This document shows, piece by piece, positions 1-64,000 of a DNA stretch of 64,000 nucleotides. A model generated the notes under the pieces. The model made no database searches, was not told the DNA's origin, and was given only the letters and a program-made list of their open reading frames with translations. The stretch lies in assembly GCA_009869945.1 (NCBI GenBank), contig WIXG01000046.1, forward strand, positions 124,001-188,000, read 5' to 3'. Within the stretch, counting starts at the first letter, position 1, and the number at the start of each line of letters is the position of its first letter. This DNA is from Mesaphorura yosii (Eukaryota > Arthropoda > Collembola > Poduromorpha > Tullbergiidae). The position numbers were made by a program, and so were the translations under genes.

Positions 1-1138
1 ATTAGATGAAGGAAAGGTGTACAAAATTGTCCAGTGGCAGGACCTTGATGGAGAAACCCATTCTGAGTTGATCGATGTGTTGGAAGGAGTTCATCCAGAG
101 GCCGTTCGCGCAATGGATATTTCTTCAATGGTAATCAAGTGATTGGAGAAATTCAATTTGAAATGTAATCCGTCAATATACGCTTGTGTTTGCAGTATAA
201 ATCAATATATGTGAGCTCGGACTACAGAGTCCGGCAAATTGGTGTGGACCCTTGTAGAGTTCGCTACGACAATTGCGTTCGATGTGTGCGTGACCCTTAC
301 TGCGGTTGGGACACAAAAGAGGGACACTGCAGACCATATGTTCCCGGGTACGTGCCGTGGTTATAATGCTAGTTCTCAAGATACTAGTAACTTAAATTTA
401 TATTTGGGCTTCTTCTTCAGAATGCTCCAAAGTGTAGGTGGCAACGGCGCCGTTTGTAACTGCCGGAGATGTGCCCGCGAGAAGCAAATTGTCGCGAATT
501 GGGGCCAGAGCTTACATATTCAGTGCTCGGTGACTCTACCCGAGCAATCGTCGTCCCACACTACGCTTGCATACAAATGGTATCATGCGTCCCCGTCATC
601 CCATAATCTACCCGATCCTGAACCCGTGGCAATCAGGTAATCACTAGAAACCTCCGCCATCATCTGTATTAAACTATAATTCGGGATTAAACAATTTGCG
701 TTTCTTATTGTCGTTTTCAGCCCGGAAAAGTATGTGCTGACAGCCGACTTAGGATTGGTAATTCTAAGTATTAGTGAGACTGATGGCGGCCAATGGCAGC
801 TGAGATATGAAGAAAAAGAAAAAGACATGTCTTTGACGCTATGTACATATAACGTAACTGTAGAAGTTCAAAAGTGCTCAGCTCCTTCGAAATCTTCCGA
901 CTTCCAAAAGGTGTACAGTGAGTGGTGCCACGAGTTCCAAAAGTACAAACAAGCCATGCAAGCTTGGCAGAGAAGGCAAGAGGTATCACACAAGCCTTAA
1001 AATCCTTGCTTTCAAGAACTTAATCATAATGGTGGTATTTTCTTTCAGCAATGTGGCAAAAAGAATTCCAATGAGTTTACCTCAAATCAGCAGAATTACC
1101 CGAATGAAATATTTCAACCTACGCTTCCGTACGGCTGA
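1..1138 (+). CDS. Sema2a: Semaphorin-2A, 3' part (cut by window edge)
   Basis: This is the C-terminal 282 residues of a secreted class 2 semaphorin, an axon-guidance ligand for plexins. Coding exons are 1-130 (starts outside the window), 196-347, 421-636, 721-982 and 1049-1138, all with GT-AG introns and matching phases. The first exon carries the last blades of the Sema domain (KVYKIVQWQDLDG). The second is a PSI domain with its cysteine pattern (DPCRVRYDNCVRC, DPYCGWD). The third and fourth hold one Ig-like domain (cysteine in HIQCSV, tryptophan in YKWYH, cysteine in LTLCTY). The tail is basic and ends NEIFQPTLPYG. There is no membrane segment after the Ig domain, as expected for class 2. 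An AATAAA lies at 1191-1196 and another at 1690-1695, so two 3' ends are possible. Confidence 0.92.
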
Positions 1139-1743
1139 TTTTCCTTCGTAGATTAGCTAATTTAGTCAATTTTGTGTATAAAAAGCTCTAAATAAATCAT
1201 ATGTAATTCCAATCATAAGGCGATAACGTTGACACTTTTTCTATAAGTGAAAGGATGATTGAACGATAAAAGATAAACACCAGTGCCTATCGTTTCAGTG
1301 TACGTTAAGTAATAATGACAACCTCGCCCGTTTCCTCTCTTGTTTTGGACTACTTTGTATTCTCTTCTCGATTGAGAGTCCATTCCTAAATCTTATCGCA
1401 TGAATTCATTAATTTCTCCGCACCAAAAACGAAATAGGAATGCAAAGTCCTTAATTGCTGGCTCCATACGTGAAGCTGTTTTGTTGAGTTGTTCCCCTGT
1501 GATGTAATTTATTTTTCCCATCTCTTGTACTTTCTGTTGCTATTGTATGTTTTGTTAGACTCGTTATTGCTTCGTAGCATTATGTGAGTTTTTGTACGTA
1601 TTTTGACAAAATCCTCGATTAAGTGATTCCGAACTCATATTTGTATATTTATGTCGTAAGTGTTCGAACGAAACAGAGTTGTAATTTGTAATAAATCGAA
1701 CGAATTAAGACACGGGCCATTGACTTATGGTCAGTTTCATGGC
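1139..1743. other. Semaphorin 3' UTR and intergenic DNA
   Basis: No coding signal was seen. Two AATAAA hexamers (1191, 1690) fit alternative polyadenylation of the semaphorin transcript. Confidence 0.5.
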
Positions 1744-1977
1744 TTATGTATGCTGCGCCAATAAAAGTTGATTAACAAGACGTAGACTTGAGATTATGAG
1801 ATAAATGGACTGGATAGTCACCAAAATGCCGACCAGGAGAAAGGCGACGGTGAAACATGAAAGCCTTTGTTGATCTTGTAATTTCGACGGCAGTTCCTCA
1901 GATGTCTCTTCTCCTTGCATGTTATGCGATGCGGTGGCGTGTAGTGCCATTGAAGTGGTAACGGCGAACTGCTTCAA
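1744..1977 (-). CDS. Candidate 77-aa small membrane protein
   Basis: An uninterrupted ATG-to-stop reading frame encodes 77 residues. The N-terminal half is polar. A strongly hydrophobic stretch follows at about residues 40-66 (FTVAFLLVGILVTI, then IYLIISS), long enough for one membrane helix, and a short tail comes after it. I do not recognise the family. Single-exon small membrane proteins are common in arthropods, but a 234-base frame can also arise by chance. It lies convergent with the semaphorin gene and close to its distal poly(A) signal. No promoter or splice evidence supports it. Confidence 0.35.
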   Translation of the reverse strand: MKQFAVTTSMALHATASHNMQGEETSEELPSKLQDQQRLSCFTVAFLLVGILVTIQSIYLIISSLRLVNQLLLAQHT

Positions 1978-2855
1978 CTAGAATGCTATGCGTATGTTTT
2001 CAGGATTGACTCGTCCGTAATAAAATACGAGATGCGAGGCGAGTGAGGCTTTGGCTACTACTTGACGATTTCACCCCTCGTTCGTCTGTACAGGCCCAAA
2101 GCATAAAGAAAGCTCACAAAGCTGTGCCCTTTTTCCATAATTCCGTAGAAATGGTGCATCTCTTCCCTTTCTCGCCAGTGCTTGTGTACTCGTACGTGCA
2201 ATGTTGTTAAACTTGTTCATGTATTAGCATTTTGCAGAAAAACATTCGGATTTCAAGTTTAATGGCAAAAATGCACCTTGTTGGGTTTTAAAAAATAAAC
2301 TGAAATTAATTGCTTATTCGCGAATAAATAGAAAGACGCCTGACATTAATATAAAACCATCAAATAGTTGGCGGGCATTTGTGTACGTGATTACTTTTAA
2401 CAGTCCACTGACACCAGGTAAGTTGAATTACTTAAAATAACTGATCTGTTCGAGTGAAAATTAAATTAAATTAAATTAAAGTAGCTCCTCTATAATTCAA
2501 CTGTACAATTATTTTTCCGTTTTTCGCGTGATTGCAGGGTGAAAGATTTTTCTTTGTACTGCACTGCTGCATAGAAATCAAGAAATGATTAGTAACCTTT
2601 GACCAGCATATTTTGAAGTGCATGGTGGAGTCATGAAGTGTCTAGTGGATCTGGGAGGATGGCTTCATGCAAATATTAACTTCACATTTATCCAGTAAGC
2701 GCTCGGTTGATATTAAAGTTTGTCCAGGTAATAATCAACAATAAACAGTGTCAATACGTGTTAGATTTCATTGATATTGGCTGGCCAATCTCCGAGTCAG
2801 GATCAAGAGTAGGACAGATTGTCACTACAATTGACCCTGTAAATGGGATTCGCCA
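1978..2855. other. Upstream region of the scribbler gene
   Basis: No open frame has a recognisable product. The stretch probably contains the promoter and 5' UTR of the scribbler homologue. Several pyrimidine-AG and GT motifs between 2400 and 2850 could mark untranslated exons, but I could not place them. A short TTAAA repeat is at 2457-2480. Confidence 0.4.
2457..2480. repeat. (TTAAA)n microsatellite, about 4-5 copies
   Basis: The pentamer TTAAA is repeated head to tail without interruption. It is a simple sequence repeat with no known role here. Confidence 0.85.
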
Positions 2856-5800
2856 ATGAATGACGTTGGTGGAACGGAGAGCGGCACTGGCCTAAGGCCG
2901 AAGTCCAGCCGCGGTGGAAGTGCATCAGACACCAATTTTGAATACGACGACTCTGAATGGGATGTAGGTATTGGAAATTTAATTATCGACTTGGATGCAG
3001 ACATCGAGAAAAACAACGAAGCAAGCCCCTCTTCAAATCAAGCGCAACTTCCACCTTCAAATGCTAGCTCTTCTGCAACTGCAGTAAAACAGGCCTCTTC
3101 TTCCATGCTTATTTCATCAGGCGCGTCAACCTCGTCGACTTCCTCAGCCACTAATAGCAGCAACCACTCAAAAGTGGGAAAATCGCCTAATTCTTCTACG
3201 TTCAGAACTGTTATTAGTGGAGGCCCTGCTGTAGACTCAGTGAACTCTGAAGGCGACTCTCAATCTAGTGTCAACATGGAACATTCTAGCACCTGTGTTG
3301 ATAAAAGTTTAAAAATGAAAATTAAGCGTACGAAACCAGGAACAAAAAGTGTTGAAGCCAAACATGAAATAGTGAAAACTGACACTAATTTAACCAAACT
3401 TTCTGGAGGGTCAACGCCAGCCATTAATGCAAATAGTGCTGGCAAACTTATAAGCGGCAATTCCTTAACCGAAGCAAATTCGAAGATGGTAGCATCAACG
3501 GCGGCCCAAAGAGGTGCTCAAAACAAAGAAGATAAAACAGATGTGCAAACCGCTGTCACTGACGATAGCTCTAAATCGAAACTTATAAAAAGAAGCACTA
3601 CTCCGAAAAAAATTAAGACCCTTGGTTCGTCAGACTCACCACAAGCAGTTATCTCCTTAACTTCTACAACGGGTTCCAGCACAGGGAAGAAAGAGACTGT
3701 CTTATCGATGACTGATGCGAGAAGCAGTAACAGTGAGTTAGGTACACCTGGTATTGCCAGTTCAGGAGAATCGTCAGTTATTATGTCGAGTACCCAAAAG
3801 ACGGAGTCCAGTGCTAGTAGCTCAGTTCCATCGGTGTCATCAGCGTTTGTGAAAACACTTCCCATGAAAGTGTCCCTTCAACCAGGTCATTCTGGTGACC
3901 ACGCAACTATTCTGCAAGAATCGTCAGCTGCGGCACAGAAAACACAGTATCATCCGGGGAAATCTGCAGCTCCCGGACCTTCAATTCATGTCGCTGCAAA
4001 TAAAGGGGATAAAGCGAATTCTTCATGCAGTAATGGCACAACTGTGGAAAAAGTTCACTCAAATGCTAACTCGAAAAGATCAAGAGGAGTTACACACCAG
4101 GACAAGGTACGCCGTGAAAATTTACTTTACAAGTACAGCAGCCTTAACGTTAATAAATTTTCATTTTCATATGTCTTCGCAGCTATCAAATTCTGATGCG
4201 AACAAGTTTCATACTTCCACCATTGTTCAAGCTAATACAAACAGGGCTACTTTGGTGGATACGTTCTGTAACAAGGAGGTGCAAAGAATCACTCGAACAC
4301 TGTCACAAAGCGAGCAATCAATTCACGACGCATGTGTGGGAACAAGCGTTGGAACTATCACTGAGCCAGACTGTCTCGGTCCATGCGAGCCAGGAACTTC
4401 GGTCACTTTGGAGGGAATTGTGTGGCACGAAACTGAGAATGGTAAGGCTGCATTTGATTCCAGATTATCTTTGAAGTTTGCTAACTAGGTTTTTATTGCT
4501 ATTTCTTAGGCGTATTAGTGGTAAATGTGACTTGGCGAGGAAAGACGTATGTTGGCACCCTGATTGACTGCACAAAAAATGAATGGGCGTCTCCACGATT
4601 CTGTGAATCGCCAACTTCAGATATAGAAACAAGGACTCCAAAAAATCGAGCTAAACGAGGGAGAGCCCAAGGGTCCGGGACTCCGGTCCTGGAAACAAGC
4701 GCTTCACCACTCGAAGCCTTTCGTGTTTCAGCGAGCAAGTTGAGGAATGGCACGAAGGGTCGTCGTGGGAGCTCTGGAGCCCCCTTTTTGACACCACTCA
4801 GTCCGCTCAAGGTGGACCCTTGGCCCAAACGAAAAACTCGTGGAAGTGAAAATGACCAGGAAGAAGCTTCAACATCGAAATGCACAAAACGCATCAAAAT
4901 TTCGTCAAAGGACGGCTCAAGCAATTCAGGTGGAAGAAATAGTGGAAGCCCTGTTTCCGGCATTTCATCAGCGGCCTATAATTCTGAGGTTGGGCCCTAC
5001 TCACCAGCATTAATTGAATGCCCCGAGCCCAATTGCTCTAAGAAGTACAAGCACATAAACGGGCTAAAATACCATCAAACCCATGCCCACACACCTCAGT
5101 TTGTCGCCGCCGAAGACTCTGATTCAAATATGTCTACAGCAAGCACTAACAATTTGGCATCTGCGTCTAACACAGATGATCTCGGCGATTCGGGTATGGT
5201 AGATGTGACCGATCCTGGTGTTGACACAAAAGCGGATGATGACACTGAATTAAATGCTGCAAATAATGGTATGCGCAACGAGGCGAATACTTCAGCATCG
5301 GCAGCACAAACTAATACAAAAGCGACTGATTTCAACTCTTTTGACGACTTGGGAGGCACTACGAAAGTAAAGGAGAAGGACGGAGCCCCAAATAGCGATG
5401 GAAGTGCAGTTGTGCCCGAAATTGGGCAAAAACCCGTGAATACCGTGGCTCGTACTCCAATTCTCACTGTGCCATCATTTGTGTCTGTGCAAAACAGATC
5501 GATGTCACAACAGGCTCCATCACGGATCGGAAACTCTCATGGTATTGAAATTCAGAAGCTGGATGGTTTCTCCACTGCACCTAAGGGAAATTCAGTGCCT
5601 TGGCAGCCCCACGCGAACTCGCCAATGGCGACTCCTGTGATTTCATCTATTCAGTCGATGCACAACCAGAGCCAGTCCGAGAATTCTCAGGGAAAAGAGC
5701 TTAAATCCAGCGAGGATTTGCAAAGCAAAAAGTCGAAGCATAAGAAGAAAAGCAAAGATAAGAGAGACAGGGACCGAGATGGCAAGGCCCGTGTCAGTGG

Positions 5801-7688
5801 CAATGTTTCAAGGAAAGACTCCCAAGAACGTGAAGGATCTCCAAATAGAAGAGACGAAAGGAAAAGTTCAAGTGAGACAATTGAGGATGAGGAAGATGGC
5901 AGAATTCGAGTGGGAGACGGAAGGGATCGGGAGGACCCGCAAAGCCCCGCCTATTCTGACATATCGGATGCGAACGATTCCGGGCCTGAGTCAGAATTAC
6001 GTGCGAACAAAGAAATGATGAAAGGCGTACCTTCTGGAACGTCGGACCACACGAGCTTGAACAGCGGCAATGGATCCGGGCCTGGCCATGGCTTCTCTCA
6101 ATTTTATCCTTCGGGTCTTTATTCGCCGTATTCACTTGGTGAGAATTCCTCGCCTACAGTCCTTAACATGGCTTCAGGAGCACCGTTGAATATCAGTGGA
6201 CACAAAAACATGGACAAATCAGATGGTGAAAGCTCTGGTAAAACTCCAGGGAATAGTTCATCGCAACTACATGGCGGTTTGTGTGACCGGCGTTCCCCGA
6301 ATATCGACTACCGGTCGAAGTTTATGCCCCAGCAATACTACTCATATCCGTACTCCAATTTCCACGGTTTCGAATCTCCGTACGGGCTACTTCCAGAAAA
6401 TCCGTACGGGCCCGGTCATGCTCGGGTTCTGGCAGACGAAAAGGAGCGTGAGCATCACACAGAACAAATGAGAAAAGCAAAGCCGGGCGAAGGAACTGAA
6501 GGCGGAATGTTAACTAGCGCACAAATTAAACAGGAACCTGTTGAACGCGACAGAACGTACAAAGATTCTGGCAGTGCAAAACACCACTCCAATCAGCAAG
6601 CGGATGATTCTCTTAGAAAATCAGGAAGCAGTTCCTCGAAGCACCAGAAAGAGTACAAGAAAGGAGAGAAAGAAGACAAAGAAAGGGATCGACATGTACA
6701 CGGCAGCAAAGGCGAAGGTGGGGGCCACAAGACTGGAAATTCGAAGAGTTCAGGGAATCATGCTGACAGAGATAAACAAAACTCGAGACACTCTGAGGGA
6801 GACTCCGAAAAAGAAAAGGAGAGAGCAAAGAACGAAGGATCGAAGCCGACGATGGAGACAACGGGACCGCCACCTCCACCAACTGGTTCCTACGCGTATA
6901 TTCCACCTGGATATCTTCAAACGAATCCTTTTGGAATTCCTTTTGATCCAACTCATCCTTTGTACCGCCAAGTGATTGTCCCAGGTCCTTATCCTGGCCC
7001 TCCGTACAGCATGCATCCGGGCACAATTCCTCGCTTCCCGGCCACTCCGGTCTCCACACCTATTCCACTCCCTGAAGACTTGTCACGACCTTCACCTCCA
7101 ACATCCGCTGCTGGACCGACCTCCAAAGGTCTGGACCTGCTTCAGCATCATGCTGCACAATATTATGCCACGCACAAGATTCACGAGCTACAGGAACGGG
7201 CGTTGAAGTCTCCGTCCCCTCAGGTTCCTGTGACTAACTCGCACTCAGGGAGCTCCTCTGCTGGAAACCTTTCTCAAACTTCAAAACCGTCTTCTCCAAG
7301 AAGCAGCAGCCCGGCAAATAGAAAAGAGCCTATAATAAACTCAGGAGGCAGTAAATCCTCGGAAGCCTCCAAAGATGTCAAGCCGAATATTCCAGCCTCA
7401 TCAGCGAATACTCTTACTGGGACAATTTCTGACACTTCAAGATCGCCACCAACGCAGCATCACGTGCACAGCCATACGCACCATCATACTCATATTGGCT
7501 ATCCGATAATTCCAACAGTTCCTCCGCAGTACTCTCCTCACTATCCACATGGTAAGTTGCAGTGACTCACTTGACACTTCGAACCATTATTCATTCCGAT
7601 GACTTGATTTGACTCCTGTACAGTGATACCACCGACGGCTGCGCCTACTCCGGTGATTCCACCCTTCACAGCACAGAAGCCAAGTTAG
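2856..7688 (+). CDS. sbb: Scribbler/brakeless (ZNF608/ZNF609-type) transcriptional co-regulator
   Basis: This encodes a 1,538-residue nuclear protein. Exons are 2856-4106, 4183-4441, 4510-7551 and 7624-7688. The N-terminus has the family signature [19 protein letters not shown]. The conserved SBB/ZNF609 block spans the exon 2/3 junction ([36 protein letters not shown]). A single C2H2 zinc finger at about residue 674 reads [19 protein letters not shown] with a following H. The rest is low-complexity: Ser/Thr-rich at the start, [17 protein letters not shown]-type basic runs, Pro-rich segments, and a His-rich stretch ([12 protein letters not shown]). Drosophila scribbler is a co-repressor used in photoreceptor targeting and larval locomotion; the same role here is inferred. 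AATAAA at 8687-8692 gives a 3' UTR of about 1 kb. Confidence 0.93.
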
Positions 7689-9428
7689 AAAGTGAAAACA
7701 AATGTGCAAATGACATGCAGATGGTGATTGACTCTCTATTGTGGTGTGAGCTGAGGACTGCCCTACCTACATACAGTCATGCAGATTCTTAAGAAAGTTC
7801 AGAATTCAGAGCTCTTAATTACGAAAGATAACGAATTCGTACATTATCCTATTATTCGTACAGTGGGCAGTATTCGTGAGAAATCGCTCCTCCTTCTTGT
7901 ATATAATACTCTCTGGCTTCCTGAGTCATCACTTTAGCATAGAAAGCAGCAATTGTTAATGGACAATCGGAAGGAATTGATCGTCTTAGTTTGTTTATAA
8001 TATTTATCATGAAATCAGTTGTTTTGTGTTAGACAGTACTTGAATACATTGGGGACTTGATCTTATGCTCTAGTTTGTATAAAACGGATTTTGCCACTAT
8101 TTAACTTAATACACTGCACTCAATGTACGATAGTGATGAGGGATTGGTTGTTGTGCGTTTTATAGTCATTATTAAAGGTAGGTTTTTATTAGTTTTTAAT
8201 CGTTTTTTATACGACTTTGATTAGAAATCTCTGCTTGTTCAAATCGTACTCTGCATTGCATATCTTCCTAATTAGAGAAATAGAACTGACAACGCCTGGG
8301 TTGGTGTCTCGCTTCGGATGAGGTATCCGGAAACTGAAATTATGTTCGATCGTGTTGTGTTCAAATGCCTTTTAGATTAGTGCTTGAAAACAATTTTCGG
8401 CGGCAACAGAGTTGGAGTGGTTTAGTTTGGTAGATTTTTAAATTTCATGCTTATTGAACGCCATTCTAGAAGTTGTATCCTCGAGAAGTTATGGACGAGA
8501 GTAAATTAGCCGAAATCCTGAAATCCTCTGACTTGTTCAGTGGCACAGCAGGTGACAAATACAATAATACAGTTGATTTGTAAATACAGACTTGACCTTT
8601 TAGTGAAATTGAGCACAATTTTGTACTGCTAATTTATTACTTTAATATAAGTAGAATGTGTTATATTAGCATTTTAAACTATTTAAAATAAATTTTTTGT
8701 CGATCACAAGTTCAGGTTTTCATTTCAATTCTTGTACGCTTCAAAATAAGCAAAAAGCGAATAGAAGTTGGCAATATCATTTTTCCCAATTGGTAGCCTT
8801 TTGCTTCAAAAGCGACGGGATCAGCAATCCTCTCTGTATTGAAATCCACGAGTAGCTCCTTCAGTCCACATGTGGTCATACGCACAAATCATTTTTTGCT
8901 CTTAATAACAACGGCTAGTCTGAGGCGAGACCTTCTGAATTTTTTGATCACGTTCGATTTGTAAAAATCTTTTGATTCTGGACGATGAAGCCCTGTTTGA
9001 TTTGATTTCTGGTTCCTAGCAAAGAATATCATATTTATGTACAGTGCAGGACAAAAGTTGGCCGAGTTCTCACTCGTGGTCATAATTCAACGATTGGTTT
9101 GTGTCTGTTGCATGAAGCAAAAAATGAGAATCGCCAAAACCAATTTCGACCACACCCAACGCACGCATGTTGGACCCAATCAACGCTGCTGAAGAAAGAT
9201 GTTTGCTGCGAAGTCTTTGTTTTCCGTTTGCGATAAATTGCTCAGCAGCTTTTTTGTGAAAAACTTTTTTAGCCGTCGAAAAGAATAAATTAATTAGGGT
9301 GTTCCAGGATCTAGATTCTCTAGATTAGCAGAACGTATAAATAAGGGTATCAGGATGATCAAAGAGGTTAGTTCACAAGTTTTCGCACTATCGTACAGAT
9401 TGCGCAGCCAAACTCAACTCCAATCAAA
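7689..9428. other. Scribbler 3' UTR and intergenic DNA
   Basis: The AT-rich 3' UTR runs to the AATAAA at 8687. The remainder shows no supported gene until the TATA box of the next gene at 9336. Confidence 0.5.
9336..9343 (+). promoter_or_regulatory. TATA box of the small secreted peptide gene
   Basis: TATAAATA lies 93 bases before the start codon. This fits a core promoter with a short 5' leader, and strongly expressed small secreted-protein genes in arthropods often have TATA boxes. Confidence 0.7.
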
Positions 9429-9791
9429 ATGTTCAAGACTCTGGTAAGTGAAGCATTCAGCGACCGAAAGTGTGAAATTGGAGTGAGTATTGCAAACGGG
9501 CAACACTAATTATTTTCTGTGCCAATTCGATTCACAGATCGTCGCTCTTATGTTGGTCGCAGTTGCCATTGCTGCTCCACAATTCTACGCCAATGGATGG
9601 ACCGGTAAGGCTCCATTGGTTTAGTACATTACTGGTTAAATGTGTATAGAGGACTAACAGCACAGCTAAAATAAATGGCTTCGCATTTTTCAGATGGACC
9701 CAACAATGGAGTTGGACCAGTCGTGTATGCTGCCGCTCCGGCTGTTTACGCTGCTCCATCCTTCTATGGCGCTGGTCTCATCTACGGTTAA
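9429..9791 (+). CDS. Small secreted peptide, AAP/Tyr-rich (cuticle- or Nplp-like)
   Basis: Three exons (9429-9443, 9538-9604, 9694-9791) encode 59 residues. The first exon holds only MFKTL, a layout common in cuticle and neuropeptide-like precursor genes. A signal peptide follows (MLVAVAIAAPQ), and the mature part of roughly 40 residues contains VVYAAAPAVYAAPSFYGAG. The AAP motifs and Tyr/Gly content resemble low-complexity cuticular proteins and the neuropeptide-like precursors of insects. I see no clear dibasic cleavage site, so a structural cuticle role is as likely as a peptide hormone. A TATA box is upstream and AATAAA is at 9901-9906. Confidence 0.8.
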
Positions 9792-10272
9792 ATCATGAAC
9801 GACTCCGGTCCCAACATTTCCAAGAATCATTTGTCAAAATTCGACCTTTTGATTTACTGGAATTAAAATTCTTGATCTGTCCGTTTTCTATTACCGTGCA
9901 AATAAAATGTGCTGAAAAACAAAATCAAACGTGCCTTCATGGAGTTCTCTACTCTTAGCTTAATCACACAATCTGGTGCATCCTTAAGATTCCTAGTTCC
10001 TGGTTGAAACTGAGGGGTGGTCATTTCGGGCGATCGGGTGGTCGACTTCGTATTCGCAATCCGTTACGGAAAAGCTGTAACAAAGAACGCAAGTCAACGT
10101 GATTATAATATCGCGGGATTATTGAGAACAGTCGCGCAACTCGGACCGCACCGTCTGTTCTCTAATTGACCAATTTACTTTAATTTGATCACTTCCGTGG
10201 GCAACTGCGCTGCGAATGCAGCTTAACCAGAAGCAGTTTTTGGTCATGATTTATTAGTTAAAGCTTTTTACG
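9792..10272. other. Intergenic, ALG9 upstream region
   Basis: This stretch holds the 3' end of the small peptide gene and then the likely ALG9 promoter. No other gene was seen. Confidence 0.5.
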
Positions 10273-12779
10273 ATGGAAAAACGACAACGAAAACGTAATC
10301 AGAGGTAAAGGAAATATAATTTGAAAAATTGAAACGACATTGGTCAGTCAAATGTTTCTACTATCATTTTGGTAGAGGTACACAGAAGTACTTCAGTTCC
10401 GCAAAATCGAAAGAGGAACTGCAAGAAATTTTGGAGGATGTTGGACTTCGCGATCAAAAGTCGCTGGTGGGGGGCCTCGGAAACATCTCGTCAAGAAGTG
10501 ATGTGCATGCAGTTACCAGAGATCCTGTTACTGATTCCGCTGACGTCTGGTCACCAACTCCTTATGCAGCATTCAAACTGCTAATCTCTGCTAAGTTTGC
10601 TGCAGCTCTTTGGACGACTATATCTGACTGCGACGAAACCTACAACTTCTGGGAGCCCGTACGTCCGCATTTATTGCATGATTATCTGGAAATGAAGCTC
10701 TTCTTTTATCATGGGCTTCTGTTATTAAAATTAGACCCATTACTTGCTGTACGGAAAAGGGTTTCAAACATGGGAATATTCTCCAGTGTACGCGCTCCGG
10801 TCCTACGCGTACCTTTGGGTTCATGCATTACCAGCGAAAATATACAACGTGTTGCTCCATCCGAGTCCACTTCTGGTCTTCTTCTTCATTAGATGTCTCT
10901 TGGCCTTCATGTCTTCCATTTCAGAAGTATTTTTGTATAGAGCTGCGAGAAAATATGTCAGCGGAAGTGTGAGTTGCATTGCCCTGATCACGTCCCTCTT
11001 TTCGCCTGGACTTTTTATGTCGTCAACGGCTTTCTTACCGAGTTCGTTCTCCTCGTAAGTGCAGTTTACTAATACGGATAGATAGAGGGATGCGGGATGT
11101 CATCCATGATGATCGCTGATGATGTTACATGATCTATGATTCCTATTTCATTTTTATGTTGAAAGATACATGACCGCGGTAGCCATTGGTGCGTGGATGG
11201 AAGGCTTAAATGGACTTGCAATCTTTGCAGTTGCGTTGTCAGCTCTGCTGAGTTGGCCCTTTGCGGCACTGACGGGGTACTTGAAATTTTCTTGATACTT
11301 TGGTACGTTGTACCGGATTAATTTAGTTCATATTTGTCTGATTAGGCTACTAATTGCGCTCGACATCCTGTTGCTGCAAAGGAAAATAGTCACCTTTGCA
11401 TCGTGGTGTGTAATCTCATTAGCTTTAATTTTGGTAAGGCTGATGCGCTCATTGATTGCACATTTCTCTGCTTAGCAACTTGGCAATTCCCTCTTTACAC
11501 ATTTGCAGATTCCAATGATTGCCATTGATTCAACTCTTTACGGAAAGCTGGTGATTCCTCCACTGAACATTATCAATTATAATATTTTCTCATCGAAAGG
11601 ACCGGATTTGTATGGCACTGAACCCTGGACTTTTTACATTGCTAACGGCTTCCTGAACTTTAATTTTATGTTTCTGCTCACGCTTTGTACTCCCATTTTG
11701 CTAATTGTCAACGGATTGACGGGAAACACAGCGAGAAAAGAAAACTGTGTGATCACTGGGACCATCTTTGTTTGGCTGGGCACCTTCATTGTGCAACCTC
11801 ACAAGGAAGAGCGATTTTTGTTCCCGATATACACACTGATTCCGTACTGCAGTGCCATAGGATTGGAATGTATTCAAGATGTGTCATTCAAAGTGATTAG
11901 ATTTCTTGGCACTAAAATCAAAGCCCTCAGAAAAATCAACTATGGACAGTGCGCCACAGTTGCAGGCATCCTTTGGATCTCTGTAACTTGTATCATTGGC
12001 TGCTCAAGAATAGTGGCGGTGCATTATAGTAAGTTATTGACGTGAAAATGGAAGGCATTTTGATAAAACGGAAGAGTCATTTGGTGATTGTACTATTTTT
12101 CATAGGTTACCGTGCTCCTTTTGACATATTTTTCAACTTGCATCGAGAGGGTGTGTTTTCTAAGCTGGAGACTGACTATCCAGAAAGAGAATTTACAGTC
12201 TGCTACGGAAAGGAGTGGTATCGATTTCCGACGTCCTTCTTGCTGCCGAGCGCGAACTGGAACGTTCGTTTTATTCAATCTGAGTTCAAAGGACAGTTGC
12301 CGAATTTGTTTCCGGTTGATGATGCACGAGGAACTCGGAAAATTCCTGAGCACATGAATGATGTCAATGCAGAGGAACCTTCACGCTATGTGAGTCCTGA
12401 GATGCCGAGTCGTTGATGTTTTTGTGTAGAAAAAATAACATTTTGTTTCTTCTCTTTTTACAAGGTGAACGTTTCGGATTGCGACTTCTTGGTTGATTCC
12501 GTTACCACAAATTCTGCGCTAGAGCCTGATTATTCAGCTAATACAGATGAGTGGATGGCCATATCTGAACAGGAATTCCTGAACAGTCAAAAATCACATT
12601 CCTTCTACCGAGCCTTTTACATCCCTATTCTGTCTTCCAAGTACACACATTACGACCGATACCTCTTCCTCGAAAGAAAACAAAAGCGGAGGAGAAAAAG
12701 AAAGCCAGCAGGTAGCAGACTAGATAGTTTAACAGCAGAAGAATATGCAAACAGTCTTAACCAGAATATTGACCTGTAA
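10273..12779 (+). CDS. ALG9: Alpha-1,2-mannosyltransferase ALG9
   Basis: This 650-residue multi-pass ER enzyme of the GT-C/GT22 family adds alpha-1,2 mannoses from dolichol-phosphate-mannose to the lipid-linked N-glycan precursor in the ER lumen. Exons are 10273-10304, 10376-10658, 10735-11054, 11166-11276, 11346-11433, 11509-12028, 12106-12389 and 12465-12779. The start was chosen because a tiny first exon (MEKRQRKRNQ) joins in phase to exon 2. The first lumenal loop has the acidic motif SDCDETYNFWEP followed by HYLLYGKGFQTWEYSP. The family motif QPHKEERFLFP lies in exon 6, and CYGKEWYRFPTSFLLP and EEPSRY follow. Length and exon-junction residues agree well with vertebrate ALG9. The C-terminus is very basic (KQKRRRKRK). 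AATAAA is at 12976-12981. Confidence 0.95.
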
Positions 12780-13536
12780 TCAAATCAACTCTAATGAACC
12801 ATTTTAGCAGCATTTGTTAACGCACGAAGTAAGCAAATCGTACCTTGAAAATACGCCAAATAGCGCCTGTCTAGTCAGTTCCATTCCGAAGTTAGCAATA
12901 CAGCTGTTATGCATGTGCCCAAGCTGTCAACATATTTACATCCACTAAAACAATGTAACAATGTTAATGATTGACAATAAAAGCCAAAGCCAGTCTTGTT
13001 TACTTTTGATGTGTGTATTAGCGCTGGACTCAACATTCACACATTTTCGCGCGAAGCGTAGTGGGAATTCACGTTCGCTGAGAACGAATGAGCTAGTCGC
13101 TAGCCTATGATCACAATGGTGGTATCGTGTGTCATGTAACTTTGCTCCGGAAGATCATCTGACATGACTCTTACAATCTTTGGCTCTGATCACGTAAGAC
13201 GTAATAGTACCTAGTTCTTATTTTGCAATCATAGACAACCGCATAAATTAACGTCGTAATTATCTTCCTGTTTTGTGCAGCTGTAGTAAGGCGATAAACG
13301 AAGGACGAAAGACGTCGGGTATTCATCGCTGCTGAACTCCATTATATCTACTTTAATTCCGTAAGCGCTAAAGTTTTAGCCGTAATAATATTTATGTACT
13401 TCTATTCAATTAGCGTTGGACTTCTTGTGGGCACCACACATTTAGGCTCATTCGGAACTATCAATAATCACCTGCTTCGTGTTTCCTGTTTCTTGGTTTT
13501 TGTAATTAGTTCATCTTAGAAGTTATTTCTGACACC
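12780..13536. other. ALG9 3' end and PFK upstream region
   Basis: No coding signal was seen. The region should contain the PFK promoter and 5' UTR, but I could not identify a TATA box. Confidence 0.5.
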
Positions 13537-16500
13537 ATGAGTGGTGTTACGGACACGATTTTGCTGCAACCGAACGACAACAATGAACACTCGAAAAAAA
13601 TTAAGATGGTTCCGCAAGGATCACACAAGGGAAAAGGCATGGCCGTATTTACGAGTGGCGGTGACTCGCAGGGTAAGAATTTTTGATAAGCGTTCGATAT
13701 GTGACAGGCACGTCGTACGTGACTCGTGGCTTCTTCATTTCTCTTAGGAATGAACGCTGCCGTTCGAGCTGTGGTGCGAGTGGGCCTGTACGTTGGTTGC
13801 AGGGTTTTTTTCATCAGGGAAGGGTACCAAGGCATGGTCGATGGTGGAGGTAATATTATCGAAGCCAGTTGGTCGTCTGTTTCAGCCATTATTCACAAAG
13901 TAAGTGGTGCTTAACACTCTGACTTTTGCCGCTAAGGATTGGAAATTAATTTCTCAATTCTGTTGGAAGGGTGGAACAATCATCGGATCCGCGAGGTGCA
14001 AGGATTTTCGCGAACGTGAAGGCAGATTGAAAGCGGCCAAGAACTTAATCGATAAAGGAATAACAAACTTGGTAGTTATTGGCGGTGACGGTTCGTTGAC
14101 CGGGGCCAATTTGTTTCGCCAAGAATGGGCCGGACTGCTTGATGAACTTGTATCCAAGAATCAAATTAGTTCAGACGATAAAGTGAAATTTGGTCACTTG
14201 AACATAGTGGGCATGGTTGGTTCTATTGACAATGATTTTTGCGGGACGGATATGACAATTGGTAAGCAAGTGTTGTGATAATGATGAGAATGTTAATTTT
14301 AATTCGCACTTCACTGAACTGTTTTTTTGTTTGCTTTGAAGGAACTGACTCGGCTTTACACCGAATAATCGAGGCCGTGGATGCAATTGTTTCAACCGCG
14401 ATGTCGCATCAAAGAACGTTTATCCTGGAAGTTATGGGAAGAAATTGTGGGTAAGTTGTAGCCAATGGAAGTACGGATGGGACTGGGAAAGCATTTTAAG
14501 AACACATTTTAGAATCTTCTATTGAGATTAAGTGAATCGTTTCTGACAAATGATAACGTTATTTTAAGTTACTTGGCGGTCACCGGAGCATTGTCTACTG
14601 AGGCTGATTACGTATTCTGCCCGGAGTGCCCGCCTCCAGCAGATTGGCAAAATAGATTATGTGCAAAACTGAACGAGGCAAGACAATATGTCACTCTCAT
14701 GCTTTAGCACTTTTAAAGTTCCTATAGTTCTTAAAACTTTGCCGTTCATAATTGCGTTCGGGTGGTTGTGTTTCGTTAGGTCATAATACATAGCCAAGAG
14801 TGTGAAGTTTTAGCTGACACATTGTGCCACTAACATGACAGTACTTCAGTCAGTCTAGTTTCTGTGTTTAGAGAGTGTGTTGATTTTGACTAATTTCCTC
14901 TTGGTCTTAGATATTTGGCACTAGTTGGGGCTTTAGCTACGGAAGCCGGTAAATGAATACTAAAGTGACTAAATTCACATCACGGCTGCTTTTGATAGTT
15001 TGTTGTACCAAAATTTGATACAGATTATGTGTTCATCCCAGAGTGGCCTGCAGAGCGTGGTTGGCCTCAGAAACTGTGTGGAAAATTGTCGCAGGCAAAC
15101 AGAATTTTTGAGCAATTTTCTGCTTTACGTCCATCAAGTCGATCTTTTTGCTATGAGCTTGCTTTGCTGTCTTCCTCAAGCCGTAGTGGTTTGCTATTGA
15201 GTTGCCTAACTTCTCAGAGCTGCTTTTGAAGGGACAAAGAATGGTCATTGACATCCACGTTTGTATATCTGGTATAGGAAAGGCTCGCTGGACAGCGTCT
15301 AAACATTATAATTGTATCCGAGGGCGCAATCGATATCAATGGAGATCCAATTACTGCCGAACAAGTTAGAAAAGTTGTTGTTGACAATCTGGGCCAGGAT
15401 GCGAGAATTACGATTCTTGGTCACGTGCAACGGGGTGGAAGTCCATCTGCATTTGACCGCATATTGGTATTGTTGCTGTTTCCTATCTCATGACCCGCCC
15501 CTTCCCTTGTTCCCTTTTCTTCAAATAAGTGAACTCAAAACGGTTGACAAATTATCGTTTTGACAGGGTTGTCGGATGGGAGCAGAAGCAGTCATGGCGC
15601 TGATGGACGCCAAACCCGATTCGGAGCCATGCGTGGTGTCACTTGATGGAAACCAAGCAGTGCGATTGCCTTTAATGGCGTGTGTTGAGAAGACAAAGGC
15701 TGTGGCTAAAGCAATGTACGTTGTTTTCATGCTCATTATTTCATGCATGGAGTTGGAATTGAGAGTTTTGATACTTTATAATTTGTTTATTCAGGGCTGA
15801 TAAGAATTTTGAACTTGCTGTTCAACTGAGAGGACGGTAAGGTTTACAATTTTTAGGATCCAAGTTGACAACTAATCAGTAATATTTATATTAGGAGTTT
15901 TCAGCGGAACTTGGAAACATTTAAAATGCTGACAAGACTTAAACCTCCAAAGAGCATGGATGAGAAAGCAAAGGCAACTGTAAGCCTTTAGTTTCTAGTT
16001 AGTATTTGAACTGGAATGTGCCAAAGCTCATTGTGCTGTGTTTTTTGTAACCAATTCACCGTTCTTCCGAGCTATAGGCATCAAGAGAACTCTCCAGGGT
16101 AAAACTAACACACTTAGCTTGCTTTTGATGTTTTGGCGTGTTTAACACTCTTTGCTGACACTTTCACATTGCCTTGCATGTTTTTGCTACCATTCTGATG
16201 TCCATGTCCACAATTTTTCTTCACCTTCAGAGTGACACGTTGTGGGGTTCGTCGGTAAGAGTCTGCATATGTAGCTTAGCAGAGCTAGGTTACTTCTTGA
16301 CCAACATCTTATTTGCTTTGACTTAATAATAATTATCGATTTTTCAGGGTGGATTTACCCTTGCCGTCATGCACGCTGGCGCACCTTGCTGTGGAATGAA
16401 TGCAGCTGTTCGCTCATTTGTGCGAAATAGTATTTATCGTGGAGATAAAGTGCTTGCTATTAACGACGGTGTGGAAGGATTGATTGAAGGATCTGTGAAA

Positions 16501-17794
16501 GAAATGACTTGGGGAGAAGTAAGTGGCTGGGTCGCCCAAGGCGGAGCATTTCTTGGCACAAAGCGTGTGATACCAACTTCGGACACAATGCCCATCATCG
16601 CAGAACAATTGAAGAGGTTTGGAATCCAAGGGCTGCTGGTTGTTGGAGGCTTTGAAGCCTTCCATACTGTTACTTTAATGGCCGACGCTCGTAACCAATT
16701 TGCTGCGTTCAGAATCCCGTTGGTCGTTGTTCCGGCTACAATCAGTAATAATGTTCCTGGCACGGATTTTTCATTGGGATGTGATACAGCTTTGAATGAA
16801 ATTACGGAAATCTGTGATCGCATTCGCCAGTCTGCTCAAGGCACGAAGCGGAGAACATTTATAGTGGAAACAATGGGAGGTCAGTATTTCATTCAAATAA
16901 GAAAACATCTTGACGGTGCAGTCGTGATGATCTATTAATAAATTCATAATTTGACTTTGTTATTGTGTAGGTTACTGCGGCTATCTGGCAACGTTAGCTG
17001 GGTAAGAGCACAAATTCGTTGGCTTACATCTCCTCAGTTTCATTGTCATGAACTAAATTAACACATCCCACAGTCTGGCTGGTGGAGCTGATGCGGCATA
17101 TATTTTTGAAGAGCCTCAGACAATTGATCAGCTAGTCGTCGACGTCAAACACTTGGCATCTAAAATAGCCAGTGGCGGAATTCAGCGCGGTTTAGTTTTG
17201 AGGTACTGCTTTGCATTCAAGGCGGAGACGACACTGCTGGAAATTCTTTGATTTGATATATTCGTTCGCTGCTGTTTAGGAATGAACTTGCAAGCGAGAA
17301 TTACAACACGGACTTCATTCATAGACTTTATGCGGAGGAGGGCCGCGGCGTTTTTACTACTCGGGTTAATGTCTGTAAGTGTTGCATGATTACCTAAATG
17401 AACAAAGTGCGTCTTGCCTTGAATTAAAATAATTTATCTGTTCTTAGTGGGTCACATGCAGCAGGGCGGATCTCCATCGCCTTTCGATAGGAACATGGGA
17501 ACTAAGATGGCTGCGAAGGCTGTGGAATGGTTTGTCAATGAACTTGCTAATAAAGGCAATCAGACTCACAATACACCACAATCAGCTGTCATGCTCGGTG
17601 TTGTGCGTCGACAATACAAGTTTACACCTGTGCAAGAATTGAAATTGTATACGGATTTTGACCATCGGATCCCAGTCAATCAATGGTGGTTGAAGATTCG
17701 GCCACTGCTCAGAATTCTAGCAAAGCACGAGTCAACCTACGTAGAAGAATGCGAAGGCTTCGCAGACGGAGATGAACAGATGGAAGTTTATTAG
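13537..17794 (+). CDS. Pfk: ATP-dependent 6-phosphofructokinase, alternatively spliced
   Basis: This cytosolic enzyme phosphorylates fructose 6-phosphate to the 1,6-bisphosphate, the committed step of glycolysis. Constant exons are 13537-13672, 13748-13899, 13970-14261, 14342-14450, 15278-15466, 15567-15715, 15795-15836, 15895-15979, 16348-16879, 16971-17001, 17074-17202, 17280-17374 and 17448-17794. Between the fourth and fifth, one of two alternatives is used: 14569-14677, or 14911-14948 plus 15024-15094. Microexons of 21 and 24 bases (16078-16098, 16231-16254) precede the C-terminal half. With one alternative and one microexon the protein is 805-806 residues, normal for the duplicated animal enzyme. 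The N-half has [26 protein letters not shown], the catalytic GSIDNDF and MGRNCG. The C-half has the degenerate regulatory copy ([26 protein letters not shown]). AATAAA is at 17913-17918. Confidence 0.95.
14569..14677 (+). other. Pfk: PFK alternative exon 5a
   Basis: This 109-base exon encodes the [17 protein letters not shown] segment and ends KLNE. It starts after TTTTAAG. Its only donor that keeps the frame and aligns with other PFKs is GAG|GCAAGA, a GC-type donor. It would splice directly to exon 6 at 15278, skipping 5b. Confidence 0.85.
14911..15094 (+). other. Pfk: PFK alternative exon 5b, split into two (14911-14948 and 15024-15094)
   Basis: Two exons of 38 and 71 bases separated by a 75-base GT-AG intron together give 109 bases, exactly the length of 5a. 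They encode the same segment ([16 protein letters not shown], ending KLSQ), with 21 of 36 positions identical to 5a. The final donor is CAG|GCAAAC, again a GC donor. Confidence 0.85.
16078..16098 (+). other. Pfk: PFK 21-nt microexon (ASRELSR)
   Basis: The microexon is flanked by an AG acceptor (GCTATAG) and a GT donor (GTAAAA). It is phase 0 at both ends, so it can be included or skipped without changing the frame. It lies in the linker between the two PFK halves. Confidence 0.65.
16231..16254 (+). other. Pfk: PFK 24-nt microexon (SDTLWGSS)
   Basis: The microexon is preceded by a good pyrimidine tract and TTCAG and followed by GTAAGA. It is phase 0 at both ends. It occupies the same linker position as the 21-nt microexon upstream, so the two are candidate alternatives. 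Confidence 0.7.
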
Positions 17795-20700
17795 TTAGAA
17801 TATACGTTCGTTTGGCGCGATTCTAGTCTTGATGTAGTATGACGTATTGAATCTAGATGGTATTGCCAACATTTTACTGGTACTGTCTTAATTCTGAATA
17901 TGTTTAAACGTCAATAAATGCATACCCAGGTAGCGGTTCTCGCAGTTAATGTTTACGTTAATAGAGCACATGGTTTTAGATCGTTTCTGATAGCGTTGAC
18001 TGGTTTGGTTGACCTTGTTCGAGAAAAACAAATCCAATCATGATATGAGAAGCAGTGAGAAAATTGATGGCTGAAATCGACATTAACATTTGGGGAATGT
18101 GAGTTGCAATTTGCATTTCTTTTCAACAACTTGTTTGCAACTAGAAACAGGAAGACTCTTACAAGGAGCTTGTCACCTTCATGAAGACTTACAAAATGCC
18201 CAACGGTTCAGCGTGGAAGTGGAATTGCATTTCATTGTATTCTGCCTCTTATTTAGCCTCTGTTCCTTTTCTACGTCTGAATTGCACAGCACGGTGTAGA
18301 TGAAAATTTCGAACTTAGGAAGAAGAAACGACAAAGAAGAGGAGTGCGAATTATTCATGAGCATGCTATACCATCCACTTACGTCGTCCTCCTTCTCGCT
18401 CTTCGTTTCCTTCTAAATATTTCATGCGACGTAACGATGGATATCCACGGACGGGTTTTAGGGTTTTGTAAAATCCAACTAAAGTCGAGACTCACAAGTG
18501 TGAGAAAGAAAAGTAATCCAGCAGTGTGTTTGTACATTGTTGGTTTCGATTGTACGCCCGAAAATGCACGTGCAAGTATGCAGACAGCCAACAGTTTGTC
18601 GGACATCGGCCAGGGTCAAATGGTGTTGGATGGAAGAAAACTAATGTAGCAACATTTGTTAAAACGCACTACACAAAAACGAAGAACCTGACACTTGCTT
18701 TCATGTACACAGTCGAGTATAGTTAAGTTCTTCACTGCAAAGAAATCCGGGCGATTCTCACCCGGAATCTCTGAGACTGAATCGCGAAACGGCAACGCGT
18801 CCATAAAATTCAGTTGCATTTCTCCACTTTTACCTTTGCTTCATGAAGTTTCTTTAAGCATGCACTCGAGAAGGAGATTCCAGACAGCACCGACCAGTTC
18901 CTGAGAAGAGAATGCAAAGATGAATTAACCGCGAAAAATAATTCGGACTAGAATGACAATGTGTGAACCTTTCCAGATTCAGGCAAAATTTTAAAATAGA
19001 CGCTAGTCTTGTAAAGTTATTGAATGTTTCTCGAAGAATAGTATTGTCAACCGATGAGAAGGTCCAGAGACAGTTAGTTCCAAACCCACAATCCACGTCC
19101 TGTTTAGAGCTGTGGCGTGGGACAGAAAGAAACGGTAGTTATAAAAGTTATAATAATAAATATGTTCTATCTCTTGTTCTACGCCATTGTAAAATGTAAT
19201 GATAATGTAATGTGTTATATTATTACAGAGTACATTATGGTGTACCAGCAGTCGTTCAATTATCATAACTCTTCATTTTTGTCTTGGTATTTCTGGTAAT
19301 TTGTTGGATACTGCCACTGCAGCCACGGAATGGCAAAAGGGAAAAAAACGTGAGCGTGGAGAAAGAAAGCGTGATGTTCCTTTACTACTCCATCGGATGT
19401 GATGCTCCGAATAGAGAGTGCCACTTTCACTGCCATTTTGCTACATATAATTTTATAGTTTCCCGGCTTCGCGTTGCATTCCACGTTTCAATGCCAGCTC
19501 AGCATTGGGCATTCATGGCCTCCGTTCAGTTACCGACCGCGTTTCATTTTTTTTGTAAAACTTGGCAGTGGATTGTGCCTGTGTGGCGGATAAAAATTTC
19601 TTTAATTTGAAGCACAGAGGTACTTTTCGCGAAATGGGGAGTTGGCACACTTAGCGGAGGGAACAGCCCTTCATCGGGTCACCTCAGTGCATTTCTTGTC
19701 ACAAACACGCAAGACGTTTTTCAGTTTCGAGCGTTTGCATACGTGTACATTTCAATTCAGGAGAAAGCGTTCGCATTGAGCGGAGATAAAAATAAAGCAA
19801 ACCGAGCGGAAGCTAAAGTGAAGTATGAGCAAGTGCGTTCCTTGAACAAGGTGCGATGGAACAGGAACAAGTATTATTATGTGAAATAATGGGGAAAAGA
19901 AAAAGGGACTGTCAAGTTCGATGCTGCCTTAATCAAGAGAAATGTTGCAGTGTATGTAGAACATCGCAGGGATCAAGAGAGAGAGGAAAGGTCCTGCATG
20001 TCGCTGGAAGTTTATTTCTCTGTGACTGTGGCCGCGCCGCACAGCAGCGGAATGTTACATGAAACCTCTCAATGCATAAATCATAATGTGAGGAAAAGGT
20101 GAAAAGTACCGCCAGAGAAAAGACGAGGCGCAGGCACATCACATTCACATTACGCTTTCTCTGCGCTCTGCACAAGGCGCCCGTGTTGCATCCTTCGAAG
20201 GCAGCAAGAGACAATGGGAAGACAAAGAAAACACGCAATTCACATTCCTGCCCGATTCTTTCACATTGTCGAGAGATTATATTGAGACATTTCCTTTCAA
20301 CTTCTCCCTTAACAAGGTTCTCACACAGTCCAGGTCCCATCGGCACCAGGAGTGGGGCTGCGACGACAAAGCCTCCATACGCTCACACCACGCCACGACA
20401 AACGCAGCGCAACAGCAGTTGGCCACTAGACGCCGGGATGCTACACAGTCTGCTCCAGTTCCTCCTCTGCTAGTCTTTTGGAAACTAATTTCCACAATAA
20501 AAATACACGATTGCACAAGCACAATAAAAGCACAACTAATAAAACCAAAATGGACAATCAGTGCATTATTCTAGCCATAGAAAAATCATCTTTTATTGCA
20601 TTCTGTGTGGACTCGTGGAAACGTGTGAACGATGCAAACAACCCATAAATGCTATTCACTTTCTCTCCAGCAGCACAATGCAGGCTGTATTGTGGAGAAA

Positions 20701-22588
20701 TCAAAGAAATCAGAGTCGGGATGAAGGAATCTTGGAAGGAAATGGGAAAGTGGATTTCTTCTAAGTTTTCTAATGCACTTGGAGTCGGCGTTTGGCATTA
20801 CTGAATCAAATTGTTGGTAATGGCTTGGAGCTGGCCAAACCAATAAAACCATCTCCATAAACAATTCGAAGAGCATTAGCCGTACATGCAATGGCCTGGC
20901 TCTGCCTCTGAGTGTGGGGATTCGGTAATAGCTCCATTTACACTTGACACATGTAGTAATATGTTTACACCCGACGCCCGAGTAATAACCAACGTATTTA
21001 TTTGTTCGTTCAGAAAGGGCAGAGGCAAAAGCCCAGAAAATGGAATTGCCCACCACACAGTGAATTGCAATCCGCGTTATATTTTTATAATGGCACATTA
21101 GAACCATATGATGCTCTCCTCTCGTGCTTCTTATTGACTTTATTGAGTACTGCCCGTCCACGTGCTCCCTCAAACGGCCGACGCGGGCCAGGCTCAGGTT
21201 AAGAAGCTCGTGTAAGCAGACCTCTCTGGGCTGCGGCTGGTTCATTGTCGCTGTTCCCTGGGTGGTCTGGGGCATGGTCATGCCGGGACGTGACCATTGC
21301 TTCAATTTAGATCTACAAAACACTCAGCATTGTAAGGTGGGATGATCATAATTCCCAATTTATTTGCCATTTTCTTGCACGAGAGTCAGAATAACGACTT
21401 CATACATGAGATTGTGGTGTATGGTTTTGTCGAAGGCGAGAATGGGTCAGTAAGAATTACAACACTAATTAGTGCTGAAGTTTCTGGCTCCTTCTGGAGG
21501 AACGTGTCTAGTACAGGCTTCAAATGATGTATGACAGTGAAAGTTGGTACGGTCTTTGTTAATGTCTTAATGGGCTAGTGTGTTGGTCGAGAAATATTTA
21601 TGTGACCTATTTACAGCAATTACTGGCTCGGCGTTAATTTCACTCGGAATAAAATGCCTGACGTTTTATGCCCGCTCTCTCAAGCATCGTTACTTGGTCC
21701 TGAAGCAAGAGTTGTCATGTAGCATAAAGCACGCTATCAAAATCAAATGCTCAAAGAATTGGAGCACACGAAGAAATCACAGAAACACAAAACGAGCGCT
21801 GCAGGCACAAGCACACAATAAATGAACAACAAACGCACAAACCCAGCCTGATGCAAACTCCTGCTCCGAGTTACTAAGTTTAATTTCCGCTTGTCATTTC
21901 TACTCGAAGTAATAAATATGTGAATATTAAAGCAATCATTATGCTCGGAAGGAAAAGCATAGCATCGTGGCAAACAAAAGCTGTTGTGCGTTCTCAATTG
22001 AGAATACTTGAGGCTAACATGCTTGCTTGTTGGCTGGCTAGCTAGTGAGTAGTTTCCAGTGACACTCTCCCAGCTTTACATGGATTAATGTCAGGTACAG
22101 AACAGAAGTTTGGAAGTGTCTGATAAATGTGTTGTGTGCTCACACGTCGTCATGCTCGAAAGACTCCAGTTAATAAATTACGCTCCCTCCTTAAGCCACG
22201 CAATTATTGACATGCTTTCATCTCATTCCATTTGCTAAGCAGAGATTCCAGAAGAGAACAAATAGGAAATTCTTGCTTTAGCTTTCGCGTTTGCTATATG
22301 AAAGTGCGATTAACTAATTTTAATCAAGTTCAATTCTTCTTAATAATGCTCTCTTCATGCGGGTAGAATTAGAATTGTAGAAACAAACATGTCCAAGTCT
22401 AAACTATTCCAGCGATGGATTGAGTTCATGAACGATAATTGGCGAGTACTTGAGAGAGATGATCATGATGAGGATGTTGACAATTTCATGGCATTCTTCA
22501 GTTCTTAGTGACGAAAAATGACTTCACTCGTCACTCGCACATTCATTTACCCCATTCAGTTTTCGTGTCTGTCCTCTTTCTTCCCAAG
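17795..22588. other. About 4.8 kb between PFK and the channel gene
   Basis: No gene is supported. After the PFK 3' UTR the sequence is non-coding in appearance. One 223-codon frame on the minus strand (20652-21323) has no recognisable domain. A short frame at 22389-22508 just upstream of the channel gene could be an upstream ORF. I saw no RNA gene. Confidence 0.5.
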
Positions 22589-24240
22589 ATGTTACTCCTT
22601 AACGTCGATTTCTGTGTGTTCTTATTACTTCTTCATTGTGGCCATTTCTTCACTGAAGGTACTGAAATCAAAGTACAAAGGTAACCTTCACCTTTTCCTC
22701 AAATTGCTATACGGTACGATAAACCAAAGCTAACTGAAGAACTGCCTCCAGGTTTACAAATTTCGGCGTTCAGCAGAAGTTGTTGAGGGAAATCGTGAAT
22801 TCTCAATATGACAAGCGTATACAGCCATTTGATCCAAATAGCACAGGTTTATCATCATCCCCATTCCAATATTAGCACTCTTAAAGACTCCCAATTACTC
22901 ACATCTGTCTCATTCAAATAGTATCTCAAACGACGATCACTTCGGTAAACATGTACGTGAGATCCATTGAAGCAATTGATGATGTGAAGGAAGAATTCAG
23001 CTTGCAGGTTACATTCCGAATGAAATGGAAAGACGAAAGACTTGCATACGCTCAAAAACCAGGTATGTTAATTTACGCTTTACCCTAGTTATGAATTGTC
23101 TTGCACAGCATTTCAACCTCACGACTTCGTTTTAGAGCGGCACAACTTTCCTTACATAACAAGCAATCATCTAGATATTTGGATTCCTGACATATTTTTC
23201 TCGAATGAAAAAAAGGGACAACTTCACAATGTGATCACACCTAACGTGTACGCTCGAATTTATCCAGATGGACACGTGCTCTACAGTCACCGGTTAAGAT
23301 TATTCCATTCCTTATTATTCCATTCCTTAGTAGTATCTTCGGACGAAATATTTTTTAAGCGTAAACTCAACGGTTTATATTTCAGGATTTCGCTTACCTT
23401 GAAGTGCCCGATGAACTTTCGATTCTTTCCCTTTGACAGTCAAAATTGTTCCGTTCGCCTTGCAAGCTGTAAGTTGCAACAATACTCAGAACTATAATTG
23501 CACACTTTAATGTTTCACAATTTGACTTGCACAGATGGAAAAACGATAGAAAACCTTTTGCTTACATGGCAAGCCGAGAACCCCGTTCAGGTAGCCAAAC
23601 ACGTGGTTCTACCGTTGTTTAAGCTCTCGAATTATTCCACAACCTACTGCAACAGCCAGACGGAAACAGGTTTCATAAAAAATCACAAGTACGTACCGCA
23701 AGTTTCAGGACAGTCCACTGACATTACGTTTTCGCCTTTCCAGGAGTCTACAGCTGTCTGAACGCATCCTTCATATTCAAACGACGCTGGAATTACTACC
23801 TGGTTCATGTCTACATTCCCTGTACCATGATGGTCATTTTGGCATGGCTGACATTGTTCTTCCCACGTGAAGGTTCCGGTGGAGTGGGCCGCCTCGTAGT
23901 AGCTGCGATCACGTTGCTGTCTCTGGCGAATCACGTGGCCACTTTCAATAGGTCTCTGTCAAATGTATCATACACACGGTCAATAGACGTCTGGACTGGA
24001 ATTTGCCTCACATTCGTGTTTGCGACAATTTGGGAGTTCACTGTCTTGCATTGTCTTGCCCGAAGACAGCAGAATAAGAAACCAGCCACCAACGAAGAAA
24101 ATGCTGAGGAGGAATCAAAATCACCATCGAGCACCGAAATATGCGATAAGATAGATTTCGTGGCAAGATTTGCGTACGCCGTTTTGTTTGTGGTATTTGT
24201 AGTAATCTACGTAATTTTTTACTGCGCTCACCCATTCTGA
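22589..24240 (+). CDS. Cys-loop ligand-gated ion channel subunit (GluCl/GlyR-like, divergent pore)
   Basis: The 408-residue protein has exons 22589-22680, 22752-22846, 22922-23062, 23109-23292, 23386-23468, 23535-23669 and 23744-24240. A signal peptide (MLLLNVDFCVFLLLLHCGHF) is followed by an extracellular ligand-binding domain with YDKRIQPFDPN, WIPDIFFSNEKKG and the Cys-loop CPMNFRFFPFDSQNC. Loop C has a second disulphide pair (YCNSQTETGVYSC), as in glutamate- and glycine-gated chloride channels. M1 contains YYLVHVYIPCTMMVILAW. M2 is unusual: GGVGRLVVAAITLLSLANH replaces the usual P-A-R and Thr-rich helix. M3 starts with SYTRSIDVWTGICLTFVF, typical of GluCl. A short charged loop leads to M4. 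It is clearly an anion-type Cys-loop subunit by similarity; its ligand and conductance cannot be read from sequence. Confidence 0.88.
23299..23328 (+). repeat. 15-bp tandem duplication inside a channel intron
   Basis: The 15-base unit ATTATTCCATTCCTT occurs twice head to tail in the 93-base intron 23293-23385. The duplication length is a multiple of three. Confidence 0.85.
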
Positions 24241-27200
24241 AATCTGATCAAAGCTCTGTTCAAGTCAAATGAATCAAATTAATGCAAAGTGAAAATATCG
24301 CATCTGTTTCACCGAACTCACTTTGAACCAACCGGAAACTAGTATTTTTGTCGGAAAATTTCCCAAATACCATGCCGAGTCACGATTTGAGTTAAAGGAT
24401 TTGGACGGAAATTCATTGCATGAGCTCGAGGAAAGTGGGATTGAAACTGAGGAAGCAAAGCGAACCTTTATGGAGAAATCCAATCCAACAAATCGTTGCT
24501 TTATATTTTTAATGTTTTTGTAATGCAGTTACGTGTTGGAGTGTTCAAGTTTGGAGACGGGCAGGGGAAGTAAAGCAATGTAATGGTAATAGATGTGCTC
24601 CTTAAAGAGAAAATATGAGGGATTTAAAAGATTGTACCAAAGAGACCAACAGACCGAGGGAGGATCGAGAGTGCAAGACGCAGAGGTGTTGCGGCATCTT
24701 TTCACGTAGACTTACGCCTGTGCTCTCAACTTTTAAAGTGAATGAAGTGGACACGAAGTCGACTTTTAATCTTAATCAGGTGCGCGACCAAGACGAGTGC
24801 ATCGAACTTCTCGTGCAGACTGCGAATGTAGTTTAGATGTTTCAACAGCTTAGATTGATAGCAGCCGAAGATTTCCCGCGATACATTGAAGTAAATAATT
24901 TGTGCCTTCGGAAAATGCTGCTGATATTACTGGACGAGATATTGGACGAGACGAGGCCATAGAATATTTTTAGTCGAGCAAAAATTGATTAAAAGTGGGG
25001 ATGGGAGAAGGAAGCGGCGAGATGGGAGAAAGCCCAAGAGAGAGTGTTCACGACGCACGACTGTTCGAAGGGCAACAGACGAACGAACGCCGAAGATGCT
25101 ACTGTCTCGGGTTTTTGAGAAATGGTCGCTGAGATGCGATCTTGTTCTGCTCTTAAGTTGTAGCTTCTCTCCCGCCAAAGAAGTAGTGACGACTGACTTG
25201 TAGCACTTTTTCAGTTTCTTTCTTCTCGTCTCGCTCTTCATTACTCATTCATTAGCACTGGAATGAGTTACACATCTTGTTGTTTTATGGGATGGTGCAT
25301 TCCACTTACATTACTGGTTTTCCCTTCTCGTAAATATCCACTCCACAATAAAAACAGTCCATGACATGGAATACTGAACGCATCTCTCCGCAGTGCTGCG
25401 TTACATCCTTCTTTCACTCTCAACCCTTGCGAGTGAAAATATTCAATGAGCACGTGAATCGCAAAAGGAGGAAAGCTGAATGTAGCTTTCACCGAGCGTA
25501 CTTTATTTCTACATGTAATTTGCTCGACATAATTTTGTAAATGCAATCTCTTGACCAATTTCTACTCAAGAGCTATTTCAACCTTTTTAATAACTGAAAA
25601 ATGTCACGGCGCCGTAAACAGGATTGGGTTTGACACATTTTCATGGTTGAACAACTGCGTTTTGTCAGTTTGCTCGATTTATTTCCTTCCTGGCCAGTGC
25701 AGTTGTTAAGATTCATGCGGCGATGACCTCCGTAAAGCCGGCCGAATGAATCGAAGTGAAATGGAAGAGAAGGCGGATAAAATATGGGCCTGAGCATGAA
25801 TTGTCTTGCGATACTTGAAATGATGTACCTTATTTTCCACTCAGAAAGTGGTAAGGGTGAAATAGTGAGTAATTTTGGGTTGGAAATTGTTGTAGTCCAT
25901 CCAATATTCATTTCATGTTCGGTTTCTTGAGAATATTTTATATAGCCGGCATTAGATAAGTACATACATGTTTAAACAAAATATATCGTGCTTTCTCCAC
26001 GTTCGTGGGATGCTGCCTCGTTGTGCAGTGCAGTGCAGGACCATAGCCTCAATTCGCCTCTTGTATATGTGATCCTGCCTTTACAGACACATTTCCAAGT
26101 TTATGCCGTGCATATTGCCTTGGACGTGAGGAGAATTCCGAGTTCCTTTCAACTCTGATGAGATTTTTCGTTTTATTTCTTCTGTGTGTCTGACTTTTGC
26201 TGTGAGTGAGAACCTCTGTGTATCTGACTCTTACTCTCACTTGAACCCAGGAACCAAGAACCACCCGCGCGTACAACCCTGGTGAGTTTGGGGTTCAGCC
26301 GAAAAGGACTTGTTTCATCGAGTCAATAAATGCAACGCAGCCTGTGAGCCTCGCTGCCTCGGCTTGCTCTCGTTGAGCTAAATTATTCTCCTATTAAATG
26401 ATTCATGTCACTCGTTGCTTTGTTCACACGTTGTCTCTCGGAATTAAGAATAAGTAGTCGAGACTCGTCGGTAAGGGAAGAATCATGCTAATAAATGAAT
26501 GATTAATCCCACTAACCTCTTGCTTCACTTGTACTTGTACACAGTGGCAGTTGACTTGTCTTCTCTCGTGAGCTCTCCCCTCTCCATAAAACGAGACACA
26601 ATGGACCTTGAGACTTGTTTACTTTATTCACGTGTTGTTGCCTTTAACTGCAGTCAGAATACACAAATATTGAGGCCAGCCGGATTCGTACTTGGCAATA
26701 CGGCAGACTTTGGTCACTTTGTGAAGCAGCGAGTCAAAAACTTTTATTTTGCACATTGCATTGCGTTGAGTTTACAATTCCAACTCGTAAGGAGGTTAGC
26801 ATACGCACGGTTGTCGACTTATTTCATAAGATAACACTTCCAATTCTCTTGTTGACAGCCTTCCAATTTCAATGTCCACAAAAGTTGAATGTCTTAGTTC
26901 CACTTGTTACATTGTAATGTTGTAAATTTGTACTTGCAGCATGATTTTACACTGAACAATTCAAGATGTTGCATTCGTAGTGTGCATTTTCTCCGTTACT
27001 CTCGTTCCCATTGAGCGTTTGCATACGTAAAAAAAAAGTCGCCTCGCTCAGAATGTCACGAACGGTGGCATTATCTCCAGTAACAGTGAAAGTATCCAGA
27101 GGAAATGTATTCAAGATGCTGGCATAGTGTAAGTGCTCGTCAAGTTATTCTTTTACGCACTTTTACTCACCCCCTATGGATCCTGCCCGAGAAGTATAAA

Positions 27201-28256
27201 AAGGAACGAAATTTGGTGTGGAGAATACAAATGGGGTGCTTAGTGCTGGTGCTTATGTGTTGTATTTTTATTTCACAAAGTCGCAGTCAGTCGCAATCGC
27301 AGAGGCCAACCAAGAGAAAGTGAGAACTTAAAGTCGTTACGTAAAATTATGCTTTCAGTGTGCACTGACTGAGCTGCCGCTGCTCGGAACAGAAAAAAGA
27401 AGCCTGTACATGTATTAATGTAATGTAGATATAAATATGATGTGTACATGATTAGATTCAGCAAACTTTCTTGCTGCTCCTGCTCCTCTTGACATTAAAC
27501 AACTGCAGTGCAACTCGTGGCTCGCTATCATGTTGCAACTGCCTGGCCTGGCCTGGGCTGGTGAAAGTTGGAAGAAAGAAAGTGCAGCAGGCAGCAGGAG
27601 TGATAGCCCGATAATATAATATACAATAATGTATAATATCGTTATTTTATTTACATTATTCATTGCACTATGATTGGATTTTCCGTAAACTTCCATTCAA
27701 CATTCCATCTTCGTTTCCCGACCCGTCCTTCACGCTCGCTTTCTCACAGAGAAAACAAATAAACAGGAAATAAAAAGTAGTTTCTTTTTGTTTTTATGAA
27801 AGAGTTTTTATTTTTTGGCACTAAGTTATTTATTAAACAATAATATATAAATTGTCTTAAACTTAAACTCTAGACTGCTTGCTAGAACACGTTGTGAATA
27901 AGTTGTGCATGTGCGTTGACTTCGCATACGAAAGCCTATTTACAGAGTCAGCGTATTTACTGCGTGCGACGCGTCAATCAAAATAAAAGATGACACAGAC
28001 ATCTTAGTTTATTTGCAGGGTGACAGTGAATCAAATTAAAAGTCATACAATAATTAACCATTGAGCAGCACCAAATCCGAAATGAAACGCAGAATGACTA
28101 AGAAATGTGCGACTACGAGCAGCAGAAATGCGTGGAGTCCGAAACCATCTCGTCAACGTCAGGCATTGGCATCGGATACGTTTAAGTTGTGTTTATTTGC
28201 AACGGTGTGAACCAAATTATGGCTTCTAGTATTGCTGATACCTCGTACATGATTTG
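24241..28256. other. About 4 kb between convergent channel and DIP genes
   Basis: This should contain the 3' UTRs of the channel gene (plus) and the DIP gene (minus). Short frames at 24323-24523 and 24615-24836 have no recognisable product. No other gene or RNA is visible. Confidence 0.5.
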
Positions 28257-31200
28257 TTACAGCGATGTGAGATACATCCAACTCTGTTGATACCGAATTG
28301 TGACGCAGAGGGCCAGGCAGCCGAACGTTACCGACCAGAAGCGTGGCGTGGCGTGATTATCTGTACGTGTGAGGAGGGGAAACACAATTAGAACTCGGTG
28401 TACTCATTAAGTAGGTTAAGGAACGAAGCGACGAAGATTGCGAACCTGTCCGTCTTATTGCTGATGATGTTGATTCAATTTTTGGTACAGGAACAAAAGA
28501 CTCGTCCTCAGAGGAACTCAAGAGACCGTTTCGCCCATTCATGTCGGTGGCTGGCACAACAACTCCAGTTTTGGGAGATGAATCAGACTTTCCTCCAGAA
28601 TTCTTTCCCGCTGCTCTTCCCTTATTATTTCGCTTATCGTCCGACTTTGGAGTTGGGCTGAGTCGACCCGCACCATCCTCTGAAACAGTTCATCCAATTT
28701 TATTAAATGGGCGGCTTATTTTCTAAAGTGCGGTGTTATTTCTAAATAAGAATATTCTGGTTAAGTGCTTCCATACAATGATGGCATACGCCCAAGTGAG
28801 GATTTGCGAAATGAAATTTAGCGAATTTCTGTATCAGCTGGATTTCAAGTTCTCGTGCCTGGATCAGTTTTACTCGCAGTGAATCTTGTAAATCAAGCTT
28901 TCCTAATAATATCCTTTATTTATAGGATGTTGCGCTGTCAGCTTACGTTCATTTGCCATTTCACTGGTCGCGTGATCCAGTTTTCTCGTACAACTTCCAG
29001 CAATTTGATTTTACAAGTTTTAGCCAGTTTTATGGCTCCCGTACACGACATATGCGAATTCAGTGCAACAATAACTCCCACAAGCTTCGTTAATATCTCA
29101 TCCATTTTCAGTCGCGGCAGGCGACGAAACCGATGACAAGCAAGCAATTTTATAAACTCAAGGGACTTACTTTCTTTGTTTGCCTTTGCTCCAGTAACCT
29201 TTGGCGGAAGTGATGGGTGAGGAATCTCTGTGGAATGAAAATAATGTCAGTGCACTGCAAATCGAAGTTTCAGACAATCGGCACAGTTTCTGTTAATTGG
29301 CTTGCAAATTAGCCGTGGACATGGGACAATAAAAATGTGTATCAATTTCATTTTTCTGTGCGTAGCTGCGTAAGACTTATGAATATTAATACCGGTGCAT
29401 GGAAAATAGCGAGTATTTGCCAGCAGCGGAAGAGTCCTTCAGGGCAGCAAAGTAACATACTCATCGTGGTAATGAAATTACTCCTACTGCAAGCATGCGT
29501 GGGAAAAAGTGGCAGTTTTATTGGCATTGGCACTTTAGTGTGGTGGTGAAGGAATGACAACTTTTGCTGTAAAATAGTGCAGAGGAATGCTCACTCGGCG
29601 TGCGATGCGACGCTTCGAGTCTTAATTGTGCAGCGTGAAAATTTAATCACTTTAAAAGGCAGCACTCCACACAACTCACACGCCACGCTGTGCCTCGGCT
29701 TACCGTAGAGACGTATTGAGCCTTCAGTTTCGCCCAAACTGTTTTTCGAGAGACACCTGTATCTCCCAAAGTCTTTGTCCTTGAGGTTGCGGATGGTGAG
29801 CCGCATGTGAGTCTTGTAGTGTGTCTCCACCGTCTCAGTTTGGTACTTGGCCGTTGTCAGGATCATCATGCTGTCGTAAACCCAGTAGCTAATTGCTCGT
29901 GGAAAAGCCTCCGTGTTGCACTCCAGAGTCACATTTGTGCCGCTCGGTGCACCCACCAATTGATTCGGAACCCAGATCATCGGAGTGACTGTTGACGAGA
30001 GAAAAGTTTTACAACTCGCTAATTTCTATGCTGAAACGCGAAGGGGTAAACAAAAGAAAGCCAGCATCGATTATGTTTGTAAATACATGATGTCTTGCCT
30101 TTCTCTGTGCGTCAACAGAAACATTTTCAAGCGTACTTCAGCAGACAACATTCGATGACAGATAAATTTGAAAACACTTGTAAGATGATGTGCTGTGGTG
30201 GCATTTTTGTGTGCAACAATTTACGAGTGCGCGTATTTGGCGGAATTGTTTCTATGTTAGGTTCTTGTCCCAAAATAACACCGTGTCATTGACAGACAAA
30301 GAGTAAATCTCCTGGAGTCTTCGTAATACATGTCACGCGGCAGCTGCAATGCCGAAATGGCTCGCCGCAACGTGCTAAACTAGAAAGTAGAAATCTATTA
30401 TCCGCCGCGGAAGTTCATGTGATGACTGTTTGAGTTAAGCCATCCATTCTTATGCTTCACGACATGACGTTGAAGTTGACTTGAAGCTGACTTTTTTCTT
30501 TCCTTCCTCGTCGGAGGTCGAACTATCTTGCCTTGCCTGCACCTCGCATTACATTATGAACTGTGGCGGAGAAAGCGGCACGGCACGGAGGAAGAAGTGA
30601 CGGGAGAAACTGATCAAGACAAATTAGATCTCCCTCCTACGCATGCATCCATCTATCTCGGTTTATCCCCCTTTGACATGTGTGGCTGTTTTGACTCCCT
30701 ACCATTACAACTTGAGAGGATTACGACTTAAGCTGACGGAAAACTGTCTAAATGTGTCCAGCCACACGCACGCTTTCTGTCATGTAAACATTAAACATTT
30801 CTAGGTTTGGAAGCCGTGATTAATTTCGTGGGTCTGCATTTCAATTGTTTCGAATTGCGAATTAATTGATCGTAAAACGTAAAAGTAAAGAAATTGACTT
30901 ACACTCCACATCGACTATTATCCTTTTGCTCACTGATGGAGGCACACCGTTACCTTTCGGGAAGAAGAATATTCAATTACACTGATCCATCTGGCATGGC
31001 ATGAGAGATTGTGCTTTGAGGGAATGAACTTACTTGCTATGCAAAGATATGCTCCCATTTCCAGTCGACTGATTTTGTAAAGGTGAAGTCGCTCTCCTTC
31101 CGATACATTCACTGTAAAAGTAAATAAAGAATTGTGTACAGTGAGCGAATTGACCTTGAAATGCATCATCGGTTAAAATGTTCAAGTTGGCAATGAAGGG

Positions 31201-34200
31201 CAATAAATTTCTAGAAATTCAATTCCTTTTATTGGACTGCGGGCTTGCAGCGTTTCAGCTTCGAGCCAGTGGCAAGGGCAAAAAGAAAGGAAACAGATGG
31301 ATTCTGTAATTGATTGTTCTGCTTTCATAGCAGTTAATTCAATGCCGTATGCGTTTTGTTAATCTACCCGCATAAAATGCTTGACATTGACGCTGCATAT
31401 TGTGTGGTGATTGGATAAAAGAGGCTTAGAGAAACGACGTTGGTAAGTTCGTACGTATAAGGCTGCACAGAAAGGAGAAAGTGGGGAAAGCCACACGAAA
31501 CCTATTTTATGATGAAGTTAAATAGAAAATGAGTCACTTCATTTTACGGTATCTTTGCATATAATGAACCAAATCAGCAGCCCAGAACGCGCATTTATGT
31601 CGCTGTTGTAGTGAGGCATCCGCAAGTATTTGTGCTAAGCACACTCAGCTGCAGGGTTTCGAATTCCTACACTTGTATGTTCCTCGTGGTGAGGGCGATG
31701 GTTGTAAAGTTTTATTATGGCTGAAACAAGACTCACGGATGATCTCACAACAACCGTGCAGAGACCATTCTTACTTGTCAACATAACAAAGTTAAATGTG
31801 CAATAAATATACAAAAATATCAAGCACGTAATCCTCTATCGCATCGGTTGCTGTTCCTTCCTCTTGCCTCAGCCTCAGCCATGAACCCCGTACCTCGCCA
31901 GAACAAATTCGTTCGTGTGTCGTGGAGAGGAGCTAAACTGCTTCTGTACTAAAGCCACTTTATCTTGTATTGTCGTAAAAACATTTTAAGAGTACGTGCG
32001 ATGCGAGCAACGAAGGGATGGATGGATTCAGCGTCTGTTTATAAGCTTAAGTGAATCTTAGCGATATGGTCTTCTCGTGCCTACCACCCTTCCTGACATG
32101 TGAATTTCCGTTCCAAATCCCCTCACTTGGTTCAACGCTCAATAAATCATTCACTTTCGCTCGCTAGTTTGGTCGTACGTGGCAATCTACAACATAATAA
32201 TTAAGGAAGCCATTCCGATGGAACAAAATTTGTGCCTGGCCCCGGTCTGGACTCCGGACCTTCTCTTTTGACTGAACCCGGGTCATGATTAAGTACCACG
32301 AAAGTACATCCTTTTGTGGAACCGTATAAGCTAAAAACTAAGAGCGAAGCAGGGACTGCACTTCGCCTCACTGGCGGCGGTGTGTTTGTCCCATTATTGC
32401 TCTCCATTGCATCATTCAAAATTCTCGAGTTTTGCATAATATGCGGGACTCCCAAGTTGCCGCATTATTATTATATCAACTCGGATTCGGATACATTCGA
32501 ACTAAATTATTTACACTCGGCTTCCAAGATGCCCGGAATGGGTCAAGGCGAAGAATACCAGAGAATCCGCCAGAATTTGGACAGCTTTCGAAGTTACAAT
32601 CTACGGGCGAAAGATGTTTAAGTTACAGTCCGTCATTAAAATGTTGTAAGCCAATCTGCCAGAAAGAAATTCGTTTAAGTTACAATCGTGGTGAAGCGTG
32701 CACAACAGAAAGCACAAACAATGCAGGCGGAAACTTTGAGTGGAAAGTGCTTTCAATGCCAGACATTATGTTAAAGACACACAGGAGAGAAGTTTGGATT
32801 CGTATTATGATTGTACGGTAAGGAATTTAATGGCAGAGTGTACAACTTACAACGCCTATCGTAGAAGTTCATTGAACGAAGACTCTCAGGCAGTCAGACT
32901 GATTTAAATTTCATTCTCCGTTTGAGTACCGAAGCACGGTGCGACACAACTCTGGTGTGAGGAGCGAATTGGGTCATAGGAAGCATTTCAGATTGCTTCG
33001 AAAATTAGATCTGTATTGATATTGAAGGATTCGCAGTCCCATTGCATATGGGACTCATGCTAGAGTGTTGCAACCCGAATTCGTTTCACGGCGTCCATTG
33101 TCCCGGGTTGTGTGTCCGTGTGTCATGTTACTTTCACCAACAGAGAAATTAGCTGAGCGGTGGGGTTATGTTTGCCTCGTTAATGCCCGTATTAGAAGTT
33201 GGCATACCTCAAAGCCAAAACTTTTTTGACTTTACGAGTCGCTCGTCTAAACGCTGCGGAAGTCTGTTTTTCACACTTTTGTAGAAGGGGAAAGAAATTT
33301 TCACAGATGCGGTTTGTACGAGTTGAAAGTTTCCATTTACTTTAATAGGAAAATGTGAAGTTGAACTGAAAGTAAGTTAATAATAGATATAAAGCATTAT
33401 CACAGCCAGACAAGCACCACATCTTACGCCACTTTGACGTTAGAACGTGGCTGCCAGAATCCAGAATTCTTGAGTTGCTTAGGAGAAGAAAGAGAAGTCT
33501 CGCTCGAATTCTTCACTAGTTGTAACGTTTATCATGCGTTATGAAGGCCATAATCATTTATAAAGGTTTGATGATATCAACGCGTTGCGGGCAGTTCACC
33601 TTTGTCAACACCCGTTTAACAAGCCTAACTATGTTTTGGAAGCCTTCAGCACATTTTATTTATGGTACGCGTCCGTGTTGAGATCTGTCTTGTTTAAGCA
33701 GAAGTTGGTCATTCTCTGCAAAGTTTCGCAATGCATTAAAACGAAATTTTGTCTTCCGCATGAACGAACTTTTCAAAATGTTCATAATTTTATTAATTAA
33801 TTTTCGATAAATCGTTCATGCGTATCAATAATTATTCAAACTTAAGCTGCAAACCGTGTCGTATATTATGCTGCACAAAGTAAGATCTGTGCTGTGCTCT
33901 GCTTGGGAGAAATTTTCTACGCCTTGACTCCAGCGGGTAGAGCGAAGCATTTCAATCTAGTGTGCAGAACGCAGGCGGAGATCCGAACAAGATTTTCACG
34001 AGCTTGTCTACGTATCTTTTTTTTTAAATAAAAAGTGAGTTTATAGACGATAACAGCGTCAGTCAATCGGAGGAACCAATAAAAGCTTCATTCGTGAAAG
34101 TGAAATCACTCCGTTTGTGGTTGTGGTTTGTAGTTGCGGTCACACGATGAATCAAAAATCTGCACTAATAAAATTGAATCCACGGCTAAAAATTTTCCGC

Positions 34201-37200
34201 GCACAATAAACGTAATGGTATGTAAGATAAAAAATATTGACATTGGACCTTTTGTTTGTTTGCCCTGTCTGGCGTGCCGTTGTATTGTTGACTTAACGGT
34301 CTCACATGTGAGTAAGAGAAAGCGGAAGGGAATTCTTACCTTTCTTTCTTCGATCTACGGAGAAATCCTTTCCATCTTCTCTTCGCCAAGAAATTCTCGC
34401 GGCCGGGTAGCCCGTTGCCGCGCAGTTCAGCGTGATGTTCTGGTGCTCCCTCACCGCCACATGTGAGTCGGAACTCTCTTCGTCCAATATGTTCGGAGGA
34501 ACTGCGCGTTGTTTTGTCATGGAATGAAAAAAAAATTTGTACAAATACAAATACAACTTCATACTTGAGAATATTTCGACTATTTTTATTTCGAAAAGCT
34601 AAGCGCATCCGCATGAAATGGATGTGCTGGGAAAAGCCTCCGAGTTTTTGAATAAATTGCACCGCAGAGTCGAAATAATCAATACTCATTTCCATTTCAT
34701 ATTGCATCGTGTCACAGTCACAGATTTTAAAACTTATCTCGACCGAAGCACTCTGCTTTGTGTTGGTTTTGAAGCGGCAACCAAGTAAAGTGCAAACTCT
34801 CTGGAGAAGAACTTAGAGCTTACCCACGACTTGAAGGTAGCCAACTTGTGTGATCATGGGCTCGGTGTTAACCTGGCACCTGAGACAGAATCAGAAAATT
34901 AGCTTCAATTAGCATTCAAGCCAAGAAAAGAATGGGATCTGAGAGGCAAAGTGGCCAACTCCTTACATGTAGTATCCACGATCTTCCTGTTGGACTGAAT
35001 TGACGTGTAGATGCCACGTCTTGTGAGAATCATACGAGACACTAAATCTAGGAATCTTGGTTACGATGTGCTTATGGATTGCCAGAATCATTCGTCTATC
35101 TATGTGCACCCAAGCCACCTGCAAGAAACAACCAGGCAAAATTACCGAATGCTGCCCGCGTTACTAAAAGTCCGGAAACATTATTCGTGATTCCATTTTT
35201 GAAGTGCGGAGCCACCCTGCCGAGAACGTGCGTCATGAACATCCACTGCAAGCAAATTCTGCTCGAGCATTTTATCGGCAACCACAAAATAGGACATAAA
35301 ATGCAGTCGGATACACGAGTGAGCGTCAACATCATGGCCACTGCTGTAGAATGTAATGCGTTATGTGATACATGGTTTGATTGAGTTGAAACTGCTACGC
35401 TTGTACGAGTAAAAGATAGTCGACACAATTTAAATGCATTTGAAGACATGAATTCACAGTCACGTCTGGGTCATAATAGTAATCATGAAGGGCTCATCTT
35501 AATGCTAATCTAATGCAAAGCCAGAACATAATGCCAATGGCATACGGGAAAACACGAAGCGTAGAATTGCGGAGAAGTCACCGACCTTACGACGAGGGTC
35601 ACGAAAGATGCAATGCAGTCCTCATAAAAAGACTATTTTCTCATCGAACCAATATTTAATCATTTCGCGGCAGGCTTTCTTCACATCTCAGCACCTTTCA
35701 ATGAAGAGGTCCAAAATACGTTTTAAGAGTCAATACGCCAAAATGCCTGCGGAAACACGACCAAATATGAGCAAAGTTCAAAGGCACAGCAATGTGCTTG
35801 ATGTGCCGCAGTTTCTGCGCCCTGCCGGTGCCGGCCGTCGAAGGAGGAAAAGTTCACATCTTTCTGGATATATTTATTATTTGGTTTACTCTCGAGTACT
35901 CGTCATGTTATAGATTTGTCGTACTCGCACTCGTCGGTAATAGAAAACGAGCAAGAGGGTGACAGCAGGATTTCAACATTGTCTTTCCGGGTCGCGTGAG
36001 ACGCGGACGCGGTACGAGAAGACACAAATCTGGAGCGTAGGTACACAACGAAGGAAAAGCAAAGGCGTAAGTCATCTATAGTGCATAAGTTGTTATAAAC
36101 GAAAGGCAGTCTCTTGAGAAATAGGATCAACCTCGACGTTTTTCTCACTTGCCCTGCACGCGGGTATCATCCATCCATTGTTTATAATGTAGTCTCAGCC
36201 CTGCTCTGAACACAAAACTCAGAACTTATCCAGAAGCAATATGTTCGCATGAAGTCATAACATAAGAGTTGGTACGAAGACTTTCACGATCACATCAACC
36301 CTGCATGTCAGCGCAGTTTTCTCGCGTGGCGATGGCGTGGAGCGGAATTGAGAAGAAAAGTGTGTAGACAGATCAGTCAACTGGCAAGAAAGAGTGAAAT
36401 CGACAGGAAGAAAATTTCTTGACTCGACTCACTCTCCGCTTCCCCTCTCCAACTTCAGCTGGCTCTTCACTCCGAGCCAATAATTCCCAATTCCCAACAA
36501 GTAGTTCTTTATTTATGACTAAATGTCGCACAGCTCTTCATCACTAAATCAACAGCCAACCTCCAACGAGACCACGTCAAAAGCGTAATTCTTCCGTCTC
36601 CCAAGTTGCCTGCCTCCACTGCGCCACCGACAATGTGACGCGATGACAAGGGCACTTGTAATGCTGGAGTACAATGTCCAATTTTAAAACTGGAATGAAC
36701 GGGCGGTGAACATAACCTGCCCACGTCACGACACGTACGCGGGCGTGAACTCATAATTGGATCAACAAAGTTATTATTAGGCTAATTCGCGAATTAGAAT
36801 AGTGTGCAGAAAGCCGACAAATGGGGCGAGCATATATCCTAATGGAATTATTCTACAAAGTGTTGAGCAAGGTACTCACCCTCTTTTATACTTGTACAAA
36901 GCAAGATCAAAAGCAAAAGAGCACGTCGTAGCTGTAGTCGTAAGAAAAGTATGAAAGGGAATTAACATTTAGAACCGTTTTACTTTCTCTTCCTGTCATG
37001 AAGTGCCTTCAACATCCACTTGAATTTCTCTCTTGCTGCTTTCATTACACTTTAACCACTTAAGCGGGTTTAAGATGTAAAGAAATCCCACTTCAACCAA
37101 GGGCCGCATTGCTGCAGCTGCATTGCACCCTGCTGTGTTGCGTCGAGCATTTATCGTTGCTGCTCTTGTCTTGTTAGCTAGCACGACAGCAACACTTGAA

Positions 37201-40200
37201 CTCGTACTTCGGTACTTTAGTGGCTACCATTGAGAATTTAACCTGTTGAAAGGTTGAGTCAGGATGTTAGGAGTATGGCGACACGGGTAATATGATAAAT
37301 AATGTGTGCTTATGGTTGTAAATATGATTTCAGTCTTCTCTGCTAAATCCGCAGGTAACTAGCTCGAAAATCCATCCACAGAGAAAAGGAGAAGGACGCT
37401 TGGGGGAATAAACACACTTGTTTTAATGAGAAACTGAATAAGGCATGATAGCGACAACTCGGTGTTCACACGAAATGGTGTGAGGTTGTTGACTTTCTTC
37501 CGTGCCAAAGAAGAGATAATCAGTCATTACGAATTCCAGATTGCTCAATCCCCGCTTGCTTTGTCTCAGTGTGAATGGGAAGCAATGCGAGCCGAATTTT
37601 TCACGCGTAAAGCGTGTATTGTTAAAGCCAGAATTCGAAACCTTTTTCATTAAATTGAAAATTAGATTTCTTGAGGGCAGAATCACTGAGCAAGAAAAGA
37701 ACAGAGGCGCGATGTGCAGAGAAGACAACGCGGCAGAATTCTCAAGTGAAAGCACGAGAGAAAATGAATTATTAGACTGTCGTCGCTGGCTGGCACTTCA
37801 ACACTTACAATCTGCTCGTTGTTTATCTCTGGTCGCAGTCCCAGTCCCAGCTCGTATTTGGAAACAACACTCCACACTTCTCATGGGCATCAACTACGGC
37901 TTAATTCAAGTTTAATTACATTTTCCAACCTGTTAGCTTTATTAATTTTCACTAAACATAAAAGGAATTAGATTAAGATAAAGCAGAATATGATGCACGA
38001 CAATGGAATATAAAACGAATCATGAATACGAACTACGAACAAGGGCCTGTGAGAATGTGGATTTCTGCAGTTACTTTTGTTAACTCGCTTACCTTGTGAT
38101 CGCCCAAATTCTCGACCACACAAGGAAGTGACGCGTCTCGTCCCACAGCCACAGTCACATTTGGAATCTGCTCGCCGAAGCTTGGTGCCTGGTTCATTGC
38201 TGTAAACGAAATAACGACCGTGTTAGTCATATGTGAAAATTGCTGCTACTACCTTCTATCTTTTCAATTCGCAATTGCGAAAATGTAATCTGTTCAATTC
38301 ACCAAATGAACCCTGAATTCGCGAGATAGATACACTGTTCCAGATACACCCAATTGTTTTATTTAGTTATATTTCCAACTGTTACTTTATTCATCCATCA
38401 TTCCTTTTAATTTCGTAATGTATCTGTATTTCACAATTGATTGATTATAGTTTTTACTGGTAAGTACAGTGAAACACGGGAGAAGCGCCCTTCTCTGGAA
38501 GATCCACTGAAATGGAGAAATGAACAAAATAAATTCTAGAAGAACGTGTTAGGTTACTTTGTATCATGTGGTAGCTACGTGGTGTGATCACATAAAGTAA
38601 GAAAACGGTCTGTCTGCATTGTACAATGCGCCCAATGAAGAGTATTTTTTACAGTTCAGGATTTGGCCTAGCCTCATTGGTCTAATGTTAATCTCACTAG
38701 GTCTAAAGTTATTTTGGCTTCATTTCGGTTTTGGATTAAGAACTTTTCGCCATTTGTTACAGACTGGAGAGTCTGAGGCAAGACTTCACGCCGGCATCTC
38801 ACAGCTTGATGCAACAAATTGACTTTCGCCTAAAACTTCTGCTGAGATTTGGCATTAATAATTAAGTATTTCTTTTAATGGCCGCAATAGTGCAGATACC
38901 ACGCACAACAAAGTCACTGACGGTATCACCATCTCTCTGCTGAGCAAAACTGAAGGCTGCAGTTTAAAAAAGGAAAAAGCCTCGCAAAATGAGTAGTTTA
39001 TTGTAAAAGTGCGTGTTGACAGATTATTTCAAACATAAAGTTATTGCTAATTACTGCTCACTGTTAAAAGGCGTGTTTCTTGTCACCGGAAATAATAAAA
39101 TGTCCGACAGGGCGAGCTTGTCCTGCTCCAAATCCAAAGGACTGGAAACATTAAATCAATTTTACTCCTCCACGTTTCTTTCCGTGCGAAGACGGAATAT
39201 TAATTCGAATAAATAACGTCAAAATTACAGTCGCATTTACAAGTTTGATAATTCTGCCATAAAGCGGTAGGGGAATCTTTAGAAATGAGCAGCGGGCTGC
39301 TCTTGCATTCCAAATGCGGTAATTCATTCTAATTTAGCTAATGTCATGTTATTGATGACAGTCAGTCGAGCAAGAGACTTGCATTCTAAATATTAGTCGG
39401 GATATCAACTCTGCTGGCTTGTGCATGGTGAAAGCGCCCTTTTCATTTCCATTGTGCGCGGGACTCATAAAAGCTCGTTTAGTTCCATTCAAAATGAGCA
39501 AGTGGCTGAGGGTGCGTATTGTCACTGACAGATATGAATTGACTTCTTTTTAAGATTCTGCCTCAAACCTTCGGGCTGCTGAAAATGTAGACAACGACGA
39601 CCTATTCAAAGAGACACACATCTTGTCTGTTCAGTCTACAAGTCTGCACTGTGCATCACGAGATTGGCTTGGCTCTGTGTATTTATTTCCCATTTCTGCT
39701 CATTTCATTATTATTCACAAGATGAACAAAAATTTCTTTGATGTTGATGCGCAAAAATATGAAGAATACGGGCGGGACGAGGAACATGAAAGAAACGATA
39801 TTAGTACATCGTTAGACGTGACCTCCGCCTAATGTCTAATGCAGCCGAGCACCTTTCCTCGCCCTCGTCTCTGCCGTGTATCGTGTAATTTGTTGCGTCT
39901 AATATTTAGCCAAATTAAATAATGTACTTCTCCTTTGCTCTTCTCCGTAGCTCGTATTTCCTTCAGAACCTTGCATAATTTTAGCTACTCAAGACAATGT
40001 GTAGGAGACTCTGGGAGGATGTGAACCGTCAGGAGTCGGAAAGACACGACTCCGAATACTCCCAGTCCGACTGTACTTGAGTCCGAATCGAAATGCGCGA
40101 GTCCGAAGGTTCTTACTGTAAGCTACTGTGAGAGGGTTTTTACCACGTCAAAGAGTTTGACGAGGCTGGCAGACTGCGAGGTGTGGCTGATTGACGGAAC

Positions 40201-43200
40201 TTTTGAAATATGCCCACCACAGTTTTACCAAAATCTTCACCGTCCACGGGCTATATAAGAACGATCTACCCAAACCCCACTTCCCCGAGAGTCTACACCC
40301 AAGCCAAATGCGACAAAGCCTCATACGAATAGTATAATGGGAACACGCCTGAATCACAAAAATTTCATTCTTGTGCCACAGCCTTAAATTTGAAGTGAAA
40401 GAAATTGCGGAGTTGTATTTCTTGTATTGTTTGTGTTGCAATTGATGTTTGAATTTAACTTTCATAATAGAATGACTGCCGGTTTCTCGAGCATTCGGAC
40501 TTGTCCACTTCGGACTCAAGTACCGTTGGACTCAAGTACAGTCGGACTGAACGAACATTCGGACTGGGAGTAGCTCGGAGTCGTGTCTTTCGGACTCCTG
40601 ACATATAACCTGCGAGGAAGACAGGTGAGCTTTCAAGAGTCAATTCATGAGGGATATAAAATGGAGAATGACTCCACTTAGCGCTAACCGTAGTTAGAAC
40701 TTGAAATGGCGCTAACTTTTCAAATTAGCTCGTTAAGTCTCGCTTGCGAATTAAAGTACTCTTGGTACAGTCATACAGCTGTCGACTTCAGTGGCTCTTA
40801 ATTTCTTTTTTTACTGGAAGCTGTACTAGACACTTTATCGAAGGCAGAATGAAGAACCAAGAACACATGAAGTCAGGAAAGAAAAGGAATTAAGGAAATC
40901 AAAGCAATGTCAGAGAGCGACTTGTACGACAATCCATCCAGGGGTTTGGGAGACGGGCACGGTATGGCGGAGGACGAAGATTACATGTCACACAAATATT
41001 TACATGCCTATTACAGAGATGGAAAAAGACAAACGATTTCTTGTTCCAAACTTTCTCCTATGCATACGAACAGTTTCAGTTCATGATTTATAGTTTTGTG
41101 AGTAAACAGCAGAATGACTGAGCATTTTTTTGAGTCTTTCAAGCGGAGCTCACAGCGATGAACAAAATGTTTCAAGCATATGCGGAGTATAAAGCAGACA
41201 AAACGTGTACAAAGTGGTTGGGTACATTGAGAGCAAAGGAAAGTATGAAAAGACAAACCTAATCGTGTAATAAAGTGGAGAAAAATGGTTTCCCATGTTA
41301 TAGCTAAAAGTGTCATTTCTATTCGAGAACTGTCGTGTTCTCTCTTGAGTACTCGCACGAGTATTTATAACAAAGCAATGTAATGTTCAGTTTTAATGTA
41401 AAGAAATAAAGAGAGACTCGCTCACTGCTGCTGCTTGCCACACCGCGCGGGCTGCTGTTACGGGGCTCGATTTCTATGGTGTAATAATGCGTATGAATAT
41501 GTTAGACTTTCTCCAAAGATGATCTTTCACTCTCTCCAGCGTCATGTGCTCGTCCCACACATCGTACAACTTACAACCCTATCCGACAGAATTGGTTCGA
41601 CGTGAGGAGACGGTGCACATAACCTGGCATAACATTTTTGTGAACTTTTGTTCCTCGAATTCGTTCATGCGGCTAATCCGGCCGGTTCCCCGTTTAGTTA
41701 CATTACATTAAACAGGGCACTTATTGTGACGACGGTTGGAGCGAAAGTTCACCAGGAAGCTTTCGAAGCATTGTTCATCGGATACAATTCTGCGATCTCC
41801 ATTCAATTCTGGGAGCATGAAACTGTGGATTGTGTAGTCATCAAATTATGATGTGGAATAACGCTAATTACTAAATTACTAAGAAAATTATAAGGTGCTT
41901 TTCTAGGGGTTCTAATTCCACTCCAAAATGATTCCAAATCGCACTATGCAACTCTGACTGACTTTGACACGTCGTAATAAGTTCAATTCCGGACGACGAG
42001 CGAACTTTCACTCTCAGTCTCAAGCTTCGTTCTCAAGAAGATTAATGGAGTTTTAATGCAAAGAGCGGAAAATCAACTAAAACCTAACGCACTTTTAACA
42101 GTTGTAAGGGGAATGCTATTTTGTTAAACAACCAGCAATTGCTTAATAGGCTTTAATCAAAATGTGAACGAGTTCGCTTACATCGTGCTCGCATGGTCAT
42201 ATATTACAGTGTGCAATTTCGTCGAACAATTTGAATAGAAAACGAGACTAATAAAATGTTAACGGTACGCATTTATTATAATGGGCATAAGTAAACAACG
42301 GTGGACAAAAAATGCAATTTTATGGTCCAGAGAGCGTAGTTTCGTCTACATTTTCTATGATGGGGATCTCATGCATCATGTCCACATAAGCAATACGCAT
42401 GTGAAGCTGCAAGCAAAGAGCGAATGCGAGAGTAGAATGCATTTTAAGTATTTCGATTTTCTCAAGTGAATTAAGATAATCGCATGACAAAATATGGAGA
42501 ATTGTAGCGCGTACGAGAAAGGAGCAACTGGATGACATTTAAAGTTTGTGTCCCATGCTCAGTTTCTATTCGATTGAAATGTGGTTGTTGTCAGAAATGC
42601 GTTTGCTTTACACTTTGAATATTAGAAAAACAAAGAAATACTCTCTTGATCTCGCAATGGACACAAGCTGCATCCTGAATATCCAAGGAATTTTCGTGCC
42701 ACACGAAGAGGCTTGAACATTTCGGGTGTAAATTACTTGCCGGAAATTAGAATTCAAACAAGCGGATGACTTAGGCAGGGAAAGAATTCGAATTACGAAA
42801 AATATAAATTAGTAGAACAACGGTCAATAAATTACACGTTGATACAGGATAACAATTATAGTACATTCGCCTTTTGATAAATGATCATCCAGGTGTCTTC
42901 AGCGTAAATTGGAATCAGATCTAATGAACTAATTTTTTTTACGAAAGATTAAGTTGTGTCCGAAAGGGAAACACGGGTCAGGCGAAAGATGTCACAATTC
43001 TGCCTCTACGAAATAAGTCTTAGCAGACAGCCGGTCACTTTACCTCGCGGACCTGTGCGCCCGCATGAACATAGACAAAAATATGTTTGTGTGGTTCTTT
43101 TCAACTTTCCGCAATGTTGTCTTATTCGGCCATGATTATATCTTCCTTCTACAAACGCACTGAGAACAGGTTTTACTGTCATTTGCATAGGGTACGGTTA

Positions 43201-46200
43201 TGAAAGAATTGAAGTATGACAATGGGAGAGAAAAGTAAAACAACAAAAGACAAACTTGATAAGAATACTCCCAGTGGAGGTTGTTACACAGAAGATTAAT
43301 GTAAGCACAAAGTACAAGGCAGGCGCATGTGTTGGCTTATATCCATGTAAGAACGATTCTGGTGATTCTCTGGAAGAACCGGACGGATTTTGAGAACGTC
43401 GCCAACGACCACCACAAGTGTGATCCAGTCGGAAGTGCAACTGCAAACCACTCTGCAGCGAAATAGCAACCAAAATTAAATCGAAAGTGAAGCCTGAATC
43501 AATTCAGTGGAAGACAAGTATTAACCGTTTTTAGGATTGTTCCTTGAATTTTTATTCCAAGACACAGTAACGAGAAGGCGATTGATTTTTAACCTCTTAA
43601 AGTCTTTACTTCACACGATTGTAGGCTTTAAATTTTATTTTTAGCGTCTCAGGCATTCTGGGACCCCGCAGCGATCCTTCATTTCAATCTCGACTAACAT
43701 GTGCTCAGAATCCGCAAGGGGTAAATGGGAAAGAGACGAAAGTTGCGAACTTTATTGTTTGGAAGAATTCAGTCGGACGCCGAACCAATTGGGTTGAATT
43801 TGCTTTTAAATATAGAAAATTGCACTTCGAAGCGACAAACATGCTTCAGAGGTTACTGAGAATTCAGAAAGCACTTACAGCATGCATAGACACCATTTAA
43901 ATTAAAGGTTGCAACAAAAACAGTGAAATTTCACCATAATTACAAGTCAAATTACAGTTTTATATCATTTCAATAACGAGGCATCAACCTTTGATTCTTC
44001 TGTTTGTAATTCACGCATCAGACAAGACGCGGGCTCGGACGATTTTGAAGTCTATACCACATGAATTGAGTGAAGGCAATTAAAAATAGATTACGTATTT
44101 CTCACTTCTTATTAGCCTTCGGGGCGTTGTTAACGACGAGAACAGCGAAGATAAACGTGGTAATGTCGCAAGGGTATACGTAAAGTCACGACAAAGGGAC
44201 ACATTCTTTGGATAAAATTTGCATGACGTCTCTGCATTCGGAACTCTTGCTCGCAATTCTCGCACGGGTTTGGGTGGCCCATTTGCCGGAGAGCTCACAA
44301 TGGCGGTATGGTGCTTTAGTAAAAAGGAAAAGTTGGAGAGTGAAAGTCATTCACCGGCAGCGTCGCAATACTTTGTGATGAGCCTAAGCACAAGTGGCGG
44401 TTTTGTTACATTTGGACTACTTCCGACATGCGGTGTATAGCGTCATTTAAAATTCTCATTGTTACTTTTGTTATAACTTTACACAAGACAAGTACCAGTG
44501 AGAGAGTCCTCTATAATATTTGTAAGAATGCAGCAAGACAAGAGTTATGAAATGCTACGCGAACGAAGCGACGAACTCCTGAAAGGCCACAAAGCGTCAA
44601 AAAGCAAGAAGTTATTTATTTATTCAGAAGGGGAGACTGCATTTCCGGATGCGGCACAGAATTCTCGAGTACGTGTGCCCGGAAAGAGAAACAAAACACT
44701 AGAAGGACTCGTATTTACAAAGACTGACTGAATGGAATTTCGGGAGTAATTAGTTAACACCTTCAATTGGCACACGCTACTCAATGAGAGCCATGGAATT
44801 TGTCATCTACATTCGCTCGTTTCAAGCAATGTGCGATAATTGGACGCGTAACTATCAACAAGCTTGCATTATTAAGACATCTTCTTTAATGTCCCATCGC
44901 TATTGTCCGAATTGCCATTGTGCATTGTCAAAAACCAACTCGCTCGATGCGATGTGGTTTGCTGTGGTATTTTAACCATTCGCATTCGCACTCACATACA
45001 CATTCACAAAATCGCTCCTCATCTTTCTCATCGCATTCGAACGGAGGGAGTTGTAGCATTATGCAATATACGTAATTTGTGAGATATAAATTCCACTTTC
45101 GCGTCGTCTAATTACTCACCAGTCACAATCCAGAAAGTTGAAAACGAAATCAATTTGTTTGTCGTCACATCCCATTCAACTAAATTATCCAACATTCCAT
45201 TGTACGGCCATATGCGACGTAAACGGGTTTTGTACACTGCCAACTCGCCCTCTTGTGCTAGAAACTAATTATAATCCATTCATTCCACGCAATTTCACAA
45301 TAGAAGTTTTTCTCGCAAACTCCGCAAAGCCAAACTCACAACACTGAATGTTTGATAAAGTATCTGGCGTGTTAAGAGCGGCGTCCGTTCGACTTTATAA
45401 GAAAACCCCGTCCATTGGGCACTGCGGCATCTCGTCCACAGGAACCAGTTGCAGGTGCACAGGAATCACCCAACACGAATGTTTTATTGAATTTCTGGGT
45501 TCAGGATGTTTGATTTCTTTGATAAGCGGACCCTCTCATTTGTCACAAGAAATAAGTCGCATACTTCAAAATGAACTGCACCCGAAGATCCAAATCTCGG
45601 TTATTTACGATCCCAAAAATGCAATTCGAAGGCGTTTAGTACCGTTTGTACACTTTATGTGACATTCAACGTTGCGACATGCGTTGGTTGAGTCTGACCT
45701 CCGTAATCAATTTATTCCGCATGAATTCACTTTATGACGTACTACAGTCGGAAGGTCAACCCCTCGAATTTACAATTACATTTCTAGCAGGGTTATTGGG
45801 ATTGGGTTATCAAGTTAATGTTGGTATGAACAGTCCCCACGATTTGTATGGTGATTCTTCTTCGAAGCGAATGAATAACACTCAGCGCACGAGGAAAGAA
45901 AGCTAAGTAGTAAAAACAATATTGAATAAATCCAAGTACGAGTACGAAACAATAACAAAAATGCATTTGCAAAAGAGCAAGCAAATAATGTGAGCTTCCT
46001 TTCAGCGCATTCGTAAATCGTAATATTTCAACGTTGACGCTGAAGCACATTTTATGGACTTTTGTTATGTTTTGTTTACTCCTTTCCTATTCAGCATTCG
46101 CCAAATCGCATTGAATATCTCCGCGTGAGGCGATTTGAGGAACTTCACGCCAAGATTTCCATTAGACACTGATGTTGGTTGATGTCGTTGCACTTATGAA

Positions 46201-46414
46201 AGTGCAATGCGGTATAATTTACTGACTTATGAACATTACCTTGTGACAATACAGAGGCCAGCTGACAAGCGACAAGAATAAAGAGTCGACTCCATTTGTG
46301 TTTTGTGATTACAAATGGCAATGAAGCCCTGATGAAGGATCGAGGTCGTCCAGTGGCGGAAGCGGAGTCAAAGCGACTTCCGCCCCCGCGTCGATTTTGC
46401 CGTGCCAGTGCCAT
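28257..46414 (-). CDS. DIP-family three-Ig cell-surface protein (Dpr-interacting/lachesin-like)
   Basis: This 486-residue IgSF adhesion protein is most like the insect DIPs, neuronal surface receptors that bind Dpr proteins. Exons, 5' to 3' on the minus strand: 46240-46414, 38093-38199, 34967-35118, 34824-34879, 34340-34501, 31034-31111, 30903-30953, 29704-29988, 29171-29227, 28446-28679, 28257-28360; all phases close. The first exon gives a signal sequence (LFILVACQLASVLSQ). Ig1 has VGRDASLPCVVENLG, VAWVHIDRRMILAIH and EDRGYYMCQVNTEPM. Ig2 has PPNILDEESS, ITLNCAATGYP and MGAYLCIASNGVPPSVS. Ig3 has MIWVPNQLVGAPSGTNVTLEC and FGRYRCLSKNSLGETEGSIR. A polar stalk and a hydrophobic C-terminal end suggest a GPI anchor, as in known DIPs. 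I cannot assign an individual DIP orthologue. Confidence 0.9.
28361..34339. other. DIP gene introns, 3' half
   Basis: Apart from the exons listed for the DIP gene, these introns (the largest is 31112-34339) show no second gene, RNA or clear mobile element. Confidence 0.45.
35119..38092. other. DIP intron between the two Ig1 exons
   Basis: This is a 3 kb intron splitting the first Ig domain. I see nothing else supported in it. Confidence 0.5.
40028..40602. mobile_element. Short non-autonomous Mutator-like (MULE) element with inverted repeats
   Basis: The element begins GTCAGGAGTCGGAAAGACAC and ends with the near-perfect reverse complement. The outer 40 or so bases match closely, and the inverted similarity extends roughly 80-120 bases with repeated AGTCCGA motifs. 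The interior carries a fragment of a MULE transposase (40157-40258, plus strand). Total length is 575 bases, so this is a deletion derivative that cannot encode a working transposase. I could not identify a clear target-site duplication. Confidence 0.75.
40157..40258 (+). pseudogene. MULE transposase fragment
   Basis: A 33-codon frame inside the inverted-repeat element reads LADCEVWLIDGTFEICPPQF followed by YQ. D-G-T-F and the following P-x-x-F-Y-Q are the start of the MULE transposase DDE domain, where the Asp is the first catalytic residue. A stop follows soon after and no other catalytic segment is recognisable, so it is a relic. Confidence 0.7.
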
Positions 46415-48281
46415 GTACCGGAGTCTCAGTTGTGTGCTTCGGAATTTCGTACGATATTAATACTATTACGCATTTGTCCTTAAAATTATGTGCAGAGGAA
46501 CTCGAGAGATCACACAAAACGAACGCACGGGGCACAAATTCGCGAATCAAGATAAAGAAACTTCACTTTCACCCGCATAAGTGAACCGACTTCCAAAATT
46601 GCCAGAGTAATGCAAGTTGAAACTTTCTCTTCCACTCGATTAGCTGACAAGTCGGAAGAGTCTCAAGCAGGGATCTCACGCTCGGAGAGATAGAAGGGAA
46701 GCATATTGCAGTCCGTAGCAAGAGATTTTGAAGAGGAAGTTTATTGCCAGTCTGTTGTCTTGCTTTAATGCTTCCAGGAAAAATTGAATTTCCAGAAAAT
46801 CTACCACTACTTCATAATTGAAAGTTTCCCAATTTGAAGTCAATGAAAAACGGTAGTTAAACCAAGTAATTGAACAGCACATGGGGCATGTATGCAACAC
46901 ACTGCAGCCGACAACTGCCTGTTTTACATTTCAGGCTCGGGCTCAGACAATGGAATAAGTAGGAACTTTCACCGCACAATTAACACTTCCAACTAGCAGG
47001 TTCTGACACAGTCCTTCGGCAATTTTGAAAGTCCTCACGCTTGTGACACTGTTTTACGTTAATGGCAGCATTAGTCAAAGCACTCGTCCTTGCAGCTGAT
47101 TCACTTCTGCCAAACAATGCGGATGAGAAAGTCTCAGGTTCAGACCAAATCTCGAAGTGAAAGGGGATGCGAACGCTTCAGTGGCCCACGAAAGAGTGTT
47201 GGCGTTGAGAACGGGGAAACTTGCCCGTGAAAGCATACGCTGCTATTCACCACGAGGGGAGGAAGTAGAGGGAAGGTGGTGGAGTAACACGCACTGTACA
47301 GTAAATACAGTTTGAATCCACATCCAGAGTATAAACTACAAGAACATGAAACCCCAAATTGACTCTTGCACTTGAGCTTTTGTTTCGTTTTAGTGCTGCA
47401 GCCACTGCAGCGAGTTTCGATTAAATTCGACGTTGGCGTCTGCATCTAGAACATCTCGAGATCGAGAAATTTAGTTTATGACGTATTCCACAGATCGTGA
47501 GCTCAGAGCGAGTCTTCTCACGAATGAGTTATGCGTTCGGGGCATCGTGAGACTTGTAGCGTAGAAAACACTGCTATCATGCTCAACTCCGTGGCATAAA
47601 AGTAAATTGTGAGAATACAGGATGTCTCACAATCTGGCCTTTTCGTGGAACAGAATACGAGCTATTATTTTTATTCATTGAAAATAATCAATGTGTCTAT
47701 AGTTTTTCTGAACTCAGGGCTCAACTGCAACTGGGATTTTAAGGTGGCTTATGAATTTAGGGAGTGCTAGTCCGGCTTGGGGTCTGAATCTTGTAATCGA
47801 AAGCTGTGCCTGCTGGAATTTACATAATCGCCTTACTTATCATAAGACTAACAACCAAAAATCTAAAGGATCACTTGCTGAGATTTGTGCTCCAACTGTT
47901 CCTGATATCATTTATATCTAAAAGTAAAGCATAAGCTGAGCTAATGAAAGTCCGTACATGCAAACACGGTGCGCAAATACTTGTTTGATATCCCAGCATA
48001 AGTAGTACTGATTAACGCACTGCAAATACAGCCTCGTCTGTAGTTGAAAGTCGATCTTATTGAGCCTGGCGTCAATCTTCGAGTCTGGAATTATCTGAAA
48101 TAGATGGATTGCTTAAAAGATTTTATGACGGGATATGATTCATTCGCTGATCTGTGGTTAGAATTCAGAAGTCAGTATTGTGAAGACCTCCGAAGCGGAG
48201 GTACGCATGAATTTGAGTTGACATTGAAAACTGCGAGAAACTTCAGTGTTTCAGACGCCGCAGTTAACCTCAAACAGCAAC
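46415..48281. other. Upstream of the DIP gene and of the acidic secreted protein gene
   Basis: This is the intergenic region between two divergent genes and should hold both promoters. A frame at 48104-48337 overlaps the start of the next gene in another frame and is probably leader sequence. Nothing else is supported. Confidence 0.45.
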
Positions 48282-49387
48282 ATGGCGACAAGATTGTTTT
48301 TGTGCTTAGTTCTCGTTTCAATCAGTTGCAACGGTAAGCTTGAAATTTTTCCCAGGCTAACTTCTTGTGTCTGAAGCTACTTCCGACTTTCCTTACAGGA
48401 ATTTCAGGGAATAGAAAATATGAGCACTTGAAGGCGTTTGAGAAGTTTTCACCTTACCCTTGGACGCAGTGGCTGAGATTTCACCCTTCAGCCGCAGCTT
48501 TCGCTGCACTTGGCAACTCACACCCCACGCCACCGCCCGTCCTGATTCCGCCTGTCGATCCGGCCAGATTTTCCACTTCACAAGAACAAGACGACGACGA
48601 CATGGCAGACGAGGACGAAGACGATGAAGACATTGGATTTGGATTTTTTAAGCGAGCTGCCTTGGATAATAGCTTTACAAAGCAATTGAATTTCAGTTTC
48701 TGGGCAGGAAAACCAATTCCCTTGCCAGCAGGTGCGGACGTCCTTTCGAAACTGGACGACTTGCGTACGCCATCTTGTCAACGTGTTCCTACGCTTTCAT
48801 TTTCTGACAACTTTATGTTGCTTATTTTAGGTTACTCGGCGGCCCAGAAGTCTTTGTTCCTGGCAAAGTTATTCGAGGCATTGGCAAAGGCCGTGATTAA
48901 TTCAACTGCTTTGGAGTCAAACGGCAAAGCCCAAATTGCAGCCACGTCTGCTAAAGGTGATAATGAGGACGAGATTGTAATTCCGAGTGAAATCGAAAGA
49001 TCGGTAGCAGACAGTGAGCAATCCGAGAATAGTGATTCAAGTACAACGGAAAATTCTGAGGAGTCGAGCACTACCTCTGTACGTAAAATTTTACTGACAA
49101 GCAGCCTTGCGAATTTGTTAACCTTAATGAACCTTTGCCTACAACAGACACCATCAATGCTTGAAAAAAAATTGGACTTTCTCCAACGGCTGAGCGCAAT
49201 TATAACGACCACACTGCCTCCACCAGTTTCCACCAAAAAACCTAAAATACCCAAGGCTGAGAAATCCAAATCGAAGGTCAAGAAAACTAAGGGGAAAGAG
49301 AAACCAACATCCACGACCACTACCACGACTCCTGCGTCTTTTAGCTACGAAGATGTGGCCAAGATGATACTCGATGTTGATGAATAA
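48282..49387 (+). CDS. Unrecognised acidic secreted protein
   Basis: A 290-residue protein comes from exons 48282-48333, 48399-48731, 48831-49078 and 49148-49387. The first exon is a signal peptide (MATRLFLCLVLVSISCN). The mature protein has an aromatic N-terminal part (FSPYPWTQWLRFHP), a Pro-rich link, a run of Asp/Glu (QDDDDMADEDEDDED), a dibasic site after GFGFFKR, a second acidic Ser-rich stretch, and a Lys/Thr-rich C-terminal region ending MILDVDE. It has no cysteines after the signal peptide and no membrane helix. I do not recognise the family. Both downstream introns (48732-48830, 99 bases; 49079-49147, 69 bases) are multiples of three and lack in-frame stops, so retained-intron forms would also be translatable. 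The branch-site and pyrimidine-tract signals favour splicing. Confidence 0.7.
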
Positions 49388-49473
49388 TTCCTATCTAAAT
49401 GTTCGATTGTATAAAATGACAAAATACAATTTAACACGGTTTGACTAGGCCATGGATGATTTTTATTAAACTG

Positions 49474-52400
49474 TTACGAATCTGAGTTGACCAGATTCTG
49501 CCTTCTCTTGGCTACAGCGTCCTGATACATAAATTGAACTCTTAAGATGAATAATACGGATACAAACGTGGTAATGTACACAACGATGAAGGCGACGCCT
49601 TCAAATATCAGCTTCGGTGTGAAAATTTTCCAGACCATCAAGTGACGACGATGAATGGTCACGCACACCATGCATGACAGGAGCTGTAAGGATAAGAAAA
49701 GTTACTAAGGATAAGTTACTTCATTGTCACAACTTAAAAATTTGGTTCATCACAGGATAATTCTTCTCACCTTAAGACCATGCAGCGTAATGAATTTTGC
49801 GCAGATGTCGAGCATCTGGTACAATCTCTGCTGACTAGAAACATTTGTACTATGGATACTCTTCCAGAACACCAGCATCGGTAATGTCAGCGCAAAGAGG
49901 ATTTGTGACGCATAAAGATTACATAAAACAGACACAGCTGGCTGGATCCAATTAATCCAGGATGAAGCTGCATCAGACAAACTGTTTGCGCTTTCTGTAG
50001 TAAAGGCAGAGTCCCATGGAATACTCGAGAAGAGCGGCTGGTGTCCCGTGGCGTAAAAGAAGAGCTGTGAGGCCAGAGTCCAAGATATAGCGGCTGACCA
50101 TGAACATTCTAAAAGTGCATGGTAAATGCTTGATTGACATCTGCAAGACGGAACCTTTTCCATAACATGAGAATGCTTGACACTTACGGCTGTCCGTGTT
50201 TCCGTGAATTCCTACCAGTGCAGCGATTGTATAGGGTATAAAGGTCATAACCGGTACATGTCCAATGCTTGATACATGCGTCAACAGTAAGGTGACTATA
50301 ATTGTATTTGTAAGCAAACTTGACCCATGGATGAAGTCGCTTCTTTCGTCCAACCCAGATTCGTCTTCCGCGTCTTTGGCGAGTAATGAATTTACTGAAA
50401 TTTCGGGACAACGATCTCCGCAACTATTCGTCATCTTCATATCATTTTCATTACCAGGCTCAACTTCATCTGAGATTGCCTTGCGACTAGGTTCTGATTC
50501 TTCCAGAAGACTGCCATTTCTGAGTTTCCCAATGCAACACAAAGGCTTCCACCAAATGACTAAGATTGATCCTATCGCCAACATTTGAAACACAAGTGGG
50601 AAATACTGAACCAGTGGGCGAATTTGTATTTGTACTAATTGGCCAAACAGGAGACCCTGGAATAAAGTAGGTTTACTGTTTTTATTGCAGGGCTACATAA
50701 GGTATTCCTTAATGCTTGAATAGTCTCACCTGCAGTGCCCAGTGCACACAAAGCAGCACGACGAGGATTGATGGAATGTATTTTCCAATCACTGAACAAG
50801 GCCTTGAGCTCAGGATGCACTTTTGCCCGAGCATAAAACTTCGCAGTGACACAACGAGGACAGCTAAACTAATAAGTGCAATACTGTAACGAATGTACTT
50901 GTGGACGATCCAATCGTTTGGTAACGAGGAAAGGTTCTTGTGCAACAAAAATTCCTGAAATGGTAAAGTCGAATATTAAATTCAAGCATCTCAACATTTC
51001 GACTTCCATAAAGTAGGTTCTTGCCTCCGTGCAAGTAGTTAGCTCTTCGCGACACCGGAAAAATATTTGACTAGTTCGCGAAATGATTAAGACACCAAGA
51101 AATAGGAGCCAAATATGCCAGCCTCCCTTTTCTTTCTTAATTTTCGTTGAAATTGGAGCAGTGCTCCTGGACAGCAAGCAGTGTATCATCAGGAGAAATG
51201 ACAAGCTCGACCCCAGGATGCTTCCTTCATTGATTACAAAACTGTTTGACAGCAATCCCAAGCAAGTGAACGCGTACAGCAAAACCGGAAAGGCAGCTTG
51301 GACTGAATGTGAACTCCTATTCTCGATGGACTCAGTGCGGCAAATGTTTCTGTCTTGGAAATAGCGCAGACCTTGCTTTAAAATTAGTACACAAAGGCAC
51401 AACCAAATTATCCCAAAAACGTAAGAAGCATCGCTTTGTTCCATAAGGAAGGTCTTGGCACTACTGATGAAAATACCAAGTACAGGAAGGAAGTTTACGA
51501 GTTGATTCAGCCCATCAAGTCCGCTGCTGTCTTGCACAGTCGCGAAAATTAAACTGATAAGAGCTAACACACACACTGTGATCCCCATCATCATCTTGGG
51601 AAAGTCGAATTGTGTCCATGTTGATGTCGCAATCTGTTTCACACGGGTCAGGTAATTTGTCGCCAAACGCTTGTACAATCTCTTCGTGGTGGAATTTCCA
51701 TTCAGTTTGAACTGCTTATAAGCTGAGACTACGTCATCAAATGTGCTGCTGAGAGTTTCGTGATGGGAGCTGAAGCCGTACGCGTCAATATACTTTCTAA
51801 CTTGAAGTACATTTTCCAAGAGTGATTCCACATAATAGTCGTCTTCAGTTAATACTGGAATTACTTCTCCAAGTGATGAGAATGGAATTGGAACCTGAAA
51901 AATTGTCGCTAGCGTTGGGATGAGATCAATCTGCGATACTGATTTCGAATTCAGCAAGTTAGAACTGCAAATCATTGACTCTCTTTTGGCGAGAAACAGT
52001 AGACCGGATTCGACTTCATCCTTCGAATCTCCACCGTGATCTCCAGTCGCGGTCATCCCATGATCTCCGACAACAACCAGCAATGTCTCAGAATTCATTG
52101 ATTCAAAGATGAAACGTAAGGCACCGTCAATTTCATTTTGTTTTCGTTCCATTTCAATGTGATTTGGTCCGTAGCGATGGCCGCAATGATCAATGCCAAG
52201 ATAGTGAAGAATGAGCACATCCCAATCCGGATGCTTTTCGGGGTTATTGAGTAGGGAATGTAGCGTTAAGTTTATCGCGTAGTCAACTGTGTCAAGGTCC
52301 CAGGCATTAAAGGAAGGATGACCTTCCACAATCCCCTTGAAGTTGCTCTGAGGGAATAGACTGAGCCAGGTGTCGTCGCCGAGAAAGGCAATTTTGTAGC

Positions 52401-52921
52401 CAGCATGATCAAATTGATAAATCAAACTATCCTCTTCAATTTCATAGCTGGAATGTGAAATACAAAATTAGCCCCGACATAACCCACAAAACCACAAGAA
52501 AATAGCACCATTATTACCTGTTAAAATTTGCGCTGACGTCCACAAATGTGGGCATTGTGCCGGTAGTGAGTGCTTTCAATCTCTGCATTGTTGTCGTGGG
52601 CGGATCCGAAATGCACTTGTAGGCACAACACGTTTCTTTACTCCTAGCACGAACGGACGAATCGCATTGATTTGACAAGAATGGCATTCTTTGGACAAAA
52701 TCATATCGCAACGCGTCCACAAGCACAAATATCATCTTGGCGAACTTCGGTACACCCGTCTTGTTGAATTCGTGCTGTTTTGACGATTTTTCAGAAATGA
52801 CCTTCCTGTTCAGAAGATACCCTCTGCTGAATATTAGGATGCCAATGATGATGCAAAACCCACACGAAGTGATAACCAGAAACTGATCAAGTAGGGAGTT
52901 TCGTAATCTTCTTCGCTTCAT
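49474..52921 (-). CDS. PIGO: GPI ethanolamine phosphate transferase 3 (PIG-O)
   Basis: This 1,022-residue ER membrane enzyme transfers ethanolamine phosphate to the third mannose of the GPI anchor, the group later joined to the protein. Exons on the minus strand: 52518-52921, 51025-52447, 50730-50954, 50188-50656, 49771-50108 and 49474-49683. An N-terminal membrane helix is followed by the alkaline-phosphatase-like catalytic domain: metal-binding Asp in FVLVDALRYDF, nucleophile Thr region DPPTTTMQRLKALTTG, GDDTWLSLFP, HYLGIDHCGHRYGPNH and VVGDHGMTATGDHGGDS. Many membrane helices follow, then GHQPLFSSIPWDSAF and the C-terminal HLMVWKIFTPKLIFEG. PIGO rather than PIGG is indicated by PTTTMQRLKALTTG, HCGH and the C-terminus. 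The second intron appears to use a GC donor (GAG|GCAAGA). A possible GT donor lies 21 bases further in. The poly(A) hexamer lies within ten bases after the stop. Confidence 0.95.
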
Positions 52922-53499
52922 TTTGATGAAAGTATGGTGAATGCCAGACCACGAGCGGGCGATGGATACTCTCCACTAAACGGGACACTTCACCAGTGAA
53001 CCTTCTACAAAATCAGTCTAATTTTCATTGACTGCATTCTAACTGGCAACAATTTCCATCGAAGCGGTCAAAATGCCGAAGTATTTTAAGCTACTTGAAA
53101 GTTGCAGTCTGTCAGCTTTACAAACCGGAAGCTCACGCGCCCACTGCAAGGATCTCTCAGATGAATTTACTGCATTAGCATCTTGCTCGGTTACTGTTTT
53201 CAACAACAAAGAGTTCGGCTTAATTCTTACTAAAAGTCATCACTAATTAAATTAGTGTGTTGTGTTGTGTAACAGTAACTGTGTCACTCTTATGGCTCGA
53301 GACATCACTGAAGTCCAAGTTGATGGATGGATTTACAGCACAAACTGCTCTAATATTAGGCATTTCACGCCATAATAATGGCGAGCAAAACAGATCGTAA
53401 CGCGACAAGGCATCTTGGTTTACTCAATATCAAGCTAATCGGATGCATATTTTGTTTCGTTTTTAAGAAAAATAGAAAATAGATTAAAACTTATTTGTG
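52922..53499. other. Spacer between PIGO and POLK
   Basis: The spacer holds the PIGO promoter and the POLK 3' end (both genes on the minus strand). No other feature was seen. Confidence 0.5.
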
Positions 53500-55624
53500 T
53501 CACAACAATTCTGAAAGTTTCTGTCGTTTCTCACTAACAATGCATATCTCCTCTTCGTCATCGCTTGATTCTGCACTTTCATTCCGAAAAAGGCATATGT
53601 CCTTACAGACTTGAAATGAAGGAGGCGTCTCGAAAATCATATCACAATCTTCAAACGCAGATAGAACACATCTTTCAAGATGGCATTCCGCTATCACCCG
53701 TTGAATTCTATTTACTTCCGCTCCGGAAGGACATATTGTGGCGAGGCAAATTGGACACCGAAGTACTGACTCCATATTGTCCAATGAGTTTTGAAAAATG
53801 TGCACGATGATTGAAGAAGTAGAGCAAAGGTTGCATCGCTTGAACTCGTTCTCCTTTGGATGGCTTGGGGTCAGTTTGTGGAGGACAGAATCAATCCTCA
53901 TCTGCTTCGATTTCCTCGCATTCTTACTTGATTCTGGCACTTCAATACTTTTCAAATTCGACAATCGAACACCCATTAAACGCAACACCAATTTCCCAGC
54001 ACCAAATTCTTTTCGTAATGACTCGAAGACTTTCCATGCAACAGGAAATATTATATCACATTCATTCGTGTAACTGCCCATTGACTTGATCCTTGTCCGA
54101 ACATCAAAGGCTTCGGTTTTTATCTTCACGCAGACACTTTTGCATAACATGCCCTTTTCCATAAGATCTTCGCAAACATTTGTGCACAACGACAGGCACA
54201 TGTCTTTCAGTTCCTGAATATCAGATGTAGATGAGAACGTTCTTTCACAACCCAATGACTTCCTGTCGTCATTTGTCGTGGCTGTAGTTGAATCCGGCAG
54301 ATCAAATTTCCCCATGAAAGTGTCACCAATTCCAAGCGTTACTCGCAGAAGAAACGAGACTGTTGCCGGTTTAAATACTAAATTGATTATCCCTCTGCTT
54401 CTCCAAATGTCTCCACAGGTTTTTACGTTAAGGCCATTCAGCATTTGCTCAGTCGCAGCACCAATACCGTTGACTTTTCGGATGGGCAGAGTCTCGATAA
54501 ATGATTTCACGGATTCGAGTGTAGGTTCCAAATAATACTAAGGGACAACAATGATTTATCCACAGTTACAACGTGTTGGCGACAGCTCAGAGTAGTAATT
54601 AAAGTTCTGCAGTGTACCTGATTGTTTGGTTTGTTAATGTCACTGCATATTTTGGCTAAGAACCCATTTGCAGCTATTCCTGCACTCGCCGTTAATTTCG
54701 TCTTCTCAGAGATTTTTCCTCGAATCTCATGAACCAGTTCCTGAGGCGTGATCATTTCATTTTCGGCTTTCCCAAAATTACGTTGCATCAAGCAGTCTGT
54801 CAAATCAAACTGCGCCTCATCTAAGGACATGTACGTTTCAGGGTCGTATTCAAGCAGGATTTCTTGGACTTCATCACTAGCCTTCCTGTACTTCTCAAAA
54901 TTTGGAGGGACAATGCTCAATTGAGGGCACAACTTCTTCGCAATAAATCCTGGCATTGCGGCCCTCACTCCATAGCGTCTGGCAAGATAGTTTGAAGTAC
55001 TTAACATCGCTGAGCTCCCAACAGCCATCGGGACATCTCTGTCAAAATTGCAAATCAATTTAAAATTTATTGAATTACCACATGGTTATCCTGATTGATA
55101 TTATATTCCATGGAACGACCCAATCCCTCAATTTAGTCAACTTACTTGAGCGCTGGATTGTCCCTCATTTCAACTGAGGCAAAAAACGCATCCATATCTA
55201 AGTGTACAATCACTCGTGACAAGTCGCGCCTAGCTTCCAGCACTGCTGCCCTCTGAGTCATCTGAAAGTAGAAACAATCATTTTAGACAAAAGACCATGG
55301 CCAATTCCATAAGAATTTTTACCCCACCTCCTTTTCTGACGCCTGAATTTGAGTCTGAGTATAGCCACGTGCTTGCTCTTTCAGGTGTTGTACCTTTTTA
55401 TCTAACTTCTCTTGAACTACCTTCTTATGAAGATAAAACTTTGAACCTTTTGAGGCTTCTTGAATCGTTCGATTAATTGTTTTGACATCCAGCCCTGACA
55501 TGCCAGCCTTCTCGTTTATCCCCATCAATTTGATGCCTTGCTGCGAAGAAGGCGATGGCGACGTTTGTGGGTCTTCCATATCCTCCAACTCCATGTCCCC
55601 GGGATCCTGTGCACACAACTCCAT
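53500..55624 (-). CDS. POLK: DNA polymerase kappa (Y-family translesion polymerase)
   Basis: The 623-residue nuclear enzyme extends and bypasses damaged template DNA. Exons on the minus strand: 55328-55624, 55146-55261, 54618-55038 and 53500-54537. The first exon encodes the kappa-specific N-clasp ([27 protein letters not shown]). The palm has both metal-binding motifs, [17 protein letters not shown] and [11 protein letters not shown]. The fingers are marked by [20 protein letters not shown]. The thumb and little finger have [29 protein letters not shown] and [15 protein letters not shown], and RLMGVRLS follows. One C2HC ubiquitin-binding UBZ finger is near the C-terminus ([10 protein letters not shown], then HLERC). 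Human POLK has two UBZ fingers and a longer tail, so this is a shortened form. No PCNA-binding box is evident at the end. Confidence 0.95.
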
Positions 55625-56154
55625 GACGACTGTTCTGTTGGTTCAAATCAAGTTGATTGCTGACACGTGATAGGAAGTTCAAAACGTATCACGTTCACTG
55701 AATTATAAATTGCAGAAACTGATAACTTCTGAGGCCAGAACAGGAAATACGAAGTCATGATCTGACAATCCTGATCAAATCATTTAGAGAAGGTAAAAGA
55801 GAATTGAGCAATGATCAACACATACGAAGTTCCCGCATGAGACACGCACTAACAAAGAGCTTCACTGGAACTCGAACGAGCACGTATAGACATGCGGCTC
55901 CAGCTCCTGTACTGATTACGGTGAACTTTCTCTTAATCGTTCAATGTTTAAAAACAAACAGGATCTTTTTATTCATCAAATAGTAATTGCCTCGCCTCAA
56001 ACGTGCAAATAAATAATTAATTTGTTCTTAGTACAGGGTTCCGACTGGCAATGAATGCAAGTCACCGTCTAAATTAAAGCAAAATGTAATAATTGATTAT
56101 TAAATTTTGTGACGATGTTCGTCAGGGTCGGGATTGTAGCTGAAAAATTCATGT
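55625..56154. other. POLK upstream and CALML4 3' region
   Basis: This minus-strand spacer shows no coding signal. A TTTATT (AATAAA on the minus strand) near 55967 could end the CALML4-like transcript. Confidence 0.45.
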
Positions 56155-56836
56155 TCAATAGTAATCGGGAGCCGGGGCGCACACAATCCGCACGAAGTCG
56201 GCGTACTTAACAGAACCAGATGGGTTCACGTTCGCTTCACGGAAGATTTGTTCGACTGAAAATAGTTAAGAATTACAATTTCAATAAGAATTGGAATTAC
56301 GCCAATCTGTAAATGAACCTTACCCTCTCGCGGGCTTAGTTTCTCTCCCCACTTCCCCAAAATGTGCTTCAACTCTTTGGCCGGCACCATGCCCGTCTTG
56401 TTCTTGTCAGCAGCTTTGAAAGCGTCCAGAATTTCGTCTGGAATTTTTTCGACTTGCGAGTGCGCGTGTACCACTTCCAAGAAATCGGCGAATGAAAGCT
56501 TCCCACCTTGAATATTTTACTTTAGTTAAGTCACGGGAAACGGGAAGCTTAAAGTGATTCCTGGGTCTCAGTATAGTGCAGAAACATATTGCAGATCCCC
56601 GTTTACCTTTAGATTTCAGGTATTTTCTCAGCTCCGCCAATGTAGGGCTCATTCCCAAGCTCCGCATTATTAGCGATAGCTCGTCCATTGTGCGTATGAC
56701 GCCATTGTGGGCATTTAGGTAGAAGCATTCCCTGAACTCTGTCAAACCAAACCGAAGCTTAACTTAAACCAATCCTTTATTTCTTTCAATTAATTTATTT
56801 ACCGTCAATATCTTGCTCCCGGAAGAACTTCGCCAT
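56155..56836 (-). CDS. CALML4: Calmodulin-like protein 4 (CALML4) homologue
   Basis: The 149-residue EF-hand protein has exons 56803-56836, 56607-56738, 56324-56506 and 56155-56255 on the minus strand. It begins MAKFFREQDIDEFRECF, closely like the MAKFLSQDQINEYKECF start of vertebrate CALML4, and ends APDYY. Four EF-hand positions can be recognised, but most calcium ligands are gone: loop 1 is YLNAHNGVIRTMDE and loop 2 is shortened to SKGGKLSFADF. Only loop 3 (DKNKTGMVPAKE) keeps an acidic first and last residue. Vertebrate CALML4 acts as a light chain of an unconventional myosin in brush borders and inner ear; a similar light-chain role here is inferred. The degenerate loops argue for calcium-independent binding. 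Confidence 0.88.
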
Positions 56837-57323
56837 TATGAAATGTAATTCTCAATGGGAAACGCGGCCAGTATCTAAATTTTAACGAAAATTCAAATCA
56901 AAGTCAGAGCTAAAAGATATTTGGTAAGCCGTGGAAAATGTCACGATCAGATGTAATTTCACATTCGCATACATTAAACACCTGTTTCCTGTGAAGTATA
57001 CTACAGTTCGCTCAACCTGTTTCACAACAATAATACTTACAGGTGGGTGATACGATAGGTGAGGGGAGTAGTAGATGAGAGTCATTTGATCGCATACCTT
57101 CCTTCAAATTTCATCAGGGGAATTCGTGCTTCTCCGCTCAAGCCCCTGCCTGTGATGAAAGATTGGGTTTAGTTTGTACTGTAACACACCTGTGCATTTC
57201 TATGAGTCTACTTCGTGACTTCGCATAAATGTCATTTGCCTTTATTAATAACAGCAGATTTAACAAGTTCAGGGTTTGTCTCATTTTGCCTCATTAACAA
57301 TAATATAATTTTAAGCCCCTGGC
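56837..57323. other. Spacer between the CALML4 and DUF4789-like genes
   Basis: The spacer contains the CALML4 5' side and the 3' UTR of the minus-strand cysteine-rich gene, whose AATAAA is at 57241-57246 on the minus strand. Confidence 0.5.
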
Positions 57324-58358
57324 TCACTGTCGCGTCAGGACATCCAGGACCATAACTGCTGACCAGCTCAGGATTAGCGGGTAGAAGTTCGGATTGACTC
57401 CAGTGGAAGTAGAGTTTGCAAATTGAACTCGGTGTTCCTTGCAGGTGCACGACAGGTCGGACTTATAAACTCGCCCACCGCTCTCGCTCGAAGGTGTTGT
57501 TTCGCTCTCGCTTGTTTTCTCCATGTCAGAATTTTCTGTATCAGCTTTCTCCATCCGAACGCAAACGCAAACCGTGTCCGGCATGCCGTAGCGAGGACGA
57601 CCCGTTTGATTGGCCTCATCTCCAGCATTCGCTTCGGAACTCGAACCATCTATCTCCTTCCTACTTTCGTGGTCTACGGCACACGGATTAAGTTGACATT
57701 CACCATTGCCGGATGCACCTTGCATCAGCCATTCATTCTCCAAACATGGACCCTAGTGCGCATATTTTGTCACTGTACAGTGCTGACGCTTTCACACTAC
57801 ATGCGACACTTACCCTTTCAAATGCTGGGTAGCATCGATTTTCTGGCGGCCAGTAAGTGTAAAACAAGTTTTGGGAGCAGTCACCTTCGTCACAGTCACA
57901 GTCACCAAATACGTCAGCCTCTGGATCAGCGTAGAATGTCATCATTTCCGGACACGCACCTCGATCTCCTGTCTCATGGCACTTTTCGGTCTCATTGAAG
58001 TACGCTTCGTTTGGACCACACCTGCGGTTTCATAATGCGAGTTTATAATTACCGTAATACGTTTAAAATTGTGAATCTAGTTACACTTACTCGTGGTTGA
58101 AGGCTCGCCCAGTCTCGTGACATTTGCCATCTGATTCATTTGGACCGCATTCTGAGCTGCGTTTTCAAAAACGAGTTGAAACTAAATGTTGTACAGAGGA
58201 ATCATCAAATCTGGCTAAACTTACTCTTGGTTCAATACAGCCGCTGCTCGTCCTCTGGCTTTTGCCTTGGGTGGTTTCTTTTTCGAATGAATCGTGATCA
58301 CAAACAAAATCAGAACCAACAGGAACAACGACAACCCTTTACAAGAAGGACGCAGCAT
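57324..58358 (-). CDS. DUF4789-like cysteine-rich secreted protein (copy A)
   Basis: The 278-residue protein comes from exons 58225-58358, 58091-58156, 57814-58021 and 57324-57752 on the minus strand. A signal peptide or anchor (LSLFLLVLILFVITIH) is followed by a basic segment and then by cysteine-rich repeats: CGPNESDGKCHETG, CGPNEAYFNETEKCHETG, FGDCDCDEGDCSQN, WPPENRCYPAFERGPC and ENEWLM. This pattern (CxP-E, cysteine pairs, RCY/GPC/EW-hydrophobic) matches the arthropod DUF4789 family, whose function is unknown. The C-terminal third is polar and ends in a short hydrophobic stretch (PLILSWSAVMVLDVL), possibly a membrane or GPI-type tail. It is transcribed away from a paralogue at 59221. Confidence 0.8.
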
Positions 58359-59220
58359 AGTATGATTCCGATTACGGCGTTTGCGGAAAGCTCTCGAGTG
58401 CTAGAATGAAATCAGGAGATGGCAAAATAAAACGACGCATCAAGAAATGAATTTCCTGTGGAAACATTTTTCAACTAGCATTTGGTTATTGGTGGCTAAG
58501 TTAATGCATAAGTGAGAGGCAATTTTATGGCTTATGGGATTCCATTGTATGCTTATTTCTGTAGTGATGCCTGCCTCAGTGGTCACGACCAGAATTCGGG
58601 TAATCCGATATCGGAATTTTCCACAGAGTGCATCGAGGCTTGCAGCCAGGCAGGCACGAGGCAGTCGAGTGCTAATGTTATTGCTGAGGTTATGATCTTG
58701 TCATGGAACACGATCACAATTCTTGGCGCATCTTCACACCTTCATTCGTCATACAAGTTCAAAGCAGAACCAGGTACTAATCCGGCAATTATCAATTAGT
58801 CATGCAAAATTGGTAAAAGGCTGAGATAGCGAAACTTGAGACCTTGTTGCAACCGCAATGAAACCTGTTCATCAATCATTTTTTTGCGTCTTGTCGGCAA
58901 CCTTGACGGACACAAAAGCAAAGTGACAAAGGCACAATAAGTTTCGAAGAAGTCACTTTGCATCTTTAATTTCATTGTCCATTATCCTCTCCATTTGTTG
59001 TCTTGTACTTCAGTGTCTGATTGCTTGTTGCGATTACTCCTGCATGTATTTGTTCTTACCAGCCCTGAGTCATGAATCAGGAATACTTCGCAGTGGTCTG
59101 GTACCTCGAATCATTACAATGTGATCTGATGAGCAATGACTTGGAAAAATTACGGAAAATGTTTCAGTTCGATCTCAACCGTCGCATAATTCGCATAACA
59201 GCTGCGTTTGGTTCAGGAAA
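58359..59220. other. Shared upstream region of the divergent DUF4789-like pair
   Basis: The 862 bases between the two start codons probably hold both promoters. Short frames at 58512-58799 and 59072-59263 have no recognisable product. I found no TATA box. Confidence 0.5.
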
Positions 59221-60387
59221 ATGCAATCGCTTGTGCTTACGGTCGTGTTATTGGCTTGTGTAGCCCGCCTGGCATCTACTGCCTGTGACGAACCGGAACG
59301 ACACGAGCCACACAACAGAGCACATGGAAAACGAGACCACCACCACGGGGATGCTCCAATTCGTGCTCACAATCCTGGTCCAGGAGGTGCTGACCCTGGC
59401 CCAATAATGCAGTGGCTCGGCCAAGGCCATAAGATTCCAACCGTATTCAATGGAAACAGTCGGAGTCAAATTGATATCGTCCCCGACTCCTTTCAAATCC
59501 CCGTGCAAATAGTTCGTGACGAATCAGCGCCGCCAGCAGTCACAATTGCAATCAAACCACCAGCAACAGGAACAGGAGGAACAACAGGATCTGCAGCAAC
59601 CCAGACGTAAGCGACACACGTGCCACTGTCTCATTGGCCGCGATTTGTATGCCTTTTGTCCAATGTTAGGACACTTTGTCCGACGGACGCCTCACAGCGC
59701 TACGATAAGGGATCCAGGAAATGCTACTTTCCCGGAGCTGCAGAAAACCCATGTGAGGAGCTCATGGATTTCGTTGCAGACACTGACAACGATATTTACG
59801 GTCACTGCGAGTGCAAATCGTCAGGTAAACACAAACGAACTCGGACACTCGACATCTGCTTTCAGTTGCTTTGATCTCAAAATCAATCTCAATTCGTTCA
59901 GACGGATGTGACTACCGTCCCATTGGATTCTGGCGGCAGACAGAACGCTGCTACCATTTGTATGAACAGGGACCTTGTGGCGCTAATGAATGGTTTGTGA
60001 GAGGTCGTGATGGTGCCGAGCATTGCGTCGCTCGGTCCTGTCCATCTAACCCAACGGATCCGAACAATATCCTGAAGACGTGGATCACAGTAAATGAAAC
60101 CTGCTACCAATTAGGTTGGTCTTCAATCTTCTCCTCCCTTGAGTTGACTTTCTAGTGAGACATCCACTTTCCAACTCTTACAATTAGGAACTCAAGCCTA
60201 CTGTGGAAACCAAAATGAAGGTCTGTACTTCTCCACGGACCCAGCAGGAAAAGTCGTGCTCCTATGCTCAGTCCAGCCAATAGTTCGTCCGTGCCGCAGG
60301 GCACTTGTGGCATCATCAACGATAAATTGTGATCCGGGTCAGAAGAAGTCAAGCTCCGGTGGCTGCAGTTCTCTTGTCGGAGTATAA
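59221..60387 (+). CDS. DUF4789-like cysteine-rich secreted protein (copy B)
   Basis: The 317-residue secreted protein has exons 59221-59606, 59670-59824, 59902-60114 and 60188-60387. The signal peptide is MQSLVLTVVLLACVARLAST. A His/Pro/Gly-rich low-complexity region of about 100 residues follows, then the cysteine-rich domain: LCPTDASQRYDKGSRKCYFP, GHCECKSSDGCDYRPIGFW, ERCYHLYEQGPCGANEWFV, HCVARSCP and further cysteines to the end. The order of motifs (GHCEC, then RPIGFW, CYHLYEQGPC, NEWFV) parallels copy A, so the two are paralogues arranged head to head. The function is unknown; secretion and disulphide bonding are inferred. Its 3' end converges on basigin. Confidence 0.83.
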
Positions 60388-60648
60388 CTCATTTTAAATA
60401 ATTGCGAACTCTTTTAACAATCTTTCAACGAGTTTATTCACTGTAATGTAGTGTGATTAATAGAGAAGAGGAATAAGATCATGAGTTTTCATAAGTTTAA
60501 CAACCAAGGTGGGTTAACAAACAAAGGTTTAAGGTCAGTATTGACGTAGATGACCGAAACAATTCGCTTATTCGCTTCCAGTGTTATTTTGTGACTTCTA
60601 CTTGACTTGACTCACTATCCGCAGCTGGATTGCGGCGTTTTTTAATTG
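60388..60648. other. Convergent 3' ends of DUF4789-like copy B and basigin
   Basis: A minus-strand AATAAA (TTTATT at about 60432) lies 45 bases past the plus-strand stop, so the two transcripts probably overlap at their 3' ends. Confidence 0.5.
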
Positions 60649-60709
60649 CTAGGTCTCCTTCTGAAGTCTGCTCGCCTCCGACGAATCGTTGTTCTCACTT
60701 ACGTTTTTG
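60649..60709 (-). other. Bsg: Probable alternative last coding exon of basigin
   Basis: This 61-base exon follows a pyrimidine-rich acceptor (TTTTTTGTAG on the minus strand). It joins in phase to the donor after the membrane exon and reads HKNVSENNDSSEASRLQKET before a stop. Insect basigins have a comparable SPxxKN tail after the ESDTD motif. The 853-base intron is longer than the others in this gene. Confidence 0.45.
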
Positions 60710-63159
60710 CTACAAAAAAGTGACAAGTTTATTAGTCAAAGCTGGATTAACAACATTGTTTGGGAGCATGCTTCCAAATTATTGTAATCCGCAAGGCAGG
60801 CGTAACTTCTTGCATAATTCAGCAATTCTAATTCTCAACGTAAAATCAAATCATGTTAGTAAAATAATCGAGGGAGTTCTCTGCATTCAAAGAAATGCAA
60901 GGTGAGGTCATTGCATCTTTTACTACACTGTTTATAGTGCTAGGAATTCTCATTCGGTGTTAGGCTTCTATAAAAATGAATTAATGGATATGGCGATGGC
61001 AAAGATGAGAAAAATTCTCAAAATGGTCTCTAAAATATCAAAAACAGCAAATTGCATGCTAGATATATTTTATAAATCAGGAGCAGAAGCAAAATCCAGG
61101 CAGCAGGCGTGAGCTATACTGTTGTGAATACTAGTCACATTACGCTAGAAAGCTAGCATAGAATTTGCAAACTACAAATCTCAAGAAGTAGCTCTGTTTA
61201 AGCTTTAACACAATGTGTGATTCCAAAATACCAAAAATGAAAAATCGAACTACGAGGTTGTGCACTTACTTCTTGCCAGCGCTTCTAAAATATCATATGA
61301 TGAAGAAAATGTACTAACCCTGCCTAGGTTGGCTAAAGAATCAAAAAATTATAATAATTGTATAAACTTATGGCCAAACCATGAAGTTAATAGCAAGTAT
61401 ATATGTGTAAATGATCCTATCCCAAATCCTGGAAATCTCGCAAATTCCGTATCAGAGTTCTTAATGGGGAGCTTATAGCACATTCCGTGTCCAATGAAAT
61501 GGCCGGACGGACGCCTAAACACCTTAGATTATACGCGCTTCGAGGGCAAAAAATTGACTTACTGGTCAGGACTACCATCCGTGTCGCTTTCTTCTATTTT
61601 ATCCTTCTTTTTGCTCTTCTCGTACACCAATATGATGATGCTGAGGATCACCACCTCTACACAGATAGTTATGAAGGGCCAAAGTGGTGCCATTTTGCCT
61701 GAAAATTAAACCAACACTACATAACCACGATCTAATTTCTTGGTAAATACAAATTCACACGATGAAAAGCTGGTGCGACAAGCCTACAGTTCGAGTACGG
61801 ACTCACCTTTCACACGAAGAAGAATCCCAGACGTTGCAACCATCTGGTCACCAACGAACACTGAGCAATTATAAATTCCGCGATCTTCAAGTTTAGCGGA
61901 GTTAATGACGAGCGCGAACTTAGTCCCATTCCAAGAACTATTGTACCTGCCTTCTTCCGTGTGCATCTCCAAACGGTTTGAATCTATTTAATAGCAAGAG
62001 TAAAATCAGTAAAGTTCAGCATTCTTGCGATTGCAAGCAGCAAGCTCAATGAATTTACCTTTATACCAGAACTTCTCATTTTTGCTTGCTGACTGTGGCT
62101 CGTTGATATCACACAATATTTCGGTTGACATTCCTTCAGTAGCTGTTTGACTCCTCGCTTTGAAGGGTAAAATGATAATCTTCCCTTCCAAGGAGTCGTT
62201 AGTATGCTTGCCTAGCTTCTCTTCCGTGTAAATATGCCAAGGCGAATGGGAGTCCTTTGAACTTCTTTTTAGTCTTCCTTCAATTTCAACGTAATTTCGA
62301 AGGACATTGTTCTTGTCTGTCACGATAAATGCCAAAGGTAAAGGCCGAAACGCCAAAAAGATGAAATAGAGCTAAGGTTAAAACAGAAGTTACCGTTCAA
62401 CAAGACGAAGGCATGTAAGTCGTCCTTTCCCAGTTCTGAACCACGGACTTCCGAAGGACCACAGCTATACGTTGCGAAGTCATCTTCACTTATTTTGTGA
62501 ATCGCCAGAGTTGTGTTTCGCCTCTCTTTACCCTTGGAGGTATACGACACTGTTATTATGCTACAATGCTCCCGATCTCGTCCGTGACCTTCACGGTTCG
62601 GTTGTGATTGAGTATAATCGTTCATCAGATTAACTGGATCCCGTACTACAGGGCACAAAGACGTCATATCCAGCCATGCAGCGCTGTGGTTTTGCTCGGG
62701 AGAAACTCGTTTTCTCCTAAAGTAGAAAATGAAGATTCTCAATTTTTAAAACAAAACAATAATCAAAACAATAATTTCAAAGTCACCTACCATATGACAT
62801 CTTCGTGGGGAGATGCGCTCACGCAGGTCATACTGATCCCTCTTCCCACGCTTGCCGCCACTGTTCTCCTGGAGTCATGTGTCTCTTCCCACTTCCAGGA
62901 CAAGCCCTCAGTCTCAGGGCTGATAGAATTCATAGTTGCGTAAATTGAAGGCCTTGCAGCTGTAATTGAAGAAGTCATTTAGACGGTCAGGGAGGGAAGA
63001 AACTTGAACGCTTCATTGAGATATCAATTTACCTGCAGATTGAGAAATCAATTGTGCTATTACTAGAAGACAGGCGCATGTGAAACCCAAACTTTTGGCC
63101 AGAAGAACACAAGTGTGCCACCAATAATATTTACAGTTAAATTTAAGCGAAGGTGCCAT
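60649..63159 (-). CDS. Bsg: Basigin-type IgSF membrane glycoprotein
   Basis: Exons on the minus strand: 63033-63159 (signal), 62791-62959, 62394-62716, 62059-62316, 61807-61983, 61563-61698 (membrane helix) and a probable last exon 60649-60709. The spliced form has 416 residues. Reading through the donor at 61562 stops at 61559 and gives 397. The signal-like N-terminus contains FTCACLLVIAQLISQSA. The first Ig-like region is long and irregular (SMTCVSASPHEDVIWRKR up to DDFATYSCGPSEV). The second is a compact Ig (STEILCDINEP, EKFWYKG, LEDRGIYNCSVFVGDQM). The transmembrane segment PLWPFITICVEVVILSIIIL with its buried Glu, then VYEK and ESDTDGSPD, is the basigin/neuroplastin hallmark. Basigin chaperones monocarboxylate transporters and acts in cell adhesion. 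Family confidence is high; the last exon is less certain. Confidence 0.88.
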
Positions 63160-64000
63160 GATTCTACAGAGTATTTGAGTGATTCTTTGTCTTAACCCGG
63201 ATTCGCGGATTCAGCTGCCTGCCTGCAGAACTGCCTACGATATCAGGGAATAATGTGCATCAGTCAAAGGATTGTGGTCAGGATTCTTGGAGATTTCGAC
63301 CTCCAGTAGAAATTAGAAAGGCAAGATTTCAACAAAACGTACCTCGGGATGTGTCAAACTCCCCGTGCCATGAATCTGAGAATACGTAACGTATCCGCAC
63401 CTCTCTAATGCTAAACTAACTAAAGCACAGTACCGCTTACTTAGAGTGGCTTCGTCACTACTGCTGTCACTGAACAACTGGTTAAACTAGAAACGCGTAA
63501 AGTTCTGAACCTCTTTAAATCTTAAATGGAGACAGTAGCAAATGTTTTGTTTTTGTACCACAATTGAACGATTTAAATGTCCAGAAATCCCAGCGAAAGT
63601 TTGTGCGCTTTGTTCATTCACTTTGCGGCACCAGGGCTCACCCACAACACTCTTATTAGATCGAATAAAAGGGTTCAGCTAACTTAAATGTGCTGATCAT
63701 GACTTCATGACTAAGAACACAATCGGGCAGCAGCCTAATAATCCCTACTATGTCTATGTCCTAATTTATTAATGCCTTTCGCAAAGCTACTTCTCGCAGA
63801 GCTGAGATGTCGGAATAACCAAACAACTGAATAACTGATTTAATGTATTCACAATAAGGAGAATTCTGAAGTTTTTTGATTTATTTAGTCCTAGCACCCG
63901 TGCCCTTTTCGTAGCACGTCTTATTGATCTGTCCTCCAACACTGTGCGATGCTAGACAGGAATTTCTAGGCTGCATTGGCTTTTCATCTGCAGCTCGAAA
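63160..64000. other. Basigin upstream region
   Basis: This presumably holds the promoter and 5' UTR of basigin. No coding feature is supported up to the window end. Confidence 0.45.

Follow-up and report, generated by a model that had tools for sequence, protein, structure and literature searches.

A probable mutually exclusive exon pair in the phosphofructokinase gene of the springtail Mesaphorura yosii, with GC donors in both copies and an intron inside one

The window, by which we mean the whole 64-kb stretch of Mesaphorura yosii DNA analysed here, carries a phosphofructokinase gene (Pfk) in which two versions of one exon, 5a and 5b, lie in tandem between constant exons. The features of the gene needed below are as follows.

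13537-17794, + strand: Pfk gene, coding span and stop codon (spliced translation; TIGR02478; 4omt match)
14342-14450, + strand: constant exon 4, ending ...EVMGRNC plus two bases of Gly and carrying the MGR motif
14569-14677, + strand: alternative exon 5a, 109 nt, unsplit, GC donor
14678-14910, + strand: stretch between 5a and 5b, 233 nt, beginning with the GC donor of 5a
14911-14948, + strand: alternative exon 5b, first part (5b1), 38 nt, ending with the first base of an Asp codon
14949-15023, + strand: intron inside 5b only, 75 nt, phase 1, GT-AG
15024-15094, + strand: alternative exon 5b, second part (5b2), 71 nt, GC donor
15278-15466, + strand: constant exon 6, starting GAA and containing the R211/K213 positions of bacterial PFK
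16078-16098, + strand: possible in-frame microexon 10a of the linker that joins the PFK halves, 21 nt, ASRELSR
16231-16254, + strand: possible in-frame microexon 10b of the linker that joins the PFK halves, 24 nt, SDTLWGSS

Spliced translation of the gene gives a complete eukaryotic two-half 6-phosphofructokinase of 798-813 residues, the length depending on the linker microexons. The model has 17 exon pieces ahead of the last exon, whose donors are 15 GT and two GC. The 5b and 5a forms score 1120 and 1118.4 bits, respectively, with TIGR02478 (6PF1K_euk), for which the equivalog cut-off is 708.4, and the spliced product matches the muscle-type PFK 4omt with 1040 bits over residues 32-786 of 805. 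Two PF00365 stretches were found in the 5b-form protein. When PF00365 was searched exon by exon against the 93.0-Mb genome, with the best candidates scored, six matches were reported, all inside the Pfk gene (C46:137747-141530); exon 5b is absent from the matches listed. No second PFK gene was reported in these genome searches, which also left out exon 5b itself. Pfk thus appears to be the sole PFK-1 gene, and a second one is unlikely.

Other genes were recognized in the window. An Alg9-like mannosyltransferase gene lies upstream of Pfk at about 10400-12780 on the + strand (PF03901 on 11476-12042; limits by eye). A transmembrane exon of a neurotransmitter-gated ion channel (PF02932) is found at 23722-24237 (+), and the frame 23072-23494 resembles, by eye, the extracellular part of the same channel. 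An exon encoding immunoglobulin domains (PF13927, PF07679) occupies 29594-30025 on the − strand, and a type I phosphodiesterase-domain protein (PF01663) and an IMS-family DNA polymerase (PF11799, PF11798) lie at 50872-54537, also on the − strand; the PF01663 protein is perhaps a GPI ethanolamine phosphate transferase, which is our guess. No Rfam family or tRNA was found in the 64-kb window.

The two versions of exon 5 have equal length (109 nt for 5a, 38 + 71 = 109 nt for 5b), share the flanking exons 4 and 6, and enter exon 6 in phase 0. Because exon 4 ends in ...MGRNC plus GG and exon 6 starts with GAA in phase 0, either copy fits between them. In silico, a transcript with exactly one copy yields an open product of 805 residues with microexon 10a or 806 with microexon 10b. 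All other combinations run into an early stop: after 332 residues when 5a and 5b are both included, after 237 when exon 5 is skipped altogether, and after 272, 283 and 297 residues when only 5b1, only 5b2, or 5a together with 5b2 is included. The initial annotation had given the coordinates, lengths and junctions of both copies exactly, and its frame logic for 109-nt copies, in which inclusion of both or neither shifts the frame, was borne out. Its further statement that the frame enforces the choice goes too far, since the frame merely renders the wrong products useless and the mechanism of exclusion is a separate matter. A search of both strands of 13400-18000 with a score threshold of 30 revealed no third exon-5 copy; two exon-5-like matches at a single antisense site inside exon 11 scored 38 and 31, compared with 117 for 5a against 5b, and were taken as chance.

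The two copies are clearly related but distant from each other. They are identical at 65 of 109 bases and differ, as the initial annotation had counted, at 15 of the 36 full codons (37 with the shared Gly) when translated. Their BLOSUM62 score is 123 while the maximum among 100,000 shuffles is 25, so the homology does not arise by chance. Identity at third positions is only 14/37, and 14 of the 20 codons for shared residues differ silently; pS is 0.86, which is saturated, and pN is 0.26. Of 5000 neutral simulation runs given as many base changes as observed, not one had 15 or fewer residue changes (the minimum was 17), and a stop codon was gained in 4071. These values indicate that the duplication is old and that residue change has been constrained, although the test is pairwise and does not divide the constraint between the two copies. 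No similarity above shuffles was detected in the three pairs of flanking introns tested. Copy 5a is identical to PFKM at 21/37 residues and 5b at 20/37, while 5b is identical to PFKP at 23/37 and 5a at 19/37; these identities say little about which copy is ancestral.

From homology, matching length and phase, the frame test, the splice signals and the constrained divergence, we conclude that one exon of what is apparently the only PFK-1 gene was duplicated in tandem long ago and that its two copies probably serve as mutually exclusive alternatives, in agreement with the exclusive pair of the initial annotation; we put the probability of this reading at about 0.86. Each Pfk mRNA would then contain exon 4, either 5a or the two-piece 5b, and exon 6, with both copies expressed and the choice between them regulated. 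Transcripts carrying both copies or neither would be expected to undergo nonsense-mediated decay owing to their early stops.

Alternatively, one of the two could be silent or dying and seldom enter the mRNA; the split 5b and the more divergent 5a are both candidates for such a duplicate. Each copy has features that fit this idea. The pyrimidine tract of 5a is weak (10/20, compared with 15/20 for 5b1), and 5a deviates at residue 234, where its V contrasts with the L of 56 of the 67 homologues, and at residue 247, where its C occurs in none of the 67 and I is found in 51. For its part, 5b requires an extra splicing step and deviates at residue 252, where it has A while all 49 long-type homologues have P. 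However, both frames are open, the residues GYLA, A242, D243, PE and W256 are kept in both copies, and change has been constrained across a saturated silent distance, even if this pairwise measure does not separate the copies. We therefore regard a dying copy as improbable.

How the exclusion would be achieved is a different question from the frame. The intron between 5a and 5b, at 233 nt, is long enough to make a too-short intron an unlikely cause, and no U12-type site was found by inspection. Competing RNA pairing between introns, of the docking/selector type, is reported for some fly clusters (PMC6071210), and it could in principle separate 5a from 5b; yet none of the six intron pairs compared with dinucleotide shuffles stood out, as 77-178 of 200 shuffles were equally low or lower, in a comparison to which a single sequence lends little power. 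We think this mechanism quite unlikely here. The pair could also be alternative without strict exclusivity, so that splicing of both copies or neither serves as a deliberate lowering of PFK through nonsense-mediated decay. The early stops of such products and the generally weaker nature of GC donors (PMC2490688) are in line with this idea, but we saw no sign of it in the sequence, and exclusive splicing would be just as likely to send its mis-spliced transcripts to decay as a side effect. We consider a deliberate decay route highly improbable.

Returning to an exclusive pair, we noticed a feature of the splice sites that was absent from the initial annotation. The donors that lead into exon 6, GAG/gcaaga in 5a and CAG/gcaaac in 5b, are both GC, and they are the sole GC donors of the 17 in the Pfk model. 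For 5b2, no in-frame GT alternative exists within 15060-15180. For 5a, there is one stop-free in-frame GT, 12 nt downstream (TAT/gtcact), which adds ARQY; this is a poor site and would insert four residues. GC donors are reported to account for less than 1% of sites and to be enriched among alternatively spliced genes (PMC2490688, PMC7242645), and they are described as lacking conservation between two nematodes (PMC2490688). Since GC donors come and go between nematodes in this way, both GC sites here may reflect chance or mere descent, and because 5a and 5b are themselves related by descent, the paired donors are not two independent events. On the other hand, a single transition would have turned either donor into GT, and the similarity of the flanking introns has been lost; the presence of GC in both copies thus suggests that the retained donor has a role. 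The two rare donors may act as weak sites that let regulators pick one copy.

To consider what the choice might change in the protein, we placed exon 5 on the bacterial enzyme. The MGR motif corresponds to residues 169-171 along the bacterial PFK chain 3pfk, and the R211/K213 positions fall in constant exon 6. Exon 5 presumably begins with the helix behind the MGR loop, continues through the effector loop and a further strand, and reaches into another helix, and we take the bacterial effector-loop residues G185 and E187 to correspond to E241 and D243 of the Pfk product. The 15 residue differences between the copies map to the helix adjoining the MGR loop, to the strand that follows the effector loop, and further along the segment.

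For conservation, we used prokaryotic relatives. The exon-3 segment has relatives at 68 loci in prokaryote genomes, none animal by title, and none was confirmed in viral contigs. Genomes with titles such as Chloroflexi, Cytophagales and Mycobacterium encode PFKs that are 58-71% identical to the Pfk exon-3 segment, and these PFKs have the GYLAL...PE.PP..W pattern as in animal PFK, unlike PfkA. Of the 68 loci fetched, 67 passed tblastn at 1e-10 with an N-half query and one was dropped, leaving 49 long-type and 18 PfkA-type homologues. The residues GYLA (230-233), A242, D243, PE (248-249) and W256 that both copies keep are the same in 41-49 of the 49 long-type sequences. Residue 241 is Glu in both copies while it is Gly in PFKM, PFKP, 45 of 49 long-type and all 18 PfkA-type sequences, and a honeybee (Apis) primer peptide, AAICSEA, has Glu at the matching position.

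The initial annotation had proposed that the isoforms may differ in substrate or effector handling. A difference in substrate handling is unlikely, as the MGR loop sits in constant exon 4, while an effect on effector handling or coupling is plausible from the positions of the changes. With both the MGR loop and R211/K213 in constant exons, the swap is more likely to alter allosteric coupling, stability or subunit contact than substrate binding; it is then coupling or subunit contacts, and not chemistry, that would most likely set the isoforms apart. In a bolder and rather doubtful extension, which we offer tentatively, the pair would form a tunable allosteric switch: the choice would be set by the matched GC donors, the swapped stretch would connect the loops for fructose-6-phosphate and for the effector, and a tissue- or stage-specific effector response would be obtained from one PFK gene, with E241 hinting at an arthropod-specific rewiring of the site. 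Under this scheme, each copy would have retained its GC donor while silent sites diverged to saturation, since a stronger GT in either would fix the choice.

Pfk contains a second possible module of alternative splicing. The microexons 10a and 10b, located between the PFK halves, preserve the frame in the spliced translation whether none, either or both are included.

Of five insects tabulated in one study, four carry just one PFK gene (PMC9933520), and splicing would offer these four a route to PFK variants; the same source lists three annotated transcripts, given without detail, for the PFK of Diaphorina citri. A mosquito proteome is said to show a single PFK isoform in a paper on insect PFK kinetics (PMC4766633). 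If the exon 5 copies differ in effector response, differences in AMP sensitivity among insects may partly reflect which copy is expressed; the AMP-site change discussed for Diptera in that kinetics paper is near residues 475-487, outside exon 5 (PMC4766633). In addition, matched GC donors combined with a split copy would provide a simple test of whether donor strength sets exclusive splicing.

Exons 9 and 10 of C. elegans let-2 are a known mutually exclusive pair. As with Pfk exon 5, a GC donor belongs to an alternative exon in let-2, one that is regulated during development, and the GC donor of intron 10 is reported to be required for regulated splicing there (PMC2490688, PMC7242645). In contrast to Pfk, let-2 is a collagen gene with the GC donor on one copy, whereas both copies carry one here. 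Among glycolytic allosteric kinases, the human PKM exon pair and a PFKP event are described as swaps of homologous exons that affect regulation, but the PFKP event affects residue 539, which belongs to the opposite PFK half, and concerns a different exon from exon 5 (PMC7954323).

The closest comparisons come from the same gene in insects. Drosophila melanogaster Pfk is a mutually exclusive cluster according to transcript annotation (PMC6071210), which makes it the same gene with the same kind of splicing; it has three exons instead of two, its position in Pfk is unspecified in the source, and we found no report there of a split copy or GC donors. For A. mellifera, published primers for exons 3, 4 and 5 encode EVMGRH, AAICSEA and ERLMGQR (PMC6396890). 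As the exon-4 primer lies between EVMGRH and ERLMGQR, Apis exon 4 is exactly exon 5 here. Apis PFK exon 4 (A. mellifera) or exon 9 (A. cerana) has the same boundaries, lying between an MGRHC exon and an ERLMGQR exon, and shares the phase-0 CAG/GAA junction. In A. florea, the A. mellifera exon-4 sequence is reported to be intronic, within intron 5, which the authors explain by exon gain and loss; by numbering, A. florea has its own exon 5 ahead of that intron-borne sequence (PMC6396890). Differing from the authors, we take the two sequences to be alternative copies, of which each annotation records one.

The Apis exon also bears on the intron inside 5b. The sequenced Apis copy has a GT donor (CAG/gttcgc) and no reported inner intron, unlike the split 5b with its GC donor, and the intron tables, as far as shown, contain no intron at the split place of 5b (PMC6396890); the evidence on this point is thin in that the exon-4 primer stops right at that place. 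With a homologous exon that has no reported inner intron, gain of the 75-nt intron in 5b is favoured over its loss from 5a. The gain or loss after duplication that the initial annotation had left undivided thus leans towards gain, with loss in 5a a less favoured possibility.

The comparison with Apis and Drosophila relies on published primers and text, and common descent of their copies with 5a and 5b is not implied. Pfk is not mentioned in the searched main text of two papers on exclusive exons in insects (PMC3303723, PMC3228551), and among the matches listed from a literature drawn mostly from outside subscription journals there was no description of a split copy or of GC donors in a Pfk pair. 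In kind, the arrangement of 5a and 5b is not new: the Pfk cluster of Drosophila and the PFK exons of Apis precede it (PMC6071210, PMC6396890).
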